A DNA stretch of 64,000 nt from Trichlorobacter ammonificans (lineage in GTDB: Bacteria > Desulfobacterota > Desulfuromonadia > Geobacterales > Pseudopelobacteraceae), in NCBI RefSeq assembly GCF_933509905.1, contig NZ_OW150024.1:1352001-1416000 (forward strand), written 5' to 3'. Below are positions 1-64,000 of this stretch, piece after piece; position 1 is the first letter of the stretch; the number at the start of each line of letters is the position of its first letter. Position numbers and translations under genes: made by a program. The notes beneath the pieces are model-generated. The model did not search any database and was not told the DNA's origin. It saw nothing but the letters and a program-made list of their open reading frames with translations.

Positions 1-212
1 ATAGCGCCGGCCGCTTTTTCTTTTCCCGTGCGGCCAGCTCTTTCTGATACCGTGAACTCCTGCGCTCTGTCAATGCCTGCGTGTTGAACCGTGCTGCACT
101 TTTTGGGCTCAGCGGGCTCTCCGGGATTGCGGTGAGGCGATTCCATGGTACTATCAGCAGCAAGCTGGTTATGAAGCGGCCCGGAGCCGTGGATTTTCAG
201 GAGGTGACCGCC

Positions 213-908
213 ATGCCCGATGTACAACTGATACCCTCCATCGACAATCGGTTGGGTGCATTGATCGAAGTCACCCGCCGGCAGCGTTCCCGTACCATTG
301 ACGAACCGCTCCTGAAGCCGGCCATTACCGTTTCCCGGGAGTTTGGGTGCGAAGCCTATCCGGTGGCTGAACTGCTGCGGCAACAGATGGAAAAGCGGAC
401 CGGTGAGAACTGGGCCCTGATGGATAAGGCGCTTCTGGATGAAGTGGCCAGGAATCATAATCTCTCGGAACAGGTTCTGCAGAACCTGGGCGAGAAAAAC
501 CGCTTTCTCGATGAATTTCTCTCAACCTTCTCCCCGCGTTGGAAAAGCGACAAGGATTATTACCGTTTGTTGACCCGGCAGATCATTGCCCTCGCGGAAC
601 AGGGCAACGTGATCATCATGGGACGGGGGGCTCCGATTGTCACCAGAACCATGAGAAACTGCTTCCACTTCAGAATGTTTGCCTCCATGGCCTTCAAAAA
701 GAAGTCCATCGCCCGGCGGCTGGCCGTTGCTGAGGGGGAGGCGGAGGCGATCATCGAGCGCCGCCAGAAGGAGCGGGACCGATTTATCCGGGAATTTCTC
801 GACCGCGACCCCTATGACCTGTCCGTCTACCATCTTGTGTTCAATAACGACAGAAGTGCGGCAGCGAAAATTGCCGATACCATTGCCGACTACATCCTGA
901 AGCCCTAA
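213..908 (+). CDS. Cytidylate kinase-like family protein
   Basis: A 231-residue P-loop kinase-like protein of the cytidylate kinase-like family (AAA_26 type). After a short N-terminal arm it has ITVSREFGCEAYPVAELL, which matches the family's (I/V)SRExG start where a nucleotide would bind. Further on it has IIMGRGA and a basic RRQKERDRFIREF segment typical of the LID region. The frame is open from base 81, but ATG 213 is preceded by CAGGAGGTGACC at ideal spacing, and the 44 extra residues upstream look non-conserved, so 213 is preferred. A strong intrinsic terminator follows, so it appears monocistronic. True CMP kinases are compact and lie near rpsA; this one does neither, so the substrate is unknown. 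The family assignment is fairly safe, the function is not. Confidence 0.8.
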   Translation: MPDVQLIPSIDNRLGALIEVTRRQRSRTIDEPLLKPAITVSREFGCEAYPVAELLRQQMEKRTGENWALMDKALLDEVARNHNLSEQVLQNLGEKNRFLDEFLSTFSPRWKSDKDYYRLLTRQIIALAEQGNVIIMGRGAPIVTRTMRNCFHFRMFASMAFKKKSIARRLAVAEGEAEAIIERRQKERDRFIREFLDRDPYDLSVYHLVFNNDRSAAAKIADTIADYILKP

Positions 909-935
909 CTCAACAAGGGGAGGGGACTATCCGGA

Positions 936-975
936 AGCGGAAGAGGGGCGCGCGGCATCCCTCTTCCGCTTTTTT
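936..975 (+). terminator. Intrinsic terminator after the cytidylate-kinase-like gene
   Basis: A perfect 12-bp stem (AGCGGAAGAGGG paired with CCCTCTTCCGCT, 936-947 and 959-970) with an 11-base loop runs straight into six Ts. It separates the kinase-like gene from the mtgA-like gene. Confidence 0.9.
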
Positions 976-1010
976 CGGTAATCTGGTACAAAGCGCATCC
1001 GGAGGATGCC

Positions 1011-1952
1011 GTGAAAAAACTACTGTTCGCCCTTTGTGCCGCCATCGGCCTCTACGCTGCCTCTATCGTGATTTCACTTGCCTTGCTTCCGCCGGTGGAC
1101 AGCCTTACGGACAGAAAGCAGAGCATGACCATCATGGTCCGAGACTGGCAGGGGAAGCAGCAGCCGTTTGTCGTTGGTCCGAAGAATCGCTACTGGACAC
1201 CCTCATCCCGGATTCCACCGGAAATGAAGTGGGCCGTGATCCTGGCCGAGGACGGCAATTTCTACAAACACGAGGGGATCGACGTCAAAGCGATCCGTCA
1301 GGCGATCAAGCATGACCTGGAGAAGAAGAGCCTGGCCCGTGGTGCTTCAACCATTACCCAGCAGACCGCCAAGAACCTGTTTCTCTCACGCGAAAAGACC
1401 ATTAGCCGCAAGCTGAAGGAAGTCTATCTTGCCTGGCGGATGGAGCAGGAGTTGACGAAAGGGCGGATTCTCGAGCTGTATCTGAACGTGGTGGAGCTGG
1501 GACCCATGGTGTACGGTATCGGCCACGGAGCCCGCTACTACTTCGGCAAAGCGCCGGAAGCACTGACCCCCCGCGAATGCGCGTTTCTGGCCGCCATGCT
1601 GCCGGGACCGCGCATCGCCTACAACCCCTACCGCAACCTGGGCAAGGTGCTCAGGCGTTCCGACATGATCCTGCGCCAACTACGGGCCAAGGGAGTCATC
1701 TCTCAGGAGGAGCTGCAGGCTGCCCTGGCCACGGAGCCGAATATTGCAGGCATGCAGCGCAAGGTGGATACCAGTCTGCAAGAGGAGGCACTGTTGCAGC
1801 CGGTTTCCTCGGCAGCTTCTCCTCCGCCGGCGTCGCCACCCGTATCATTACCACCCGCAGCCGGCCCCAGCGAGACATCACAGCCGGTATCGCCGCCGGT
1901 AGAAGCGCCGGCCCATCCTGCTCCTCCCGCACCTGAAGCCGAAGACCGGTAA
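1011..1952 (+). CDS. mtgA: Monofunctional biosynthetic peptidoglycan glycosyltransferase (GT51)
   Basis: A 313-residue membrane-anchored GT51 enzyme that polymerises lipid II into glycan strands on the periplasmic face. It has one N-terminal membrane segment (about residues 3-26), then the GT51 motifs: catalytic EDGNFYKHEG near residue 80, RGASTITQQTAKN, RKLKEVYLAWRME, and ELYLNVVELG. No transpeptidase domain follows. The last 55 or so residues are Pro/Ala-rich and low in complexity, longer than in the Escherichia coli MtgA and perhaps a spacer or wall-reaching tail. The GTG start is supported by GGAGG seven bases upstream. The cardiolipin synthase-like gene follows after 5 bases, suggesting an envelope-lipid/wall operon with the TatD gene. 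Confidence 0.9.
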   Translation: MKKLLFALCAAIGLYAASIVISLALLPPVDSLTDRKQSMTIMVRDWQGKQQPFVVGPKNRYWTPSSRIPPEMKWAVILAEDGNFYKHEGIDVKAIRQAIKHDLEKKSLARGASTITQQTAKNLFLSREKTISRKLKEVYLAWRMEQELTKGRILELYLNVVELGPMVYGIGHGARYYFGKAPEALTPRECAFLAAMLPGPRIAYNPYRNLGKVLRRSDMILRQLRAKGVISQEELQAALATEPNIAGMQRKVDTSLQEEALLQPVSSAASPPPASPPVSLPPAAGPSETSQPVSPPVEAPAHPAPPAPEAEDR

Positions 1953-1957
1953 GAGAT

Positions 1958-3154
1958 ATGGCACCGGAACGGAACCGCGCGGTACGGAGTTCACGGGCCC
2001 ACCGGCTGCTGCGTCGATGGGGAAGGGTGGCCCTTTCCCGTACCGTTCCGGTTGAGCAGGTACGGCTCCATGCGACGGGCGCCGACTTTTTTGCGGCGTA
2101 CTTTGCGGCGCTTGCGTCTGCCCGGACATACATCTGCCTTGAGTACTACATCATCCGGGCGGACCGTACCGGGAATCGGCTTGCCGAAGAACTGACGGCC
2201 GCCCGTCGGCGGGGGGTGCAGGTCTTCCTGATTTACGACTACATCGGCTGTCTCGATACGCCCGAGTCATTCTTCAGGGGGCTTCGCCATCATGGCGTCC
2301 ACTGTCTTCCCTTCAACCGGCCTTCGTTCCGGCGCGGTATCCGCTGGTTCGACCGGCGGGATCACCGGAAACTGACCATTATTGACGATAGCCTCGCCTT
2401 TCTGGGGGGGCTGAACGTAGCAGATGAATATGCCGGCATCGCGCAGGAGCACCGTCGCTTCCGCGACGTCGGCTTCAGTCTGAGCGGCCCGGCTGTTGTC
2501 CACCTGACCGACCTGTTTCAGGATATCTGGAGGCTGGAAACAGGGCAGCCACCCCGCCTGCCTCATCCCGTTCACCATGCGCCACCTCAGCTCTGTCTGA
2601 GTGAAGAGCGCCGGATATCGCTGGTGAGTGGCGGCCCCCACCAGCTTCGCTCCACGATCCGTACCGTCTTTCGCGGTGCAATGGCGCTGGCAGCGTCTGA
2701 ACTGTTGATCGCGAATCCCTACTTCGTTCCCGGCCCGCTCATCCTCCGCTCGCTGCTGCGGGCCGCTCGGCGGGGCGTCACGATCCGCCTGCTTTTGCCG
2801 GCCCGCAGCGATGTGCCGATTGTCCGGCTGATCAGCCGCAGTACGTATCGTCACCTGCTCGATGCCGGTATTGAAATTTACGAACTGGAGCAGGAACTGC
2901 TCCACGCCAAATTGATGCTGATCGACGGGGCGCTCACGGTCATTGGTTCCGCCAATCTCGATCAGCGCAGCTTCCATCGAAATTTTGAAATTAACGCCAT
3001 TGTCCACTGCCGTTCCTTCGGCAGCCAGATCAGGGAGCTTTTTGCCGGCGACCTGTACCGCTCCCGCAGAATTACCGCCGAGACTCACGGACAGCGCGGT
3101 ATGCTGGTGCGGCTGCTGGAGCGGCTGCTGCGCCCCTTCAGTTGGTTCCTCTAG
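1958..3154 (+). CDS. clsB: Phospholipase D-family cardiolipin synthase (ClsB-like)
   Basis: A 398-residue phosphatidyltransferase of the PLD superfamily, predicted to condense phosphatidyl donors into cardiolipin at the inner membrane. It carries two HxKxxxxD catalytic motifs: HRKLTIID with FLGGLNVADEY near residues 136-155, and HAKLMLID with IGSANLDQRSF near residues 315-340. There are no N-terminal transmembrane helices, which fits ClsB-type rather than ClsA-type enzymes. The N-terminus is very basic. No good Shine-Dalgarno site precedes ATG 1958; the 5-base gap suggests translational coupling to the mtgA-like gene. The substrate (phosphatidylglycerol or phosphatidylethanolamine as co-donor) cannot be read from sequence. 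Confidence 0.88.
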   Translation: MAPERNRAVRSSRAHRLLRRWGRVALSRTVPVEQVRLHATGADFFAAYFAALASARTYICLEYYIIRADRTGNRLAEELTAARRRGVQVFLIYDYIGCLDTPESFFRGLRHHGVHCLPFNRPSFRRGIRWFDRRDHRKLTIIDDSLAFLGGLNVADEYAGIAQEHRRFRDVGFSLSGPAVVHLTDLFQDIWRLETGQPPRLPHPVHHAPPQLCLSEERRISLVSGGPHQLRSTIRTVFRGAMALAASELLIANPYFVPGPLILRSLLRAARRGVTIRLLLPARSDVPIVRLISRSTYRHLLDAGIEIYELEQELLHAKLMLIDGALTVIGSANLDQRSFHRNFEINAIVHCRSFGSQIRELFAGDLYRSRRITAETHGQRGMLVRLLERLLRPFSWFL

Positions 3155-3163
3155 GGGGCGGGT

Positions 3164-3925
3164 ATGTTGATCGACACCCATTGTCACCTGGATCTTCCGT
3201 GGCTCGGCAACCATCCGGAAACCTATTTGGCGGCGGCCGGAGCCGCCGGTGTAGAGCGCTGGGTCGTGCCGGGTCTCCATCCCGACGGCTGGCAGGGGAT
3301 TGCCGATCTCTGTCGCCGGTACGACGGCACCTTTCCGGCATTTGGCATTCATCCCCGCCATGCGGGAGAGGTGTCGGAGGAGGCGCTTGTTTGTTTGCGG
3401 CAGTGGGCGGGGAAGGGCGTTGCCGTTGGCGAGATTGGGCTTGATCGGCGCTGTGCTCATCCGGAGCGCCAGCAGGAACTGTTTCGACGTCAGATCAGGA
3501 TAGCCTGCGAGCTGGAGCTGCCGCTGCTGATTCACTGCAACGGCATGGTGGGTATGACCCTTGCGGTACTGCGTGAAGAGCGGGCAGAGCGTGTCGGCGG
3601 CATTCTGCATGGCTACTGCGGGTCGCTTGAGTCAGCGCGGGAGTTTGTCCAGATGGGATTTGTCCTTTCGCCGGGAGGTAATCTGCTGCGACAGAATACG
3701 GACAGGCCCCGTCGGCTGCTTCAGTCCCTGGGGCTTTCACGGCTGGTGCTGGAAAGCGATGCGCCGGGACCGGCAGCCGATTCGCCGCGCAACCGTCCGG
3801 AGTTTCTCACGGAGCTTGTTGATTGCATCGCGACAATGACCGGCTATTCTCCCGGGGAGATTATTCGCGAGACCGGACGTGCCGCTTTGGGGATACTTCC
3901 CTGTTTGGGCCGGGAGCACCGCTGA
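3164..3925 (+). CDS. tatD: TatD-family metal-dependent hydrolase (putative DNase)
   Basis: A 253-residue TIM-barrel amidohydrolase-like protein of the TatD family. It shows the expected metal ligands in order: DTHCHLD at the N-terminus, GEIGLD near residue 90, LIHCNG near 124, a second His in the GGILHGYCGS segment, and LESDAP near 200. Family members act as 3'-5' exonucleases on DNA or RNA and are mostly cytoplasmic. The gene lies 9 bases after the cardiolipin synthase-like gene, with a G-rich ribosome site before ATG 3164. It is slightly divergent around the third motif, where the family usually has a longer HxR segment, so the exact substrate is open. Confidence 0.87.
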   Translation: MLIDTHCHLDLPWLGNHPETYLAAAGAAGVERWVVPGLHPDGWQGIADLCRRYDGTFPAFGIHPRHAGEVSEEALVCLRQWAGKGVAVGEIGLDRRCAHPERQQELFRRQIRIACELELPLLIHCNGMVGMTLAVLREERAERVGGILHGYCGSLESAREFVQMGFVLSPGGNLLRQNTDRPRRLLQSLGLSRLVLESDAPGPAADSPRNRPEFLTELVDCIATMTGYSPGEIIRETGRAALGILPCLGREHR

Positions 3926-3941
3926 AACGTCGAAATGCTCC

Positions 3942-3971
3942 TTGTTCCCACAGAGAAGGCTGTGGTACGAT
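3942..3971 (+). promoter_or_regulatory. Putative sigma70 promoter with palindromic spacer
   Basis: TTGTTC (3942-3947) and TACGAT (3966-3971) are separated by 18 bases made up exactly of CCACAG, a 6-base centre and CTGTGG. The perfect inverted repeat fills the -35/-10 spacer and could be an operator for the CXXCH lipoprotein gene. The -35 match is modest. Confidence 0.4.
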
Positions 3972-3991
3972 ATGCCACTCGGGAGGTGCGC

Positions 3992-4327
3992 ATGAGGCTG
4001 CTCATACTGTTCATGGTTTCAGGGGTTGCGATATTGTCCGGATGTGCGATGTTTACAGCCTGGAAAAGTATCCCTCCGCCGGGTGGCTGCGACCAGTGCC
4101 ATTCAAGGGAACTGTCGGCCAACTGGCGTGTCACCTACCAGGCGGCTCAGGTGGCCGACGAGCGAGGTAACCTTCCCTTCCAGACACCGCAGTACAACAT
4201 GCCGGTCAGGAGTTCCCAACCTGCTTCGTCCCTTGACTTGCGCAAGTCTGAAGAGCAGCGCTGCTTTGAATGTCATGTCGCGCCGACCCCTGCACACCGT
4301 GAGCGCAAGGGGCGCTTTCATCACTGA
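3992..4327 (+). CDS. Small lipoprotein with two CXXCH heme-binding motifs
   Basis: A 111-residue exported protein. The N-terminus MRLLILFMVSGVAILSGC is a lipoprotein signal with lipobox LSGC. Two CXXCH motifs, CDQCH near residue 32 and CFECH near residue 94, predict covalent attachment of two c-type hemes, or form a redox/metal site if heme is not loaded. The spacing is too wide for a single-domain class I cytochrome and resembles small multiheme periplasmic cytochromes. ATG 3992 is chosen because GGGAGGTGCGC sits just upstream and the signal peptide starts there; the frame is open from 3935. I do not recognise a named family. Membrane-anchored c-type cytochromes are common in metal-reducing Desulfuromonadota, but a role here is inference. 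Confidence 0.75.
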   Translation: MRLLILFMVSGVAILSGCAMFTAWKSIPPPGGCDQCHSRELSANWRVTYQAAQVADERGNLPFQTPQYNMPVRSSQPASSLDLRKSEEQRCFECHVAPTPAHRERKGRFHH

Positions 4328-4336
4328 AAAAAATAA

Positions 4337-4364
4337 TTGACTTTGTTGGTATACAGCGTATAGT
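4337..4364 (+). promoter_or_regulatory. Sigma70-like promoter for the Ala-rich lipoprotein
   Basis: TTGACT (4337-4342), a 16-base spacer and TATAGT (4359-4364) lie 66 bases before ATG 4431. This is one of the best promoter matches in the window and fits a strongly expressed small envelope lipoprotein. Confidence 0.6.
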
Positions 4365-4384
4365 TCTCTTTTGTTAAAAGAACG

Positions 4385-4400
4385 CCCTGTTGAAACAGGG
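4385..4400 (+). other. 5' leader hairpin before the Ala-rich lipoprotein
   Basis: CCCTGTT and AACAGGG are perfectly complementary around a 2-base centre, in the predicted untranslated leader. With so small a loop it is either an mRNA-stabilising hairpin or a dyad operator just downstream of the transcription start. Confidence 0.4.
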
Positions 4401-4430
4401 ATATATTACCACCGTGAAGAGGTGAACACC

Positions 4431-4652
4431 ATGAAGAAGCTGCTCTCCCTGTCCCTGGTCCTGGCCCTGGCCCTCGGCGTTGCCGCTGGCTGCAAGAAGG
4501 CAGAAGAAGCCAAGCCGGCTGCTCCGGCTCCTGCTGCTGCTCCGGCCGTTCAGCAGCCGATGTCAGCTGCTAAGCCTGCTGATGCTGCTGCTCCGGCTGC
4601 CGCTCCTGCTGCTGCTCCGGCTGACGCTGCTAAGCCCGCCGAGAAGAAGTAA
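4431..4652 (+). CDS. Small Ala/Pro-rich lipoprotein
   Basis: A 73-residue protein with a classical lipoprotein signal (MKKLLSLSLVLALALG, cleavage before Cys at VAAGC). The mature part is almost entirely Ala, Pro and Lys in imperfect repeats of APAAAPA and KPADAA type. It has no fold-like core, so it is probably an extended, flexible, outer-membrane-anchored spacer. The start is set by GAAGAGGTG eight bases upstream. Codon use is heavily biased (GCT/CTG), a strong promoter lies upstream and an efficient terminator follows. All this points to a free-standing, abundantly expressed gene. No specific function can be assigned; similar Ala-rich lipoproteins recur in Geobacter relatives. Confidence 0.75.
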   Translation: MKKLLSLSLVLALALGVAAGCKKAEEAKPAAPAPAAAPAVQQPMSAAKPADAAAPAAAPAAAPADAAKPAEKK

Positions 4653-4673
4653 GCGTGCCGTTACGGCAGTGAG

Positions 4674-4709
4674 GCCTGTCGGGGAAACCCGGCAGGCTTT
4701 TTTTATTTT
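4674..4709 (+). terminator. Intrinsic terminator after the Ala-rich lipoprotein
   Basis: GCCTGTCGGG and CCCGGCAGGC pair (one G-T wobble) across a 4-base loop, followed by seven Ts and a T-rich tail. Confidence 0.92.
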
Positions 4710-4745
4710 ACAGGGCAGTTGTCGGTTGAGTGCGGGGGGGCAGTA

Positions 4746-5081
4746 ATGCATGAATTGTCCCTGACCGAGGGGATTGTTGATATTTGCCTCCGGCATGCCG
4801 AAGGGAAGCGGATTATTTCGGTAACCCTTGAAATCGGGTGTCTGAGCAGTGCGGTACCTGAGGCGATCGAGTTCTGTTTTTCCGCATGCAGTGCCGATAC
4901 GACTCTGCATGGGGCCCGGCTGGTGATCGACCGCGTCGAAGGCAGGGGATGCTGTCTTGCCTGCGGCGAGGAGCAGCCGGTTGTCCGGCACTTTGATCCC
5001 TGTCGGAGGTGTGGCGGATACGGTGTGCGTATCGTTGCCGGCGAGGAGCTGCGGGTGCGTGAGATCGAGGTGGCGGACTGA
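4746..5081 (+). CDS. hypA: Hydrogenase/urease nickel incorporation protein HypA
   Basis: A 111-residue nickel metallochaperone that delivers nickel with HypB to [NiFe]-hydrogenase precursors in the cytoplasm. The family start MHELSLTEGIV is intact, giving the His2 nickel ligand (MHE), and fixes ATG 4746 inside a frame open from 4719. The zinc site near residues 70-90 has CLACG and CRRCG, the usual paired CXXC. Length matches the family. No other hyp or hydrogenase gene lies in the window, so it is an orphan here. A G-run just upstream serves as ribosome site. Assignment is secure; the target hydrogenase lies elsewhere. Confidence 0.92.
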   Translation: MHELSLTEGIVDICLRHAEGKRIISVTLEIGCLSSAVPEAIEFCFSACSADTTLHGARLVIDRVEGRGCCLACGEEQPVVRHFDPCRRCGGYGVRIVAGEELRVREIEVAD

Positions 5082-5160
5082 AACAGATTCGTTTTCAGTC
5101 TCCCCTGATGCGCAGGCCGTGCCATCGGCGCCAGTCTCTCCCGATTGCGGGAGAAATGCT

Positions 5161-5190
5161 TTGACAAGGTTGCAGTCGGTTCAGTAGTAT
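5161..5190 (+). promoter_or_regulatory. Sigma70-like promoter for the polyprenyl synthase gene
   Basis: A perfect TTGACA (5161-5166), an 18-base spacer and TAGTAT (5185-5190) lie 30 bases upstream of ATG 5221, in the 139-base gap after hypA. Confidence 0.6.
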
Positions 5191-5220
5191 TCATAAAATT
5201 TATTTCAGACGGGACGATAC

Positions 5221-6192
5221 ATGCAGGCAGCACTGGAGCTGATAGGAGACGATCTCAGGCAGGTCGAGGAACAGTTCAGAAAGGATCTGGAGTCCGACGT
5301 TCCGCTCATCCGCAAGGTTGGCGAATATGTTCTCGCCAGCGGTGGTAAGCGCATTCGTCCCGCCATGCTGCTTCTGGCGGCCAGATTATGTAACTACTCA
5401 GGTTTTCAGGCAATTCCCCTGGCCAGCGTGGTCGAATTCATTCATACTGCAACCCTGCTGCATGACGATGTGGTCGACAGTGCCACGTTGCGGCGCGGTA
5501 CTGCCTCTGCCAATGCCCTGTGGGGTAATGAGGCCTCGGTGCTGATCGGCGACTTCCTGTTTTCAAAATCGTTTTCTCTGATGGTTGCGGCTGGCAGTCT
5601 CGACGTACTGCGGGTCATGTCCCGCGCTACCACCATCATTGCAGAAGGGGAGGTCCTGCAGCTCCTCGGTACCGGAGATGTTGACCTGACCGAAGAACGC
5701 TATATCGAAGTGGTGCGAGCCAAGACAGCTGTCCTGCTTTCCGCGGCCTGCCAGTGTGGCGCCATTCTGGGCTGCGCCTCTGAGCAGCAAGAGCAGGCCC
5801 TGGCCGATTTCGGCATGGAGCTGGGGATCGCCTTTCAGCTGATGGACGATATTCTGGACTATACCGCCACCCAGGAACAGTTCGGGAAGAGTATTGGCCA
5901 CGATCTGGAGGAAGGCAAGATCACGTTGCCGCTGATTCACACGCTGCGTGGCTGCACGTCGGAAGAACGGGAATTCGTTGCCGCCATCGTTCAGCAGGAT
6001 GACGAACTCTCCTTTGATGATTTCAGCCGCGTTTCTGCTCTGGTGCAGCAGTACGGCGGTATTGACTATACCATTGCCAAGGCGCGTCAGGCGGTTGACT
6101 CCTGCGCGTTCCATCTGGCGGCCTTTCCGGACAGTGCCTGCAAGCAGGCGCTGCTGGAGCTTGCAGAGTACGTTGTTACCCGCAACCGCTAG
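5221..6192 (+). CDS. ispB: Trans-polyprenyl diphosphate synthase (octaprenyl-type)
   Basis: A 323-residue all-alpha prenyltransferase that extends farnesyl diphosphate with isopentenyl diphosphate to make the quinone side chain. The first Asp-rich motif is in LLHDDVVDSATLRRG (about residues 79-93) and the second in LMDDILDY (about 208-215). GGKRIRPAM near residue 40 is the substrate-binding GKR motif. Two small residues sit before the first motif rather than bulky aromatics, as expected for long-chain (C35-C50) synthases. Length agrees with IspB/HepT-like proteins. Since menaquinone is the usual quinone in this group, the product is probably its side chain. It has its own promoter. Confidence 0.9.
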   Translation: MQAALELIGDDLRQVEEQFRKDLESDVPLIRKVGEYVLASGGKRIRPAMLLLAARLCNYSGFQAIPLASVVEFIHTATLLHDDVVDSATLRRGTASANALWGNEASVLIGDFLFSKSFSLMVAAGSLDVLRVMSRATTIIAEGEVLQLLGTGDVDLTEERYIEVVRAKTAVLLSAACQCGAILGCASEQQEQALADFGMELGIAFQLMDDILDYTATQEQFGKSIGHDLEEGKITLPLIHTLRGCTSEEREFVAAIVQQDDELSFDDFSRVSALVQQYGGIDYTIAKARQAVDSCAFHLAAFPDSACKQALLELAEYVVTRNR

Positions 6193-6267
6193 TCCTCGTC
6201 CTCGTTGGTCCGCGCCGCTGTTCCGGCTGATTCCGGCCGCTTGTTCACCTAGTTTCGGAGGAGTAGT

Positions 6268-6783
6268 ATGAAAAGGTTGGTGTTGCTGATCTGTTGCCTG
6301 ATGATGATCGTTTCGGGATGCTCAAAAGAGAAGAGCTCTGTCTCTTCGGCCGGTGTCAGGGAGAAGTCTCCGGCTCCCGAAGTCAATGTCATTTCCATGG
6401 ACAATCAGCAACTGACCCTGGCCTCGCTCAAGGGGAAGGTGGTGCTTCTGAACTTCTGGGCAACCTGGTGCCCCCCCTGTCGCGAAGAAATTCCGTCAAT
6501 GATGAAACTCAACAGTTTCATGGCGGGAAAGCCGTTCCAGATGGTCTGCATTTCCGTAGACGAGGGGGGTAAGAAGGCGGTTGAGGAGTTCTTCAGGAAC
6601 TCCGGTTTCATGCTTCCCACCTATTTTGATCCCAGCGGTCAGGTAGCAAGAAATTTCGGTGTTACCGGCGTTCCCGAAACCTTTGTGATCGACAGGCAGG
6701 GAGTTGTTGCCAAGCGGGTCATCGGCGGCCTGGACTGGAGCAGTCCCGAGGTGATCGCCTTTCTCGAAGGGCTGATGAAGTAG
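6268..6783 (+). CDS. TlpA/ResA-type thioredoxin-like lipoprotein
   Basis: A 171-residue periplasmic thiol-disulfide protein tethered by a lipid anchor: signal MKRLVLLICCLMMIVSGC with lipobox. The thioredoxin fold carries the active site WATWCPPCREE near residue 70 and the cis-Pro segment GVPETFVID near 135. Proteins of this kind reduce apocytochrome c cysteines before heme ligation. The gene lies 25 bases upstream of ccdA, whose product hands cytoplasmic electrons to such proteins; the pair forms a cytochrome c maturation reductant pathway. GGAGGAG precedes the start. ResA versus TlpA cannot be decided from sequence. Confidence 0.9.
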   Translation: MKRLVLLICCLMMIVSGCSKEKSSVSSAGVREKSPAPEVNVISMDNQQLTLASLKGKVVLLNFWATWCPPCREEIPSMMKLNSFMAGKPFQMVCISVDEGGKKAVEEFFRNSGFMLPTYFDPSGQVARNFGVTGVPETFVIDRQGVVAKRVIGGLDWSSPEVIAFLEGLMK

Positions 6784-6808
6784 GAGACAGGAGCCGGACG
6801 CGGCTGTT

Positions 6809-7537
6809 ATGGAAACTCAGCAAATCTCATATCTTGGCGCGTTTGTGGCCGGAGTCCTCTCCTTTCTCTCTCCCTGCGTGCTGCCCCTGATTCCATCCTA
6901 CATCACCTATATCACCGGGCTTTCCTTCAGTGATCTCGATGCCGAGCAGCCGGCGGCCCGGGTGCGTCGTACCACCTTCTTCCACGCTTTCACCTTTGTT
7001 GCCGGTTTTTCGCTGGTATTTGTCCTGCTGGGGGCCTCGGCCACCTTTGCCGGTTCCTTTCTCAAACAGCATATGGATGCCGTCCGCAAGGTTGGCGGTA
7101 TCCTTGTCATTCTGTTCGGTATCCATATCACCGGCCTTCTGCCGATACGCTGGCTGCTGGGCGAAAAACGGATAAATCTGCGTCATAAGCCTGCCGGCTA
7201 CCTGGGTAGTCTGCTGGTCGGCATCGCCTTCGCAGCCGGCTGGACCCCTTGCATCGGCCCCATCCTCGCTTCAATCCTGATGATTGCTGCCACCGAGGAA
7301 AAGGTAGCCCATGGGGTGACCCTGCTCATGCTCTACTCCATTGGGCTGGGACTACCCTTTCTGGCCTCGTCGTTGGCCGTGCATCGCTTCGTGGTGCTAT
7401 TCAACCGTTTCAAAAAACATATCAGGCTGTTCGAGATCGTGACCGGTTTGTTTCTGGTGCTCGTCGGCATCCTGATCTTTACCAACTGGCTTTCCCTGCT
7501 GGCGGGATATGCCAACCTGCTGTTTTTGAAGGGCTGA
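6809..7537 (+). CDS. ccdA: Cytochrome c biogenesis protein CcdA (DsbD membrane domain)
   Basis: A 242-residue polytopic membrane protein with six hydrophobic segments. The two conserved redox cysteines lie in LSPCVLPLIPSYITY (about residue 23) and GWTPCIGPILAS (about residue 145), symmetrical in the two half-repeats as in the LysE/CcdA fold. It moves reducing equivalents from thioredoxin in the cytoplasm to periplasmic thioredoxin-like proteins, here most likely the lipoprotein encoded just upstream. The VOC gene follows after a single base, so the three genes are probably one transcript. Confidence 0.93.
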   Translation: METQQISYLGAFVAGVLSFLSPCVLPLIPSYITYITGLSFSDLDAEQPAARVRRTTFFHAFTFVAGFSLVFVLLGASATFAGSFLKQHMDAVRKVGGILVILFGIHITGLLPIRWLLGEKRINLRHKPAGYLGSLLVGIAFAAGWTPCIGPILASILMIAATEEKVAHGVTLLMLYSIGLGLPFLASSLAVHRFVVLFNRFKKHIRLFEIVTGLFLVLVGILIFTNWLSLLAGYANLLFLKG

Positions 7538-7538
7538 T

Positions 7539-7976
7539 ATGGTCAAGGCACATCGTGCGCAGCATTCCGTCCAGCTGACGGTGGCACAATTGGTGGTTAC
7601 CGAGGCATTTTACGCCGGTATCCTTGAGTTGCCGGTGCGCCGCTCCTTTTCTTCCCCTGGCGCCCCCGAACATCTGGTGGTGGATATGGATGGCATTGCC
7701 CTGGTGTTCGTTGAGGAAGGGGATGTGGTACATGCCCATCCGATTCTGGGACACCGCTTCAGCATGTTTCCTAAAGGAATTGGCGTCACCCTGCACTTTG
7801 AGGTGCGTGATATCGAGGGAATTCGGGACGCCATCCTGGAAGAGGAGCTGGAGATACTGTATCACCTTGAGGAGAAACCCTATGGCGTCAAGGAGATGTG
7901 GTGCTTTGATCCCGACGGCTACCTGGTGGCGCTTGAAGAACCGGTCGAACGACGCAGCACCAGAATCGGACGCTGA
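7539..7976 (+). CDS. VOC-family (glyoxalase/bleomycin resistance-type) protein
   Basis: A 145-residue vicinal-oxygen-chelate fold protein. The paired beta-alpha-beta-beta-beta modules are visible as SVQLTVAQLVVTEAFYAGIL near the start and VTLHFEVRD plus MWCFDPDGYLVALEE in the second half. The C-terminal Glu in this last motif is a typical metal ligand; the first-module His ligand is less obvious. The family covers glyoxalases, dioxygenases and antibiotic-binding proteins, so no substrate is proposed. It starts one base after the ccdA stop, implying translational coupling. Confidence 0.78.
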   Translation: MVKAHRAQHSVQLTVAQLVVTEAFYAGILELPVRRSFSSPGAPEHLVVDMDGIALVFVEEGDVVHAHPILGHRFSMFPKGIGVTLHFEVRDIEGIRDAILEEELEILYHLEEKPYGVKEMWCFDPDGYLVALEEPVERRSTRIGR

Positions 7977-7999
7977 GCTTTCATGACGAGACGCTTCCA

Positions 8000-8791
8000 A
8001 TGACCTTTCCCGCTATTGATCCCGTGTTTCTCAGGTTGGGACCACTGCAGTTCCGCTGGTACGGGCTGATGTACGTGCTGGGGTTCATCCTCAGCTATTT
8101 CGTTATCCGGCGCGAGGTGCGCCGCTCCCAAGTGTCACTTTCCGACGAAGGGGTTGCCGACCTGATCCTTGCCCTGGCGTTGGGGGTGGTCCTGGGGGGA
8201 CGCTTCGGGTATGTCTTGTTCTACGATTTGCCTGCCTATCTGGCGCATCCCCTGAAAATTTTCGCCATCTGGCAAGGAGGGATGTCATTCCACGGCGGCT
8301 TGACCGGTGTGTTTCTCGCGGCGCTCTGGTTTTCCCGCAGCCGCGGCATACCGTTGCCGGTGCTGGGAGACTTGGCGGCCCTTGCCGCGCCGATCGGGCT
8401 CGGTCTGGGACGGATCGGCAATTTTATTAATGGTGAGTTGTTCGGGCGTCCCACCACGGTTCCCTGGGGGATCGTCTTTCCCGATGGCGGGCCGTTGCCT
8501 CGGCATCCCTCCCAACTGTACGAAGCGTTTCTCGAAGGGCTGGTGCTCTTTTTTCTGGTACGGCTGGCCTACCGCCGGTTGAATGTTTCCGGAGCCGCAA
8601 TGGCGACATTTCTTGCGGGATACGGCCTGTTCCGGATTGTGGTGGAGTGGTTCCGTCAACCTGACCAGCAGTTGGGCCTGTTTCTGGGAAGTTTTTCCAT
8701 GGGGCAGCTCTTGAGCCTGCCGCTTGTTCTGCTGGGGGGGGGACTGCTGGTCTGGTTCATGAGAAAAGAACGACTCAGTCGTCCGCAGTAG
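8000..8791 (+). CDS. lgt: Prolipoprotein diacylglyceryl transferase
   Basis: A 263-residue inner-membrane enzyme that transfers diacylglycerol from phosphatidylglycerol to the lipobox Cys, the first step of lipoprotein maturation. The signature GRIGNFINGELFGRPT occurs near residues 137-152, followed by RHPSQLYEAFLEG near 170. An essential His lies in the early FHGG motif (SFHGGLTGVF, about residue 95). About seven hydrophobic segments are present. Its likely substrates include the lipoproteins encoded at 3992, 4431, 6268, 11427, 38554 and 63442. It ends the plus-strand run and shares a terminator with the convergent nrdJ. Confidence 0.95.
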   Translation: MTFPAIDPVFLRLGPLQFRWYGLMYVLGFILSYFVIRREVRRSQVSLSDEGVADLILALALGVVLGGRFGYVLFYDLPAYLAHPLKIFAIWQGGMSFHGGLTGVFLAALWFSRSRGIPLPVLGDLAALAAPIGLGLGRIGNFINGELFGRPTTVPWGIVFPDGGPLPRHPSQLYEAFLEGLVLFFLVRLAYRRLNVSGAAMATFLAGYGLFRIVVEWFRQPDQQLGLFLGSFSMGQLLSLPLVLLGGGLLVWFMRKERLSRPQ

Positions 8792-8822
8792 GTGGGCACC
8801 CCGCCCCGGGTGGGGGTAGCGT

Positions 8823-8857
8823 AAAGAGGCCCCGTGGCGATACCACGGGGCCTCTTT
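8823..8857. terminator. Bidirectional terminator between lgt and nrdJ
   Basis: AAAGAGGCCCCGTGG and CCACGGGGCCTCTTT pair perfectly around a 5-base loop, with Ts on the plus strand and As/Ts flanking on the other. It suits two convergent genes. Confidence 0.9.
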
Positions 8858-8897
8858 TGTTCGTATTACCGGTATGCGGCCGCGGTGGCCGCGTGCA

Positions 8898-11135
8898 TCA
8901 GGCGCACTCCGAGTAGCCGCAGACCCGGCAGACCATGCAGCCACCTTCGTGTTCCACGATGCCGCCACACTCGGGGCACGCTCCCCGGTCCGGTGTGCTG
9001 GTTTCACCGCTCAGGTCGTAGCCGTTGGCCAGCATGTGGGCCTGGATTGCCTTTGCCACCGCATCGGCACAGGAAAGTATCCTGTTCTCGCCATAACCTG
9101 CCGGGCAGTGACAGGAGATTCCCAGGAGCTGTTTGATGACCTGGCGGGCCTGCACGCCGCTGCGCCAGGCCAGGGAAACCATCCGGCCGATGGCCTCGGA
9201 CTGGGATGCCGCGCAGCCGCCGGCCTTGCCCATGGTGGTGAACAGTTCGAACAGACCGGTCTTGTCCTCGTTGACGGTGACGTAAAGCGGACCACAGCCG
9301 GTCTGCATCTGGTAGGTCCACCCCTTCAGAGCTTTCGGCCGCTCCCGCTTGATGGCATGCTTGTCCTCCTCCAGCGGGATTGCGGTAACGGTGACCTTTT
9401 CATCCTTCTTGCCGGTGGACAGTACCTGCTCGTCGCGGGAACCGTCGCGGTAGATGGTTACCCCCTTGCAACCGGTCTTGTAGGCCAGCAGGTAGACCTT
9501 TTCTACATCCTCCACCGTGGCAGAGTTGGGGAAGTTGACGGTCTTGGAGACGGCGTTATCGGTGTGGGACTGGAATGCGGCCTGCATCTGGATATGGTCT
9601 TCAGGCGTAATGTCGTGGGCTGTCACAAAAATGCGCCGAATGTCCGCCGGGACCTCGTCAATCTCATGAACCGTGCCGTGCTCGGCGATCTTTTCCATCA
9701 ATTCCGGGGAGTAAAACCCTCGTTCCTTGGCGATCCTTTCAAAGATCGGGTTCACCTCCACCAGCTTGGTGCCGTCCAGGACGTTCTTGACGTAGGAAAC
9801 CGCAAACAGCGGCTCAACCCCCGACGAAGCGTTGGCGATCATGGAGATGGTGCCGGTGGGGGCGATGGTGGTTACCGTGGCATTGCGCTGCGGCAGCGCC
9901 CCCTTCCTGTCGAAAATGGAGCCGGTGAAGTTGGGGAAGGATCCCCGGGTTTTCCCCAGTTCCCTCGATGCGGCGTGTCCTTCCTCATTGATGAACTTCA
10001 TCACCTTTTTTCCCAGCTTGACCGCTTCCGCGGAGTTGTAGGGAATACCCAGCATGATCAGCATGTCGGCCCAGCCCATTACCCCCAGGCCGATCTTGCG
10101 GTTGGCGTGGGTCATCTCATGGATCTGCGGCAGCGGGTAGCGGTTGGCCTCGATGACGTTGTCCAGGAAATGCACGGCATCGTGCACCACCTCTTTCAGG
10201 CGCGTCCAGTCGATGGCTTCGTCGGCAACGAAGTTGCCCAGGTTCAGTGAGCCCAGGTTGCAGGATTCGAAGGGCAGAAGCGGTTGCTCGCCGCAAGGGT
10301 TGGTGGATTCGATTTCGCCAACATGGGGGGTCGGGTTGTCGCGATTCAGGCGGTCGAGGAAGATGATGCCGGGCTCACCGTTTTCCCAGGCTTGATTGAC
10401 AATTCGCTGGAATACCTTGCGGGCGTTCATTGAACCCGCTTTCTTTTTGTCCCGGGGGTTGTACAGGTCGTATTCCTCGTCGTTTTCAACCGCCCGCATG
10501 AACTCTTCCGTCAGTCCCACCGAAATATTGAAGTTGTTGAACATTTTCTGGTCAGCCTTGCACATGATGAAATTCATGATGTCGGGATGGTCGACCCGCA
10601 GAATTCCCATGTTGGCCCCCCGGCGGGTGCCGCCCTGCTTGATGGTTTCTGTTGCGGTGTCAAACACCCGCATGAAGGAGATCGGCCCGCTGGAGATGCC
10701 GGTGGTGGTCAGGACCACATCGTTGGCAGGACGCAGGCGGGAAAAGGAGAAACCGGTGCCGCCGCCGGATTTGTGGATCATGGCGGTGTACTTGACGGCG
10801 TCGAAGATGTCCTCGATGGAATCTCCCACCGGCAGGACGAAGCAGGCGGAGAGCTGTCCCAGCTCCCGTCCGGCGTTCATCAGGGTCGGCGAATTGGGCA
10901 GGAAGTCAAGTCGAGCCATCATACCGTAGAAGCGGGCGGTCAAGGTGTCGATATCGGCGGCGGGGTTAAACCTGCGGTCCGCCTCAGCAATGGTGACGGC
11001 GACCCGTTTGAGCATGTCCGCCGGTGTCTCCAGCACTTTGCCGGTGGTATCACGACGCAGGTAGCGCTTTTCAAGGACGGTGCGGGCGTTGGGGGTAAGA
11101 GCTGGTTCCATCAGGGCAGGGGATTTCTTGGACAT
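8898..11135 (-). CDS. nrdJ: Adenosylcobalamin-dependent (class II) ribonucleoside-diphosphate reductase
   Basis: A 745-residue class II ribonucleotide reductase that makes deoxyribonucleotides using a B12-derived thiyl radical, independent of oxygen. Seen in order: PNSPTLMNAG and SACFVLPVGDS (specificity and first redox Cys), SGGGTGFSFSRLR, the active-site Cys segment ESTNPCGEQPLLPFESCNLG, and APTGTISMIANASSG. The C-terminus carries a Cys-rich tail (CPECGGIVEHEGGC and CRVCGYSEC), typical of the long NrdJ form and thought to shuttle electrons or bind zinc. No other reductase gene is in the window. Its promoter overlaps candidate NrdR boxes. The protein looks intact. Confidence 0.96.
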   Translation of the reverse strand: MSKKSPALMEPALTPNARTVLEKRYLRRDTTGKVLETPADMLKRVAVTIAEADRRFNPAADIDTLTARFYGMMARLDFLPNSPTLMNAGRELGQLSACFVLPVGDSIEDIFDAVKYTAMIHKSGGGTGFSFSRLRPANDVVLTTTGISSGPISFMRVFDTATETIKQGGTRRGANMGILRVDHPDIMNFIMCKADQKMFNNFNISVGLTEEFMRAVENDEEYDLYNPRDKKKAGSMNARKVFQRIVNQAWENGEPGIIFLDRLNRDNPTPHVGEIESTNPCGEQPLLPFESCNLGSLNLGNFVADEAIDWTRLKEVVHDAVHFLDNVIEANRYPLPQIHEMTHANRKIGLGVMGWADMLIMLGIPYNSAEAVKLGKKVMKFINEEGHAASRELGKTRGSFPNFTGSIFDRKGALPQRNATVTTIAPTGTISMIANASSGVEPLFAVSYVKNVLDGTKLVEVNPIFERIAKERGFYSPELMEKIAEHGTVHEIDEVPADIRRIFVTAHDITPEDHIQMQAAFQSHTDNAVSKTVNFPNSATVEDVEKVYLLAYKTGCKGVTIYRDGSRDEQVLSTGKKDEKVTVTAIPLEEDKHAIKRERPKALKGWTYQMQTGCGPLYVTVNEDKTGLFELFTTMGKAGGCAASQSEAIGRMVSLAWRSGVQARQVIKQLLGISCHCPAGYGENRILSCADAVAKAIQAHMLANGYDLSGETSTPDRGACPECGGIVEHEGGCMVCRVCGYSECA

Positions 11136-11224
11136 TGGTATTCTCTCTTTCCTGGCTACACGAACAGTATTGAATTACGCAGACATACGCGGAAGTTGTT
11201 CGGAAGGTGATGTAATTGCTTGTG

Positions 11225-11274
11225 GCACAACATTTAGTGTTTTTTGGCGAATAAGACCACAACATGTATGGTGT
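11225..11274. promoter_or_regulatory. Candidate pair of NrdR boxes upstream of nrdJ
   Basis: Two 16-base sites (11225-11240 and 11259-11274) match the NrdR consensus acaCwAtATaTwgtgt, as I recall it, at 13 and 12 of 16 positions. The distal site lies inside an 18-base imperfect palindrome (11258-11275) that sits between the -35 and -10 of the nrdJ promoter. The gap between boxes is 18 bases, a few more than the usual 15-16, which lowers certainty. Confidence 0.42.
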
Positions 11275-11279
11275 GTCAA
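11251..11279 (-). promoter_or_regulatory. Sigma70-like promoter for nrdJ
   Basis: On the minus strand TTGACA (11279-11274) and TCTTAT (11256-11251) are 17 bases apart, about 115 bases before the nrdJ start. The spacer contains the distal candidate NrdR box. Confidence 0.55.
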
Positions 11280-11339
11280 TGAAAAAAAAGAGCATTGCCA
11301 AGTGTCGGAAATGACTGGATTGACTGGTGGGTGGCTGAT

Positions 11340-11369
11340 TTGAAATTTACACGGTCGGCGGAATATGCT
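11340..11369 (+). promoter_or_regulatory. Putative promoter for the beta-helix lipoprotein operon
   Basis: TTGAAA (11340-11345) and TATGCT (11364-11369) with an 18-base spacer lie 57 bases before ATG 11427, in the AT-rich part of the divergent region. Confidence 0.42.
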
Positions 11370-11426
11370 AGATACAACCTTTATTCGTATATTCAATGAT
11401 TTATATTTTTTAGGCGGAAATTTTCA

Positions 11427-12806
11427 ATGAAGCGGCTCATCATGCTGGGGAGTTGTATGCGGACCCTGCCAAAAATGTTTCTGGCCGGGCTGCTGACAGG
11501 AGTGCTGGTTGCCGGTACCGGATGCCAGAAGCTGCTGCAGGAACGAGATGCCCTGCTCAAGGGGCAGAATGTCACGGTATCGGTCAAGATTCCGGACACG
11601 CCGCCTCCTGTGGCACCGCCGACCATGGCACCGCCTCCCCCCTCTCCGGGGGAAAGCAGAACCGCTCCACCTGCGACAGCGCTCGACAGCCGGCTGATCC
11701 CGCAAAGTGAAACGACGGTACCGGCAGCAACAGCTCCGGAACAGCCCGCTCCACCGCGAAACCAGCAAGCTGTCCGCACGGTGATAACCAAGGCTGACAC
11801 GGTGCTTGAGGGGCGGGTCATTACCGAGGATCTGACCCTGCGCGGTACGGTGCTGGTTCGGGGCTCGCTGGCGATTGCTCCCCAGGCGACTCTTCGGCTG
11901 GAAGCCGGCACCGAGGTGCGCTTTGCTCCGGCGCTTAATTCACAGGAAAAACCGCTGCTGCTGGTACTGGGCAGACTGGTGGTCCAGGGAACGCCCCAGC
12001 GGCCGGTACATCTGGGCGCCGCCTATGACCAACCAGTAGCTGGCGACTGGGGAGGGGTGCTTCTCCTCTCCACCGAAAAGAAAAACAGTCTTGAACAGTG
12101 CCGGATTACCGGGGCACAGGCTGGAATAACGGCTCGCTACTCCCAGTTTTCTGCCACCGGCCTCCAGGTCAGTCATTGCTTGGTCGGGGTATCCTTGTAT
12201 GATTCCGTTGCCGTACTGTCACGGCCGGATATCCAGCGCTGCGACGTGGGCGTGCGGCTTGCGGATAGCGAAATGGAGCTCAAGGACGGTACGGTACGGG
12301 AAAACCGCTTGGGAGTACTGGCACAGCGTTCCGCACTGGTGGCCGGTGGCCTGGTGGTCCGTAACAACAGCCAAGAGGGACTGGTGTTTGAGCAGGCCCG
12401 CTTCCGCATCAGCGGCAGCACGCTGACGGAGAACAGAAGCGGCCTCCAGGTTGTCGGCGGGGAAGGGCTGGTGGTGCTCAGCAGGATGAGCGCCAACCGC
12501 GAACAGGGGGCTGCAGTGCGGGACGCCAGGATCAGAATCACCGACAGCAGGTTCACCGATAATGGCGGCTCGGGACTGTTGGTGGAAGACGTACGGGGCA
12601 GCGCCACCGGATCATCCTTTGTGAACAATGGAAAATTCCAGGTGGAACGCCAGGGCCGGGAACCATTTTCGGCACCGCTCAACTGGTGGGGGACCACCGA
12701 CGAGCGCAAGGTGAGCGACGGAATTCATGATGCCGGTCGTGCATCGGGTCAGAGCCTGCTCCAGTACCTGCCGCTTCTCTCCACGGCGCCTGCCGCCCTG
12801 CCGTGA
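11427..12806 (+). CDS. Lipoprotein with right-handed parallel beta-helix repeats
   Basis: A 459-residue exported protein. A signal peptide ends in the lipobox VAGTGC (about residues 28-33), followed by a Pro-rich linker (residues 55-120). The rest is a series of roughly 22-residue repeats with small, polar and aliphatic residues in a regular pattern (for example NRLGVLAQRSALVAG, NNSQEGLVFEQARF, NRSGLQVVGGEGL). This is the NosD/pectate-lyase-like beta-helix fold, closing with LNWWGT. No catalytic residues are evident, so it may bind polysaccharide or serve as a surface scaffold. ATG 11457 is an alternative start. It overlaps the next gene by 4 bases, at the head of the phoH-tsaD-rsmA run. Confidence 0.8.
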   Translation: MKRLIMLGSCMRTLPKMFLAGLLTGVLVAGTGCQKLLQERDALLKGQNVTVSVKIPDTPPPVAPPTMAPPPPSPGESRTAPPATALDSRLIPQSETTVPAATAPEQPAPPRNQQAVRTVITKADTVLEGRVITEDLTLRGTVLVRGSLAIAPQATLRLEAGTEVRFAPALNSQEKPLLLVLGRLVVQGTPQRPVHLGAAYDQPVAGDWGGVLLLSTEKKNSLEQCRITGAQAGITARYSQFSATGLQVSHCLVGVSLYDSVAVLSRPDIQRCDVGVRLADSEMELKDGTVRENRLGVLAQRSALVAGGLVVRNNSQEGLVFEQARFRISGSTLTENRSGLQVVGGEGLVVLSRMSANREQGAAVRDARIRITDSRFTDNGGSGLLVEDVRGSATGSSFVNNGKFQVERQGREPFSAPLNWWGTTDERKVSDGIHDAGRASGQSLLQYLPLLSTAPAALP

Positions 12807-13969
12807 GGAAATCGTCGGTGGGGATCTATCTGGACAATGCGGCCACCTCTTTTCCCAAGCCGGAAGCAGTCTATGAAGCAGTCATGGAAACGATGCGGGA
12901 GGTCGGTGCCTCTCCCGGCCGGGGAGGCTATGGCCGCTCCCTGGAGGCGTCACGCCTGCTGATGACGGTGCGGGAAGCCGTGGCGCGACTGGTCAATGCA
13001 GCGGATGCGGAGCGGATAATCTTTACGCATAATGCGACCGCCGCTCTCAACCAGGCGGTAATGGGGGCGTTGACACCGGGGGATCACGTGATCACCAGTG
13101 TCATGGAGCATAACTCCCTGCTGCGTCCCCTGCGCCTGCTGGAGCAGTCGGGAGTGCTGCTCAGCGTGGTGCCCGCGGACGTGCAGGGGCTGGTCGATCC
13201 GGCTGAGGTACGGCGTGCCGTCCGCCCTGAAACCCGCTTGATTGCCCTTTCCCATGTTTCCAACGTGACCGGCGGCATGCAACCACTTGACGCCCTGGCC
13301 GACATCGCGCGGGAGGTCGGCTGTCTGCTGCTCGTGGATGCGGCCCAGTCGGTGGGAGTGCTGCCGCTGGACATGCAGGCCATGGGCATCGATCTGTTGG
13401 CGGCGCCGGGGCACAAGGGGCTCATGGGCCCCCAAGGGACCGGATTTCTGGCTCTGTCGCCGCGGGTGACGCTCCGTCCGCTGTTGGTGGGGGGAACCGG
13501 CGTTAGCAGTGAGCAGGAGCTGCAGCCGGTGCGGTATCCGGAAGGGTTCGAGGCCGGCACCCACAACCTGCCGGGCATCGCCGGGCTCGGTGCTGCCATT
13601 GGTGTTCTGCTGCAGGCCGGTGTGGCGACTGTCGGCAATCACGAGCGGAGCCTGGCCGAAGCCGTTCGCAGCCGTCTGGAACACCTGCCGGGACTGCAGC
13701 TGTATGGTCCACGGGAGCCGCGTCGGCGGACCGGCCTGCTTTCTCTGACCATCAGCGGCCGTGACCCGGCGGAACTGGCTTTCTTCCTTGACCGGGAGTA
13801 CGATATTGCCACGCGTGCGGGGCTGCACTGCGCTCCCCATGCCCACCGTGCTATCGGCAGCTATCCCGCCGGTACCCTGCGGGTAAGCCCTGGCTGGTTC
13901 ACCACCATGCAGGATATGGACATTTTCTGTGAAGCACTGACTGCCATAGTTGAGAAAGGTCATTCATGA
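12803..13969 (+). CDS. Cysteine desulfurase-family class V aminotransferase
   Basis: A 388-residue PLP enzyme of the NifS/SufS superfamily, expected to release sulfur from cysteine as a protein persulfide. YLDNAATSFPKP lies at the N-terminus, THNATAALN near residue 75, the PLP lysine in APGHKGLMGPQGTG near 205, and a Cys in RAGLHCAPHAH near 350 is the likely persulfide carrier. The closest group by eye is the selenocysteine-lyase-like/EF2568-type family rather than IscS. No SufE, IscU or other cluster gene is nearby. GTG 12803 overlaps the upstream stop; GTG 12818 is an alternative with GAGGAA before it. Followed by phoH with a 4-base overlap. Confidence 0.85.
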   Translation: MRKSSVGIYLDNAATSFPKPEAVYEAVMETMREVGASPGRGGYGRSLEASRLLMTVREAVARLVNAADAERIIFTHNATAALNQAVMGALTPGDHVITSVMEHNSLLRPLRLLEQSGVLLSVVPADVQGLVDPAEVRRAVRPETRLIALSHVSNVTGGMQPLDALADIAREVGCLLLVDAAQSVGVLPLDMQAMGIDLLAAPGHKGLMGPQGTGFLALSPRVTLRPLLVGGTGVSSEQELQPVRYPEGFEAGTHNLPGIAGLGAAIGVLLQAGVATVGNHERSLAEAVRSRLEHLPGLQLYGPREPRRRTGLLSLTISGRDPAELAFFLDREYDIATRAGLHCAPHAHRAIGSYPAGTLRVSPGWFTTMQDMDIFCEALTAIVEKGHS

Positions 13970-15282
13970 AACAGTTCATTCTGGACACCAACGTACTGCT
14001 GTACGATCCCCAGGCAATTTTCAAGTTTCAGGACAACGCCATCGTCATACCGATCACGGTCATCGAGGAGATTGACCGTTTCAAGAAGGATATGAACGAG
14101 ACCGGCCGCAACGCCCGTACCATTTCACGTATCCTGGATACGTTACGTGAAAAGGGTTCTCTGGCGGAGGGGGTGTCGCTGGCCGGCGGCGGTACGCTGC
14201 GGGTGGAGTTGTGCGAGGACCACGCGTTGAATGACATGCCCCGCGACCTGCGGGACGACAAGGGGGATAACCGTATCCTTGCCGTGGCGGTGGCAACCAA
14301 GCGTCGCTTTGCCGAGGATCCGGTCATCTTCGTCACCAAGGACACCAACCTGCGGATCAAAGCCGACGCCATCGGTCTGGTGGCGGAGGATTTCGAATCT
14401 GACAAGGTGGATATCCAGGAGTTGTACGCCGGCGCCCGCAACCTTGAGGTTGATCCCGATGCCATCGACCGTTTCTACGGCCAGGGATGGCTGGAAGCGC
14501 CGTGGGGACTGCTGCCCAACGAGTACGCCACCCTGGTGGACACTCAGAATCCCAGCCATACCGCGCTCTGCCGCTTTGACGCGCCCCAGGGAAAGGCGGT
14601 ACCGGTTAGAAAGATTCCCCGCGAGGGGATCTGGAGCATTCATGCCCGCAACCGGGAGCAGCAGTTTGCCCTTGATGCCCTGATGGACGACAACGTCAAG
14701 CTGGTCTCCCTGGTGGGCAAGGCCGGTACCGGCAAGACCTTGCTGGCCATTGCCGCCGGTCTGCACAAGGTGGCGGAGGAAAACGTCTACAACCGTCTGC
14801 TGGTTTCCCGTCCGGTTTTCCCCCTGGGCAAGGATCTGGGCTTTCTGCCGGGTGACATCGAAGAAAAACTGTCCCCCTGGATGCAGCCGATCTTCGACAA
14901 CGTTGAACTGCTCATTTCGGGTCATGAGGCGGAGAAGCGGCACAGCAAGGGGTACAAGGAGCTGATCGCCATGGGGCTTCTGGATATCGAGCCGCTCACC
15001 TACATCCGCGGCCGTTCCATCCCCAACCAGTACCTGATCGTGGACGAGGCCCAGAACCTCACCCCCCATGAGATCAAGACCATCGTCACCCGGGCGGGGG
15101 AGGGGACCAAGATCGTCCTCACCGGCGACCCCTACCAGATCGACAATCCCTACGTGGACTCTTCCAGCAACGGTCTTTCCTACTTGGTGGAGCGGATGAA
15201 GCAGGAACGGATTTCGGCCCATGTCACCCTGACCAAGGGGGAGCGGTCGGAGCTGGCTGAACTGGCGGCGAACCTTCTGTGA
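13966..15282 (+). CDS. PIN-PhoH fusion protein (PhoH-family ATPase with N-terminal PIN domain)
   Basis: A 438-residue two-domain protein. The N-terminal PIN-like nuclease domain (about 1-145) starts with FILDTNVLLYDP and has further acidic residues in VIEEIDRFKK and FVTKDTNLRIKA. The C-terminal PhoH ATPase/helicase domain has Walker A VGKAGTGKTLLA (about 250) and Walker B LIVDEAQNL (about 357). Such PhoH2-type proteins are linked to RNA unwinding and cleavage. Here the PIN metal-site acids (D7, E41-type, D125-type) appear intact, so nuclease activity is plausible. It sits in an operon with the tRNA-modifying tsaD and rRNA-modifying rsmA, consistent with an RNA-related role. Confidence 0.9.
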   Translation: MKQFILDTNVLLYDPQAIFKFQDNAIVIPITVIEEIDRFKKDMNETGRNARTISRILDTLREKGSLAEGVSLAGGGTLRVELCEDHALNDMPRDLRDDKGDNRILAVAVATKRRFAEDPVIFVTKDTNLRIKADAIGLVAEDFESDKVDIQELYAGARNLEVDPDAIDRFYGQGWLEAPWGLLPNEYATLVDTQNPSHTALCRFDAPQGKAVPVRKIPREGIWSIHARNREQQFALDALMDDNVKLVSLVGKAGTGKTLLAIAAGLHKVAEENVYNRLLVSRPVFPLGKDLGFLPGDIEEKLSPWMQPIFDNVELLISGHEAEKRHSKGYKELIAMGLLDIEPLTYIRGRSIPNQYLIVDEAQNLTPHEIKTIVTRAGEGTKIVLTGDPYQIDNPYVDSSSNGLSYLVERMKQERISAHVTLTKGERSELAELAANLL

Positions 15283-15296
15283 ACAGGCCGGTTGGA

Positions 15297-15327
15297 CCTG
15301 TCGGAGCGCTCCGCCAGGTCCGACAGG
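15297..15327 (+). other. Hairpin between phoH and tsaD
   Basis: CCTGTCGGA and TCCGACAGG are a perfect 9-bp inverted repeat with a 13-base loop; an alternative GACCTG/CAGGTC pairing shares the same bases. No T-run follows, so it is more likely an mRNA processing, attenuation or stability element than a terminator. Confidence 0.45.
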
Positions 15328-15353
15328 CTCCTTTCCCCTTGAATAGAGACACC

Positions 15354-16382
15354 ATGCTTCTTCTCACGATCGAATCATCCTGCGATGAAACGGCTGCCGC
15401 CGTGGTGCGCGACGGCCGCACCATCCTTTCCAACGTGGTTTCCTCCCAGGTGGCCGTCCATGCCGAATACGGCGGCGTGGTGCCGGAGATCGCTTCCCGC
15501 AAACATCTTGAGATGATCACGCCGGTGGTCCGGCAGGCGTTGCACAAGGCCGACGTTACCCTGGAGCAGATCGAGGGGATTGCCGTGACCCGCGGTCCGG
15601 GCCTGCTGGGTGCGCTGCTGGTGGGGGTCTCCGCGGCCAAGTCCCTGGCGTTTGCCCGCTCCCTGCCGCTGGTGGGAATCCATCATATCGAAGGGCATCT
15701 GCTGGCCCCGGCCCTGGAACAGCACCTCGGCTATCCCTTTCTGGGGCTGGTGGTATCCGGCGGCCATACCCACCTGTACCTGGTGGAAGGGGTCGGTCGT
15801 TACCGCACCCTGGGACGCACCATCGACGATGCCGTGGGGGAGGCTTTCGACAAGTCCGCCACCCTGCTGGGGCTGGGCTACCCCGGCGGGGCGTTGATCG
15901 ACCGGCTGGCCCGGCAGGGAAACCCGACGGCGATCCGTTTTCCCCGTCCCCTGCTGCACGACGGCAGCCTCAATTTCAGTTTCAGTGGCCTGAAGACCGC
16001 GGTGCTGACCCATCTCCGGAAACAGCCGGCCGTACCGGAGGGACAGGAGCTCCACGATCTGTGCGCCTCCTTTCAGGCGGCAGTCTGCGAACTGCTGGTG
16101 AAAAAGACCGAGGCAGCCCTTGAGCTGACCGCTGCGCGGCGCCTGGTGGTTGCCGGCGGCGTGGCCTGCAACAGCGGCCTGCGCGCCGCCATGGGCGAGA
16201 TGGCGCAGCGCCGTGGGGTCGAACTTCTCTTTCCGTCTCCCGCGCTCTGTGGTGATAACGCCGCCATGCTGGCGGTGGCGGCTGACGCCTACCTGAGCGC
16301 CGGTTGCTGCGACCGTCTCGATATGGATGCCGTGGCCACCTGGAGCATGGATCAGGTGGCTCGCTGGGAGCGGCTGCCATGA
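15354..16382 (+). CDS. tsaD: tRNA N6-threonylcarbamoyladenosine (t6A37) transferase subunit TsaD
   Basis: A 342-residue ASKHA-fold enzyme that transfers threonylcarbamoyl to A37 of ANN-decoding tRNAs, with TsaB and TsaE. LTIESSCDET at the start, the metal-binding HHIEGHLLAP near residue 110, VVSGGHTHLY near 133, FSFSGLKTAV near 208 and VAGGVACNSGLR near 265 are all as expected. The family start fixes ATG 15354 inside a frame open from 15279. It overlaps rsmA by 4 bases. A hairpin separates it from phoH. Confidence 0.96.
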   Translation: MLLLTIESSCDETAAAVVRDGRTILSNVVSSQVAVHAEYGGVVPEIASRKHLEMITPVVRQALHKADVTLEQIEGIAVTRGPGLLGALLVGVSAAKSLAFARSLPLVGIHHIEGHLLAPALEQHLGYPFLGLVVSGGHTHLYLVEGVGRYRTLGRTIDDAVGEAFDKSATLLGLGYPGGALIDRLARQGNPTAIRFPRPLLHDGSLNFSFSGLKTAVLTHLRKQPAVPEGQELHDLCASFQAAVCELLVKKTEAALELTAARRLVVAGGVACNSGLRAAMGEMAQRRGVELLFPSPALCGDNAAMLAVAADAYLSAGCCDRLDMDAVATWSMDQVARWERLP

Positions 16383-17194
16383 CCGTTTCCTATCCCCGCC
16401 CCCGCAAGGCCCTGGGACAGAACTTCCTGACCGACGGCAACATTGTCGCCAAAATCCTGCGTGCAGCCGACATCGGCCCCGGCGACAACGTGCTCGAAGT
16501 GGGACCGGGGCGGGGAGCGCTAACCGAACTGCTGGCACGGAAGGCAGGACGTGTCACTGCCATTGAGTTCGACCGTGACTTGGCCGAAATTCTCCGGCAG
16601 CGTTTCAGGGATACACCGGCAGTGACCATTCACGAACAGGATGTTCTCAAGGTTGATTTTGCCTCGCTGCTGGGGAATGAGCGGTGGAAAGTGGTGGCCA
16701 ATCTGCCCTACAACATCTCCACTCCGGTACTGTTCAGGTTTCTGGAGGAACGCCACTGCTTTTCCCGGCTGGTGCTGATGCTGCAGAAGGAGGTGGGAGA
16801 ACGCCTGGCCGCGCCGCCGGACTGTGGCGACTACGGTATCGTTACGGTACTGCTGGGGCTGTGGTTCGAGATACGGCGGGAGTTTCCGGTGCCGCCGGGC
16901 TGTTTCTATCCGGTGCCCAGGGTCGATTCGGTGGTGGTGTCGCTGGTACCGCGACCGCAGCCGCTGGCACCGGTTCCCGATCAGCAGCTCTTCGAGCGGG
17001 TGGTGCGGGCTGCCTTTGCCCAGCGCCGCAAAACGTTGCACAACTGCCTGAAGGCTGCCGGACTGGCCGATCCGGCGACACTGGCCCGTGCGCTGGAGCA
17101 CTGCGGCATCGACGGAAGACGACGGGGAGAGACCCTCACCATTGCCGAGTTTGCCGCCCTGGCAACTGGACTGGCAGCGCCTGCCGCACCATGA
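16379..17194 (+). CDS. rsmA: 16S rRNA dimethyladenosine transferase RsmA (KsgA)
   Basis: A 271-residue SAM-dependent methyltransferase that dimethylates A1518 and A1519 of 16S rRNA late in 30S assembly. Seen: RKALGQNFLTD near the N-terminus, the SAM loop VLEVGPGRGALTE (about 40-52), and the catalytic NLPYNIS motif (about 109). The C-terminal helical domain includes RKTLHNCLK. The start lies in an ATGA overlap with tsaD. A compact bidirectional terminator follows at once. Confidence 0.96.
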   Translation: MTVSYPRPRKALGQNFLTDGNIVAKILRAADIGPGDNVLEVGPGRGALTELLARKAGRVTAIEFDRDLAEILRQRFRDTPAVTIHEQDVLKVDFASLLGNERWKVVANLPYNISTPVLFRFLEERHCFSRLVLMLQKEVGERLAAPPDCGDYGIVTVLLGLWFEIRREFPVPPGCFYPVPRVDSVVVSLVPRPQPLAPVPDQQLFERVVRAAFAQRRKTLHNCLKAAGLADPATLARALEHCGIDGRRRGETLTIAEFAALATGLAAPAAP

Positions 17195-17222
17195 AAAAAA
17201 CCGCCGTTTCCGGCGGTTTTTT
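17194..17222. terminator. Bidirectional terminator between rsmA and the mucR-like gene
   Basis: CCGCCG and CGGCGG pair across TTTC and are flanked by a run of As on one side and Ts on the other, so the hairpin works on both strands. It touches the rsmA stop codon. Confidence 0.9.
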
Positions 17223-17244
17223 GTGTCCAGCTTGACGGTGCGTT

Positions 17245-17790
17245 TTACTTCTTCGGTGCCTTGGGAGCAGCGGTTTTGCGAGGCTTGGGAGTAGCCTTGG
17301 GAGCCTTTGTCGTGACGGCCTTTGACTTGACGGCAGCCGGTGCCGCCTTGGCGGCAGCCAGCCGTTCCAGGCGAGCCATCCGTCCTTTGGCAAGATTCTC
17401 ACCCAGGTTGTTATTGAGAGCTGCCTGGCGACGGGCTTCCGAGTAGTTCTTGGCGGCCAGGGGGGTGCCGGCGGGAAGCTTGAACTGTTTGCGATAGGCA
17501 GCCGGCTTCATATCATGGGCCTGCTTCAGGTGACGCGACAGCGTCTTGAAGCCGCCCTTGCCGCAGATCAGGCAGACGATCTGATCCTTCTGGATCGATT
17601 TTTTCGGATTGACAACAGCCGGCGTCTCCTGGGCAGCGCCGGTACCCTCGGAGCCCGGCTCGGCATCCAGGTTTTTCAATGCCTGATAAACCTTCTGAAT
17701 TTCAAGCAGCAGCTCGTCGGACGACATTTCAACCGATGCCGCGTGCGAAGATACGATATTGGCGGTAAGCTCGACAAGAATTGATGACAT
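17245..17790 (-). CDS. Ros/MucR-family zinc-finger regulator with Lys/Ala/Pro tail
   Basis: A 181-residue DNA-binding protein. The N-terminal helix (SSILVELTANIVSSHA), the single zinc finger CLICGKGGFKTLSRHLKQAH (about residues 72-91) and the following HDMKPAAYRKQFKLP motif are diagnostic of Ros/MucR proteins. These bind AT-rich DNA and, in alphaproteobacteria, act as H-NS-like silencers. The last 45 residues are almost only Lys, Ala, Pro, Thr and Arg, resembling histone H1 or AlgP tails; this extends the usual family length of about 140-150. The start at 17790 is chosen by family alignment; the open frame begins 25 codons earlier. The gene faces a divergent promoter region of about 210 bases, where autoregulation is plausible. 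Confidence 0.86.
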   Translation of the reverse strand: MSSILVELTANIVSSHAASVEMSSDELLLEIQKVYQALKNLDAEPGSEGTGAAQETPAVVNPKKSIQKDQIVCLICGKGGFKTLSRHLKQAHDMKPAAYRKQFKLPAGTPLAAKNYSEARRQAALNNNLGENLAKGRMARLERLAAAKAAPAAVKSKAVTTKAPKATPKPRKTAAPKAPKK

Positions 17791-17941
17791 GGCTTTATTC
17801 CCTGTCCTTTCCAGTTTATTGTTATGAATATCAGTTCGTTTAGCAGCAACCTTCACGGAAGGCAACTGTTTTTCCGTATAGTAACATCATTCAGTACAAT
17901 TTTATTGATGGAGTGCATGACCGGTATCGATTGAGAAGCTC

Positions 17942-17969
17942 TTGCGAGGCTGCCGGTTTAGCGTATACT
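17942..17969 (+). promoter_or_regulatory. Putative promoter for the DUF362 operon
   Basis: TTGCGA (17942-17947) and TATACT (17964-17969) with a 16-base spacer lie 33 bases before ATG 18003. A small dyad CGAA-N4-TTCG (17974-17985) lies just after the -10 and could be an operator. Confidence 0.42.
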
Positions 17970-18002
17970 TAATCGAACGTTTTCGAGCAGAGGAGTTCAG
18001 TC

Positions 18003-18887
18003 ATGGATAGACGCAGCTTTCTCAAGTCTGCCGGTGTTGGGGCATTGTTTGCACCCGTTTTGGCCAAGCAAGTATTCGCCGCTCCGGAGCAGCCGCTGGT
18101 TGCGGTTGCCGAAGGAAAGGATTATCCCGGTATCACCCGTAAAGCGATCAATGCCCTGGGAGGCATGAAACGGTTTGTCAAAACCGGTGACACGGTGGTG
18201 GTGAAGCCGAACATCGGCTGGGACCGTTCGGTGGATTTGGCGGCCAATACCCATCCGCAGGTGGTGCGTGCCGTGGTGGAGGAGTGCCTGGCCGCCGGTG
18301 CCAGGCGGGTCAAGGTCTTTGACCATACCTGCAACGATCCGCGTCGCTGTTACGTGAACAGCGGTATGGAGGCGGCCCTCAAGGGGATGAGGCAGGTTGA
18401 ACTGAAACAACTGGAACCGGAACGATTCAGGAAGGTCGCCCTTAACGGACAGTTCCTCAAGGAGTGGGAGCTGTACGACGAGGCTCTGTCCGCCAACGTC
18501 TACATCAATGTTCCCATCGCCAAGCACCACGGCCTCTCCCGCTTGACCCTGGGACTGAAGAACGTGATGGGGATCATGGGGGGGAATCGCGGGTACACCC
18601 ACCGCAACCTCGATACGGCGCTGGCTGACGTGAACAGCTTCTTCAAACCCCACCTGACCATCATCGACGCCACCCGCATTCTGACCGCCCACGGCCCGCA
18701 AGGGGGTAACATCGCCGATGTCAAGGTGCTCAATACCGTCATCGCTTCGCGGGATGTGGTGGCGGCAGATGCCTTCGCCACCACCCTGTTCGGTCTGAAG
18801 CCTGCGGACATTGCGGTGACGGTGGCGGCCCACAAACGGGGGCTGGGTGAGATGAATCTGAACAACGTCAAGGTTGTGCGGGTCTGA
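18003..18887 (+). CDS. DUF362 protein with Tat signal
   Basis: A 294-residue protein with a twin-arginine export signal (DRRSFLKSAGVGALF, signal about 1-26). The rest is a DUF362 domain: VVVKPNIGWDR near residue 63, GARRVKVFDHTCNDPRRC near 100, NVPIAKHHGLSRLTLGLKN near 170, and DATRILTAHGPQGGN near 220. DUF362 proteins often accompany ferredoxin-like proteins and are thought to bind or use metal or iron-sulfur clusters; the biochemical role is not known. Only 3 bases separate it from the polyferredoxin gene, so the two are one unit. Tat export implies folding or cofactor loading in the cytoplasm before transport. Confidence 0.83.
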   Translation: MDRRSFLKSAGVGALFAPVLAKQVFAAPEQPLVAVAEGKDYPGITRKAINALGGMKRFVKTGDTVVVKPNIGWDRSVDLAANTHPQVVRAVVEECLAAGARRVKVFDHTCNDPRRCYVNSGMEAALKGMRQVELKQLEPERFRKVALNGQFLKEWELYDEALSANVYINVPIAKHHGLSRLTLGLKNVMGIMGGNRGYTHRNLDTALADVNSFFKPHLTIIDATRILTAHGPQGGNIADVKVLNTVIASRDVVAADAFATTLFGLKPADIAVTVAAHKRGLGEMNLNNVKVVRV

Positions 18888-18890
18888 GGA

Positions 18891-20432
18891 ATGAAGCGTT
18901 CTCCGGCCCGGGTTTCGCAGCTCCTGTTTCTGCTCCTCTTTTTGCTTCTGTTTCTGCAGACCGAGTACCGGGGGGCGGACGAGATCAACGCCGCAGTCAA
19001 CGCCTTTTTCCGGGCCGACCCGCTGGTGCTGGTCAGTTACCTGCTGGCGGCGAAATCCTGGAGCTGGCTTTTGCTGCCGGCCCTGCTGCTGGTGGTTGCA
19101 ACGTTGCTGCTGGGGCGGTTCTTCTGCGGCTGGGTCTGTCCCCTGGGAACGGTTCTCGACCTGCTGGCACCGAAGCAGCGGCCCCGGGGCGGGCTCGTCA
19201 TTTCGTCATCGCTGAAATACTGGCTGCTGCTGCCGCTGCTGACGGCCTCCCTCTTCGGCCTCAACCTCTCCGGCTTGCTGGACCCACTGGCCATCCTGGT
19301 ACGGGGGCTGACCTTTTTCCTGCATCCGCTGCTGGGGGAGGCGGTCCGGGAGGGGTGGGTCGGGCTGTATCGTACCATTGGCGAGCAGCGCGACACCCTG
19401 AATCCGGCCTACGAACTGCTGCGCAGCCATGTCCTGCCGTTTCGCGATACCGTCTACCCCCTGGCCCTCTTCTCCATGCTGCTTTTGACGGCAATCATCC
19501 TGCTGGAACGGCTGGAGGCCCGTGCCTGGTGCCGCCATCTCTGTCCGCTGGGAACGCTGCTGGGCTGGCTGGCCCGTTGTACTCCTTTTCGACGGACGCC
19601 GAAGGGTCTGTGCGCCGACTGTGGCCAGTGTCGTGCGCTCTGTACCATGACCTTTGACCAGGGGCAGCTTGACAAGGAGCTGTGTACGCACTGTATGGAC
19701 TGTCGGCGGGGCTGTCCCCACGACCGGATTTCATTCAAGCCGGCCCTGGCGGGGTGGGGCAGGCCGCAGCCGCTGCTGCCGGAGCGGCGGCTGCTGCTGG
19801 GGGGAATGGCCTCGGGGGTGTTGCTGGCTCTGCCGGCACGCTTCCGCTCCCCGGAGACGACGCCGACGCTGCTGCGGCCACCCGGTGTGCGCGATGAAAC
19901 GGAATTCCTGGAAAAATGCGTGCGGTGCGGTGAATGCATGAAGGTCTGCCTGAAAAGTGCGCTCTATCCGGCTGCCTGGCAGTCCGGCTATGCCGGTCTG
20001 TACACACCCCTGGTTATTCCCCGGCTGGGCTACTGCGAATACAACTGCACCCTCTGCGGTCAGGTCTGCCCCACCGGGGCCATTCCCAACCTGCCGGTGG
20101 CGGACAAACGGCGGGAGGTGATCGGCAAGGCGGTGTTCGTCAAGGATCACTGCCTGCCCTTTGCACGAAAGATGGACTGTATCGTCTGCGAGGAACACTG
20201 CCCCATACCGGCCAAAGCGATCCGTTCGCGGGAGGTTACGGTGCGGAATCATGACGGCAGAACAGTGGTGGTGAAGGAGCCCTACGTGGTGGAGGAGATC
20301 TGTAACGGCTGCGGTATCTGCGAATATGTCTGTCCGGTGGAAACCGGGGCCGGCATCAGGGTCTATGCGGTGAAGAACCGTGCGCCGAGCAGTGGTGACC
20401 TGCAGCGCTCCGAAAATTCATTGCCGTACTGA
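18891..20432 (+). CDS. NapH/NapG-like membrane polyferredoxin
   Basis: A 513-residue protein that looks like a NapH-type membrane ferredoxin joined to a NapG/MauM-type ferredoxin. The N-terminal half has about four membrane segments and the paired CGWVCPLG (about 80) and CRHLCPLG (about 212) motifs. Then follow two 4Fe-4S motifs around CADCGQCRALC and CTHCMDCRRGC. A second hydrophobic stretch (about 295-312) leads to four more Cys clusters (CVRCGECMKVC, CTLCGQVCPTG, CIVCEEHCP, CNGCGICEYVC). It is predicted to pass electrons across or along the membrane. With the Tat-exported DUF362 protein upstream it probably forms a redox module for an unknown acceptor; no reductase gene is adjacent. Confidence 0.85.
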   Translation: MKRSPARVSQLLFLLLFLLLFLQTEYRGADEINAAVNAFFRADPLVLVSYLLAAKSWSWLLLPALLLVVATLLLGRFFCGWVCPLGTVLDLLAPKQRPRGGLVISSSLKYWLLLPLLTASLFGLNLSGLLDPLAILVRGLTFFLHPLLGEAVREGWVGLYRTIGEQRDTLNPAYELLRSHVLPFRDTVYPLALFSMLLLTAIILLERLEARAWCRHLCPLGTLLGWLARCTPFRRTPKGLCADCGQCRALCTMTFDQGQLDKELCTHCMDCRRGCPHDRISFKPALAGWGRPQPLLPERRLLLGGMASGVLLALPARFRSPETTPTLLRPPGVRDETEFLEKCVRCGECMKVCLKSALYPAAWQSGYAGLYTPLVIPRLGYCEYNCTLCGQVCPTGAIPNLPVADKRREVIGKAVFVKDHCLPFARKMDCIVCEEHCPIPAKAIRSREVTVRNHDGRTVVVKEPYVVEEICNGCGICEYVCPVETGAGIRVYAVKNRAPSSGDLQRSENSLPY

Positions 20433-20440
20433 AATTAGTT

Positions 20441-20494
20441 CTACTTCACGGCTTCCCTCCCCCCAGAGGGGGAGGGGTCGGGAGGGGGAAGTAG
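20441..20494. repeat. G/C-run palindromic element
   Basis: A 54-base imperfect palindrome bounded by CTACTTC and GAAGTAG. Its core is CCCTCCCCCC, AGA and GGGGGAGGGG, with a further G-rich segment. It has the form of a dispersed intergenic palindromic (REP-like) unit and cannot code. Only one copy is seen in this window. Confidence 0.5.
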
Positions 20495-20527
20495 AATGCA
20501 ACAAAGTAGAAACAAAATATCGCCGTC

Positions 20528-20571
20528 AAAAACAATCGGGCATTGAAACGACTCTCCGTTCAATGCCCGAT
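20528..20571 (-). terminator. Intrinsic terminator for the aspartate aminotransferase operon
   Basis: ATCGGGCATTGAA and TTCAATGCCCGAT form a perfect 13-bp stem (20535-20571) with an 11-base loop. On the minus strand it is followed by TGTTTTTGA, giving a U-rich tail after the aminotransferase gene. On the plus strand no T-run follows. Confidence 0.8.
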
Positions 20572-20600
20572 GGTGTATGTGAAGTACCCTTCTATAAAGA

Positions 20601-21800
20601 CTACTTCAGGTTTTTGATCGCCTCTTCGATCCGGTCCATCCCCTTCTTGATGTTCTCCATGCTTATGGCGTAGGAAAGGCGGGCGTAGCGGTCGTCACCG
20701 AAGGCAACTCCCGGCACCAGGGCCACTTTTGCATCCTCCAGCAGATAGGCGGCAAAATCCGAGGAGTTTTCGATCTTCTTGCCGGCCGGAGTGGTCTTGC
20801 CGTACACCCCCGAGAAGTTGGGGAAGACGTAGAAGGCGCCGTTGGACTTGAAGCAGGAAACCCCCGGCATGGCGTTCAGGCGGTCCACAATGTAGGTGCG
20901 GCGTTTTTCGAACTCCACACACATGGCGGCCACGGCGTCCTGAGAGCCGTTCAGTGCTTCCACCGAGGCCTTCTGGGCAATGGAGGTGGCGTTGCTGGTG
21001 GACTGGGACTGCATCTTGGTCATGGCGGCCATCAGTTCCTTGGGACCGCAGGCGTAGCCGATCCGCCAGCCGGTCATGGCGTAGGTCTTCGAGACGCCGT
21101 TGACCACGATGGTACGGGACTTGAGTTCCGGCACCACCTGGGCGATGGTGTAGAAGGTGAGGCCGTCATAGATCAGGCGCTCGTAAATGTCGTCGGCAAC
21201 CACCAGCACCTGCTCGTGCTTGAGCAGGACGTTACCCAGGGCAGCCAGTTCCTCCTTGCTGTAGGTGGAGCCGGTGGGGTTGCAGGGGGAGTTGAGGATC
21301 AGGTACCTGGTCTTGGGGGTAATGGCTTTCTCCAGTTGCTCCGGGGTGATCTTGAAGCCGGTGGACTCGTCGGTCATGATGAAGACCGGGGTGCCGCCGG
21401 CCAGCACCACCTGGTCCGGATAGGATACCCAGTAGGGGCCTGGGATGATGACTTCGTCGCCTTCCTGGATCAGGGCCTGGGAGATGTTGTACAGGGTATG
21501 CTTGGCGCCACAGGCCACGGAGATTTCATCACGGGTGTACTCCAGGCCGTGATCCCGCTTCATCTTGGCGATGATGGCGTCTTTCAGGTCGTCGGCGCCG
21601 CCAACCGGCATGTAGCGGGTGAATCCGGCGTCGATCGCCTTCTTGCCGGCCTCGCGGATGTTTTCCGGCGTATCGAAATCAGGCTCGCCTGCGCCGAAGC
21701 CGACGACATCGACCCCTTGGGCCTTGAGGGCCTTGGCCTTGGCGTCAATGGCAAGGGTGGGTGAGGGTTGGATCTTGTTGACGCGATCTGCGAGTTTCAT
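20601..21800 (-). CDS. aspC: Class I PLP-dependent aminotransferase (aspartate aminotransferase type)
   Basis: A 399-residue fold-type I aminotransferase, probably interconverting aspartate and oxaloacetate. Visible are GAGEPDFDTPENI near residue 37, YMPVGG (substrate region), NSPCNPTGSTYSKEEL near 170 and the PLP lysine in NGVSKTYAMTGWRIGY near 235, with the phosphate-binding Arg following. This is the 1-beta subgroup typical of bacteria other than enterics. AGGAGG precedes the start. It is the last gene of the rsmD-coaD-aspC minus-strand run, 23 bases after coaD. Exact substrate range (Asp, aromatic, prephenate) is not readable. Confidence 0.9.
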   Translation of the reverse strand: MKLADRVNKIQPSPTLAIDAKAKALKAQGVDVVGFGAGEPDFDTPENIREAGKKAIDAGFTRYMPVGGADDLKDAIIAKMKRDHGLEYTRDEISVACGAKHTLYNISQALIQEGDEVIIPGPYWVSYPDQVVLAGGTPVFIMTDESTGFKITPEQLEKAITPKTRYLILNSPCNPTGSTYSKEELAALGNVLLKHEQVLVVADDIYERLIYDGLTFYTIAQVVPELKSRTIVVNGVSKTYAMTGWRIGYACGPKELMAAMTKMQSQSTSNATSIAQKASVEALNGSQDAVAAMCVEFEKRRTYIVDRLNAMPGVSCFKSNGAFYVFPNFSGVYGKTTPAGKKIENSSDFAAYLLEDAKVALVPGVAFGDDRYARLSYAISMENIKKGMDRIEEAIKNLK

Positions 21801-21823
21801 ACTGCCTCCTTGTGTGTAGTCGA

Positions 21824-22339
21824 TCAGACTGAATCGGCGGACTGGCTGCCGGTAAGACCGTACTTCTTCTGCATGGCCGCCTTGACTTCGGCGGGAACGA
21901 AACTGTCCACGTTGCCTCCCAGAGAGCAGACTTCCCGGACGATGGAGGAAGAGAGGTAGCCGTACTGTACCGAGGTCATCATGAAGAGGGTCTCGACGTC
22001 GTGGCTGATGCTGTTGTTCATCTGCGCGATCTGAAATTCATACTCGAAATCGGAGATGGCCCGCAGGCCGCGAACCACCACGTGGGCGTTTTTTGAAGCA
22101 ACATAATCTATCAGAAGGCCGCTGAAGGTGTCAACGGAGACCCGTTGCTCGTCCTTGAGCACCGAGCGGATCAGGGCGATCCGCTCGTCAATGCCGAATA
22201 GGGCGTTTTTCTGGGAGTTGCGGGCAACCGCTACGATGACGTGTTCGAAAATCCTGAGGCTGCGCTTGATGATGTCCAGGTGTCCGTAGGTGATCGGGTC
22301 GAAAGAGCCGGGATAGATGGCGATTCTGCTATGGGGCAT
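21824..22339 (-). CDS. coaD: Phosphopantetheine adenylyltransferase
   Basis: A 171-residue nucleotidyltransferase catalysing the penultimate step of coenzyme A synthesis (4'-phosphopantetheine plus ATP to dephospho-CoA). YPGSFDPITYGHLDII near the N-terminus holds the T/HxGH motif, VVRGLRAISDFEYEFQ is the usual middle motif and YGYLSSSIVRE the C-terminal one. The start at 22339 is fixed by the family N-terminus and overlaps rsmD by 11 bases, a common gene order. The C-terminal tail is slightly longer than average. Confidence 0.96.
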   Translation of the reverse strand: MPHSRIAIYPGSFDPITYGHLDIIKRSLRIFEHVIVAVARNSQKNALFGIDERIALIRSVLKDEQRVSVDTFSGLLIDYVASKNAHVVVRGLRAISDFEYEFQIAQMNNSISHDVETLFMMTSVQYGYLSSSIVREVCSLGGNVDSFVPAEVKAAMQKKYGLTGSQSADSV

Positions 22340-22898
22340 GGCGTGCCTCCGTGGTGAAGAATAGGATGGCCGTGTCGCCGTAGACGCGGCGATCATGGAG
22401 GGTACAGCTGCCGATCCGTTCAGGCAGTTGGCTTCGGCTGTCCGTTTCCATGACCAGCGTTCCGCCGGGTTCCATTAACCGGTCCGCGACCTGCTCCAGA
22501 ATCGTGGTCTGCAGGCCGGAGTCATAGGGGGGGTCGAGCAGTGCCAGGGTAAAACGCCGGCCATCGTCGGCAAGACGCTCTATGGCCCGTAATGCATCCT
22601 GCCTGAGTACGGTGGCGTCGGTGTCGCAGCCGGTGCGGGAAAGATTGGCCTGCAGAGCCTCAAGTGCCGGACGGTTCTTTTCGACAAAGACGCAGGATGC
22701 GGAACCGCGGGAGAGGGCTTCGATTCCCAGAGCACCGCTGCCGGCGAAAAGATCCAGCACATGTGCTGCTTCGAGCAGGCCTGCATGCTCGAGAATGTTG
22801 AACAGCGCTTCCTTGACCCGGTCGGTGGTGGGGCGCGTGGTGGTACCTCGTGGTGCCGTAAGCTTCAGACCGCCCGCTCTGCCGGAGATAACCCGCAC
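22329..22898 (-). CDS. rsmD: 16S rRNA (guanine966-N2)-methyltransferase RsmD
   Basis: A 189-residue SAM-dependent methyltransferase acting on 16S rRNA G966. MRVISGRAGGLKL, RPTTDRVKEALFNIL, the SAM motif VLDLFAGSGALGIEALSRG and the catalytic LLDPPYDSG are all present. The GTG start at 22898 has GAGGTGA a few bases upstream. It is the first gene of the run leading to coaD and the aminotransferase. Confidence 0.94.
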   Translation of the reverse strand: MRVISGRAGGLKLTAPRGTTTRPTTDRVKEALFNILEHAGLLEAAHVLDLFAGSGALGIEALSRGSASCVFVEKNRPALEALQANLSRTGCDTDATVLRQDALRAIERLADDGRRFTLALLDPPYDSGLQTTILEQVADRLMEPGGTLVMETDSRSQLPERIGSCTLHDRRVYGDTAILFFTTEARHAP

Positions 22899-23090
22899 CG
22901 TCTTTCACCTCGTTGTAACACATGGTTTGTAACGCCTGCTCGTGTGACGCGCCAGGCGAACCCTACCTGAGGGGTCGGCAGCTGTCAAGGTACAACGGCT
23001 TAATCGCAACTACCGGAAAAGTTATCTTTTCAGACGCGTTGTGACTTGCTATATATGCAAAAGTACTTTAATCCGACGGGAGACCGTTCC

Positions 23091-23975
23091 ATGGAAACCG
23101 ACAAGTTGACTACGGCCCGCGCCATCATGAAGGGATTCACGGTCCTGCCCACCGTTCCCGCCGCCGCGGCCAAGGCGATCAGGCTGCTGAACGAGGATGA
23201 TGTCGACATGGGGGCCGTTGCCGACGTCATGCTGTCGGACCAGGTACTGGCCGCCCGGGTGATCCGGATCGTCAACTCCCCCCTCTGCAAGGTGATGGGC
23301 CAGATCCAGTCGGTCCGTCAGGCCTTGGTGTATCTGGGGCCGCAGCGGGTCTTCGAGATCATTCTCACCTCCTGCTTTCTGGAGGTAACCGATACCAACA
23401 ACCGCAGTCCGCTGCGCATCCAGGACTGTTGGGAGCATGCCTTCGGAGTGGGGCTGGTGGCCCGCCGTCTGGCAGAGTCGATCGGCTATCCCCAGCCGGA
23501 AAAAGCGTACGTTGCCGGCATTCTGCACGATGTTGGCGAAGTGATTCTGAGCCAGCACCGCCGCCAGGAGTATATGCGGGCCATGGTACTGGCAAAGGAC
23601 GAGGGGATCGATCTCTACGACGCCGAGGTGCGGGTGTTCGGTACCAGCCATGCCGAGGTGGGCCGTCTGCTGGGAGAACAGTGGAATTTTCCCCAGGAGT
23701 TCGTGGAGGTGATTTCACTGCACCATGATTCGAACCTCGGCGTGCTTCCGCCGCTGACCCTGCTGGTGGCCCTGGCCGACCGCTTCTGTATCGGCGTGGG
23801 CTTAAGCAGCATGGGAGAGCAAAACACCAACAAGATACTGGGCTGCGCCGATGCGGTACGCCTGATGCAGGAGCATCTGCCCCACGTCGGCAGTTGCGAC
23901 TTCGATTCCCTGATGATTTCAATGGAAGGCCTGACCGATGAGGTCAGTTGTGCCGTGGAATCCATCTATTCCTGA
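23091..23975 (+). CDS. HDOD-domain signalling protein
   Basis: A 294-residue protein built on an HDOD domain, a catalytically dead relative of HD phosphohydrolases used in signalling. LPTVPAAAAKAIRLLNEDD near residue 17 and the HDVGEVIL segment near 160 show the fold: the HD dipeptide is kept here, but other metal ligands seem missing. It continues with HAEVGRLLGEQWNFPQEFVEVISLHHD. HDOD proteins in this phylum are often linked to chemosensory or second-messenger pathways; no partner gene lies adjacent. ATG 23091 follows GGGAGA and is preferred to the longer frame from 23046. Confidence 0.86.
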   Translation: METDKLTTARAIMKGFTVLPTVPAAAAKAIRLLNEDDVDMGAVADVMLSDQVLAARVIRIVNSPLCKVMGQIQSVRQALVYLGPQRVFEIILTSCFLEVTDTNNRSPLRIQDCWEHAFGVGLVARRLAESIGYPQPEKAYVAGILHDVGEVILSQHRRQEYMRAMVLAKDEGIDLYDAEVRVFGTSHAEVGRLLGEQWNFPQEFVEVISLHHDSNLGVLPPLTLLVALADRFCIGVGLSSMGEQNTNKILGCADAVRLMQEHLPHVGSCDFDSLMISMEGLTDEVSCAVESIYS

Positions 23976-23988
23976 GCGTGTCATTCCT

Positions 23989-24043
23989 GCCGACTGGCAG
24001 AGCATGATCCGGTTATGAACCGCTACATGCTCTGCCAGCCGGC
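23989..24043. repeat. Long nested inverted repeat between convergent genes
   Basis: GCCGACTGGCAGAGCATG and CATGCTCTGCCAGCCGGC pair over 18 positions with a single A-C mismatch. The 19-base loop holds its own small stem (CGGTT/AACCG). It lies between the HDOD and helicase genes. There is no T-run on either strand, so it is not a standard intrinsic terminator. Confidence 0.65.
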
Positions 24044-24127
24044 GTGTCGATACCACTCCCGCATGCAACCGGGCGTCGCCGCCCCGCGTCCCTCTGCGCC
24101 CATAGTAGATTCAGGTTTTCTCAGGAG

Positions 24128-26131
24128 TTACTCCTCCTCCGCCAGCATTCGCGCAAAAAAGTCGGCCCCCAGGTCGGCACTTGGTGCAGCAGCTTCCCCC
24201 GTACTCGCTCCCTCCAGTAACTGTTCCGGTATTTCGGCCAGAAAGCGGCTGGGCTGCCGCTCTTCACGAACCCCGTACTTGCGGCGGGTACGACAGCGTG
24301 ACAGCACCAGCCGTTCCCGGGCGCGGGTAATCCCCACATAGCAGAGCCGCCGCTCTTCCGCCACCTCGGGGTCCTCATCCGCCGAGCGATGGTGGGGGAG
24401 CAGGCCCTCCTCCACCCCCACCAGGAAAACATGGGGAAACTCCAGCCCCTTGCTGGCGTGGAGCGACATCAGGGTGACCGCATCCTGCTGTTTTCCGTCG
24501 TCGGTTTCCCGGCGGTTGTCCTCCAGCAGCGATATCCGCTCCAGAAAGCTTCCCAGGGTTGCACCGGGGGTGCGCTCCTCAAAGGCGGAAAGCGCGTTTA
24601 CCACCTGCTCGATGTTCTCGATCCGCTTGCGGGCTTGGGCGGCATCGGCCTGGGTGCGGTACATCTCCTCGTTGATACCCAGGCTGCGGAACAGTGCCGC
24701 TGCCTGACGCCCCATTTCCACCGGCTTGAAGCCGGCGATCTCCTCATCCAGCATCCTGCTGAACGTGGCGACCGCCGTCCGCGCCGCTTCCGAAATCCCC
24801 GCGATGTCATGCACCCGGTGGATCGCCTCGTGGAGGGAGCGGTTGTGTTCCAGTGCCCATTGCTGCAAGCGCATTAGGGTGGTGTCGCCGATCCCCCGCC
24901 GGGGGAAGTTGATGATCCGCACCAGCGCCGCCTCATCCCGGGGATTATTCAGGACGGTCAGGTAGGAGAGGGTATCCTTTACCTCCTTGCGTTCGAAGAA
25001 ACGCTGGCCTCCCACCAGCACGTAGGGAATCCCCTCCATCCGCAGTGCCTCTTCAAAGGCACGGCTCTGGGTGTTGGAGCGGTACAGGATGGCGAAGTCC
25101 CGCCAGGGGCGCTTGCTGCAATACTGGGCCAGCTGCAGCTGTTCCACCACCAGGCGTGCCTCTTCCTCATCATCCTCAGCCACCAGCAGACCAATGGGGT
25201 CGCCGTTGCCGGAGGCGGTCCAGAGCGCCTTGTCGCTGCGCAGGCGATTGTTGCCGATGACGGCGTTGGCCGCCGCCAGGATGGTGCCGGTGGAACGGTA
25301 GTTCTGCTCCAGCTTGACCACGGTGCAGCCGGGCCGATGCTGGGCAAAGGAGAGGATGTTGGCGACGTCGGCGCCACGCCAGCCGTAGATGGCCTGGTCG
25401 TCGTCCCCCACCACGCACAGGTTGCCGTGCCGCTCCGCCAGGAGGGACATCAGCCTGAACTGTCCGGCGTTGGTATCCTGGTACTCGTCCACCATGATCT
25501 GGCAGAAACGCTGCTGCCAATGGTCGGCCGCCTCCGGGTGGTGCTCCAGCAGGTGCACCGCCAGCAGGATGATGTCGTCGAAGTCGATGGCGTTGTAGGC
25601 CCTGAGCAGTTGCTGGTACCGGGGATAGACCGCCTTGACCGCCGCATCCAGCGGATTTCCCTGGGGGACGGGGTAGTCGTCCGGGCCGAGCAGGCGGTTC
25701 TTGGCCAGGGAGATGCGCCAGCGGATCAGGTCGGGATTGAACTGCTTCGGATCAAGGTCCAGGTCGCCCATTGCCTGACGAATAACGCCGCTTTGGTCGC
25801 TTTCACCGTAGATGGAAAAGTTGGGGCGGTACCCCAGTCGTCTGATGTCGTGGCGGAGAATACGGACTCCCAGGGAATGGAAGGTGCTGATGATCATGCC
25901 TTCCGCCAGTTTGCCGGCGGCACCCTTTACCCGCTCCTGCATTTCGCGGGCAGCCTTGTTGGTGAAGGTGACCGCCAGGATCTGCTCGGCCGGGATGCGG
26001 TGCCGCTTGAGCAGGTTGACGATACGGCTGGTGATGACCTGGGTCTTGCCGGAGCCGGCGCCGGCAAGCACCAGCAGGGGGCCGGAGAGGTGTCGGGAGG
26101 CGGCCAGTTGTTCGGGGTTCAGAGATGTCAT
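24128..26131 (-). CDS. UvrD/Rep/PcrA-family superfamily I DNA helicase
   Basis: A 667-residue 3'-5' DNA helicase. LNPEQLAA (Q motif), Walker A AGAGSGKTQVI (about residue 25), VTFTNKAAREM (Ia), VDEYQDTN (Walker B), VGDDDQAIYGWRGAD (III), LEQNYRST (IV), VTLMSLHASKGLEFPHVFLVGVEEG (V) and YVGITRARERL (VI) are all present in order. Length is at the short end of UvrD/PcrA; the C-terminal tail lacks the long PcrA extension. It could act in repair or replication restart. ATG 26131 is chosen because the longer frame would start at TTG 26170 without support. Its end faces the HDOD gene across a long inverted repeat. Confidence 0.94.
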   Translation of the reverse strand: MTSLNPEQLAASRHLSGPLLVLAGAGSGKTQVITSRIVNLLKRHRIPAEQILAVTFTNKAAREMQERVKGAAGKLAEGMIISTFHSLGVRILRHDIRRLGYRPNFSIYGESDQSGVIRQAMGDLDLDPKQFNPDLIRWRISLAKNRLLGPDDYPVPQGNPLDAAVKAVYPRYQQLLRAYNAIDFDDIILLAVHLLEHHPEAADHWQQRFCQIMVDEYQDTNAGQFRLMSLLAERHGNLCVVGDDDQAIYGWRGADVANILSFAQHRPGCTVVKLEQNYRSTGTILAAANAVIGNNRLRSDKALWTASGNGDPIGLLVAEDDEEEARLVVEQLQLAQYCSKRPWRDFAILYRSNTQSRAFEEALRMEGIPYVLVGGQRFFERKEVKDTLSYLTVLNNPRDEAALVRIINFPRRGIGDTTLMRLQQWALEHNRSLHEAIHRVHDIAGISEAARTAVATFSRMLDEEIAGFKPVEMGRQAAALFRSLGINEEMYRTQADAAQARKRIENIEQVVNALSAFEERTPGATLGSFLERISLLEDNRRETDDGKQQDAVTLMSLHASKGLEFPHVFLVGVEEGLLPHHRSADEDPEVAEERRLCYVGITRARERLVLSRCRTRRKYGVREERQPSRFLAEIPEQLLEGASTGEAAAPSADLGADFFARMLAEEE

Positions 26132-26213
26132 GGGAGTGGCTCTGTACCATACTCCCGCCTCCCAAGGCAACCGTGAGCGAATGTTGCAGGATGGTTACAG
26201 CGTGCAAGATCGC

Positions 26214-26241
26214 TTGCAGACCGGAAAATACCGGCTACAAT
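26214..26241 (+). promoter_or_regulatory. Sigma70-like promoter for ppk
   Basis: TTGCAG (26214-26219), a 16-base spacer containing CCGG-N6-CCGG, and TACAAT (26236-26241) lie 55 bases before ATG 26297. Confidence 0.5.
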
Positions 26242-26296
26242 GCTGGGCACGGAAACGATCTTCAGATGTGTGCAGTCGACAGGAGCGGTACCGATC

Positions 26297-28531
26297 ATGA
26301 GCGATCCAGCCCAGCAACCGACAAAACGGCAGCCGAAAGCAAAGCCGAAGGCAAAAAGCAAGCATCCCCGCAAGCCGGTCCGTGCCGGCTCGCCTGCGGC
26401 AGTGACCACGGAAAGCGCACCGGGTGTCGATCCGGCCGACAGCGCCTGGTATCTCAACCGGGAGCTGACCTGGCTCGCCTTTAACCGGCGGGTGCTTCAC
26501 GAAGCGGCCGACAAGCGGACGCCGCTGCTGGAACGGATCAAATTCCTGGCCATCGTCGGTTCCAACCTGGACGAGTTTTTCATGAAGCGGATCGGCGGCC
26601 TGAAGCAGCAACTGGCCGCCAACGTGCTGGAACTGACCCCCGACGGCCGCACGCCCCGGCAACAACTGGTCGAGTGCCATCTGCAGGTCCGCCAGCTGGT
26701 GGAGGAAAAAACCCTGCTCTTCCGGCAGTTGATGAAGATGCTGGACGACAGGGGCATCGAGGTGGTGAGCTGGAAAGAGTTGACGGCCAAGGAGCAGAAG
26801 CTGTTGCGGGAACTCTACCAGCGCGATGTTTTTCCGTTGCTTACCCCCCAATCCATCGATCCGGCCCATCCGTTTCCCTTTGTTTCCAACCTCTCCCTCA
26901 ACCTGCTGGTGACGGTCCGCTACCCCCGGGAGAAGGAGGTGGCGCTGGCCAGGATCAAGGTTCCCATGGGAACCGGCGTGCCCCGGTTTATCCGGGTGGG
27001 GCGCGCCGAGCGGTTCATTTTGCTGGAGGAGGTGATGGCGGCCAACCTGGACATGCTGTTTCCCGGCATGAAGGTGGTTTCCTGCGAATTCTTCCGGGTA
27101 ACCCGCAACGCCAACACCGAAAAGGACGAGGAAAAAGCCGACGACCTGGTGGCCATGATCGAATCGGAACTGCAGGAACGGCGCTTTGCGCCGATCGTGC
27201 GGCTGGAGGTGGCGGTGGGGATGGACCCGGTTCACCGCGGCCGCCTGGCGGCGGAACTGGACCTGGACGAGGAAAGCGACGTGTTCGAGGTGTCGGGGAT
27301 GCTGGCCCTGCGCGACCTCTTCGAACTGGCCCGCCTCAACCATCCCAAGCTGCACGATCCGCCCCATCATCCGGTGGACCCGCCGCAGTTGCCGGCGGGA
27401 CACAACATCTTTCACATCATCCGCAAGGCCGCTTCTCTGCTGGTACACCATCCCTACGAGTCGTTCGTCAGCTCGGTGGAGCGCTTTCTCAACGAGGCAG
27501 CCGACGACCCCAAAGTCTGCGCCATCAAGATGACGCTGTACCGCACCTCCAAGGAGGGGCGGCTGATTGAGTCCCTGGTGCGGGCCGCGGAAAACGGCAA
27601 GCAGGTGGCGGTGGTGGTTGAACTGAAGGCCCGCTTCGACGAGGCGGCCAACCTGCGCATTGCCGAACGGATGGAGGAGGCCGGCATCCATGTCACCTAC
27701 GGCGTGGTGGGCCTCAAAACCCACTGCAAGGTGATCCTGGTGGTGCGGCGGGATTACAACGGTATCCGCCGCTACGTCCATCTGGGCACCGGCAACTACC
27801 ACAGCGACACTGCCCGGCTGTACAGCGACCTGGGGCTGTTTACCGGCGACGAGCAGATCGGCCAGGATGCCACGGAACTGTTCAACTACCTGACCACCGG
27901 TTTTTCCCCCAACCGTACCTACCGCAAACTGCTGCCGGCCCCCAAGTTTCTGAAAAAGGCGCTGCTGGAAAAGATCGAGCGTGAGATTGTCCTGCACCGG
28001 GACAAGGGGGGAGGGCACCTGCAGTTCAAGATGAACGCCCTGGAAGATGTCGATATCGTCCACAAGCTCTACACAGCCTGTCAGGCCGGGGTGAAGGTGG
28101 ATCTCTACATCCGGGATTCCTGCCGTTTCCGGCCCGGCATTGCCGGACTCTCCGAATCGGCGCGGGTGGTCAGCATCGTGGGGCGCTTTCTGGAGCACAG
28201 CCGAATCTACTACTTCCGCAACGGCGGCAGCGAAGAGTACTACATCGGCTCGGCCGACGTCATGAAGCGCAACCTGGAGTCACGGGTGGAGATCCTGGCG
28301 CCGGTGGAACTGCCGGAGCTCCAGGCCCGCCTGCGCATGATCCTGGACGGCCATGACCGCGACCAGCGCCACGCCTGGGAGATGCTGCCGGACGGCACCT
28401 ATCTGCAACGGCAGCCCAAGGGGACCGATGACCAGGAGGGGCTGCACCAGTTCCTGATCGATCATGCCGAACGGGCGGCCCGGGAGGCGCGACGGCTGAA
28501 GCGGCGCGTGGCCAAGGTGGTGCACCGCTGA
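26297..28531 (+). CDS. ppk1: Polyphosphate kinase 1
   Basis: A 744-residue PPK1 that polymerises ATP gamma-phosphate into inorganic polyphosphate, reversibly, as a peripheral membrane protein. The conserved core starts at WYLNRELTWLAFNRRVL (about residue 51). The first autophosphorylation His is in LKTHCKVIL (about 476) and the second in EHSRIYYFRNGG (about 633). ELKARFDEAANL and HLGTGNYHS are also as expected. The first 50 residues form a Lys/Pro/Arg-rich extension not found in the Escherichia coli enzyme. AGGAG precedes ATG 26297. It stands alone, with no exopolyphosphatase or pho genes adjacent. Confidence 0.95.
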   Translation: MSDPAQQPTKRQPKAKPKAKSKHPRKPVRAGSPAAVTTESAPGVDPADSAWYLNRELTWLAFNRRVLHEAADKRTPLLERIKFLAIVGSNLDEFFMKRIGGLKQQLAANVLELTPDGRTPRQQLVECHLQVRQLVEEKTLLFRQLMKMLDDRGIEVVSWKELTAKEQKLLRELYQRDVFPLLTPQSIDPAHPFPFVSNLSLNLLVTVRYPREKEVALARIKVPMGTGVPRFIRVGRAERFILLEEVMAANLDMLFPGMKVVSCEFFRVTRNANTEKDEEKADDLVAMIESELQERRFAPIVRLEVAVGMDPVHRGRLAAELDLDEESDVFEVSGMLALRDLFELARLNHPKLHDPPHHPVDPPQLPAGHNIFHIIRKAASLLVHHPYESFVSSVERFLNEAADDPKVCAIKMTLYRTSKEGRLIESLVRAAENGKQVAVVVELKARFDEAANLRIAERMEEAGIHVTYGVVGLKTHCKVILVVRRDYNGIRRYVHLGTGNYHSDTARLYSDLGLFTGDEQIGQDATELFNYLTTGFSPNRTYRKLLPAPKFLKKALLEKIEREIVLHRDKGGGHLQFKMNALEDVDIVHKLYTACQAGVKVDLYIRDSCRFRPGIAGLSESARVVSIVGRFLEHSRIYYFRNGGSEEYYIGSADVMKRNLESRVEILAPVELPELQARLRMILDGHDRDQRHAWEMLPDGTYLQRQPKGTDDQEGLHQFLIDHAERAAREARRLKRRVAKVVHR

Positions 28532-28679
28532 CAGGATCACGGCCGCAGTCCGCTCCGCATGCAGGAACCGCAAACCCTGAATCCGTCAGCTTCATGCAGG
28601 GCTGACAAAGATGGCAGGAAATACCTGATTTTTTCTGGAATTTTGACAGCCCGCCGGCTTCAATAGAGCTGAACAACCT

Positions 28680-30371
28680 ATGACCAACCTGTTCCGTCAG
28701 CCCGGTTACCGAGTGCTCATCGTCCTGACCCTGTTGATTCCGCTGGTGCTGTTTGTTCTGACCGCCTGGCTGGACTACCGGGCACTGCTGCGCCTGAACA
28801 GGGAAGAGGCGATCCGTACCGCAACCATCCTTGAACAGCACACCGCGCATGTGTTTGAAACCGTGCAACTGGTTGCGGAGCGGGTGAATGCCGAGCTTGA
28901 CCAGAGGAGCTGGCAGCAGATAGAGCGTTCAGAGGAACTGCGGGCAACCCTCAGAAAGCTGGAACAGCAGTATCCCCAGGTGGAATCCATCTGGCTGGTC
29001 GACGAGAAAGGGGTGCTGCGTAACGCCAGCTGCCCGCTGCCGCAACATCCGGTATCCGTCCGTGACCGTGATTATTTTCAGGCTCTTATAAGCGGTTCTC
29101 GTCCCTTCAGTATCGGTACCGTCGTGACCCACCGGGTCACGAGCGAGCTCACCTTCAATGTCGCTTTCCGTCGTGGCAACGGCAGCTTTAATGGTGTTAT
29201 CATCATGAGTCTGCGGCCGAGCTACTTCAATACCCTCTGGACCGGTGCGGTGCTCCGTCCGGGAACCTCGGCCCTGCTGTTCCGCCGGGACGGCTCTCTG
29301 CTGGCGCGGGAACCGGAGCTTGATCCGGCATGGCTGCGTCTTGCCCTTGACTCCCCCCAGATGCGGGCGGTCAGCGGTAGAGCGCAGGGTTCCTTTATCG
29401 CGCCGTCACACCAGGACAACATCGTACGGCTTTACGGCTTCAAACGTCTTGAAAAGGTTGACCTGATCCTGCTCTACGGTATCAGCCTGCAGAGCATCCG
29501 CGCCACCTGGCACCAGCACCTGCTGTTGTACGGCAGCCTCTTTGGCGCGGCAACCCTGGCGCTGATACTGCTGACGCGAACCAACGCCCACTTGCACCGC
29601 AGCCTGGAACAGCGGGTTGAACAACGGACGGCAGATCTGAGCGCCGAGATCGCCATGCGGCGGCAGATTGAGCAGGAGTTGGTTGCCGTGCAGCAACGGC
29701 AGGCCGATATGGCCACCGAGCTCTCATTGCTGGACCAACAGGTGCGGCTCACGATCGCCACCGGGCTGCATGATCAGATCGGCCAGTCGCTGGTGCTGCT
29801 GAGGATGAAATTGGGGAATCTCGAAGGAATGACGGCTCCGGGGTCGGTTATGCAGGACGCCTGCCGTGAGCTGCGTCCCTTGCTGGATCAGGTAATTGCC
29901 GAGGTCAGGTCCCTGACCATGCAGCTCTGCCCACCAATACTGGCAACTGCCGGCCTGGGACCGGCCCTTGCCTGGCTCTGCCGCACGATCACCAAGGACT
30001 ATGGTCTTCTGGTTCACTGCACCGACGACGGCACTGACAAGCAGCTTAGTGAGGTGGTCCGTTCCATCGCCTATCAGGCGGCCCGCGAGCTGCTGATCAA
30101 TGTGGCCAAGCATGCCGAGACCGGGGAGGCATGGCTTGAGCTCGCCAGTGATAACGGCATGCTGCGGCTGGTGATCCGGGATAACGGCATCGGCCTGAAC
30201 CCGGCCCTGCTTTATAAACCGCAAAAAATGACAGGATTCGGACTATTCAATCTGATGCGCCAGATCAGGTTTCTGGGTGGGGAACTGCAGGTCGGCAGCA
30301 ACAGACCGCAGGGGACGGTTATCACCGTCAGGCTGCCGCTGGAGTCCTCCATGCCGGCTGACGATGCATGA
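28680..30371 (+). CDS. Membrane sensor histidine kinase, Cache-type sensor, NarL-system class
   Basis: A 563-residue sensor kinase. Membrane segment 1 (about 11-32) and segment 2 (about 281-299) bracket a periplasmic dCache-like domain of about 245 residues (DRDYFQALISGSRPFSIG resembles the small-ligand pocket region). After a coiled-coil linker (305-345) comes a HisKA_3 domain with the phosphorylated His364 in LHDQIGQS. Then follows a HATPase with ELLINVAKHAE (N box) and RDNGIGLN (G box). The gene is followed directly by a NarL-type regulator, which is the evident partner. The ligand is unknown; such Cache domains often sense carboxylates or amino acids. Confidence 0.91.
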   Translation: MTNLFRQPGYRVLIVLTLLIPLVLFVLTAWLDYRALLRLNREEAIRTATILEQHTAHVFETVQLVAERVNAELDQRSWQQIERSEELRATLRKLEQQYPQVESIWLVDEKGVLRNASCPLPQHPVSVRDRDYFQALISGSRPFSIGTVVTHRVTSELTFNVAFRRGNGSFNGVIIMSLRPSYFNTLWTGAVLRPGTSALLFRRDGSLLAREPELDPAWLRLALDSPQMRAVSGRAQGSFIAPSHQDNIVRLYGFKRLEKVDLILLYGISLQSIRATWHQHLLLYGSLFGAATLALILLTRTNAHLHRSLEQRVEQRTADLSAEIAMRRQIEQELVAVQQRQADMATELSLLDQQVRLTIATGLHDQIGQSLVLLRMKLGNLEGMTAPGSVMQDACRELRPLLDQVIAEVRSLTMQLCPPILATAGLGPALAWLCRTITKDYGLLVHCTDDGTDKQLSEVVRSIAYQAARELLINVAKHAETGEAWLELASDNGMLRLVIRDNGIGLNPALLYKPQKMTGFGLFNLMRQIRFLGGELQVGSNRPQGTVITVRLPLESSMPADDA

Positions 30372-30436
30372 CCAGGATTGCGAACATGGGCCGGTCAGCA
30401 CACCGTAGCGGTGCAGAGTCCGACAGGGGGGTGGTT

Positions 30437-31099
30437 ATGGAGCAGATCAGGGTACTGCTGGTGGATGATCACAAGATCATGCGGGACGGGTTGCAGTCGC
30501 TCCTGGAGCAGTCCGGGGAGATTACCGTCATCGCCCAGGCGGCATCGGGGCAGGAGGCGATCCGGCTGTTCCATGAACTGCAGCCGGATTTGACCATCAT
30601 GGATCTGACCATGCCGGAGATGAGCGGCATAGAGGCTACTCGCCGGATCGTTGCTGAGCAGCCGGAGGCCAGGGTTCTGGCCCTTTCGATGGTAATGGAG
30701 CAGGACTGTGTGCTGGAGTGTCTGAAGGCCGGAGCCAAGGGGTACCTGGTCAAGGACTGTGCCGCCGACGAGCTGCTGCAGGCGGTGTGCACTGTTCACA
30801 AGGGCGGCAGTTACCTCTGTTCCCGGGCCACCACGCTGGTGGTGCATGGCATGCAGGCCGGTCGGGAGTCTGAGCCGTCTTCCTGTCTGACCGAACGGGA
30901 ACAGGAGGTGCTGCAACTGCTTGCCGACGGCTTCAACACCAAGGAAATCGCCTTCAAGCTGGAGATCAGCACCAAGACGGTGGAGACCCAGCGGGCCGCC
31001 ATCATGAAAAAGCTGGACCTCTACAGCATTGCCGAACTGACCAAATACGCCCTGCAACAGGGGTTGACCGACCTGAACCTTCCCGGCAAGACCCTCTGA
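30437..31099 (+). CDS. NarL/FixJ-type response regulator
   Basis: A 220-residue two-domain regulator. The receiver domain has the acidic pair DDH near residue 10, phosphoacceptor Asp56 in [12 protein letters not shown], and Lys in YLVKD. A LuxR-type helix-turn-helix follows ([15 protein letters not shown], then [19 protein letters not shown]). ATG 30437, after a G-rich ribosome site, aligns with family starts; an upstream in-frame ATG (30368) would overlap the kinase stop by 4 bases. It pairs with the histidine kinase just upstream. Target genes are not evident, though the chemoreceptor and CheW genes lie immediately downstream. Confidence 0.92.
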
Positions 31100-31111
31100 T
31101 CTCCCCCCTTA

Positions 31112-31149
31112 TTCCGAAAATCCTGATGGCGTCATCAGGATTTTCGGAA
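31112..31149. other. Perfect 17-bp hairpin after the response regulator
   Basis: TTCCGAAAATCCTGATG and CATCAGGATTTTCGGAA pair perfectly around GCGT. TTTT is inside the stem and no T-run follows, so termination would be inefficient at best; an operator or mRNA 3' end stabiliser is equally possible. Confidence 0.6.
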
Positions 31150-31247
31150 CCAGGATTTACCACCTCTCTGAATGCAAGATCCCACCCGGTTGTTTATCCT
31201 CTCAAACAAATATTCGTGCATGCAAAACTTTGAATGGAGGAATCGTT

Positions 31248-32894
31248 ATGGAATGGTTCAACAGACTTACAGTAGGCGTACGACTATTGACGGCTTTCCT
31301 GATCATGGCCGGGCTGACCGCCGTTGTGGGCGGGGTCGGCATTTGGGATATCGACCGGATGAACAGCATGGCCGATCAGATTTATGAAAATGAGCTGATG
31401 GGAATCTCCTATATCAAGGAAGCCAATATTCATCTGGTGGCCATGGACCGGGCCCAGAAGAACATGCTGCTGGCCTCGGAGGCCAAGGAGCGCACTGCCT
31501 TCCGTGACCGGATCGAGGCCCGCCGCAGGCTGATGCAGGAGAATATTGAGAAGGCCAAGCCGCTGTTTTATTCCGAAGCCGGGCGCCAGCTTATGGCAAA
31601 GTTCAGTGCTGCCTGGGATGAGTACCTGCCCCACGGTACTCGGGTAACCGAACTGGCCCTCTCCGAAGAGCTTCAGCAGAGCCGCAGCTCGGTGGCCCTT
31701 TCTAAAGGCATTGGCCGTGAAAAGCTGGACAAGGTGGACGACCTGATGACCGAGCTTGCCAGGCTCAAAGAGCAGAATGCCCAGGAATTTTCTGCGGCCA
31801 CCACCGCCCTGTATCAGAAAAGCCGCCTCTTCATGATCCTGCTCTCCCTGGGCAGCATCGTCTTCGGCATCATCTTCGGCATCCTGATCACCCGTGGGCT
31901 GACGCGGCAACTGGGGGGCGAACCTGCCTATATCTCCGATATCGCACAGCAGGTGGCAAACGGCGATCTGACCATCCGCTTTGCAACGAATGACAAGCCG
32001 GCGACCGGCGTCTATGCCGCCATGAAAACAATGGTGGCAGGCCTGCAGGAGCTGATCGCAAAGACCGTGGATGTGTCGTCCGGTATAGCCTCGGCATCCC
32101 ATCAGTTGCATGCCACCGCCGAACAGATCGCCACCGGCGCCGAAGAGGTGGCGGCCCAGGCCGGCACCGTGGCCACGGCCAGTGAAGAGATGGCGGCAAC
32201 CTCCAACGACATCGCCCAGAACTGCTCCATGGCGGCCGAAGCTTCCCAGCAATCCACTGCTGCTGCGCAGAGCGGCGCTGTGGTGGTGCAGGAAACCATC
32301 ACCGGGATGGAACTGATCGCCGAGCATGTGCGGGGCACTGCCCGCACCATCGCCACCCTGGGCTCACGCTCGGAGCAGATCGGCAATATCGTCGGCACCA
32401 TTGAGGATATCGCCGACCAGACCAATCTGCTGGCCCTGAATGCCGCCATCGAAGCGGCCCGGGCAGGGGAGCAGGGGCGCGGCTTTGCCGTGGTTGCCGA
32501 TGAGGTGCGGGCCCTGGCGGAACGTACCACCAAGGCCACCCGTGAGATCGGTGAGATGATCAAGGCGATCCAGAAAGAGACCCAGGAAGCGGTCAAGGCA
32601 ATGGAGTCGGGGGTCCACGAGGTTGAAAAGGGGGCTGCATCATCCCAGAAATCGGGCCAGGCGCTGCAGGAGATTCTGCAACGGATCAGCGAAGTGTCGC
32701 TGCAGGTCAGTCAGATAGCCACTGCCGCCGAGGAGCAGACCGCCACCACCAGCGAGGTGACCACCAATGTCCAGCAGATCACCGACGTGGTGCACCAGAC
32801 CGCCAGCGGTGCCGAAGAAACGGCAGCGGCAGCCTCGCAGCTTGCCAGACAGGCTCAGGATTTACAGGCCCTGATCAACAGGTTCAAGGTCTGA
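31248..32894 (+). CDS. Methyl-accepting chemotaxis protein
   Basis: A 548-residue chemoreceptor. Membrane segment 1 (about 12-33), a periplasmic four-helix-bundle sensor of about 150 residues (4HB_MCP type), membrane segment 2 (about 190-212), a HAMP domain and a long cytoplasmic signalling hairpin are seen in order. The tip sequence [20 protein letters not shown] is intact, so it should bind CheW and CheA. No C-terminal CheR-tethering pentapeptide is present; it ends in LINRFKV. ATG 31248 is chosen because GGAGGAATCGTT precedes it. CheW follows after 28 bases. It may signal to the CheA encoded 20 kb downstream or to another cluster. Confidence 0.95.
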
Positions 32895-32922
32895 CCCTGC
32901 GGGCAGATACCGGATAAGGACG

Positions 32923-33423
32923 ATGACCATGACAACAGATGCACTCACGATACGTAACGGGCACGCCGGAGACGACAGCCTGCTCCAATTGGTTAGCTTT
33001 GAACTGTGCAACGAGGAGTATGGTGTGGAGGTGCTGAAGGTCCGGGAAATTATCAGGATGCCGGAAATTACGGTCTTGCCGAACACACCGCACTATATCG
33101 AGGGGATTATCAACCTGCGCGGCAAGGTGGTTCCGATCATCGCCATGCGCAAGCGGTTCGGCCTGGAAGCCATGGCCTATGACCGGAACACCCGGATCAT
33201 GGTCATGGAGCTGGCCGGGGGGCTGACCGGCTTCATTGTGGACGCTGTCACGGAAGTGATCCGCATCCACAGCAGCGAAGTCCAGCCGCCGCCGGCCATG
33301 GTTTCGGGAAACCTGGACCAGGAATTCATCACCGGTGTTTTCAACCATGCCAACCGACTTTTGATCATCATGGATGTGGATCAGATGGTTTCAAACCAGG
33401 AACAGGCGCTGTTTCATAGCTGA
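32923..33423 (+). CDS. cheW: Chemotaxis coupling protein CheW
   Basis: A 166-residue single-domain CheW that links receptor and CheA. LVSFELCNEEYGVEVLKVREII opens the domain, GIINLRGKVVPIIAMRKRFG holds the conserved receptor/kinase contact motif, and GFIVDAVTEVIRI plus NRLLIIMDVDQMV complete it. It directly follows the chemoreceptor gene. It lacks the long N-terminal extension of the CheW at 55754. Confidence 0.94.
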   Translation: MTMTTDALTIRNGHAGDDSLLQLVSFELCNEEYGVEVLKVREIIRMPEITVLPNTPHYIEGIINLRGKVVPIIAMRKRFGLEAMAYDRNTRIMVMELAGGLTGFIVDAVTEVIRIHSSEVQPPPAMVSGNLDQEFITGVFNHANRLLIIMDVDQMVSNQEQALFHS

Positions 33424-33453
33424 CGCCCGGAATTTTTTGCGGAGAGCGGCACC

Positions 33454-33699
33454 ATGACCGACAACCAATGGCAGCATCGCGTGCTGCAAAACTGCCCGTA
33501 CCTCTGGGCCAACCACAAGGAATGTTACTGTGTGGAGATCACCAGCAGCAAGGTGTGTGATGCCATCAGGTACTGCGGCACCAACTATCTGGACTGTCCG
33601 GTGTTTCATAAGCTCAGGCAGCAGGGCGCGATCACGGCAGAGGCGGAATCGTCGCCACCCGATAAAGGGGGGCTGTTATACCGCTTGCGGAGAGAGTAA
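33454..33699 (+). CDS. Cys-rich 81-residue protein of unknown function
   Basis: An 81-residue protein with six Cys at positions 14, 24, 26, 35, 41 and 48 plus His8, His21 and His52, all in the first two thirds; the spacing suggests a small metal or iron-sulfur site. The C-terminal 30 residues are polar. It has no signal peptide. It begins 30 bases after cheW, with GCGGAGAGCGG upstream, and is read in the same direction, so it probably belongs to the receptor-CheW transcript. I do not recognise the family. Its coding status rests on the gene context and the codon bias, and is likely rather than certain. Confidence 0.6.
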   Translation: MTDNQWQHRVLQNCPYLWANHKECYCVEITSSKVCDAIRYCGTNYLDCPVFHKLRQQGAITAEAESSPPDKGGLLYRLRRE

Positions 33700-33794
33700 A
33701 ATCACTCCTTCGTTTCGAGATTTCACTGAATCACGAGAAGAGGCCAGGGGAAGGCCACGGTTGTCGCATTGCTGAAGGCAATACACATATAAAT

Positions 33795-33833
33795 GCCGTG
33801 CAAATTAACTATGCGCTGTTTAATTTGCACGGC
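33795..33833. other. Perfect 14-bp hairpin upstream of ispG
   Basis: GCCGTGCAAATTAA and TTAATTTGCACGGC pair perfectly around an 11-base loop, in the 190-base gap between the Cys-rich gene and ispG. There is no T-run after it. It could end the upstream transcript or be a dyad regulator site for ispG. Confidence 0.6.
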
Positions 33834-33851
33834 CTCTCCAGTCCCCGCCTG

Positions 33852-33880
33852 TTGCAATTAGACGTTGCTTCCGCTACTAT
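33852..33880 (+). promoter_or_regulatory. Sigma70-like promoter for ispG
   Basis: TTGCAA (33852-33857), a 17-base spacer and TACTAT (33875-33880) end just 9 bases before ATG 33890. A transcript would start about 3 bases before the start codon, and no Shine-Dalgarno sequence is present. Confidence 0.5.
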
Positions 33881-33889
33881 CCGCAGACC

Positions 33890-34936
33890 ATGAAACGACC
33901 AACCAGACAACTCCATGTCGGCCCGGTGGCGGTGGGTGGGGGCGCACCCTGCGCCGTCCAGTCCATGTGCTCCACCGATACCCGTAATGTCGATGCCACC
34001 CTCGTTCAGATTCGCGCCCTGGCCGATGCCGGTTGCGAGATCGTCCGCTGTGCCGTGCCGGATGCCGATGCCGCCCTCGCCCTGGCTGCAGTCAAAGCCC
34101 ACAGCCCGATTCCGGTCATCGCTGATATTCATTTCGATTACAAGTTGGCCCTCAAGGTGCTGGAGGGAGGGATCGACGGCCTGCGGCTGAACCCCGGCAA
34201 CATCGGCGAGCAGTGGAAGGTGGCCGAGGTGGTAAAGAGCGCTGCCGAACGCAAGGTGCCGATTCGCATCGGTGTCAACGCCGGCTCCCTGGAAAAGCAT
34301 CTGCTGGAGAAGTATGGCCATCCCACGGCGGAAGCCATGGTGGAATCAGCCCTGGGCCATGTGCGCATCCTGGAAGACCTGGGGTACCAGGAGATCAAAA
34401 TTTCCCTCAAAGCTTCGGATGTACCGAAGACCGTCGAAGCCTACCGCCTGCTTTCCCGACAGGTTGACTATCCCCTGCATATCGGCATTACCGAGGCCGG
34501 AACCATCTTTTCCGGTACCATCAAGTCATCGGTGGGGCTGGGCATTCTGCTCTACGACGGTATCGGCGATACCCTGCGGGTGTCACTGACCGGCGACCCG
34601 GTGGACGAGGTGCGGGTGGGGTATGAAATCCTGAAATCACTGGGGTTGCGCCAGCGGGGAGTGAATTTCGTCTCCTGTCCCACCTGCGGCCGCTGCCAGA
34701 TCAACCTGATCGGCGTGGCGGAAGAGGTGGAACGCCGCCTGCAGGCGGTGGACAAGCAGATCACCGTGGCGGTGATGGGCTGTGCCGTCAACGGACCAGG
34801 CGAGGCCCGTGAGGCGGATGTGGGGGTTGCCGGCGGTAAGGGGGAAGGACTGATCTTCCGCAAGGGGGAAGTGGTTCGCAAGGTACCGGAAGACCGGCTT
34901 GCCGATGCGCTGCTGGAAGAGATCGAAAAACTGTAG
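33890..34936 (+). CDS. ispG: 4-hydroxy-3-methylbut-2-enyl diphosphate synthase (IspG/GcpE)
   Basis: A 348-residue iron-sulfur enzyme of the non-mevalonate isoprenoid pathway, converting MEcPP to HMBPP. VGPVAVGGGAPCAVQSMCSTDTRN matches the family N-terminus in shorter stretches, LRLNPGNIG lies near residue 100 and KSSVGLGILLYDGIGDTLR near 210. The 4Fe-4S ligands are in SCPTCGRC (about 262) with a Glu in GCAVNGPGEAREADVG. It feeds the polyprenyl synthase encoded at 5221. The predicted promoter leaves almost no leader, and no ribosome site is visible, so the message may be leaderless. Confidence 0.96.
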   Translation: MKRPTRQLHVGPVAVGGGAPCAVQSMCSTDTRNVDATLVQIRALADAGCEIVRCAVPDADAALALAAVKAHSPIPVIADIHFDYKLALKVLEGGIDGLRLNPGNIGEQWKVAEVVKSAAERKVPIRIGVNAGSLEKHLLEKYGHPTAEAMVESALGHVRILEDLGYQEIKISLKASDVPKTVEAYRLLSRQVDYPLHIGITEAGTIFSGTIKSSVGLGILLYDGIGDTLRVSLTGDPVDEVRVGYEILKSLGLRQRGVNFVSCPTCGRCQINLIGVAEEVERRLQAVDKQITVAVMGCAVNGPGEAREADVGVAGGKGEGLIFRKGEVVRKVPEDRLADALLEEIEKL

Positions 34937-34969
34937 CTTTGTATTTTTGGCATATACGGAGAAATAACG

Positions 34970-36700
34970 ATGCTTTATAGTCAGTTTTTTATTCCGACAC
35001 TCAAAGAAACGCCGGCCGATGCCGAGGTGATCTCCCACCAGTTGATGCTGCGGGCCGGCATGATCCGCAAGCTGGCTGCCGGTATCTACACCTATCTGCC
35101 GCTGGGACTGCGCTCCATCCGCAAGTTCGAACAGATTGTGCGGGAGGAGATGAACCGGGCCGGCGCCATCGAGCTGTTGATGCCGGCGGTACAGCCGGCG
35201 GAGCTCTGGATCGAGTCCAAACGCTGGTCCCAGTACGGCAAGGAACTGCTCCGCTTTCACGACCGCAAGGATGCCGAATTCTGCATGGGACCGACCCATG
35301 AAGAGGTGATCACCGACATCGCCCGGCGGGAAGTGAAGAGCTACCGCCAGATGCCGGTGAACTTCTACCAGATCCAGACCAAGTTCCGGGACGAGATCCG
35401 TCCCCGCTTCGGACTCATGCGCGGGCGGGAGTTCATCATGAAGGACGCGTACTCCTTTGACGTGGACTCCGCCGCTGCCGACCACTCCTACGAGAAAATG
35501 TATGACGCCTACAACCGGATTTTCGAGCGCTGCGGCCTCAATTTCCGGGCTGTGGAGGCTGACACCGGCTCCATCGGCGGTTCCGCTTCCCACGAGTTCA
35601 TGGTGCTGGCCTCTTCAGGCGAGGATGCCATTGTTTCCTGCAACGCCTGCCGCTACGCCGCCAACGTGGAAAAGGCGGAGGGGCGCAGGGGGGAGGCCGC
35701 GGCACCGGGCGCTGCGGCGGTGGCGAAGGTACATACGCCGGATACAAAGACCATTGCCGAGGTGGCGACGTTCCTGGGACTGCCGGAGTCGGCCACTTCC
35801 AAGACCCTGCTGCTGTCCGACGGTGACGGGAAGTTCGTGATGGCCCTGGTGCGGGGGGACCACGAGCTGAACGAGCTGAAGCTGAAAAACAAACTGGGCT
35901 GGGATGATATCCGCATGGCCACGGACGAGGAGATTCTCCGCTTCACCGGCTCTCCTCCCGGTTTCCTGGGGCCTATCGGTCTGAAGGAGCCGCTGACCGT
36001 GGTGGCGGACTATGCCCTGCTGCAGATGACCAACCTGGTGACCGGCGCCAACGAGGTTGACCAGCACCTGACCGGTGTCAATCCGGGGCGGGACTTCACC
36101 CCGGACCAGTACGCCGACATCCGCCTGATCGGCGCCGGCGACCCGTGTCCCCGCTGCGAGGGGGGAACCCTCGAAGTCTGGCGCGGTATCGAGGTGGGTC
36201 ACGTCTTTAAACTGGGCACCAAGTATTCCGGCGCCCTGCAGGCCACCTATCTTGACCAGGAAGGGAAGGAGCAGGTCATTTTCATGGGCTGCTACGGCAT
36301 CGGCATCGGCCGTACCGTGGCCGCGGCCATTGAGCAGAACCACGATGAAAACGGCATCATCTTCCCGCTGCCGATCGCGCCGTTCCACTGCTCGGTGGTG
36401 GCGATCAACGCCCAGAAGGACGAGGCGGTGATGGCTGCTGCCCGGGATATCCATGACCGTCTTGAGGCTGCCGGGGTGGAGGTGCTGCTGGACGACCGGG
36501 ACGAGCGCCCCGGCGTCAAGTTCAAGGACCACGATCTGATCGGCATTCCGCTCAGGATCAACGTCGGCGGCAAGAATCTGGCCGACGGCAAGGTGGAGTT
36601 CAAGCTGCGCAGCGGCGGCGAGATGCTGCTGCTCACGCCGGACGAAGCGGTGGAACGGGTGATCGCCGACGTTCGCGCTGCCCTGGGAGGTGGAAAGTGA
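34970..36700 (+). CDS. proS: Prolyl-tRNA synthetase (bacterial type with editing domain)
   Basis: A 576-residue class II synthetase. The catalytic core appears as [20 protein letters not shown] in segments (motif 1 region), [12 protein letters not shown] and [21 protein letters not shown] in segments (motif 2), and [17 protein letters not shown] (motif 3). Between motifs 2 and 3 lies the roughly 180-residue INS editing domain that clears Ala-tRNA(Pro). The anticodon-binding domain closes the protein. The paaK start overlaps its stop by 4 bases. Confidence 0.96.
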
Positions 36701-38001
36701 GCGCCATCTGGGATCCGCAGCATGAGTGCATGAGCCGGGACGAGCTGGAGCAGCTCCAGCTTGAGCGGTTGCAGGCCACCCTCAACCGGGCCTACAAGAA
36801 CGTCCGCTGCTATCAGAACAAGTTCAACGCACTGGGGATCGTGCCGGAGGATATCACGTCGCTTGGCGACCTGGCCAAGCTTCCCTTCACGACCAAAGAG
36901 GATCTGCGGGTCAACTATCCCTACGGCATGTTCGCCGTGCCGCTGCGGGAGGTGGTACGTATCCATTCCTCCTCCGGCACCACCGGCAAGCCGACGGTGG
37001 TGGGGTACACCAGAAACGACCTGAAATACTGGGCCGGGCTGGTGGCCCGCTTCATGACCGCCGCCGGGGTCACCCCTGACGACGTGATCCAGATCACCTT
37101 CGGCTACGGCATGTTCACCGGCGCCTTCGGGCTGCACTACGGCTCCGAGGCCATCGGCGCCGCCGTCATCCCCATGGGGGGCGGCAATACCGAAAAACAG
37201 TTGATGATCATGCAGGACTACAGGTCCACCGTGCTGGTGGGGACCCCCAGCTACGCCCTGACCCTGGCGGAACGGATGGAGAAGCTGGGAATCGACCCGA
37301 AAAGCCTCTCCCTCAAGGTGGGACTCTTCGGTGGCGAGCCGTGGTCCGAGGCGATGCGGACGGAGATCGAACAGCGGCTCTGCATCAGTGCCACCGACAA
37401 CTACGGGCTTTCCGAGGTGATCGGCCCCGGTGTCGCCGGCGAGTGTCCGTTCAAGTGCGGCATGCATATCGCCGAAGATGCCTTCATCGCCGAGATCATT
37501 GATCCGGAAACCGGTGAAGTGCTGCCGCCGGGCAGCGTGGGGGAGCTGGTGCTGACCACCCTTGCCAAGGAAGCCTTTCCGATGATCCGCTACCGTACCC
37601 GCGACATCACCAGCCTGGTGTATGAGCCCTGCGCCTGCGGCCGCACCACGGTGCGGATGAAGAAGACCATGGGACGCAGCGACGATATGCTGATCATCAA
37701 GGGGGTCAACGTCTTCCCCTCCCAGATCGAGGAGGTGCTCTTCGCCATCGAGGGGTGCGAACCCCACTACCAACTGGTGGTGGAACGGCGTGGCACCACC
37801 GACGTGCTGGAGGTGGATATCGAGGTGACGGAGAACATCTTCTTCGATGAAATGAAAAAACAGCGTGCGTTTCTGGAGCAGGTTGAAAAGCGGATCGAAT
37901 CGGTCATCGGCGTCGGTGTCAGCGTCAAGCTGGTGGAACCGGGCAGCATCCAGCGCTTTGAAGGAAAGGCGCAGCGGGTGATCGACAAGCGCACACTCTG
38001 A
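36697..38001 (+). CDS. paaK: Phenylacetate-CoA ligase (AMP-forming)
   Basis: A 434-residue adenylate-forming enzyme that activates phenylacetate or a related aryl acid to its CoA thioester. The N-terminal [20 protein letters not shown] is typical of PaaK. The ATP motif is [15 protein letters not shown] (about residue 91), [17 protein letters not shown] follows near 233, and [21 protein letters not shown] lies near 325. No ring-degrading paa genes are nearby; in Desulfuromonadota such ligases often accompany indolepyruvate oxidoreductases in aromatic amino acid breakdown. Start GTG overlaps the proS stop. A strong terminator ends the unit. Confidence 0.92.
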
Positions 38002-38024
38002 AACGTGTCTCTACCTGGTGAGCG

Positions 38025-38063
38025 AAAACCGCCTGTCGTCTTCTGACGACAGGCGGTTTTTTT
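38025..38063 (+). terminator. Intrinsic terminator after paaK
   Basis: AAAACCGCCTGTCGTC and GACGACAGGCGGTTTT pair perfectly around TTCT and are followed by further Ts (seven in all). It also lies at the end of the convergent deaminase gene and may serve it weakly. Confidence 0.93.
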
Positions 38064-38075
38064 CATGCGTGGTGC

Positions 38076-38519
38076 TCAGACGCCGATATCTTCATTCCAT
38101 AGTTCCGGCCGTGTAGCGATAAAATCGCTCATCAGGCGGATGCACTCCTCGTTCTGCTCAACGGTCACCGCTACCCCGCGGGAGCGCAGCAGTTCCTCGT
38201 CGCCCATGAAAGTGCGGTTTTCGCCGATCACCACACGGGGGATGCCGTACAGCAGAATGGCTCCGCTGCACATGGGGCAGGGGGACAGGGTGGTATAGAG
38301 GACCGACTCCCGGTAGACCCGGGCAGATTGCCGACCGGCGTTTTCCAGCGCATCCATCTCGCCGTGCAGGATGGCGCTGCCCTGCTGGACCCGGCGGTTA
38401 TGGCCGCGGCCGATGATTGTTCCCTGGTGGACGAGCACCGCGCCGATGGGGATGCCACCTTCGGCCAGTCCCTGGCGTGCCTCCTCCAATGCTGCCTGCA
38501 GATAGTCAGTGTCTGTCAT
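38076..38519 (-). CDS. Yeast-type cytosine deaminase homologue (Fcy1-like)
   Basis: A 147-residue zinc-dependent deaminase. Zinc ligands and the proton shuttle are His52 and Glu54 in LHGEMDAL and Cys81/Cys84 in SPCPMC. The rest follows the Saccharomyces cerevisiae cytosine deaminase closely as I remember it: GRGHN with the ring-contacting Asn, QGSAILHGE, YTTLSPC, MYGIPR-like LLYGIPR, IGEN followed by Phe, and the C-terminal flap RPELWNEDIG with its Trp. Most bacteria use the unrelated CodA for this reaction, so conversion of cytosine to uracil by this fold is notable. TadA and guanine deaminases are the alternatives, but they lack the WxEDIG end. AGGAG precedes the start. It follows the lipoprotein gene by 34 bases. 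Confidence 0.87.
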   Translation of the reverse strand: MTDTDYLQAALEEARQGLAEGGIPIGAVLVHQGTIIGRGHNRRVQQGSAILHGEMDALENAGRQSARVYRESVLYTTLSPCPMCSGAILLYGIPRVVIGENRTFMGDEELLRSRGVAVTVEQNEECIRLMSDFIATRPELWNEDIGV

Positions 38520-38553
38520 GGTCCGCCTTCTCCTGTTTGGAAACCTGTCAATT

Positions 38554-39468
38554 TTACTGCACAAAATACTCTGTCGTCGTTTTGACCGATTTGATTCCCA
38601 CTGAAATAGTTTTGGGATTGCCCTGCTGGTCAATCCGGTTGCCATGAACCACGTACTCGCTCAGACCAATATGGCTGGGGTCCCCCCAGTCGTAGGTGTA
38701 TCCGAGCCTGGTCCAGGGGTAGGGAAGTGGGTCTGATATGTTGGTTGCGGGATAAGGGTAGGAGTAAACAAAGCTGCTGCGGTTGTCAAACCATCCCCGG
38801 TAATCCCTGAATTCAGAAACGCCGCCCTCTGTTGCCTTGACCTTTTCCGTAGCCGTGAAGCTGAGGAAGGCGCTGTTGGGATAATCGGTCTGGCATTCTC
38901 GGTCCGTTATCTCCGGGTCGGGACAGGGCCTGAACAGATCAGCGGGGGAAACCCACAGCTCCAGCACATAGCGCGCTTCCTTCGGATTGCCGGGCATCGC
39001 ATAGTCAGGTGGCAGGCCCAACAGTTGCGCTACCCTCAGCGGCGTCGGCACGGTGCCCTTGAAAAAGTTTTTAAGCTCCGGCGCCACGGTGACCCAGGTG
39101 TCCCATCTGTAGGTTGGACACTCCCGGCCTTCCTTGCAGGTGTCACCGGTCTGACAGCCATCTGGGGGACATTTGTAGGAGGCACCGGCGTTCCCCATCC
39201 AGGTGGTTACCAGTACGCGGCCTCCCACAACACCGTGTTCCCATATGAGGTTTGGATTGTCGGGCGTTATGTGCGTCAGCCCCTGATACACTTTTGCCGG
39301 AGTTACCATGTAGGCGTCCAGCACCGCCTGCCGATACAGTACCGTGGTGTCGCTCTGGGACGGCGACGGAAGAGAGTCGTTTCCGCAAGCCGTAAGCAGC
39401 AGTGACAGCACGATCACAATGAGATGCGGTACCGTACAGGTGTGTAGCGCCCTCAAATACAGCCACAT
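38554..39468 (-). CDS. Lipoprotein of unknown function
   Basis: A 304-residue exported protein. A hydrophobic signal ends in the lipobox LLTAC (about residue 28), followed by a Ser/Pro linker. The mature part is rich in Tyr, Trp, Pro and Gly and has a Cys cluster near residues 100-116 (CPPDGCQTGDTCKEGREC) plus two more Cys near 185-193, probably disulfides. The pattern of short beta-prone stretches suggests an all-beta fold. ATG 39468 is chosen because AAAGGAGTGG lies just before it; the frame is open five codons further. Base composition is a little more AT-rich than its neighbours. I do not recognise a family. It sits between the AmrS-type and deaminase genes on the same strand. Confidence 0.68.
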   Translation of the reverse strand: MWLYLRALHTCTVPHLIVIVLSLLLTACGNDSLPSPSQSDTTVLYRQAVLDAYMVTPAKVYQGLTHITPDNPNLIWEHGVVGGRVLVTTWMGNAGASYKCPPDGCQTGDTCKEGRECPTYRWDTWVTVAPELKNFFKGTVPTPLRVAQLLGLPPDYAMPGNPKEARYVLELWVSPADLFRPCPDPEITDRECQTDYPNSAFLSFTATEKVKATEGGVSEFRDYRGWFDNRSSFVYSYPYPATNISDPLPYPWTRLGYTYDWGDPSHIGLSEYVVHGNRIDQQGNPKTISVGIKSVKTTTEYFVQ

Positions 39469-39510
39469 GACCACTCCTTTCATGTCATTGTCGTTGCCGC
39501 ATGTGAAGGG

Positions 39511-40524
39511 TCATCCCCAGAGACCGGGAATGGCGGCACCGCACCTGCCGCAGGAGCCGTCCCGCAGGTTGAGGGAGGTGATCCGGTAGCCGCTGCGACC
39601 GATGACCGTGGCGCCGCAGGAGGGGCAGCGGGTATGCTCCCGCCCGCCGTTCACGTTCCCCACGTAGAGGTAACGGAGCCCGGCCCGGTCGCCGGCTTCC
39701 AACGCCCGCTCCAGGGATGATTCCGGCGTGGGCGGATGGTTGAGCATGCGATGGCGGGGAAAAAAACGCGAAACGTGCCAGGGGGTGTCCGGCCCCAGCT
39801 CTTCGGCAATGAAACGGGCGATGCCGTTCAACTGTTCGTCATCGTCGTTTTCACCCGGTATGACCAGAGTGGTGATTTCAAGCCAGATCCCCCGGCGGCG
39901 GTAGTCGCGGATGCCGTCAAGGGTTTCCGAAAGTTTCGCACCGCAGACCCTGCGGTAGAATTCTTCCGTGAACCCCTTCAGGTCGATATTGGCGCCGTGC
40001 AGCACCGGAGCCAGCAGATCCAGGGCCTGGGAGGTGATGTAGCCATTGGTGACGAAGAAATTCCAGAGTCCGGCCTCCACGGCCAGGCGGGCGGTGTCCA
40101 GGGCATACTCCAGCCAGACCGTGGGCTCGGTGTAGGTGTAGGAAATGGAGCGACAGCCGTGGGCCAGGGCCTGGCGCAGGGTCTCCTCCGGCGGAACCGG
40201 TTGTCCGGGAAAACGGCCGCTGCCGGTGTCGTCGTAGGCGGCGATCTCGGCATTCTGGCAGTGCAGGCAGCGGAAATTGCAACCCACCGATGCCACCGAC
40301 CAGGTGTGCGAACCGGGCAGCACATGGTAGAGCGGTTTTTTTTCCATCGGGTCGCTTCCCTGGGCCACCAGCAGCCCGTACACCAACGACCAGAGCGCAG
40401 CGTCGCGGTTTTCCCGCACCCGGCAGAGACCGCGCTTACCGGTGGCAATGGTACAGCGATGGCGACAGACGAGACACTGCGCAGCGGTTCCCGCGGCCGG
40501 CTGAAACAGGGTGGCTCTTTTCAT
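39511..40524 (-). CDS. amrS: AmmeMemoRadiSam-type radical SAM protein (AmrS/PflA-like)
   Basis: A 337-residue radical SAM enzyme. The N-terminal Cys motif CLVCRHRCTIATGKRGLC precedes the radical SAM cluster site SVGCNFRCLHCQN (about residue 75). The C-terminus has CPSCGAT and CGRCGAAIPG, a rubredoxin/zinc-ribbon-like pair. This arrangement is that of the AmrS group (COG1180), whose partner proteins AMMECR1 and Memo are not in the window. The reaction of the system is not known; the enzyme resembles glycyl-radical activases. ATG 40524 follows ATGGAGG and is preferred to the ATG six codons upstream. Its promoter faces the YgiB-like operon. Confidence 0.88.
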   Translation of the reverse strand: MKRATLFQPAAGTAAQCLVCRHRCTIATGKRGLCRVRENRDAALWSLVYGLLVAQGSDPMEKKPLYHVLPGSHTWSVASVGCNFRCLHCQNAEIAAYDDTGSGRFPGQPVPPEETLRQALAHGCRSISYTYTEPTVWLEYALDTARLAVEAGLWNFFVTNGYITSQALDLLAPVLHGANIDLKGFTEEFYRRVCGAKLSETLDGIRDYRRRGIWLEITTLVIPGENDDDEQLNGIARFIAEELGPDTPWHVSRFFPRHRMLNHPPTPESSLERALEAGDRAGLRYLYVGNVNGGREHTRCPSCGATVIGRSGYRITSLNLRDGSCGRCGAAIPGLWG

Positions 40525-40569
40525 GGGAACCTCCATCTGCATGGTTGCGAATGATACCTGAATAATATA

Positions 40570-40597
40570 GATATAGCCTGTTTTTCAGGGCGTGCAA
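40570..40597 (-). promoter_or_regulatory. Putative promoter for amrS and downstream genes
   Basis: On the minus strand TTGCAC (40597-40592) and TATATC (40575-40570) are 16 bases apart, about 45 bases before the amrS start. The spacer contains a small hairpin (GCCTG/CAGGGC). Confidence 0.4.
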
Positions 40598-40628
40598 TAC
40601 ATGAAACAGTGACACGACGGAGCGAGCC

Positions 40629-40943
40629 ATGGCTAGACGACGCAGCCTTCATATTTCCTTGGTCCTGATCGGCGGCATGCTGACCATCGGCGGCTGCGGC
40701 AAGGATGAACGCCATGTCTACAAGAGCAAGCAGGATTGCCTGGATGACTGGGGAGGGGATCCGAAAAACTGCGAAGAGGTAAAGGAGGGAGACCGTAACT
40801 ACAGTCGCGGTTACGTCTACGGCCCCCGTTTTTCGGTGGGCAGGACCTATCCCGGTCAAGGCAGCCGTGCCATCCGTACCGTTTCGGTTTCCCGCGGCGG
40901 TTTCGGCAGTCTTTCCAGTTTCCATTCCTCATTCGGGGGGTGA
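40629..40943 (+). CDS. Small YgiB/YjfM-like lipoprotein
   Basis: A 104-residue lipoprotein: signal with lipobox TIGGC (about residue 23), then a short polar domain (KSKQDCLDDWGGDPKNC), and a Gly/Ser/Arg-rich tail with TVSVSRGGFGS. The paired Cys segment and the RGGFG tail resemble the end of DUF1190 proteins YgiB and YjfM, although this protein is much shorter. The match by itself is weak; the gene order is what supports it, because the next two genes are the YgiC/YjfC and YjfL types that accompany DUF1190 in enterics. GGAG precedes the ATG. Only 3 bases separate it from the next gene. Confidence 0.65.
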   Translation: MARRRSLHISLVLIGGMLTIGGCGKDERHVYKSKQDCLDDWGGDPKNCEEVKEGDRNYSRGYVYGPRFSVGRTYPGQGSRAIRTVSVSRGGFGSLSSFHSSFGG

Positions 40944-40946
40944 GCC

Positions 40947-42068
40947 ATGGAACGCCGCACCGGCCCGCCGCGCCTGCAATGGCAGCAGATCGTTGAATCC
41001 CAGGGTATGAGCTACCATACCATTGACGGCGAACCGTACTGGGATGAAACCGTCTGCTACCGCTTTGACAATGCAGAGATCGACCTGCTGGAGACCGCCA
41101 CCAACGAACTTCACCAGCGCTGCATTGAAGCGGCCCAGCATATCATCGACAAGGATCTGTTCGGCAGGCTGGGCATTCCCCCCCATGCGGTGCCGCTGAT
41201 CGTCGATTCCTGGGACCGGGACGAGCCGTCGCTGTACGGTCGCTTCGACCTGGCCTACGACGGTCGCACCCCGCCCAAACTGCTGGAGTACAACGCCGAT
41301 ACCCCCACGGCACTGCTGGAGGCTTCCGTGATCCAGTGGTACTGGCTGCAGGACCGCCAACCCGAGGCTGACCAGTTCAACTCCATGCACGAAAAGCTGA
41401 TCGCTAGCTGGCGGGATATGGGGATCAGTTCACACCTGCACTTTTCCTGTGTGGCAGATGCGCCGGAGGATTTCGGCAACCTGGAGTACCTGCGGGATAC
41501 CGCCATCCAGGCCGGCCTGAGCACTTCGTACCTGGCCATCAGCGATATCGGTTATGACGAAATATCGGGGCGCTACGTTGACCTTGACGACACTCCCATG
41601 GAGTGCCTATTCAAACTCTACCCCTGGGAATGGTTGGTCAACGAGTATTTCGGCAGAAAGATCGCCACTGCCCGGATGCGATTGATCGAACCGGCCTGGA
41701 AGATGCTTTTTTCCAACAAAGGGCTCCTGGCGGTACTCTGGCAGTTGTTCGAGGGGCACCAGAACCTGCTGCCCGCCTCCTTTGAGCAGGGAGCATTCCG
41801 GGATAACTACGTTACCAAGCCGCTGCTGTCCCGCGAAGGGGAGAACGTCACCATCTACCGCAACGGCCAGGTGCATGCGGTGGAGGGAAGCTACGGCACC
41901 GGCGGAATCGTCTATCAGCAGTTGGCGCCGATACCCTGTATTGACGGCAGCTACCCGGTGATCGGCTCCTGGGTGATCGGCGGCGAAGCCGCCGGCATCG
42001 GTATTCGTGAGGATCGCACCCTCGTAACCACCAATGCCAGCCGCTTTGTGCCGCACTATTTTACCTGA
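40947..42068 (+). CDS. Glutathionylspermidine synthase-like ATP-grasp protein (YgiC/YjfC)
   Basis: A 373-residue protein of the glutathionylspermidine synthase C-terminal (ATP-grasp) family. LLEYNADTPTALLEASVIQW (about 110-130) is the diagnostic substrate/ATP loop. KLYPWEWLVNEYFG near 216, EPAWKMLFSNKGLLAVLW near 246 and NYVTKPLLSREGENVTIY near 290 cover the ATP-grasp core; GSWVIGGEAAGIGIRED lies near the end. The amidase half of true Gss is absent, so it would act only as a ligase. The true substrate of YgiC-type proteins is not established. It forms an operon with the small lipoprotein and the DUF350 gene. Confidence 0.9.
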   Translation: MERRTGPPRLQWQQIVESQGMSYHTIDGEPYWDETVCYRFDNAEIDLLETATNELHQRCIEAAQHIIDKDLFGRLGIPPHAVPLIVDSWDRDEPSLYGRFDLAYDGRTPPKLLEYNADTPTALLEASVIQWYWLQDRQPEADQFNSMHEKLIASWRDMGISSHLHFSCVADAPEDFGNLEYLRDTAIQAGLSTSYLAISDIGYDEISGRYVDLDDTPMECLFKLYPWEWLVNEYFGRKIATARMRLIEPAWKMLFSNKGLLAVLWQLFEGHQNLLPASFEQGAFRDNYVTKPLLSREGENVTIYRNGQVHAVEGSYGTGGIVYQQLAPIPCIDGSYPVIGSWVIGGEAAGIGIREDRTLVTTNASRFVPHYFT

Positions 42069-42103
42069 CGAGAACCTTCACGGATGGGAACGGAGGAAAC
42101 GAC

Positions 42104-42517
42104 ATGAACGGAACGCTGCTTGACTCGGTGCAGGGACTGGTTGACTTTGCCGCCTATTTTCTGGCTGCGCTGGTGTATCTCCTGGTCTTCTGCGTCATCT
42201 ACTGCAAGGTGACCCCCTACGATGAACTGAAGATGGTGCGGGAAGGGAAGCTGGCCCCGGCCATCAGCTTCGGCGGCGCGTTCATCGGGTTTATTCTGCC
42301 GTTGCAGAGCGCCATCAGCCACAGTGTCAATTTTGTCGATATGCTGATCTGGGCGTTGATCGCCATGCTGGTGCAGATCCTGGTCTTTTCGCTGGTGCGC
42401 CTGTTCTTCAGAGACCTGGTGCGGCAGATCGAGGAAAATCAGGTGGCCGCAGCAACCCTGCTGGCTCTGTTCGCCCTTGCCATCGGCGTATTGAACGCAG
42501 CCAGCATGACGTACTGA
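42104..42517 (+). CDS. DUF350 (YjfL-like) membrane protein
   Basis: A 137-residue integral membrane protein with four hydrophobic helices (about residues 10-31, 47-68, 73-98 and 111-132) in the DUF350 pattern of two similar two-helix halves. The SFGGAFIGFILPLQSAI and RQIEENQVAAATLLALFALAIG motifs, the latter seen in two parts, are typical. GGAGG precedes the start. It comes after the YgiC-like gene by 35 bases. In enteric bacteria DUF350, DUF1190 and glutathionylspermidine synthase-like genes also cluster (yjfL-yjfM-yjfC), so the three may act together at the envelope. Confidence 0.88.
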   Translation: MNGTLLDSVQGLVDFAAYFLAALVYLLVFCVIYCKVTPYDELKMVREGKLAPAISFGGAFIGFILPLQSAISHSVNFVDMLIWALIAMLVQILVFSLVRLFFRDLVRQIEENQVAAATLLALFALAIGVLNAASMTY

Positions 42518-42550
42518 GGCCAGCAGCCGGCACGAGTTGAAACAGCCGGT

Positions 42551-42590
42551 AAAAAAACCGGGGAGAGGCAGTGCAGCCTCTCCCCGGTTT
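42551..42590 (-). terminator. Terminator for htpG (also under the DUF350 gene)
   Basis: AAACCGGGGAGAGGC and GCCTCTCCCCGGTTT pair perfectly around a 6-base loop. On the minus strand the stem is followed by a total run of seven Ts, right after htpG. On the plus strand only three Ts follow. Confidence 0.92.
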
Positions 42591-42616
42591 CGTGAGCATT
42601 TCCCCTGTGGCGAAGA

Positions 42617-44554
42617 TTACCTGGCAACAGCCTTCACCATCAGTTCGCTGACCAGCTTGGTGAACTTGAGCGGGTCCTTGATGGGGGAGCCTTCGGTCAG
42701 CAGTGCCTGGTCGTAGAGCAAGTCGGCGTAATCGAGCAGGCGGCCGTCGGCGGAGCTTTCCTTGTACATGTCGCCCATCACCTTGAGGATCGGGTGGTCC
42801 GGGTTCAGCTCCAGCACCCGCTTCGACTCCGGCACCGCCTGGTTCATGGCTTTCATGATCCGTTCCATGTTGGCATTCATGCCGTACTCGTCCGCCACCA
42901 GGCAGCAGGCGCTGTCGGTGAGACGATTACTGAAGCGCACTTCCTTGACCTTGCTCTCCAGACGGTTCTTGATGAACTCCAGCAACGAGCCGAACTCTTT
43001 TTTCGCCTCTTCCTGCTTCTTCTCCTTCTCTTTCTTCTCCTCCTCGCTGTCCAGGTCCACATCCCCCCGGTCAACGGCTTTCAGGCTCTTCTCCTGGTAG
43101 GCGTGCAGCGCCTGCACCACCCACTCGTCCACCGGGTCGGTGAGGAAGAGCACTTCAAATCCCTTGGCGCGGAACGCCTCCAGGTGCGGTGACTGCTCCA
43201 GCGCCTCACGGTCCTCGCCGGTGATGTAGTAGATCTCCTTCTGGGCTTCCGGCATCCGCTCAACATACTCCTTCAGGGAGACGTAGCTGCCGGCTTCGGT
43301 GGCGGTGCTCTGGAACAGCAACAGCTCCTGCAGCTTTTCCTTGTTGGCGTAATCGAAGTGCAGCCCCTCCTTCAGTACCGGACCGAACTCCTTCCAGAAG
43401 GTAAGGTACTGGTCGTACTCCTTTTCCTTGATCTCGGTCAGGGTGGAGAGCACCTTGCCCACCAGGCTCTTCTGAATCCGCTTGAGCTGGACATCTTCCT
43501 GAAGAATTTCACGGGAGACGTTCAGGGGCAGATCGGCGGAGTCCACCACGCCGCGCACGAAGCGGAGATAGTCGGGCAGCAGGGCTTCGCACTTCTCGGT
43601 GATGAAAACCCGTCGCACGTACAGTTGCACGCCGCGCTTGCGCTCGGCCATGAACAGGTCGAAGGGCTTCCTGGCCGGCAGGTAGAGCAGGGCCTTGAAC
43701 TCGCTGGTCCCCTCGGCGGCAAAGTGGATGGTCTTGAAGGGATCCTCGAAGTCGTGGGAGACATGCTTGTAGAATTCCTTGTATTCCTCTTCAGTGACTT
43801 CGCTCTTGGAACGGGCCCAGATCGCCTTCATGGAGTTGAGCGTCTGCTCCTCGGTCTTCTCGATGGTGCCGGCCCCTTCGATCTCCTCGCCATCCACTCC
43901 CTTGGGGGTTTCGGTGCGGGTGATATCCATGCAGACCGGGTACTGGATGAAGTCGGAGTATTTTTTGACAATGGAACGGATTTTCCACTCGTCCAGGTAC
44001 TCCTTGAACTCCTCCTTCAGGTGCAGCACGATCTCGGTGCCGCGGCTTTCCTTGGTGCAGTCCTCAATGGTGTAGCTGCCATCCCCAGCGGATTCCCAGC
44101 GGGTTCCGTGGTCGGGGGCGCCGGCCCGGCGGGTGGTGAGGGTCACTTTGTCGGCCACCATGAAGGAGGCGTAGAAGCCGACCCCGAACTGGCCGATCAG
44201 CTCCGGCTGGTCAGCGCTGGCTGCGGCCTTCATGGCCTGGACAAAGCTCTTGGTGCCGGACTTGGCGATGGTGCCGATGTTTTCCTCCACCTCGGCCATG
44301 GTCATGCCGATGCCGTTGTCGCGGATGGTGAGGGTGCCGGCGGTCTTGTCCGGGATCAGCTTGACCTTCCAGTCGCTGTTTCCCTCCAGGATCGTTTCGT
44401 TGGACTGGGCCTCGAAACGGGCCTTGTCGATGGCGTCGGAGGCGTTGGAGATCAGTTCCCGCAGGAAAATATCGCGGTTGGAGTAGAGGGAGTGGATGAC
44501 GAGATCCAGCAGTTGGGTGACTTCGGTCTGAAACTGTTTGGTGGCCTTGGACAT
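42617..44554 (-). CDS. htpG: Molecular chaperone HtpG (Hsp90)
   Basis: A 645-residue bacterial Hsp90. The GHKL ATPase domain begins [22 protein letters not shown] (seen as shorter motifs), with [23 protein letters not shown] and [13 protein letters not shown] all intact. The middle domain has the catalytic-loop Arg in LNVSREILQ (about 345). The C-terminal dimerisation domain ends near KAVAR. A highly charged stretch near 510-535 (Glu/Lys-rich, [15 protein letters not shown]) is slightly longer than in Escherichia coli. Its promoter carries a heat-shock-type -35 element. The gene follows metF on the same strand. Confidence 0.97.
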
Positions 44555-44595
44555 GGGGACAGCGTCTCCTTCGGTGGAAAAATGTCGTTTATCGT

Positions 44596-44624
44596 AAACT
44601 AGGAATCGGTCCGGAAAATTTCAA
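44596..44624 (-). promoter_or_regulatory. Putative heat-shock-like promoter for htpG
   Basis: On the minus strand CCCTTGAAA (its TTGAAA at 44624-44619) matches the sigma32 -35 element, but the -10 region is closer to sigma70 (TAGTTT at 44601-44596, 17-base spacer). It lies in the gap between metF and htpG, about 42 bases before the htpG start. Confidence 0.45.
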
Positions 44625-44629
44625 GGGGT

Positions 44630-45499
44630 CTACAGCAAGCCGTCGGTTATTTCCAGGATCGCCTCTGCCCGGTTGAGGGTGTAGAGGTGCACGCCGGGAG
44701 CTCCGCCCGCCAGCAGCCCGTGCGCCTGGTTGCGGGCATGCTCGATCCCCACGCTCTGCACCGCTGCAGCTCCCCCCTGACGGTCGGCCTCTTCCAGTCG
44801 TGCCAGGAAATCCGCCGGAATGGTGGCGCCGCAGAGCGACACGATCCGCTTGATCACCTTCAGGCTCACCACCGGCAGGATACCGGGGATGATCGGCTTG
44901 GTGATGCCCCGCTCCCGTGCCTTGGCAACGAAATCGAAGTACAGGGCATTGTCGAAAAAGAGCTGGGTGATGGCGAAGTCTCCTCCCAAGTCCAGTTTGA
45001 GCTTCAGATAGCCCAGGTCAGCCTCGGCGGAGAGTGCTTCCGGATGGGCTTCCGGGTAGCCGGCGACGCCGATTCCCATTTCCGGATGGATGCTGCGGGT
45101 GAAGGTTACCAGGTCGGAAGCATAGAGCAGAGGGGAGGTGGTGAGGGCTTCCGGCGGCGCATCCTTGGGCAGATCCCCCCGCAGGGCCAGTACGTTGGAA
45201 ACACCGCCCGTGGCCAGAGCGTCGAGGAAGGCGGTCAGGCGGGACGATTCAGCGCCGACACAGGTCAGGTGGGCCAGGGTTTCAAGGCCGTGCTCCTGTT
45301 GCATCCGGGTGACGATCTCCAGGGAATCGCTCTGAGTGCTGCCGCCGGCGCCGTAGGTCACCGAGGCAAAGAGTGGGTTCAGCTGGGCCAGTCGGTCCAC
45401 CACCTGGAAAAAAGCGGGCCATTCCTGCTGTTCTTTTGGGGGGAAATACTCGACGGAGATGAATGGTCCGGCTGTTGCCAGTTTTTCTGCAATCTTCAT
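44630..45499 (-). CDS. metF: 5,10-methylenetetrahydrofolate reductase
   Basis: A 289-residue FAD-binding TIM-barrel enzyme that reduces methylene-THF to methyl-THF for methionine synthesis. ISVEYFPPKE near the N-terminus has the catalytic Glu (E. coli Glu28 equivalent), SVTYGAGGST near 48, LAHLTCVGAE near 78, LRGDLP near 107 and AITQLFFDNALYFDF near 174. Length matches bacterial MetF. GAGGTAGGG precedes the ATG. No other methionine gene is adjacent. Confidence 0.95.
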   Translation of the reverse strand: MKIAEKLATAGPFISVEYFPPKEQQEWPAFFQVVDRLAQLNPLFASVTYGAGGSTQSDSLEIVTRMQQEHGLETLAHLTCVGAESSRLTAFLDALATGGVSNVLALRGDLPKDAPPEALTTSPLLYASDLVTFTRSIHPEMGIGVAGYPEAHPEALSAEADLGYLKLKLDLGGDFAITQLFFDNALYFDFVAKARERGITKPIIPGILPVVSLKVIKRIVSLCGATIPADFLARLEEADRQGGAAAVQSVGIEHARNQAHGLLAGGAPGVHLYTLNRAEAILEITDGLL

Positions 45500-45589
45500 G
45501 AAACCCTACCTCAGGGGAAAAATGAACCGGCACTGTAGCAGAAACATGCCGGAAGTGCCAGAAAAACCGCGAGTGTCCAGAGCTTTCAG

Positions 45590-45618
45590 TTGACGGAACC
45601 ACGTAAATACACTATAAA
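45590..45618 (+). promoter_or_regulatory. Sigma70-like promoter for miaB
   Basis: TTGACG (45590-45595), a 17-base spacer and TATAAA (45613-45618), a near-consensus pair, end 10 bases before ATG 45629. Transcription should begin only about 4 bases before the start codon; no Shine-Dalgarno sequence is visible. Confidence 0.6.
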
Positions 45619-45628
45619 AAACGATTCT

Positions 45629-46945
45629 ATGCAAAGCAAGAACCTGTACATAGCCACCTTTGGCTGCCAGATGAACGTCAACGATTCCGAACGGATCGTC
45701 ACCATGCTGCAGGAGCTGGGCTACCGGACCACGGAGCACCTGCGGGAGGGGGACCTGGTGCTCTTCAATACTTGCACCGTGCGGGGCGGGGCCGAGGACA
45801 AGGTGCACCAGCACCTGGCCAACCTGAAGAGCCTGAAGAAGAAGCGTCCCGGCACCCTGATCGGCATCGCCGGCTGCGTGGCCCAGCAGGAGGGAGACCG
45901 CCTGCTGGCCGACTACCCCTGGCTGGACCTGGTGGTGGGAACCCACAACCTGCACCTGCTGCCGGAGATGGTACGGGAGGCGGAGGCGGGCAGGCGGCGC
46001 AGCGAAACCGATTTTCTGGAGAACGACACACGGCTGGACCTGTTTCCGGCCATTGCCGGCTACCGCAAGGTGTCGGCCTTTGTCACGGTGATGCAGGGGT
46101 GCGACAACTTCTGCTCCTACTGCATCGTTCCCTACGTGCGGGGCCGGGAAATCAGCCGCCGGTTCGACGAAATCCTCCGGGAAGTGCGGGAACTGGCGAG
46201 CCAGGGGGTGCGGGAGGTGGTGCTCCTGGGGCAGAACGTCAACTCCTACGGCATGAAAGGGGAGGGCGAGCCACCCTTTAGCGAGCTGGTGCGAGAGGTG
46301 GCCCGGGTGCCGGAGGTGGCCAGAATCCGTTTTGTCACCTCCCACCCCAAGGATATGTCTCCGGAGCTGATCGCCTGTTTCGGCGATATTCCCAAGCTGT
46401 GCGGCGCCCTGCACCTGCCGGCTCAGTCCGGCAACAACCGTATCCTGGCCGCCATGAACCGCGGCTACAGCCGGGAGCGCTACCTGGAAACCGTCCGGGC
46501 ACTGCGGGCAGTACGGCCGGATATCAAGTTCACCGGCGACATGATCGTCGGGTTCCCCGCAGAAACCGAGGCCGAGTTCGAGGAAACCCTCTCCCTGATG
46601 GAGGAGGTGCGCTACTTTGACCTCTTCTCCTTTGTCTATTCGCCGCGTCCCGGCACAAAGGCCGCTGAACTGGCCGACGATCTCAGCAAAGAGGTCAAGC
46701 TGGAACGGCTGGACCGGTTGCAGAAGCTGCAGAGCATCCACTCCCGTGTGCACAACGAATCCTACACCGGGACGATTCAGCAGGTGCTGGTGGAAGGGCC
46801 GGCCAAGCGGGAAGGGCAGGTGATGGGCCGCTGCGACAGCGGAAGAATTGTCAACCTTGCAGGTTCACCGGAACTGATCGGCTGTCTGGTGAATGTGCGG
46901 ATCGTGGAAGGATACGCCAACTCGCTGCTGGGGGAACTGCTATAA
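45629..46945 (+). CDS. miaB: tRNA-2-methylthio-N6-dimethylallyladenosine synthase MiaB
   Basis: A 438-residue methylthiotransferase that adds a 2-methylthio group to i6A37 of tRNAs. The UPF0004 domain begins YIATFGCQMNVNDSERI with the first cluster Cys, and further ligands are in FNTCTVR and IAGCVAQQ. The radical SAM motif is CDNFCSYCIVPYVRGRE (about 155). The TRAM domain closes the protein. ATG 45629 aligns with the family; an in-frame TTG at 45590 lies inside the promoter. The unusually close promoter suggests a leaderless mRNA. Confidence 0.95.
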   Translation: MQSKNLYIATFGCQMNVNDSERIVTMLQELGYRTTEHLREGDLVLFNTCTVRGGAEDKVHQHLANLKSLKKKRPGTLIGIAGCVAQQEGDRLLADYPWLDLVVGTHNLHLLPEMVREAEAGRRRSETDFLENDTRLDLFPAIAGYRKVSAFVTVMQGCDNFCSYCIVPYVRGREISRRFDEILREVRELASQGVREVVLLGQNVNSYGMKGEGEPPFSELVREVARVPEVARIRFVTSHPKDMSPELIACFGDIPKLCGALHLPAQSGNNRILAAMNRGYSRERYLETVRALRAVRPDIKFTGDMIVGFPAETEAEFEETLSLMEEVRYFDLFSFVYSPRPGTKAAELADDLSKEVKLERLDRLQKLQSIHSRVHNESYTGTIQQVLVEGPAKREGQVMGRCDSGRIVNLAGSPELIGCLVNVRIVEGYANSLLGELL

Positions 46946-46983
46946 GTGAAGTTCAATTATGGCACCGATAGAGGGAGGAGACG

Positions 46984-47202
46984 ATGGGTTCGGCACTACA
47001 GATTGATAAAATGAGCCTTGCTGAGAAGCTTGAAGCCATGGAAATGCTCTGGGACGATCTCACGCACCATGTTCAGGATGTTGCCATGCCAGAATGGCAC
47101 ACTGAGGTGCTTGCTGTACGTGAGGCTGATCTGTCTGACGGCACGGCCCGGTTTGACGACTGGGAAACTGCGAAGGAAAACATTCGCAGAGCCTTAAAAT
47201 GA
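46984..47202 (+). CDS. Putative addiction-module antitoxin
   Basis: A 72-residue acidic protein of the addiction-module (Unstab_antitox-like) type. The N-terminal helix MSLAEKLEAMEMLWDDL with a following polar linker and the MPEWHTEVLAVREADLSDG segment, then DDWETAKENIRRAL, are typical of this family. The N-terminus should bind DNA, the C-terminus the toxin. GAGGGAGGAG precedes the ATG. It overlaps the toxin gene by 4 bases. Base composition is lower in GC than flanking genes, suggesting acquisition by transfer. Confidence 0.82.
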   Translation: MGSALQIDKMSLAEKLEAMEMLWDDLTHHVQDVAMPEWHTEVLAVREADLSDGTARFDDWETAKENIRRALK

Positions 47203-47507
47203 AAATCCGGATTCTTGATGCCGCCCAGCATGATCTGACGAGCGCTTATCGTTTTTACGAAGCCCAGGCAAAAGGGCTTGGCAGCTATTTTCTTAACTCG
47301 CTGTATGCGGATATTGATTCGCTGATGTTCTTTGCCGGTATCCATCAGGTGGTCCAGGGGGGCTATCTCAGGGTGCTGGCAAAGAGGTTTCCGTTTGCGA
47401 TCTACTATCGTCTGGATGCTGGTACGGTTATGGTCTATGCGATTCTTGACTGCCGCCGAAATCCGGCATGGAACAGGAAACGACTCAAGCAGGCATCTTT
47501 ACCCTGA
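47199..47507 (+). CDS. RelE/ParE-family toxin
   Basis: A 102-residue basic protein of the ParE/RelE superfamily. The N-terminal IRILDAAQHDLTSAYRFYEAQ, the central YLRVLAKRFPFAIYYRLDAG and the terminal VYAILDCRRNPAWNRKRL show the expected helix-helix-beta order and the C-terminal basic/Arg-rich site. ParE members poison DNA gyrase and RelE members cut mRNA; which applies is unclear. With the antitoxin it forms a compact module between miaB and glnS. It has lower GC than its surroundings. Confidence 0.84.
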   Translation: MKIRILDAAQHDLTSAYRFYEAQAKGLGSYFLNSLYADIDSLMFFAGIHQVVQGGYLRVLAKRFPFAIYYRLDAGTVMVYAILDCRRNPAWNRKRLKQASLP

Positions 47508-47563
47508 ATTGACAGTCAGTCACTCCGCAGGACTTTAATTGTAACCAAGAGGAAATATCACTA

Positions 47564-49243
47564 ATGTCCACCGAACCAACCATAGCCCCCACCGCCAACT
47601 TCCTGCGCACCATTGTAGCCGACGATCTTGCCAGCGGCAAACACCAGACCGTGGTGACCCGCTTTCCGCCTGAGCCCAACGGCTATCTCCATATCGGCCA
47701 TGCCAAGTCGATCTGTCTCAACTTCGGTCTGGCCCGGGATTTCGACGGCCAGTGCCACCTGCGGTTCGATGACACCAATCCGGTGAAAGAGGATACCGAG
47801 TATATCGAATCCATCAAGGAGAGCGTCCGCTGGCTCGGTTTCGACTGGGGAAATCATCTGTACCACGCCTCGGAGTATTTCGAGCAGCTCTACCAGTGGG
47901 CCGAATACCTGATCGAACAGGGCAAGGCCTATGTGGACGACCTGACCCCGGAGCAGATGAAGGAATACCGGGGCACCCTGACGGAAGCGGGTAAGGATTC
48001 GCCGTTCCGTGGCCGCAGCGTGGCGGAGAACCTGGATCTGTTCCGGCGGATGCGGGCCGGTGAGTTTCCGGACGGCAGCCGGGTGCTGCGGGCCAGAATC
48101 GACATGGCCTCGCCCAACATGAACCTGCGCGATCCGGTGCTGTACCGCATTCTGCATGCCACCCACCCCCATGTGGGGGATGCCTGGTGCATCTACCCGA
48201 TGTACGACTTCACCCATGGCCAGAGCGATGCCCTGGAAGGGATCACGCACTCCATCTGTACCCTGGAGTTCGAATCCCATCGGCCCCTCTACGAGTGGTT
48301 CCTGGACAACCTGCCGGTCCCCTGCCGCCCCCGGCAGTACGAGTTTGCCCGCCTGAACCTCTCCTACACCGTGATGAGCAAGCGCAAACTGCAGGAGTTG
48401 GTGCAGACCGGCCTGGTCAAGGGCTGGGACGACCCCCGCATGCCCACTATCATGGGGTTGAAGCGGCGGGGCTATACCCCGGCCGCCATCCGCACCTTCT
48501 GCGAGCGGATCGGTGTGGGGCGCAGCGACGCCTGGATCGGCTTTGAACTACTTGAAGAATGTGTCAGGAACGACCTGAATGAGACAGCACTCCGCGCCAT
48601 GGCGGTGCTGCATCCGGTTAAGCTGATCATTGACAACTATCCGGAAGGCCAGGTGGAGGAGTTCGAGGTGGCAAACCATCCGGCAAAGCCTGAACTTGGT
48701 ACCCGTAAGATGCCGTTTTCGCGAGAGGTGTTGATCGACGCCGACGATTTCATGGAAAACCCGCCCAAGGGGTACCACCGCCTCACCGTTGGCGGCGAGG
48801 TGAAGCTCAAGTATGCCTACGTGGTCAAATGTACCGGCATTGTCAAGGATGCGGATGGCCGGATCATCGAACTGCACGGCGAGTACGATCCCGGCTCCAC
48901 CAACGGTCCGGTCACCTCCGACGGCCGCAAGATCAAAGGGGTGATCCACTGGCTCTCCGCCCCCCATGCCGGAACCGTGGAGACCCGGCTGTTCGACCGG
49001 CTGTTCAACGATCCCAATCCGGACCGGGGAGGGGCGGACTACAAGCAGTTCCTGAACCCTGATTCCCTTGCCGTGCTGCCCCTCTGCCGGGTTGAGCCGT
49101 CCCTGATGCAGGCAGCACCGGGCACAAGCTTCCAGTTCGAGCGGTTGGGCTACTTCTGCGCCGACGAAAAGGATTCGCAGCCGGGAAAACCGGTGTTCAA
49201 CCGGGTGGTGACCCTGAAAGATACCTGGGGAGCAAAGAACTGA
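47564..49243 (+). CDS. glnS: Glutaminyl-tRNA synthetase
   Basis: A 559-residue class Ib synthetase charging tRNA(Gln). [16 protein letters not shown] (about 29-44) holds the HIGH motif, RFDDTNP follows near 68, and the KMSKS equivalent is VMSKRKL near 268. The anticodon-binding beta-barrels fill the C-terminal 220 residues. Presence of GlnRS means the organism need not rely on GatCAB for Gln-tRNA(Gln). AGAGGAAAT precedes the start. TTGACA and TTTAAT upstream (47509-47539) are 19 bases apart and make a weak promoter. Era starts one base after its stop. Confidence 0.96.
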
Positions 49244-49244
49244 C

Positions 49245-50135
49245 ATGACTGAAAACGCGTACAAATCCGGCTTTGTCTCCATCATCGGCCGTCCCAACGT
49301 GGGCAAGTCCACGCTGTTAAACCGCATCCTCGGTGAAAAGATCGTGGCGGTGTCGGACAAGCCCCAGACCACCCGCAACGTGATCCGCGGCATCCTGTCC
49401 GACGAGTCCAGTCAGATCGTGTTTGTGGATACACCGGGCATCCATACCGCCCGTACCCGCATCAACCGGGCCATGGTGGATGCGGCCATGAGCGCGGTCA
49501 CCGGCATCGACATCATGCTGCTGGTGGTGGATGCCACCCAAAGGATTGAAGAGCCGTTTATCAGAGATATCTGCGCAAAGAGCGGCGCCCCGGTCTTTCT
49601 GGTGCTGAACAAGATCGATCAGGTGGAGCCCAAGGAGAAGCTGTTCAGCGTGATCGAGGGATACAGCCGCCTGCACGATTTTCCGGAAATCATCCCGATC
49701 TCGGCCCAGAGCGGCAGCAACGTGGAGCGGTTGGTGAACCTGCTGCGTGAACGCCTGCCGGAGGGGGTGCCGTTCTTTCCCGAAGATATCCTCACCGATC
49801 TGCCGGAGAAGTTCATCTGCGCGGAACTGATCCGGGAGAAGGTATTCCGCCTGACCACCCGGGAGATCCCCTACGGCACCGCCGTGGTGGTGGATGCCTT
49901 CCAGGAGCGGGAGAACGGCGTGGTGGCCATCACCGCCACCATCATGGTGGAGCGGGATACCCACAAGGGGATCATCATCGGCAAGCAGGGCAGCATGCTG
50001 AAGAAGATCGGCCAGCAGGCCCGGGGGGACATCGAGCGGCTGCTGGGGACCAGGGTCTACCTGGAACTGTTCGTCCAGGTGCAGGAGCGCTGGACCGAAC
50101 GCACCGCCATGCTGCGGGAGCTGGGGTACGAATGA
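49245..50135 (+). CDS. era: GTPase Era
   Basis: A 296-residue GTPase for 30S subunit maturation. The G domain has [12 protein letters not shown] (G1), the RNVIRG region (G2), DTPGIH (G3), NKIDQV (G4) and ISAQSG (G5). The C-terminal KH domain has [14 protein letters not shown]-like [14 protein letters not shown]. Starts one base after glnS and overlaps der by 4 bases; the two ribosome-assembly GTPases are thus co-translated. Confidence 0.97.
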
Positions 50136-51460
50136 AATCGATCGTTGCCATAGTCGGCCGTCCCAATGTGGGGAAATCAACCCTGTTCAACCGGATTGTG
50201 GGAGAGCGCAGGGCCATTGTGGACGATATGCCCGGCGTGACCCGCGACCGTAACTACGCGGTGGTGGAACGCTTTGACAAGCCGTTCATCCTGGTGGATA
50301 CCGGCGGCTTCGAGCCGGTCACCGAGGACCGCATGCTGCAGCAGATGCGGGAGCAGTCGCTCCTTGCCATGGAAGAGGCCGACGTCATCCTGTTCCTGAT
50401 GGACGCCAAGCAGGGCCTGACGCCGGCCGACAACGAGGTGGCCGAGATGCTGCGCCGGGTGACCAAGCCGGTCTTCTACGTGGTCAACAAGGTGGACGGC
50501 GAGAAGATCGAGAACGAGGCGGCCGAGTTCTACGCCCTGGGGATCGAGACCCTGCACACCATCTCCGCGGCCCATAACCGCGGGGTGCGGGATCTGCTGG
50601 ACGAGATCCAGGAGCTGCTGCCGGACACTCCCTTGCCAACGGAGGATGCGGTCACCAGTATCGCCGTGGTGGGGCGGCCCAACGTGGGCAAGTCCTCGCT
50701 GGTGAACCGGCTGCTGGGGTACGAGCGGGTGGTGGCCAACCCCACGCCCGGCACGACCCGGGATTCGGTGGACACCTTCTTTACCTGCAACAAGAAGCGC
50801 TACTGCCTGATCGACACCGCCGGTATCCGCCGCAAGGGAAAAACCAGCCAGAAGCTGGAAAAATTCAGCGTGGTGGATGCCCTGAAGAGTATCGAGCGGG
50901 CCGATGTGGCCCTGATCGTACTGAATGCCGAGCAGGGGATCACGGAGCAGGACAAGCATATTGCCGGCTATGTCTACGAGGCGGGCCGTTCCTGCGTGTT
51001 CGTGGTCAACAAGTGGGATACCCTGGAGAAGGACAACCGGACCCTGGGAAAGTTCGTGGAGCAGATCCAGTACGAATTCAAGTTCCTCGCCTTTGCGCCC
51101 ATCGTGTTCGTGTCCGCCAAATCGGGCCAGCGGATACACCGGGTCATGGAAGAGGTTGCCGAGGTTGCGGAGCAGTATTCCCGGAGGGTTAGCACGGCAG
51201 AGTTGAACCGCGTCTTCAAGGATGCGGTGGAGGCGCACCACGCGCCGCTCCACGCCGGGCGCCGGGTCAAGTTCTACTTCGCCACCCAGGTGGCGGTAAA
51301 ACCGCCCACCTTTGCCATTTTTACCAACCAGCCGGAGGGGATCGGCACCCCCTACGAGCGCTACCTGGGAAACCGCTTCCGGGAGGCCTTCGGCTTCAAG
51401 GGAACCCCCTTCAGGATGCTGTTCCGGGGCCGCGAAAAATCCCCGCCACAGGGGCGATAG
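50132..51460 (+). CDS. der: GTPase Der (EngA)
   Basis: A 442-residue ribosome-assembly factor with two tandem GTPase domains. First domain: [15 protein letters not shown] (about 8), DTGGFE, NKVDGE; second: [17 protein letters not shown] (about 180), [20 protein letters not shown]-terminal KH-like domain ([15 protein letters not shown]) ends the protein. It overlaps era by 4 bases. It acts in 50S assembly. Confidence 0.97.
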
Positions 51461-51533
51461 CAGACCTTTACTTGGCAGTGTGCATGGTTTATCATGGCCG
51501 CGCTTTCCGGAGAGCGGCAAACGGGGGCTGCCG

Positions 51534-52445
51534 ATGCAGGAGGCGCTGCGCGGAAAACTTGAGGATCTGGGGCCGGACGACATCATCCGGATTCTTGCCG
51601 TCAGCCGCCGGACCGGTATTCTACGACTCAGTCTGCAGGAGCGCACGGCAGTGCTCCGTTTCCGGAACGGTCTGCTGGTGGGGGCGGAGGCGCCGCAGCC
51701 GGGGCCGCTTCTGGGTGAACTGCTGGTACGCTGCGGTGTCGTCGGACAGGAAACCGTGGATCGCGCCTTGGCGGTACAACGGCAGGAGGACGTCGGGGTT
51801 CCGCTCGGCGTGATCCTGCGCAGCCGTTTCGGTGTGGAGTTGCGGCAGCTTGAGCCGGTAGTGCGGGAGCAGCTGGCGCAGATCATCACGCCGCTCTTGT
51901 CCTGGAGCCGTGGCGAGTACGATTTTATTCCCCTGGCTGTCATCGAGACCGTGGATGCAGCCTACCTGGACCCGCTGCAGGTGCTGGCGGAGTACGTCGG
52001 CCAACCTGTCGCGCCGCTGCCGGTTCCCCCGGTGGTGGTGGTTGATGATGACCGGGATTTGCTGCGCTGTCTGAAGCAGGGACTGGAGGAGGCATTTGTC
52101 GTCACTGCCTTGACCGTTGCCGAGGATGCGCTGGCTGAAATTGACCGTCTTTGTCGGGAAGGGAGCCGTCCTGCGCTGGTGGTGGACCTGATCATGCCCC
52201 GACAGGACGGTTCCGGCATGCTGGCGGGGCTTGACCTGGTCCGGTCCGTCAGGCGCCGTTTTCCGGATCTGCTTCTGCTTGCCGTTGCCGATTTTCATCA
52301 TGCCGAGGCAGCAGCCGAGGTGACGGCCGCCGGCTATCCCCTGCTGGAAAAACCACGGCGGGGAAGCGTGCAGGGGGAGTCGTTCACCAGGTTTTCCGAA
52401 GAAGTGCGGAAATTCCTGGACGGAGCATATCCCCGGATTTCATGA
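51534..52445 (+). CDS. DUF4388-receiver protein heading the chemosensory operon
   Basis: A 303-residue protein. The N-terminal DUF4388 domain (about 1-110) opens with LRGKLEDLGPDDIIRILAV and includes GILRLSLQE and FRNGLLVGAEA. A linker follows, then a C-terminal receiver domain (about 165-300) with DDDRDLLRCL and phosphoacceptor Asp218 in VVDLIMPRQDG; the Lys is in LLEKPRRG. DUF4388 is common in Desulfuromonadota and Myxococcota regulators, with no known ligand. ATG 51534 follows GGGGGCTGCCG; the frame is open upstream into der. It precedes cheY by 27 bases and is probably part of that operon. Confidence 0.84.
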   Translation: MQEALRGKLEDLGPDDIIRILAVSRRTGILRLSLQERTAVLRFRNGLLVGAEAPQPGPLLGELLVRCGVVGQETVDRALAVQRQEDVGVPLGVILRSRFGVELRQLEPVVREQLAQIITPLLSWSRGEYDFIPLAVIETVDAAYLDPLQVLAEYVGQPVAPLPVPPVVVVDDDRDLLRCLKQGLEEAFVVTALTVAEDALAEIDRLCREGSRPALVVDLIMPRQDGSGMLAGLDLVRSVRRRFPDLLLLAVADFHHAEAAAEVTAAGYPLLEKPRRGSVQGESFTRFSEEVRKFLDGAYPRIS

Positions 52446-52472
52446 GTAACCACCTGCGGAGGTAGGGAAGCA

Positions 52473-52841
52473 GTGAAACCTTTCACCATTCTCGTTGTTG
52501 ACGATTCAACCGCCATGCGTTCGCTTTTGGTCTCCACCCTGGAGTCCCTGGGGGCGGTCACCGTCCTGCAAGCCCCCAACGGTTTCGAGGCGCTGCGTAT
52601 TCTCCCCCGTCAGGAGATTAATCTGCTGCTGACCGACATCAACATGCCGGATATCAACGGCCTTGAACTGCTCAATTTTGTCCGCACCAACCCGATCTAC
52701 AAGGATCTGCCGGTGGTGATCATCTCCACCGAGGGGAGCAGTAAGGATATAGAAAAAGGCATGTCACTGGGCGCCAGCGAATACCTGGTGAAACCGTTTC
52801 AGCCCGACCAGTTGCTGGAGATCGTCAGAAGGTTCCTATGA
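52473..52841 (+). CDS. cheY: CheY-like response regulator
   Basis: A 122-residue single receiver domain. DD at 10-11, phosphoacceptor Asp55 in LLTDINMPDING, Thr/Ser in VIISTEGS and Lys in YLVKPFQ are all in place. GTG start with GGAGGTAGGG upstream. It overlaps cheA by 4 bases, so it is the obvious phosphorylation target of CheA. Confidence 0.94.
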   Translation: MKPFTILVVDDSTAMRSLLVSTLESLGAVTVLQAPNGFEALRILPRQEINLLLTDINMPDINGLELLNFVRTNPIYKDLPVVIISTEGSSKDIEKGMSLGASEYLVKPFQPDQLLEIVRRFL

Positions 52842-54949
52842 ACACGACCTCCTCGCCAACCATGGATGCCGCTCGCGACTTTCTGGCCGAGGCCGAGGAG
52901 GTCGTCGAGGAGTTGGGAACCCGCTTGGGGGAGCTGTCGGACATGGCCGAGCAGGGGGCCTGGGATCCGGATCTGCTCAATGCTATTTTCCGCGATGCCC
53001 ACTCCCTGAAGGGGTTGGCCGGCATGTTCGGATTTGCCGTGGTTTCCGACGTGGCCCATCATACCGAGAACCTGCTGGACTGGCTGCGCATGGGCAAGGT
53101 TTCCCTCAGCAAGCCGGTATTGGAGATCCTGTTTTCGTCAGCCGAACTGTTGACCACTCTGTTGCGCTCGACCCTGGACGGCACGGTGGATCAGCATCGT
53201 GACGCCGTCGAAGCCCATGCCCGTTCCATCACCGCCTGCCTGAACCCTGTCGGCGATACGGATGCCGCCTCTCCATTCCAGCAACTGGGGCTGCCCGTCA
53301 CCCTGACCGGCTCCCTGACCGACTACGAAGAGCACCGCCTGAAGGAGAATCTGGCCAAGGGGCGTTTCATCCATGTGGTCCATGCTTCCTTTGAACTGCT
53401 CACCTTCGATGAAGGGCTGAACGAACTGACCGGCCGCCTGAAGCGGTGCGGCGAGGTGATCAGCACCCTGCCCAGCGTGGGTGAGAACATGGAGACCCAC
53501 ATCGACTTCGACCTGCTGGCGGGCACTGAGCGTGACCGGGCACAGCTTGAAGAGGTGCTGGAAGGAACCCCGGCACTCATCTCCTTCAGTGGCGGCGGTC
53601 CGGCTGCCGTGATGACGTTGTCGCCGGACGGTGACGCCGGAGCGGCAGAAGCGCCGCTTGCCGCAGTGCCGGCTGCTTTGCCGCCGGAGCAGGTTCGCTC
53701 CGTTGATCAGGAGCCGCCGACGTCGGCGGCAGCCGAAGAACCGTTTTCCGCCAAGAGTATGAGCCGTACGGTACGGGTGGATATCGGCAAGCTGGATGAG
53801 TTGATGAACATTGTCGGCGAACTGGTGCTGGCCCACTCCTCCATCGCGTCCATTGCCGGACGGATGCGGGCCGAAGGGTTCTCGCGCATGGCCATTGACC
53901 TGGGCAAGGCGGCCAAAGGGCTGGAGCGCCGTCTGGGAGATCTGCAGAAGGGGGTCATGGATATCCGGATGATTCCGGTGGGGCAGCTCTACGAGAAGAT
54001 GTCCCGCATCGTGCGCAAGATATCCCGCGAACAGGGGAAAAAAATCGATCTGAAACTGTACGGCGCCGAGACGGAGCTGGACAAGCTGATCGTTGAGGAT
54101 ATCGCCGACCCGCTGATGCATATCATCCGCAATGCCATCGATCACGGCATCGAATCGCCGGAAAAGCGGCTGGCCGCGGGCAAGAGCGAACGCGGCCTCG
54201 TGCGGCTCGCTTCCTACCAGAAGGGCAACCATGTCGTCATCGAGGTTGAGGATGACGGTGGCGGCATCAATATCGACAAGATCAAGAAGAAAGCGCTTCA
54301 GAAGGGACTGGTGCAGGATGTGTCGGGACTTTCCGACAGGGAGGCTCTGGAACTGATCTTTCTCCCCGGCTTTTCCACTGCCGATGCCGTCACCGACGTC
54401 TCCGGCCGGGGGGTGGGGATGGACGTGGTGCGCAACAACATCGCCGCCGTTTCCGGCATGGTGGACGTGGAAACCTGGCCGGGTCGCGGTTCCCGCTTCA
54501 CCATCGTGCTGCCGATCACCCTGGCCATCATCAAGGCGCTGATCGTGTTCTGCGCCGGCCGCACCTACGCGGTGCCGATCACCTCGGTCATCGAATCGCT
54601 GATTCTCTCGCCATCGGACATCAGGACGGTGGAGGGGAAAGAGGTCATCAGCCTGCGGGAGCAGACCCTGCCGATCATCCGTCTGGAAAATTTTTTCCGG
54701 ATCGAGCGGACCGGCATCTGCCCCGGCGACCAGTACGTGGTGGTGGTGGGGGTTGCCGAAAAGCGGCTGGGGCTGGTGGTTGACGACCTGCTGGGGCAGC
54801 AGGATATCGTGATCAAGCCCCTGGGCGGTGCCTTCAAGTCGCTCAAGGGGATTTCCGGCGCCGCCGACCTGGGGGACCAGCGCACCATCCTGGTGCTGGA
54901 CAGCGGCAGCATCATAGCCGAGCTGATGCGGAGCGGCCAGGGAGGGTAA
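52838..54949 (+). CDS. cheA: Chemotaxis histidine kinase CheA
   Basis: A 703-residue CheA. P1: phosphorylated His55 in RDAHSLKGLAGMFGF. A middle region (about 150-250) takes the place of P2; it is a divergent mixed alpha/beta segment (FIHVVHASFELLTFDEGLN) that I cannot match to the classical CheY-binding P2. After a linker, P3 (about 310-375), then P4 with HIIRNAIDHGIESPEKRL (N box), DDGGGINIDKIKKKAL and GRGVGMDVVRNNI (G boxes). P5, the CheW-like domain, closes it (about 570-695). ATGA overlap with cheY. It has no receiver fusion. Confidence 0.95.
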   Translation: MNTTSSPTMDAARDFLAEAEEVVEELGTRLGELSDMAEQGAWDPDLLNAIFRDAHSLKGLAGMFGFAVVSDVAHHTENLLDWLRMGKVSLSKPVLEILFSSAELLTTLLRSTLDGTVDQHRDAVEAHARSITACLNPVGDTDAASPFQQLGLPVTLTGSLTDYEEHRLKENLAKGRFIHVVHASFELLTFDEGLNELTGRLKRCGEVISTLPSVGENMETHIDFDLLAGTERDRAQLEEVLEGTPALISFSGGGPAAVMTLSPDGDAGAAEAPLAAVPAALPPEQVRSVDQEPPTSAAAEEPFSAKSMSRTVRVDIGKLDELMNIVGELVLAHSSIASIAGRMRAEGFSRMAIDLGKAAKGLERRLGDLQKGVMDIRMIPVGQLYEKMSRIVRKISREQGKKIDLKLYGAETELDKLIVEDIADPLMHIIRNAIDHGIESPEKRLAAGKSERGLVRLASYQKGNHVVIEVEDDGGGINIDKIKKKALQKGLVQDVSGLSDREALELIFLPGFSTADAVTDVSGRGVGMDVVRNNIAAVSGMVDVETWPGRGSRFTIVLPITLAIIKALIVFCAGRTYAVPITSVIESLILSPSDIRTVEGKEVISLREQTLPIIRLENFFRIERTGICPGDQYVVVVGVAEKRLGLVVDDLLGQQDIVIKPLGGAFKSLKGISGAADLGDQRTILVLDSGSIIAELMRSGQGG

Positions 54950-54953
54950 CCCG

Positions 54954-55754
54954 ATGTACAAACAGTATTTCGGGCTGCGGGAAAAACCGTTCGGCAAGAC
55001 CCCTGATCCCCGGTTCCTGTTTCTGTCGGCCGGGCACCAGGAGGCGCTGGCCCGGCTCGAATACGCGGTGGAGGAGCGGGAGATTGCGCTGCTGACCGGC
55101 GACGTGGGCTGCGGCAAGACCACCCTGTCGCGGGCGCTGATGGATCGCTGCGGCAGCGGCTACCGCTTCGTGATGATCTTCAATCCGCGCATGGGAGCAC
55201 TGGAGTTCCTGCGTGCCGTCGCCCACGGCCTGGAGGTGGATGAACCGGCCCGCAGCAAGGAGGATCTGCTGCGTCAGATCACCGGCAGGCTGTACGAACT
55301 GTACCGACGGGAGATCTCCCCGGTGCTGGTGATCGACGAGGCACAGACCATCGGTGAGCTGGCCGTGTTCGACGAAATCCGGCTGTTGACCAACTATCAG
55401 ATGGATGAGCATAACCTGCTCAGCGTGCTGATCATGGGGCAGCCGGAATTGCGTACCATTCTGCGCTATCAGCCGATGGAACCGCTTCGCCAGCGAATAT
55501 CGCTGCATTTTCACCTGAACCCCCTGACCCCGGAAGAAACCATGGAATACCTGGATTTCAGGGTCACGGCGGCAGGCGGTACGGCGGGACTCTTCACCCC
55601 GGACGCGGTGCAGGCTATTTTCGAACTGTCCGGCGGCGTTCCCCGCCGGATCAATACCCTTGCCACCAACGCCCTGCTGGTGGCCTACGGCAATGACGCC
55701 GCCGTCATCGATGCGTCGATCATTCAGGAAGTCCGTGATGAGGTGACACTCTGA
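54954..55754 (+). CDS. ExeA-like AAA ATPase within the chemosensory operon
   Basis: A 266-residue AAA-type ATPase. The N-terminal YKQYFGLREKPFGKTPDPRFLF is the hallmark of the ExeA/GspA family. Walker A is GDVGCGKTTLSRAL (about 47), Walker B VLVIDEAQTI (about 124), and the Arg finger region LRQRISLHFHLNPL near 180. The ExeA peptidoglycan-binding and membrane domains are missing, so it is a soluble stand-alone ATPase. Family members drive assembly of secretion pores or type IV pili. It lies between cheA and cheW with 4-base and 1-base junctions, an unusual position. Confidence 0.87.
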   Translation: MYKQYFGLREKPFGKTPDPRFLFLSAGHQEALARLEYAVEEREIALLTGDVGCGKTTLSRALMDRCGSGYRFVMIFNPRMGALEFLRAVAHGLEVDEPARSKEDLLRQITGRLYELYRREISPVLVIDEAQTIGELAVFDEIRLLTNYQMDEHNLLSVLIMGQPELRTILRYQPMEPLRQRISLHFHLNPLTPEETMEYLDFRVTAAGGTAGLFTPDAVQAIFELSGGVPRRINTLATNALLVAYGNDAAVIDASIIQEVRDEVTL

Positions 55755-56536
55755 TGGAACTGGCCAAGATCAGGAACAAGGCCCTGCTGGCGGAACAGGC
55801 AGCGGCGGAGTCCCGCAGCATCACAGCGGAGGCCCTTTTCCCGGAGCTGCCGGCGGAGACCGCAGCGACGGGAGTATCCCTGGTGCCCGACGCCTCCGTG
55901 CCGGCTGCAGCGGCAGAGCACCCGGAACCGGCGCTGGAGCCCCTTCGTTTCAATGCACCGCAGCGGCGCTTTGACCCGCTGGCTGTGATTCTTGCGGGGC
56001 GCGTCGCTGCCAGCTCCCTCTCCGTCGGTACTCAGGCGGACGAACCGGTTGTCCCGACGGAGGAGGCGATTGACGAACGCTTCGAAGAGTTTCTGTGCTT
56101 TACCCTCGGCGACGAGGAGTACGGCGTCAACATCATGGAGATCAAGGAGATCATCAAGCCGCGGGAGCTGACCGAGGTTCCCCGTACGCCCGTTTTCGTG
56201 GACGGCGTGCTCTCCCTGCGGGGAGTGATCGTGCCGGTACTGGCCATGCGCCGGCGTCTTGAGATGACACCTGCCAGGGATCGCAGCCAGGAGCGTATCG
56301 TCATCGTCCGTCACGGCGACGGCCTTACCGGCCTGCGGGTGGACCGGGTGACCGGTGTGGTGCGGATAGCGGAGCGTTGTCGTGAGGCCGCACCGGGGGT
56401 GCTGGAGGGAACGGCCCGGGAGTTCGTGGCCGGCATCGGCAGAAGTGACGGGCGGATGATCATCATCCTTGATGTGGCCAGCATCATCGACTTCAGTTTC
56501 GGAGAGGTACAGGACCATGGCAGCCGCTCCAACTGA
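55754..56536 (+). CDS. CheW-like protein with N-terminal extension
   Basis: A 260-residue protein. About 110 Ala/Pro/Glu-rich residues come before a CheW domain: EEFLCFTLGDEEYGVNIMEIKEIIKP, GVLSLRGVIVPVLAMRRRL and GLRVDRVTGVVRIAERC. The extension has no recognisable fold and may be a flexible tether. The CheW motif for receptor and kinase binding is intact. Start overlaps the ExeA-like gene by one base, and a second cheW follows with a 20-base overlap. Confidence 0.88.
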   Translation: MELAKIRNKALLAEQAAAESRSITAEALFPELPAETAATGVSLVPDASVPAAAAEHPEPALEPLRFNAPQRRFDPLAVILAGRVAASSLSVGTQADEPVVPTEEAIDERFEEFLCFTLGDEEYGVNIMEIKEIIKPRELTEVPRTPVFVDGVLSLRGVIVPVLAMRRRLEMTPARDRSQERIVIVRHGDGLTGLRVDRVTGVVRIAERCREAAPGVLEGTAREFVAGIGRSDGRMIIILDVASIIDFSFGEVQDHGSRSN

Positions 56537-57005
56537 ACTGCAACTGGCGGGATTCCGCCTGGGAGATACCCTGTTTGCCGTTGATATCATGCGGATCAGG
56601 GAGATCGTGCTGCCCCAACGGCTTGCCGGCATGCCGCTTGCCGTTTCGGCCCTGGACGGCATGATCAACCTGCGCGGTGCCGTGATACCGGTGCTGAACC
56701 TGCGGGCCCGGTTCGGCATGCCGCCGCTGCCCGGCGGTAGCGGCAAGCTGATGATCGTTTCCCTGTTCGGTCGTCAGGTGGCGCTGGCTGTTGACGAGGT
56801 CGAGGATGTGATCGCCGTGCCGGTTCGTGACCTGACCCCCCCGCCCGACATGGTGGACGGCGTGGGGAATGAGTATCTGGTAGCAGTCTGCCTGCATAAC
56901 GGAGAGCTGTACCTGGTGCTGAACATCGACGCCCTGTTCGGGTATACCGACCCGGGGCGGTCCGGCTCCGGTGCCGGGGAGAAGGAGTATCATGGGAGCG
57001 TCTGA
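56517..57005 (+). CDS. Second CheW of the chemosensory operon
   Basis: A 162-residue single CheW domain: QLAGFRLGDTLFAVDIMRIREI, ALDGMINLRGAVIPVLNLRARFG in two parts and LAVDEVEDVIAV. ATG 56517 is internal to the end of the preceding gene; ribosome site GGAGAGG is just upstream. Two different CheWs in one operon suggest separate contacts in the array or with the HEAT-repeat protein. It overlaps the HEAT-repeat gene by 14 bases. Confidence 0.9.
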   Translation: MAAAPTELQLAGFRLGDTLFAVDIMRIREIVLPQRLAGMPLAVSALDGMINLRGAVIPVLNLRARFGMPPLPGGSGKLMIVSLFGRQVALAVDEVEDVIAVPVRDLTPPPDMVDGVGNEYLVAVCLHNGELYLVLNIDALFGYTDPGRSGSGAGEKEYHGSV

Positions 57006-59019
57006 AGGTACCATGCCGCTGGGAGATACCATCGAGGAGGCGCGGCGGAAAACCATCAGCGCCCTCAAGGGAAAGCCGCTCGCGGACAATTTCGACCGGC
57101 TGCTGGTCGCCTTGGGGGACGAAAGCTGGCGGGTCCGCAAAGAGGCGGTGGAGGTGCTGCTCACCGCCCGTCTCGGCCAGAGCGAGATCAATCAACTGAT
57201 TCAGCTGCTTCGCGACGAGGACAATGCGGGCCTGCGCAACTCAACCGCCGAGGTGCTGGCCGGACTGGGCTGCCAGGTGGTGCCGTACCTGCTGGCCTAC
57301 CGGGAGGATCCGGACCACGACCTGCGCAAGCTGGTGGTGGACACCCTGGGGGTGGTGGGAGGGGACGAGGCGATAGCCGGCCTGACCGCCTCGCTGCACG
57401 ATCCGGATATGAACGTGGCTGCTGCTGCCGCCGAGGGGCTGGGGGCGGTGGGGACTGCCGCGGTGGTACCGGAACTGCTGCGGACCCTTGAACTGAATGC
57501 CGGCGACTTTCTCAATTTCAACATTCTTGCCGCCTTGGCGAATATTGGTGTTCCGGGGCCGCTCCCGCCGGTAATTGCCTTGCTTGCCGGCAATGCCATG
57601 CTCAGGCGGGCGGTGCTGGATTGTCTCGGTCAGATCGGCGGTGATCCGGCCGCCGCGGAGATCGTTCTGGAGGCGCTTGCGTCCCCCATGCCCAGCGTGT
57701 TCCGCTCCGCCGTCATTGCGCTGGAGCGGATTCTGCGCAACCTGGCGCCGGCGGCGCAGCAGCAGGTGATAGAACGGTTGAAGCCGCTTCTGGACAGCGG
57801 CGCGTTCGATGCCTGCATCAGTGGCGTGCGCTGCGACGACAACAAGCTGAACAAGGCCCTGCTGGTGCTGTTCGAACGGTTGGCGGACCCGCGGACCGCT
57901 CCTGCCCTGATCGTACTGCTTGCCGACGAGCGGTTTGCCACCGAGGCCGAGCAGGCGCTGCGCGCCATCGGGGCCGCTGCCGTCACCACGGCGCTTGCTG
58001 TCTTCCCGGATGTCGATGAGCGGACCAGGGCCGCCATCTGCGGGTTCGTGTCCAGCGCGCCGCCGGACGGGCGGACCGCTGCCACCATTACGAGCGGCAT
58101 GAAAGACGCTTCGCCCCTGGTGCGCCGTGCTGCCGCCGCCGCCGCCGCCCGGATCTGCGACCGTACAAACCTGACCATGGAGATTGCGGAGCTGCTGGAG
58201 GACCGGGATAGTTCGGTGCGGGAGGCGGCGCTGCATGCCCTGGCACAGTGTGTTTCCGGCAGCGAGCAGTTGATCGCCCCCCTGGCCGAGAGCCTGAGCA
58301 GGTCGGACGATCCGGCCCGCCGGCGGGATGCGGCCACGCTCTTCGCCGCCCTGGCCGCGGAGGAGCGGATCGGTGTCCTGCTCAAGGACGAGGATCCCAC
58401 GGTCCGTGAGGCGGCGGTGAAGGCGATCGGTTCGTTCCAGCTGCATGATTCCTGCACCTACCTCTCCATGGCGCTGGTTGACGAAGACCCCGACGTGCGG
58501 ATCGCCGCCGCCGAGGCGCTTGGGGTAACGGTCAGTAATTGCGCTTCCATCAGATCCCTGCGGTTGGCGCTCAGGGACCAGGATTCCTGGGTGCAGGCAT
58601 CCGCGCTGCGCAGTCTGGCCCGGCTGGCCAGCGAACAGATCCTGGAGGATGTCAAGGACCTCTGGCAGCGGGGGGATGAGGTGGCGCAACTGGCCTGCCT
58701 GGAAGTACTGGGAAGGATTGCGGCGCCGGAAGGACTGCGGATGGTGGCGGAAAACCTGGGGATGCGCAGCGGAGAAGTGCTGCGGGGATGCATTCAGTTG
58801 CTTGCCCGCCATGACTTCACGTTGCTTGAACCCTGGTTCAGCCATATCATCAGCCATCGCAGTTGGGACATCCGCCTGGAGGCGGTGCGGGCCGCCGGCA
58901 ACCTGCCGCAGCCGGAGCGGACAGCAATACTGGAGGCTGCTCTGGAGCGCGAGGAGCATGAACTGGTCAAGCGGGAACTGCAGTCGGTACTGGCCTATGA
59001 CAGCACTCCTTGCACCTGA
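56992..59019 (+). CDS. HEAT-repeat protein of the chemosensory operon
   Basis: A 675-residue alpha-solenoid protein. Throughout there are 30-35-residue HEAT/PBS-lyase-like repeats: WRVRKEAVEVLLTARLG, LRNSTAEVLAGLG, HDLRKLVVDTLGVVGG, PMPSVFRSAVIALER, SPLVRRAAAAAAARI, SSVREAALHALAQC, PTVREAAVKAIGSF, PDVRIAAAEALGV and others, about 18 in all. It has no enzymatic domain, signal or membrane segment. Such solenoids are protein-binding scaffolds. A HEAT-repeat protein (Cpc7) is tied to the Che7 system of Myxococcus xanthus, as I recall; kinship is only suggestive. AAGGAG precedes ATG 56992. Confidence 0.88.
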   Translation: MGASEGTMPLGDTIEEARRKTISALKGKPLADNFDRLLVALGDESWRVRKEAVEVLLTARLGQSEINQLIQLLRDEDNAGLRNSTAEVLAGLGCQVVPYLLAYREDPDHDLRKLVVDTLGVVGGDEAIAGLTASLHDPDMNVAAAAAEGLGAVGTAAVVPELLRTLELNAGDFLNFNILAALANIGVPGPLPPVIALLAGNAMLRRAVLDCLGQIGGDPAAAEIVLEALASPMPSVFRSAVIALERILRNLAPAAQQQVIERLKPLLDSGAFDACISGVRCDDNKLNKALLVLFERLADPRTAPALIVLLADERFATEAEQALRAIGAAAVTTALAVFPDVDERTRAAICGFVSSAPPDGRTAATITSGMKDASPLVRRAAAAAAARICDRTNLTMEIAELLEDRDSSVREAALHALAQCVSGSEQLIAPLAESLSRSDDPARRRDAATLFAALAAEERIGVLLKDEDPTVREAAVKAIGSFQLHDSCTYLSMALVDEDPDVRIAAAEALGVTVSNCASIRSLRLALRDQDSWVQASALRSLARLASEQILEDVKDLWQRGDEVAQLACLEVLGRIAAPEGLRMVAENLGMRSGEVLRGCIQLLARHDFTLLEPWFSHIISHRSWDIRLEAVRAAGNLPQPERTAILEAALEREEHELVKRELQSVLAYDSTPCT

Positions 59020-59032
59020 GCAGTCAATTGTC

Positions 59033-59875
59033 ATGACCGAGGAGGAGTTCCTCCTGTTGCGTGATCTGGTGTATGATCACTGCGGTCTCTGGTTCGACAG
59101 CCACAACTCCTATCTGCTGGAGAAGCGGCTGACTCGCCGGCTCGTCGTGCACAACTTCAGCACCTTCCTTGAGTACTACCAGTTCCTGAAACTGAGTCGC
59201 AAGCGGACCCAGGAGCTGGATGAAATCATGGATATCCTGACCACCAACGAGACCTATTTCTTTCGTGAGGCGTTCCAGCTCAAGGCCTTCAGCGAGGAGA
59301 TCGTCCCGGAACTGCGCAACAGCAAGGAAAAGGCCGGAACCAGCCGCACCCTGCGCATCTGGAGCGCCGGCTGTTCCAGCGGTGAAGAACCCTACACCAT
59401 CGCCATGCTGCTGCTGGAACTCCCCTTCATGCGCGACTGGAAAGTGGAGATCGTCGGTACCGACATCAGCCAGCGGGTGTTGCAGCAGGCCCGCCGCGGT
59501 GTGTACGGACAATCATCCTTCAGGACCACGGATGATTACTTCACCCGTCAATACTTTGTCCGTCAGGACGACGGCTTCCGCATATCCGACCGGGTACGGG
59601 AGCTGGTGACCATCAGCCATCTGAACCTGTTGGACCAGAACCGGATCGGCATGCTGGGGAACTTTGACGTGGTCTTCTGCAGGAACGTGATCATTTACTT
59701 CGACCCGGCTGCCAAAAAACAGGTGGTGGAATCCTTCCACCAGGTGTTGAACCAGGGGGGGTACCTGCTGCTGGGACACTCGGAATCGCTGATGAACGTG
59801 ACGACCAAATTCATGCTGCGCCATTTCAAAAACGACATGGTCTACCAGAAGCCGGTCAACGGAGGGGTGCTATGA
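59033..59875 (+). CDS. cheR: Chemotaxis protein methyltransferase CheR
   Basis: A 280-residue SAM-dependent methyltransferase modifying receptor Glu residues. The N-terminal helical domain begins EEEFLLLRDLVYDHCGLWF, DILTTNETYFFREAFQL lies near residue 65, the SAM site is WSAGCSSGEEPYTIAMLL (about 108), and VVFCRNVIIYFD lies near 215. Start taken at ATG 59033; ATG 58997 is also in frame, and neither has a clear ribosome site, so coupling to the upstream gene is likely. Overlaps cheB by 4 bases. Confidence 0.94.
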   Translation: MTEEEFLLLRDLVYDHCGLWFDSHNSYLLEKRLTRRLVVHNFSTFLEYYQFLKLSRKRTQELDEIMDILTTNETYFFREAFQLKAFSEEIVPELRNSKEKAGTSRTLRIWSAGCSSGEEPYTIAMLLLELPFMRDWKVEIVGTDISQRVLQQARRGVYGQSSFRTTDDYFTRQYFVRQDDGFRISDRVRELVTISHLNLLDQNRIGMLGNFDVVFCRNVIIYFDPAAKKQVVESFHQVLNQGGYLLLGHSESLMNVTTKFMLRHFKNDMVYQKPVNGGVL

Positions 59876-60915
59876 AACCGTTCCGGGTACTGGTCGTGGA
59901 TGACTCCGCCTACAGTCGCCGCACCATCAGCCGGATGCTGGACAATATGCCGCAGATCGAGGTGGTGGGGTACGCTGGTGACGGCGAAGAGGGAATCCGC
60001 CAGGTCATCGCACTTAAGCCGGACTTGGTTACCCTGGACCTGGAAATGCCCCGCATGGACGGTTTCACCCTGCTGCGCATCCTGACCACCCGCTTCAACC
60101 TGCCGGTAATCGTGATCAGTGCTTCCAGCGAGGCGGACAAGGTGTTCCGAGCCCTGGAAATGGGGGCGCTTGACTTCGTGGCCAAGCCGGAGCGCAGCAA
60201 TACCCCGGCACTGAACTCCATTGAACTGGACCTGGCCCAGAAAGTACGCAACGTCCTTGCCGCCCGTAAGCGGACGCTGGAGCAGGAGCCGGAAGAGGAA
60301 CCGCTCCCGCCGCCGGGACGCATCCTCCGCCCCCGACGTCGCTCTCTGGAGCTGGTGGCCATTGCTGCCTCCACCGGTGGTCCGCCGGCGCTGCAAAGTA
60401 TTTTCAGCGGCTACGACCAGAGCTACCCCTTCGGCATCGTGGTGGCCCAGCACATGCCGTCAGGATTCACCCGTGCCTTTGCCGACCGCCTGAACCGTGT
60501 TTCCCACTTCGAGGTGCGGGAGGCGGAGGATGGTGATCTGGTTCAGCCCGGACTGGCGCTGGTGGCACCCGGCGGCAGAAACATGGTGCTGCAGAGTGTG
60601 GGGATCGAGGTACGGGCACGCATCCTCCCGCCGGACCCTGAAGATCGCTACCTTCCGTCGGCTGACCGGCTGTTTGCCTCCTGTGCCCACATCTACGGCA
60701 AGCGAATGCTGGCGGTGGTGCTGACCGGCATGGGCAACGACGGTAAGGAGGGGGTTGTGGCGGTCAAGGAAAAGGGCGGGCTGGTACTGGCCGAATCCGA
60801 AGCCAGTGCCGTGGTCTACGGCATGCCCCGGGAGGCGGCGGCAACCGGTTGTGTGGACCGGATCGTGCCGCTGCCGGGAATCTCTCAGTCAATTCTTGAT
60901 CTGGGTGGATTCTGA
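59872..60915 (+). CDS. cheB: Chemotaxis response regulator protein-glutamate methylesterase CheB
   Basis: A 347-residue CheB. The receiver domain has [10 protein letters not shown] and phosphoacceptor Asp56 in [11 protein letters not shown]. After a linker (about 140-160), the methylesterase domain has the catalytic Ser in [13 protein letters not shown], His in [14 protein letters not shown], and Asp in GMGNDGKEG. It ends the chemosensory operon. CheR and CheB together provide adaptation, so the cluster should act on methylatable receptors although none is encoded in it. Confidence 0.95.
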
Positions 60916-60959
60916 AGCGAGTTCAAAACCACGAATTTTATCGAATGAGGAGTAGCCGG

Positions 60960-63437
60960 ATGTCAGCAGAGCAGAAATACACACCGCTGGAGATCGAACA
61001 CAAATGGCAGGAAATGTGGGACCGGGAAAAGACCTTTTCGGTGACCGAAACTGCCGATCGCCCCAAATACTATCTGCTGGAGATGTTTCCCTATCCCTCT
61101 GGCCGGATCCATATGGGCCATGTCCGCAACTACTCCATCGGCGACGTCATCGCCCGTTTCAAGCGGATGCGCGGCTTCAACGTGCTCCATCCCATGGGGT
61201 GGGACGCCTTCGGCATGCCGGCGGAAAACGCCGCTATCAAGAACAACAGCCATCCGGCCGCCTGGACCTATGAGAACATCGCCTACATGCGGGATCAGCT
61301 GAAGCAGATGGGACTCTCCTACGACTGGACCCGGGAACTGGCCACCTGCGATGTTTCCTACTACCGCTGGGAACAGAAGCTGTTCATCGAGATGTTCAAG
61401 AAGGGGCTGGCCTACAAGAAACGCTCCTTTGTCAACTGGTGTCCCTCCTGCGAGACCGTGCTGGCCAACGAGCAGGTGGAGGACGGCGCCTGCTGGCGCT
61501 GCGACAACGAGGTAACCCAGAAGGAGCTTGAGCAGTGGTTCTTCCGCATCACCGACTACGCCCAGGAGTTGCTGGATTACACCGAGAAACTGCCCGGCTG
61601 GCCGGAGCGGGTGCTGGTGATGCAGCGCAACTGGATCGGCCGCAGCACCGGCTGCGAGATCGATTTTCCGCTTGAAGGCCGGGACGGGGCGATCCGGGTC
61701 TTTACCACCCGTCAGGACACCCTGTTCGGCGCCACCTTCATGTCATTGGCGCCGGAGCATCCGATGGCCCTGGAACTGACGCTGCCGGAACGGCGTGCAG
61801 AGGTAACTGCTTTCATCGACAAGGTCAAGAAGACCGACCGGATCAGACGCACTGCCGATGATTTCGAAAAAGAAGGGGTCTTCACCGGCAGCTACTGCAT
61901 CAACCCGGCCACCGGCCGCCGCATGCCGATCTACCTGGCCAATTTCGTACTGGTGGAGTACGGCACCGGTGCGGTGATGGCGGTGCCGACCCACGACCAG
62001 CGCGATTTCGAGTTTGCCCGGGCCTACGATCTGCCCAAGGTGGTGGTGATCCAACCGGAGGGCGAAACCCTCGATCCGGCCGCCATGACCGCCGCCTACA
62101 CCGAGCCGGGTACCATGGTCAACTCGGCCCCCTTTGACGGCATGGGGAGCGAAGCGGCCAAGGAGGCCATTGCCGACTGGCTGGAGCAGGAAGGGAAGGG
62201 GAAGAAGACCGTTAACTTCCGCCTGAGGGATTGGGGGGTATCACGGCAACGATACTGGGGTTCTCCCATTCCGATCATCTACTGCGACCAGTGCGGCGCC
62301 GTGCCGGTGCCGGACCGGGATCTGCCGGTTACCCTTCCCCTTGATGTGGCCTTTACCGGCGAAGGGGGAAGTCCCTTGGCCAAGCTGGAAAGCTTCATCT
62401 CGGTCACCTGTCCCACCTGCGGCGGGCCTGCCCGCCGCGAAACCGACACCATGGACACGTTCGTGGAGTCCTCCTGGTATTTCCTGCGCTACTGCTGCCC
62501 CGACTTTGAAGGCGGCATGCTGGACAAGGAACGGACCCGCTACTGGATGTCGGTGGACCAGTATATCGGCGGCATCGAGCATGCTGTGCTGCACCTGCTC
62601 TACGCCCGGTTCTTCACCAAGGTGATGCGCGATCTGGGCTACGTGACGGTGGATGAGCCGTTCACCAACCTGCTCACCCAGGGGATGGTGATCAAGGACG
62701 GCGCCAAGATGAGCAAGTCCAAAGGAAACGTCGTTGATCCCGACGCCCTGATCAAGAAGTACGGCGCCGATACGGCTCGGCTGTTCTCCCTGTTTGCCGC
62801 GCCGCCGGAAAAGGACCTGGATTGGAACGAACAGGGAGTTGACGGCTGCTACCGCTTCATCAACCGGGTCTGGAAACTGGTGCATGAGCATCTGGCGGTG
62901 ATCCGGGGGGCATCCCCGGTGGAGCCGGCGACTCTGACGGACGAGGAACGCGCCCTGCGCCGTGCCGTACACAAGACCCTGAAAAAGGTGACCGACGACA
63001 TTCACGACCGTTTCCACTTCAATACCGCCATCGCGGCGGTGATGGAACTGATGAACACGTTGCAGGGGGCACGTCTTTCCACACCGCAGGCAGCGGCGGT
63101 GCTGAAGGAAGCTCTGGAGCTGACGGTGCTGATGCTCTCCCCCTTCATCCCCCACGTCACCGAAGAACTGTGGCAGCGGATCGGCCACGTGGTGCCGATT
63201 TCGTCAACCGCCTGGCCCTCCTGGGATGCGGGGGCGGTGGTGGATGAGGAAATCCTGATCGTGGTGCAGGTGAACGGCAAGCTGCGCTCCCGCATCGCCG
63301 TGGCCGCCGGTACCGACGATGAAACCGTGAAATCCCTGGCCCTGGCGGACGACAAGGTGCGGGTCTTTACCGACGGTCAGCAGCTGCGCAAGGTGATTTA
63401 CGTTCCCGGAAAGCTGGTGAACATCGTTGCGGGGTAG
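60960..63437 (+). CDS. leuS: Leucyl-tRNA synthetase
   Basis: An 825-residue class Ia synthetase. HIGH motif in [15 protein letters not shown] (about 41-55), the CP1 editing domain in residues about 225-420 ([26 protein letters not shown]), KMSKS in [14 protein letters not shown] (about 580), and an anticodon-binding alpha-bundle at the end. GAGGAG precedes ATG 60960, which is preferred to the ATG five codons upstream. It is followed 4 bases later by lptE, a common gene order in proteobacteria. Confidence 0.97.
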
Positions 63438-63441
63438 GGCA

Positions 63442-63963
63442 GTGACATGGCGCGGAGCGCTGCTCGTGCTGCTGCTCACCCTGGTGGCGGGATGCGGGTA
63501 CCGCTTTACCGCTGATCAGGGGGCGCGGCTTGCGGCGGGCAGCACGGTCTGGGTGCCGTTCTTCAGGAACACCACCGTGTACCCGCTTGGCAGCGTGGCG
63601 CTCAAGCGGGCGCTGTTTGAGCAGTTTGCGGCCCAGCGCGGTATCATGGCCGCATCATCACCGGAAACTGCCGATCTGCTGCTTGAAGGAACCTTGATCG
63701 GCTATCAGTCAACGGCCGTGAGCTATACGGCCGCCGATACGGCGCGGGAATACCGCCTGACCATCAATGCTGAAATCACGGTGCGGCGTCGGGGAGATGC
63801 CGCCGGCACGCCTCCCTTCTGGAAGGGCTCACTGACCGCCTGGCAGGAGTATCCGGCTTCTTCCTCCCTCGAACAACAACGCAGAAGCGAGGATGCCGCC
63901 CTTGAGGCTGCGGCCCGCAAGCTGGCGCAGCAGGCGATCTGGCAGATGGAGCAGCAGTACTGA
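63442..63963 (+). CDS. lptE: LPS-assembly lipoprotein LptE
   Basis: A 173-residue outer-membrane lipoprotein that plugs LptD and helps insert lipopolysaccharide. The lipobox LVAGC with GYRF following (about 15-23) is diagnostic, and the domain has VWVPFFRNTTVYP near 35, the LLEGTLIGYQ strand near 78 and YRLTINAEITVRRRG near 100. GTG 63442 gives a proper signal peptide; TTG 63427 is an alternative that lengthens it by five residues. The leuS-lptE order supports the call. The final helix is KLAQQAIWQMEQQY. Confidence 0.9.
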   Translation: MTWRGALLVLLLTLVAGCGYRFTADQGARLAAGSTVWVPFFRNTTVYPLGSVALKRALFEQFAAQRGIMAASSPETADLLLEGTLIGYQSTAVSYTAADTAREYRLTINAEITVRRRGDAAGTPPFWKGSLTAWQEYPASSSLEQQRRSEDAALEAAARKLAQQAIWQMEQQY

Positions 63964-63991
63964 CGCCGGGGCCGGGGGAGCGATCACGTTC

Positions 63992-64000
63992 ATGAAGCAT
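63992..64000 (+). CDS. Possible start of the next gene (holA expected), cut by the window edge
   Basis: ATG 63992 begins a frame of only three codons before the window ends. A G-rich ribosome site (GGGGGAG) lies about 11 bases upstream. In many proteobacteria holA (DNA polymerase III delta) follows leuS-lptE, but nothing in these nine bases can confirm it. Confidence 0.2.

Follow-up and report, generated by a model that had tools for sequence, protein, structure and literature searches.

Does a bacterium carry the yeast type of cytosine deaminase, and is such a gene out of place there? Cytosine deamination is commonly assigned to CodA in bacteria and to Fcy1 in fungi. A short reading frame in a 64,000-nucleotide stretch of the Trichlorobacter ammonificans genome (the window; positions are counted from its first letter) had been taken, in a sequence-only reading, for an Fcy1-like gene in an unusual host. 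The coordinates given there, 38076-38519, are right and the open reading frame is real, but it lies on the minus strand (Table 1); the plus-strand frame over the same positions is interrupted by a stop. We propose that its product is very probably a cytosine deaminase (EC 3.5.4.1), small and zinc-dependent, of the kind known from yeast (Fcy1). The gene is an ordinary member of a widespread, under-described bacterial family that goes by vague names.

Table 1. Features of the deaminase locus. Residues are numbered in the window protein, with the yeast number where given; sources marked "part" were available in part.
Feature	Position in the window	Strand	Basis or remark
Yeast-type cytosine deaminase gene (predicted), 147 aa	38076..38519	minus	start codon ATG at 38519; last base of the stop codon at 38076
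AGGAG, likely ribosome-binding site, 10 nt 5' of the ATG	38530..38534	minus	sequence read by eye
Hairpin (16-nt arms, 4-nt loop, T/A tails) separating the deaminase gene from a convergent paaK-like gene	38025..38063		read by eye
ORF with a lipoprotein-like start, 34 bp upstream of the deaminase gene	38554..39483	minus	ORF list, Pfam scan
Asn41 (yeast Asn51), base contact in yCD, common to TadA	38397..38399	minus	alignment; PMC11000218 (part)
His52-Gly53-Glu54 (yeast 62-64): zinc ligand, base contact, proton shuttle	38358..38366	minus	alignment; PMC11000218, PMC11796326 (both part)
PCPMC (80-84), zinc ligands Cys81 and Cys84 (yeast Cys91, Cys94)	38268..38282	minus	alignment
Phe104 (yeast Phe114), active-site aromatic	38208..38210	minus	alignment; PMC11000218 (part)
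WNEDIG (141-146; yeast Trp152, Glu154, Asp155, Ile156, Gly157), C-terminal lid over the pocket	38082..38099	minus	alignment; PMC11000218 (part)

The motifs named in the sequence-only reading are all found in the translation: GRGHN (N41), QGSAILHGE (H52, E54), LYTTLSPC..C (C81, C84), IGENRTF (F104) and WNEDIG (141-146). The Phe placed after IGEN does exist, but as the third residue past that block and not immediately next to it. The window protein is 52% identical to yeast cytosine deaminase (yCD, Fcy1; 75 of 143 columns). A phmmer search of the PDB returned 13 yCD sequences at E ~1e-45, a similarity well beyond chance, followed by TadA at 7.5e-22; the search matched 47 sequences in all, the 34 others scoring at most 81 bits, and no solved bacterial member is among the 47. 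An AlphaFold2 model of the protein (pLDDT 97) superposes on yCD (1uaq) at 1.1 A over 147 residues with a Z of 28.7, and Foldseek gives a TM of 0.95-0.96 for the model against yCD. In the same superposition search TadA reached a Z of at most 21.7, plant guanosine deaminase scored about 20 and NE0047, a guanine deaminase, about 18, so that the predicted model is nearer yCD than either TadA or guanine deaminase. The Fcy1-like assignment thus stands on fold (in the predicted model), pocket residues and lid, all of which match yCD.

The active site tells the same story. According to the available part of PMC11000218, Asn51, Gly63, Glu64 and Asp155 of yCD touch the ligand, and product release involves Phe114, Trp152 and the C-terminus. 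The window protein has the zinc site (HGE and PCxxC), all four base contacts, and the aromatic lid of Phe114 and Trp152 with its EDIG tail; in yeast numbers it retains N51, G63, E64, F114, W152, E154, D155 and I156.

Which of these residues separate yeast-type enzymes from TadA? Our alignment holds two bacterial subtypes, A and B, the former including a few double-fetched genomes (e.g. L122/L048, L123/L097, L138/L043), and 23 TadA rows, all of which match the NCBIfam TadA model. The discriminating residues are F114, W152, D155 and I156 (yeast numbers), each found in 0/23 TadA rows. F114 is present in all 170 rows of subtypes A and B. Within subtype A, F114, D155 and I156 are present in 139/139 rows and W152 in 138/139, the exception being L087, which has an in-frame stop there; within subtype B, F114, W152 and D155 are present in 31/31 rows and I156 in 30/31 (V in L151). 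Every A and B row has E154, as does one of the 23 TadA rows, and Gly157 varies in one A row and six B rows. The Asn of GRGHN, proposed in the sequence-only reading as a yeast-defining residue, does not have that role: Asn51 is N in every A and B row except one B row, but it is non-discriminating because all 23 TadA rows have N as well. The two subtypes themselves are told apart by yeast position 100, a clean A/B switch at the pocket entrance, with Leu in 139/139 subtype-A rows, Gln in 31/31 subtype-B rows (e.g. L018, L019 and L162) and Met in yeast. Position 92 is Trp in 21 of the 31 subtype-B rows.

We find it barely credible that the window protein is a TadA paralogue or a guanine or guanosine deaminase. 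The HxE/PCxxC fold is common to all of these, and Pfam PF00383 and PF14437 both match the window protein, the former also matching a GuaD-like gene in locus L014. However, the window protein scores 72.5 bits against the NCBIfam TadA model (NF008113), well short of the cut-off of 150, whereas a separate TadA gene of the host genome (G000:C1:2426918), 36% identical to the window protein, passes with 164.4 bits. Furthermore, a tree of 74 rows, with TadA as outgroup and a single fungal sequence (yeast, from the PDB), splits subtype A, subtype B and yeast from TadA with support of 100/100. The protein therefore groups with yeast Fcy1 and not with TadA. The GuaD-like rows had fallen on a branch of length 10 in a first tree and were removed from the final one. 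Identity as TadA or as a guanine deaminase was rejected on the scores, the tree and the residues. With the window protein as query, the guanine deaminase 1wkq reaches 44.3 bits and yCD about 158. The host genome also has a separate GuaD-like gene (G000:C1:1177611-1177898), a call made by motif for a gene that reaches no NCBIfam cut-off. The window protein itself is above cut-off for no NCBIfam family, and none of the seven Pfam families that it matches at E up to 1 is an amidohydrolase. Kinship with the isocytosine deaminases Vcz and URA3 was also rejected: these are related to 8-oxoguanine deaminases (PMC6186785, in the part available). The GuaD-like gene, a second free-standing HxE/PCxxC deaminase, also occurs in L014 (1983-2636) and L017 (17-505) at 42-46% identity to the host copy; it lies beside or near the yeast-type gene in these two loci and ~212 kb away from it in the host genome.

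How unusual is a yeast-type gene in a bacterium? Among 38 genomes (the host and its relatives), 16 have a yeast-type protein at E 2.6e-72 or better, and the next values start at 5e-19, with other deaminases. Eight of 297 genomes of the phylum carry one at E < 1e-35; four of these eight are already among the 38, and an in-frame stop interrupts one of them (L016). Searches with yeast Fcy1 (E <=1e-22) found matches in 34/349 Pseudomonadota, 27/296 Actinomycetota and 35/198 Bacteroidota genomes, that is, in about 9 to 18% of the genomes sampled in three large bacterial phyla; the phylum names are those given in the titles of the named loci around which the samples were centred. A scan of named genomes returned at least 595 stretches, 592 of which encode some relative at E 1e-3. 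At 67-82% identity, the best 80 of these stretches take in Pseudomonas, Halomonas, Bacteroidota, Omnitrophota, Acidobacteria, Verrucomicrobia, Planctomycetes and Gemmatimonadetes; the closest relatives among the matches listed are bacterial, at 80-86% identity. Phages gave no match at E 1e-20. The annotation is "nucleoside deaminase" in nine of 11 plasmid records. Hence the idea that the gene is unusual for a bacterium is not supported; it belongs to a large, patchy bacterial family that spans several phyla.

The origin of the fungal enzyme is a separate question. Subtype A and yeast form a clade (100/99) with subtype B outside, in a tree whose bootstrap had not settled; the yeast branch is long, and its placement within A is tentative. 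In AU tests, holding bacterial A as one clade without yeast gave a likelihood 4.9 higher than that of the free tree (p 0.648), and yeast may therefore be sister to bacterial A instead of nested inside it. A position of yeast outside every bacterial member (p 0.136) or with B (p 0.316) was not rejected either. With no alternative placement rejected, transfer may have run in either direction. The tree favours, but does not prove, an origin of the fungal enzyme within the diversity of bacterial A and B. The suggestion that this family is the bacterial stock of the fungal enzyme is thus compatible with the tree but unproved.

The other origin that had been suggested, an inter-domain transfer, fares worse if taken as a move from a fungus into this bacterium. 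Two observations could speak for such a recent acquisition: the spread among relatives is patchy (16/38), and about half of the residues are identical to yeast. Against this, the closest listed relatives are bacterial and many bacterial phyla carry the gene; bacterial subtype B branches outside A and yeast, in a tree with one fungal sequence; and the composition of the gene is native, with a GC3 of 0.757 as compared with 0.677-0.858 in six neighbouring genes, GC being native as well. We consider recent transfer from a fungus highly improbable and reject it, because the family is broad in bacteria and the base composition is that of the host.

The local surroundings of the gene give no clue to its function. 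Its neighbours in the window are the paaK-like gene, the ORF with a lipoprotein-like start and a radical SAM protein, with no pyrimidine-related gene among them. The upstream ORF, for which Pfam gave no match at E 1e-4, is possibly co-transcribed with the deaminase gene. Relatives of this ORF lie directly upstream of the deaminase gene in locus L011 (56% identical) and ~3.8 kb from it in locus L077 (53%). The hairpin downstream is a probable two-way terminator for the paaK-like gene and the deaminase gene; it is not among the output of a simple hairpin scan. An Rfam scan of the window found nothing at gathering scores.

What, then, would the enzyme do? By analogy with yCD, zinc would be held by His52, Cys81 and Cys84, and Glu54 would act as the proton shuttle in hydrolytic deamination of cytosine at the zinc. 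Asn41, Gly53 and Asp144 would contact the free base, and Phe104, Trp141 and the C-terminal tail would make up a lid, closing over cytosine and having to move before uracil can leave. The uracil could then be salvaged through uracil phosphoribosyltransferase (upp), and some other bacteria appear to route it into reductive degradation. The yeast-type deaminase would in this way do the job that CodA does in E. coli, with a different fold, in a genome with no detected CodA. Substrate, catalysis, a dimeric state and physiological role are inferred for the window protein; what the analysis shows directly is its sequence and residues, the superposition of the model, the neighbourhoods of some relatives, the lack of a detectable CodA and the presence of upp.

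Three kinds of pyrimidine gene adjoin some relatives. In seven loci (L155, L159, L161-L164 and L167), five of subtype B and two of subtype A, a CodB-type permease gene is found no more than 200 bp from the deaminase gene and on its strand; all seven are among 25 Actinomycetota loci with 1.5 kb flanks. The permeases of L155 and L164, the two checked of the seven, pass the NCBIfam "cytosine permease" cut-off. The same cut-off is passed by a permease in Pusillimonas (L045), encoded 3 kb from the deaminase gene on the other strand, and on a Palleronia plasmid a "nucleoside deaminase" gene is followed 32 bp later by codB. PreA and PreT-like genes lie upstream on the same strand in three subtype-A loci (L065, L073 and L111), with PreA 122 to 813 bp away; in L065, PreA passes its NCBIfam cut-off and the PreT-like protein passes none, its assignment being based on 34% identity to E. 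coli PreT. Finally, three subtype-B loci (L165, L173 and L175) have upp in convergent orientation at most 26 bp away, and the Upp of L165 passes its cut-off. No CodB-type, PreT/PreA or upp neighbour was found in 23 TadA control loci. The presence of a CodB-type permease, PreT-PreA or upp beside some relatives therefore supports a cytosine-to-uracil role.

These associations are confined to a minority of loci. Only 5/80 genome-contig loci match any CodB, PreT/PreA, DHPase or Upp query at >=100 bits, and in two of these five the match is 3 kb off and on the opposite strand. The CodB and upp neighbours belong mostly to subtype B, and the window protein is of subtype A. Neither UraA nor CodA was found near the deaminase in any of 196 loci. 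No conserved neighbourhood was found in general: the 759 ORFs of 80 loci clustered into small groups only, and no dominant Pfam family emerged when 53 of the 76 same-strand neighbours within 400 bp, mostly the longer ones, were scanned. One locus of a Saprospiraceae MAG (L111, 1-4732) has, upstream of the deaminase gene, a dihydropyrimidinase fragment truncated at the contig edge, a CN-hydrolase, the PreT-like gene and PreA, and is an apparent cytosine-to-beta-alanine operon. Its CN-hydrolase, which may serve as a beta-ureidopropionase, has its best NCBIfam score, below cut-off, for N-carbamoylputrescine amidase.

Could the window protein prefer a related free base, such as isocytosine, 5-methylcytosine, creatinine or an s-triazine like ammeline, over cytosine? 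A change of substrate is within reach of the scaffold. In a branch from plasmids (pADP-1, Klebsiella and others), 53% identical to the window protein, R and I replace Phe114 and Trp152, the pADP-1 copy adjoins a cyanuric acid amidohydrolase fragment, and the subtypes differ at yeast position 100. Because the plasmid branch has altered Phe114 and Trp152, homology alone does not fix the substrate. However, the window protein keeps all eight yCD residues listed above, from N51 to I156, and pyrimidine genes adjoin some relatives, and we regard a preference for another base as unlikely. Cytosine remains our predicted substrate. The plasmid relatives without the Phe114/Trp152 lid residues are L203 (pADP-1; 5983-6459) and L204 (a Klebsiella plasmid; 6509-6985). 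On pADP-1 the deaminase gene is followed by the fragment, whose match to cyanuric acid amidohydrolase is below cut-off; on the Klebsiella plasmid an NCS2 permease gene and a carbamate kinase gene flank it, with amidohydrolase genes farther out on either side. The plasmid branch is possibly a deaminase of s-triazines or a related base.

Yeast-type genes and CodA share genomes less often than expected in Pseudomonadota. CodA was found at E 1e-20 in 0/38 of the host and related genomes, and the same query matches 96/349 Pseudomonadota genomes. Among these 349, strong CodA matches (72 genomes; E < 1e-90, a cut-off picked after viewing the list) and yeast-type matches (34) coincide in one genome, with 7.0 expected (Fisher p 0.006, phylogeny ignored). 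With all 96 CodA matches there are four overlaps and 9.4 expected (p 0.04, phylogeny ignored), and in Actinomycetota 13 CodA genomes and 27 yeast-type genomes show no overlap, with 1.2 expected (p 0.6, phylogeny ignored). The host genome has upp. There is no association between upp and the deaminase gene among the 38 genomes: E. coli-type upp occurs in 5/16 with the deaminase gene and 4/22 without (Fisher p 0.45). A search of the host genome for an NCS1 (PF02133) permease gave no match, so uptake of cytosine or 5-fluorocytosine is uncertain. Hence sensitivity to 5-fluorocytosine, which had been forecast for the host, is only partly predicted: upp is in place, but the route of entry is in doubt.

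Bacterial relatives of the yeast enzyme are not new, since a 2022 review already calls such sequences cytosine deaminase and shows short bacterial "CDA" proteins in an alignment with that of yeast (PMC9508425, in the part available). The same part describes two separate clades, with bacterial and fungal enzymes said to have evolved separately, and its section 1.2 describes no yeast-type family spread through bacteria. Among the open-licence papers listed, judged by title and abstract opening, none dealt with FCY1 as a gene of bacterial origin or with a bacterial member that had been characterised. A 2024 paper on convergence sets "yeast" against "bacterial" enzymes (PMC11796326, in the part available). 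A yeast-type family in bacteria is a useful correction to the picture of CodA in bacteria and Fcy1 in fungi, and it bears on metabolic models and on which bacteria can activate 5-fluorocytosine. Use of the yeast enzyme in prodrug work is limited by heat instability, as the available part of PMC12615592 has it, and alternatives might be sought by screening its bacterial relatives. Where fungal FCY1 came from also becomes testable, given a tree with good sampling.

We also offer a broader reading, tentative enough that we would put its truth slightly below an even call. General cytosine deaminases would come in two unrelated kinds in bacteria, the yeast-type enzyme being the older bacterial stock from which fungal FCY1 came. 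The yeast-type enzyme would replace CodA lineage by lineage, in interchangeable cassettes with CodB, PreT-PreA or upp, and diverged plasmid copies would have been recruited to s-triazine breakdown. If this is true, bacteria with the yeast-type enzyme could activate 5-fluorocytosine without codA.

How does the window protein compare with known systems? Saccharomyces cerevisiae Fcy1 (1uaq, 1p6o) is the closest, with the same fold, zinc site, base-binding residues and C-terminal lid at about half of residues identical. The window protein differs in having Leu90 for yeast Met100, Pro82 for Asp92 and Asn142 for Phe153, and in its bacterial host. Many of the residues listed as conserved in the available part of PMC9508425 (e.g. 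E20, H53, E55, C82, C85 and W142) fit the window protein, on our reading, with an offset of none or one. TadA has the deaminase fold and the HxE/PCxxC motif in common with the window protein but, in the 23 rows compared, lacks both F114 and the W152/D155/I156 lid. E. coli CodA, of the amidohydrolase superfamily, catalyses the reaction predicted for the window protein, whereas its fold and metal ligands are unrelated. The yeast and E. coli cytosine deaminases are treated as a convergent pair in the available part of PMC11796326, and the window protein is a possible functional substitute for CodA.
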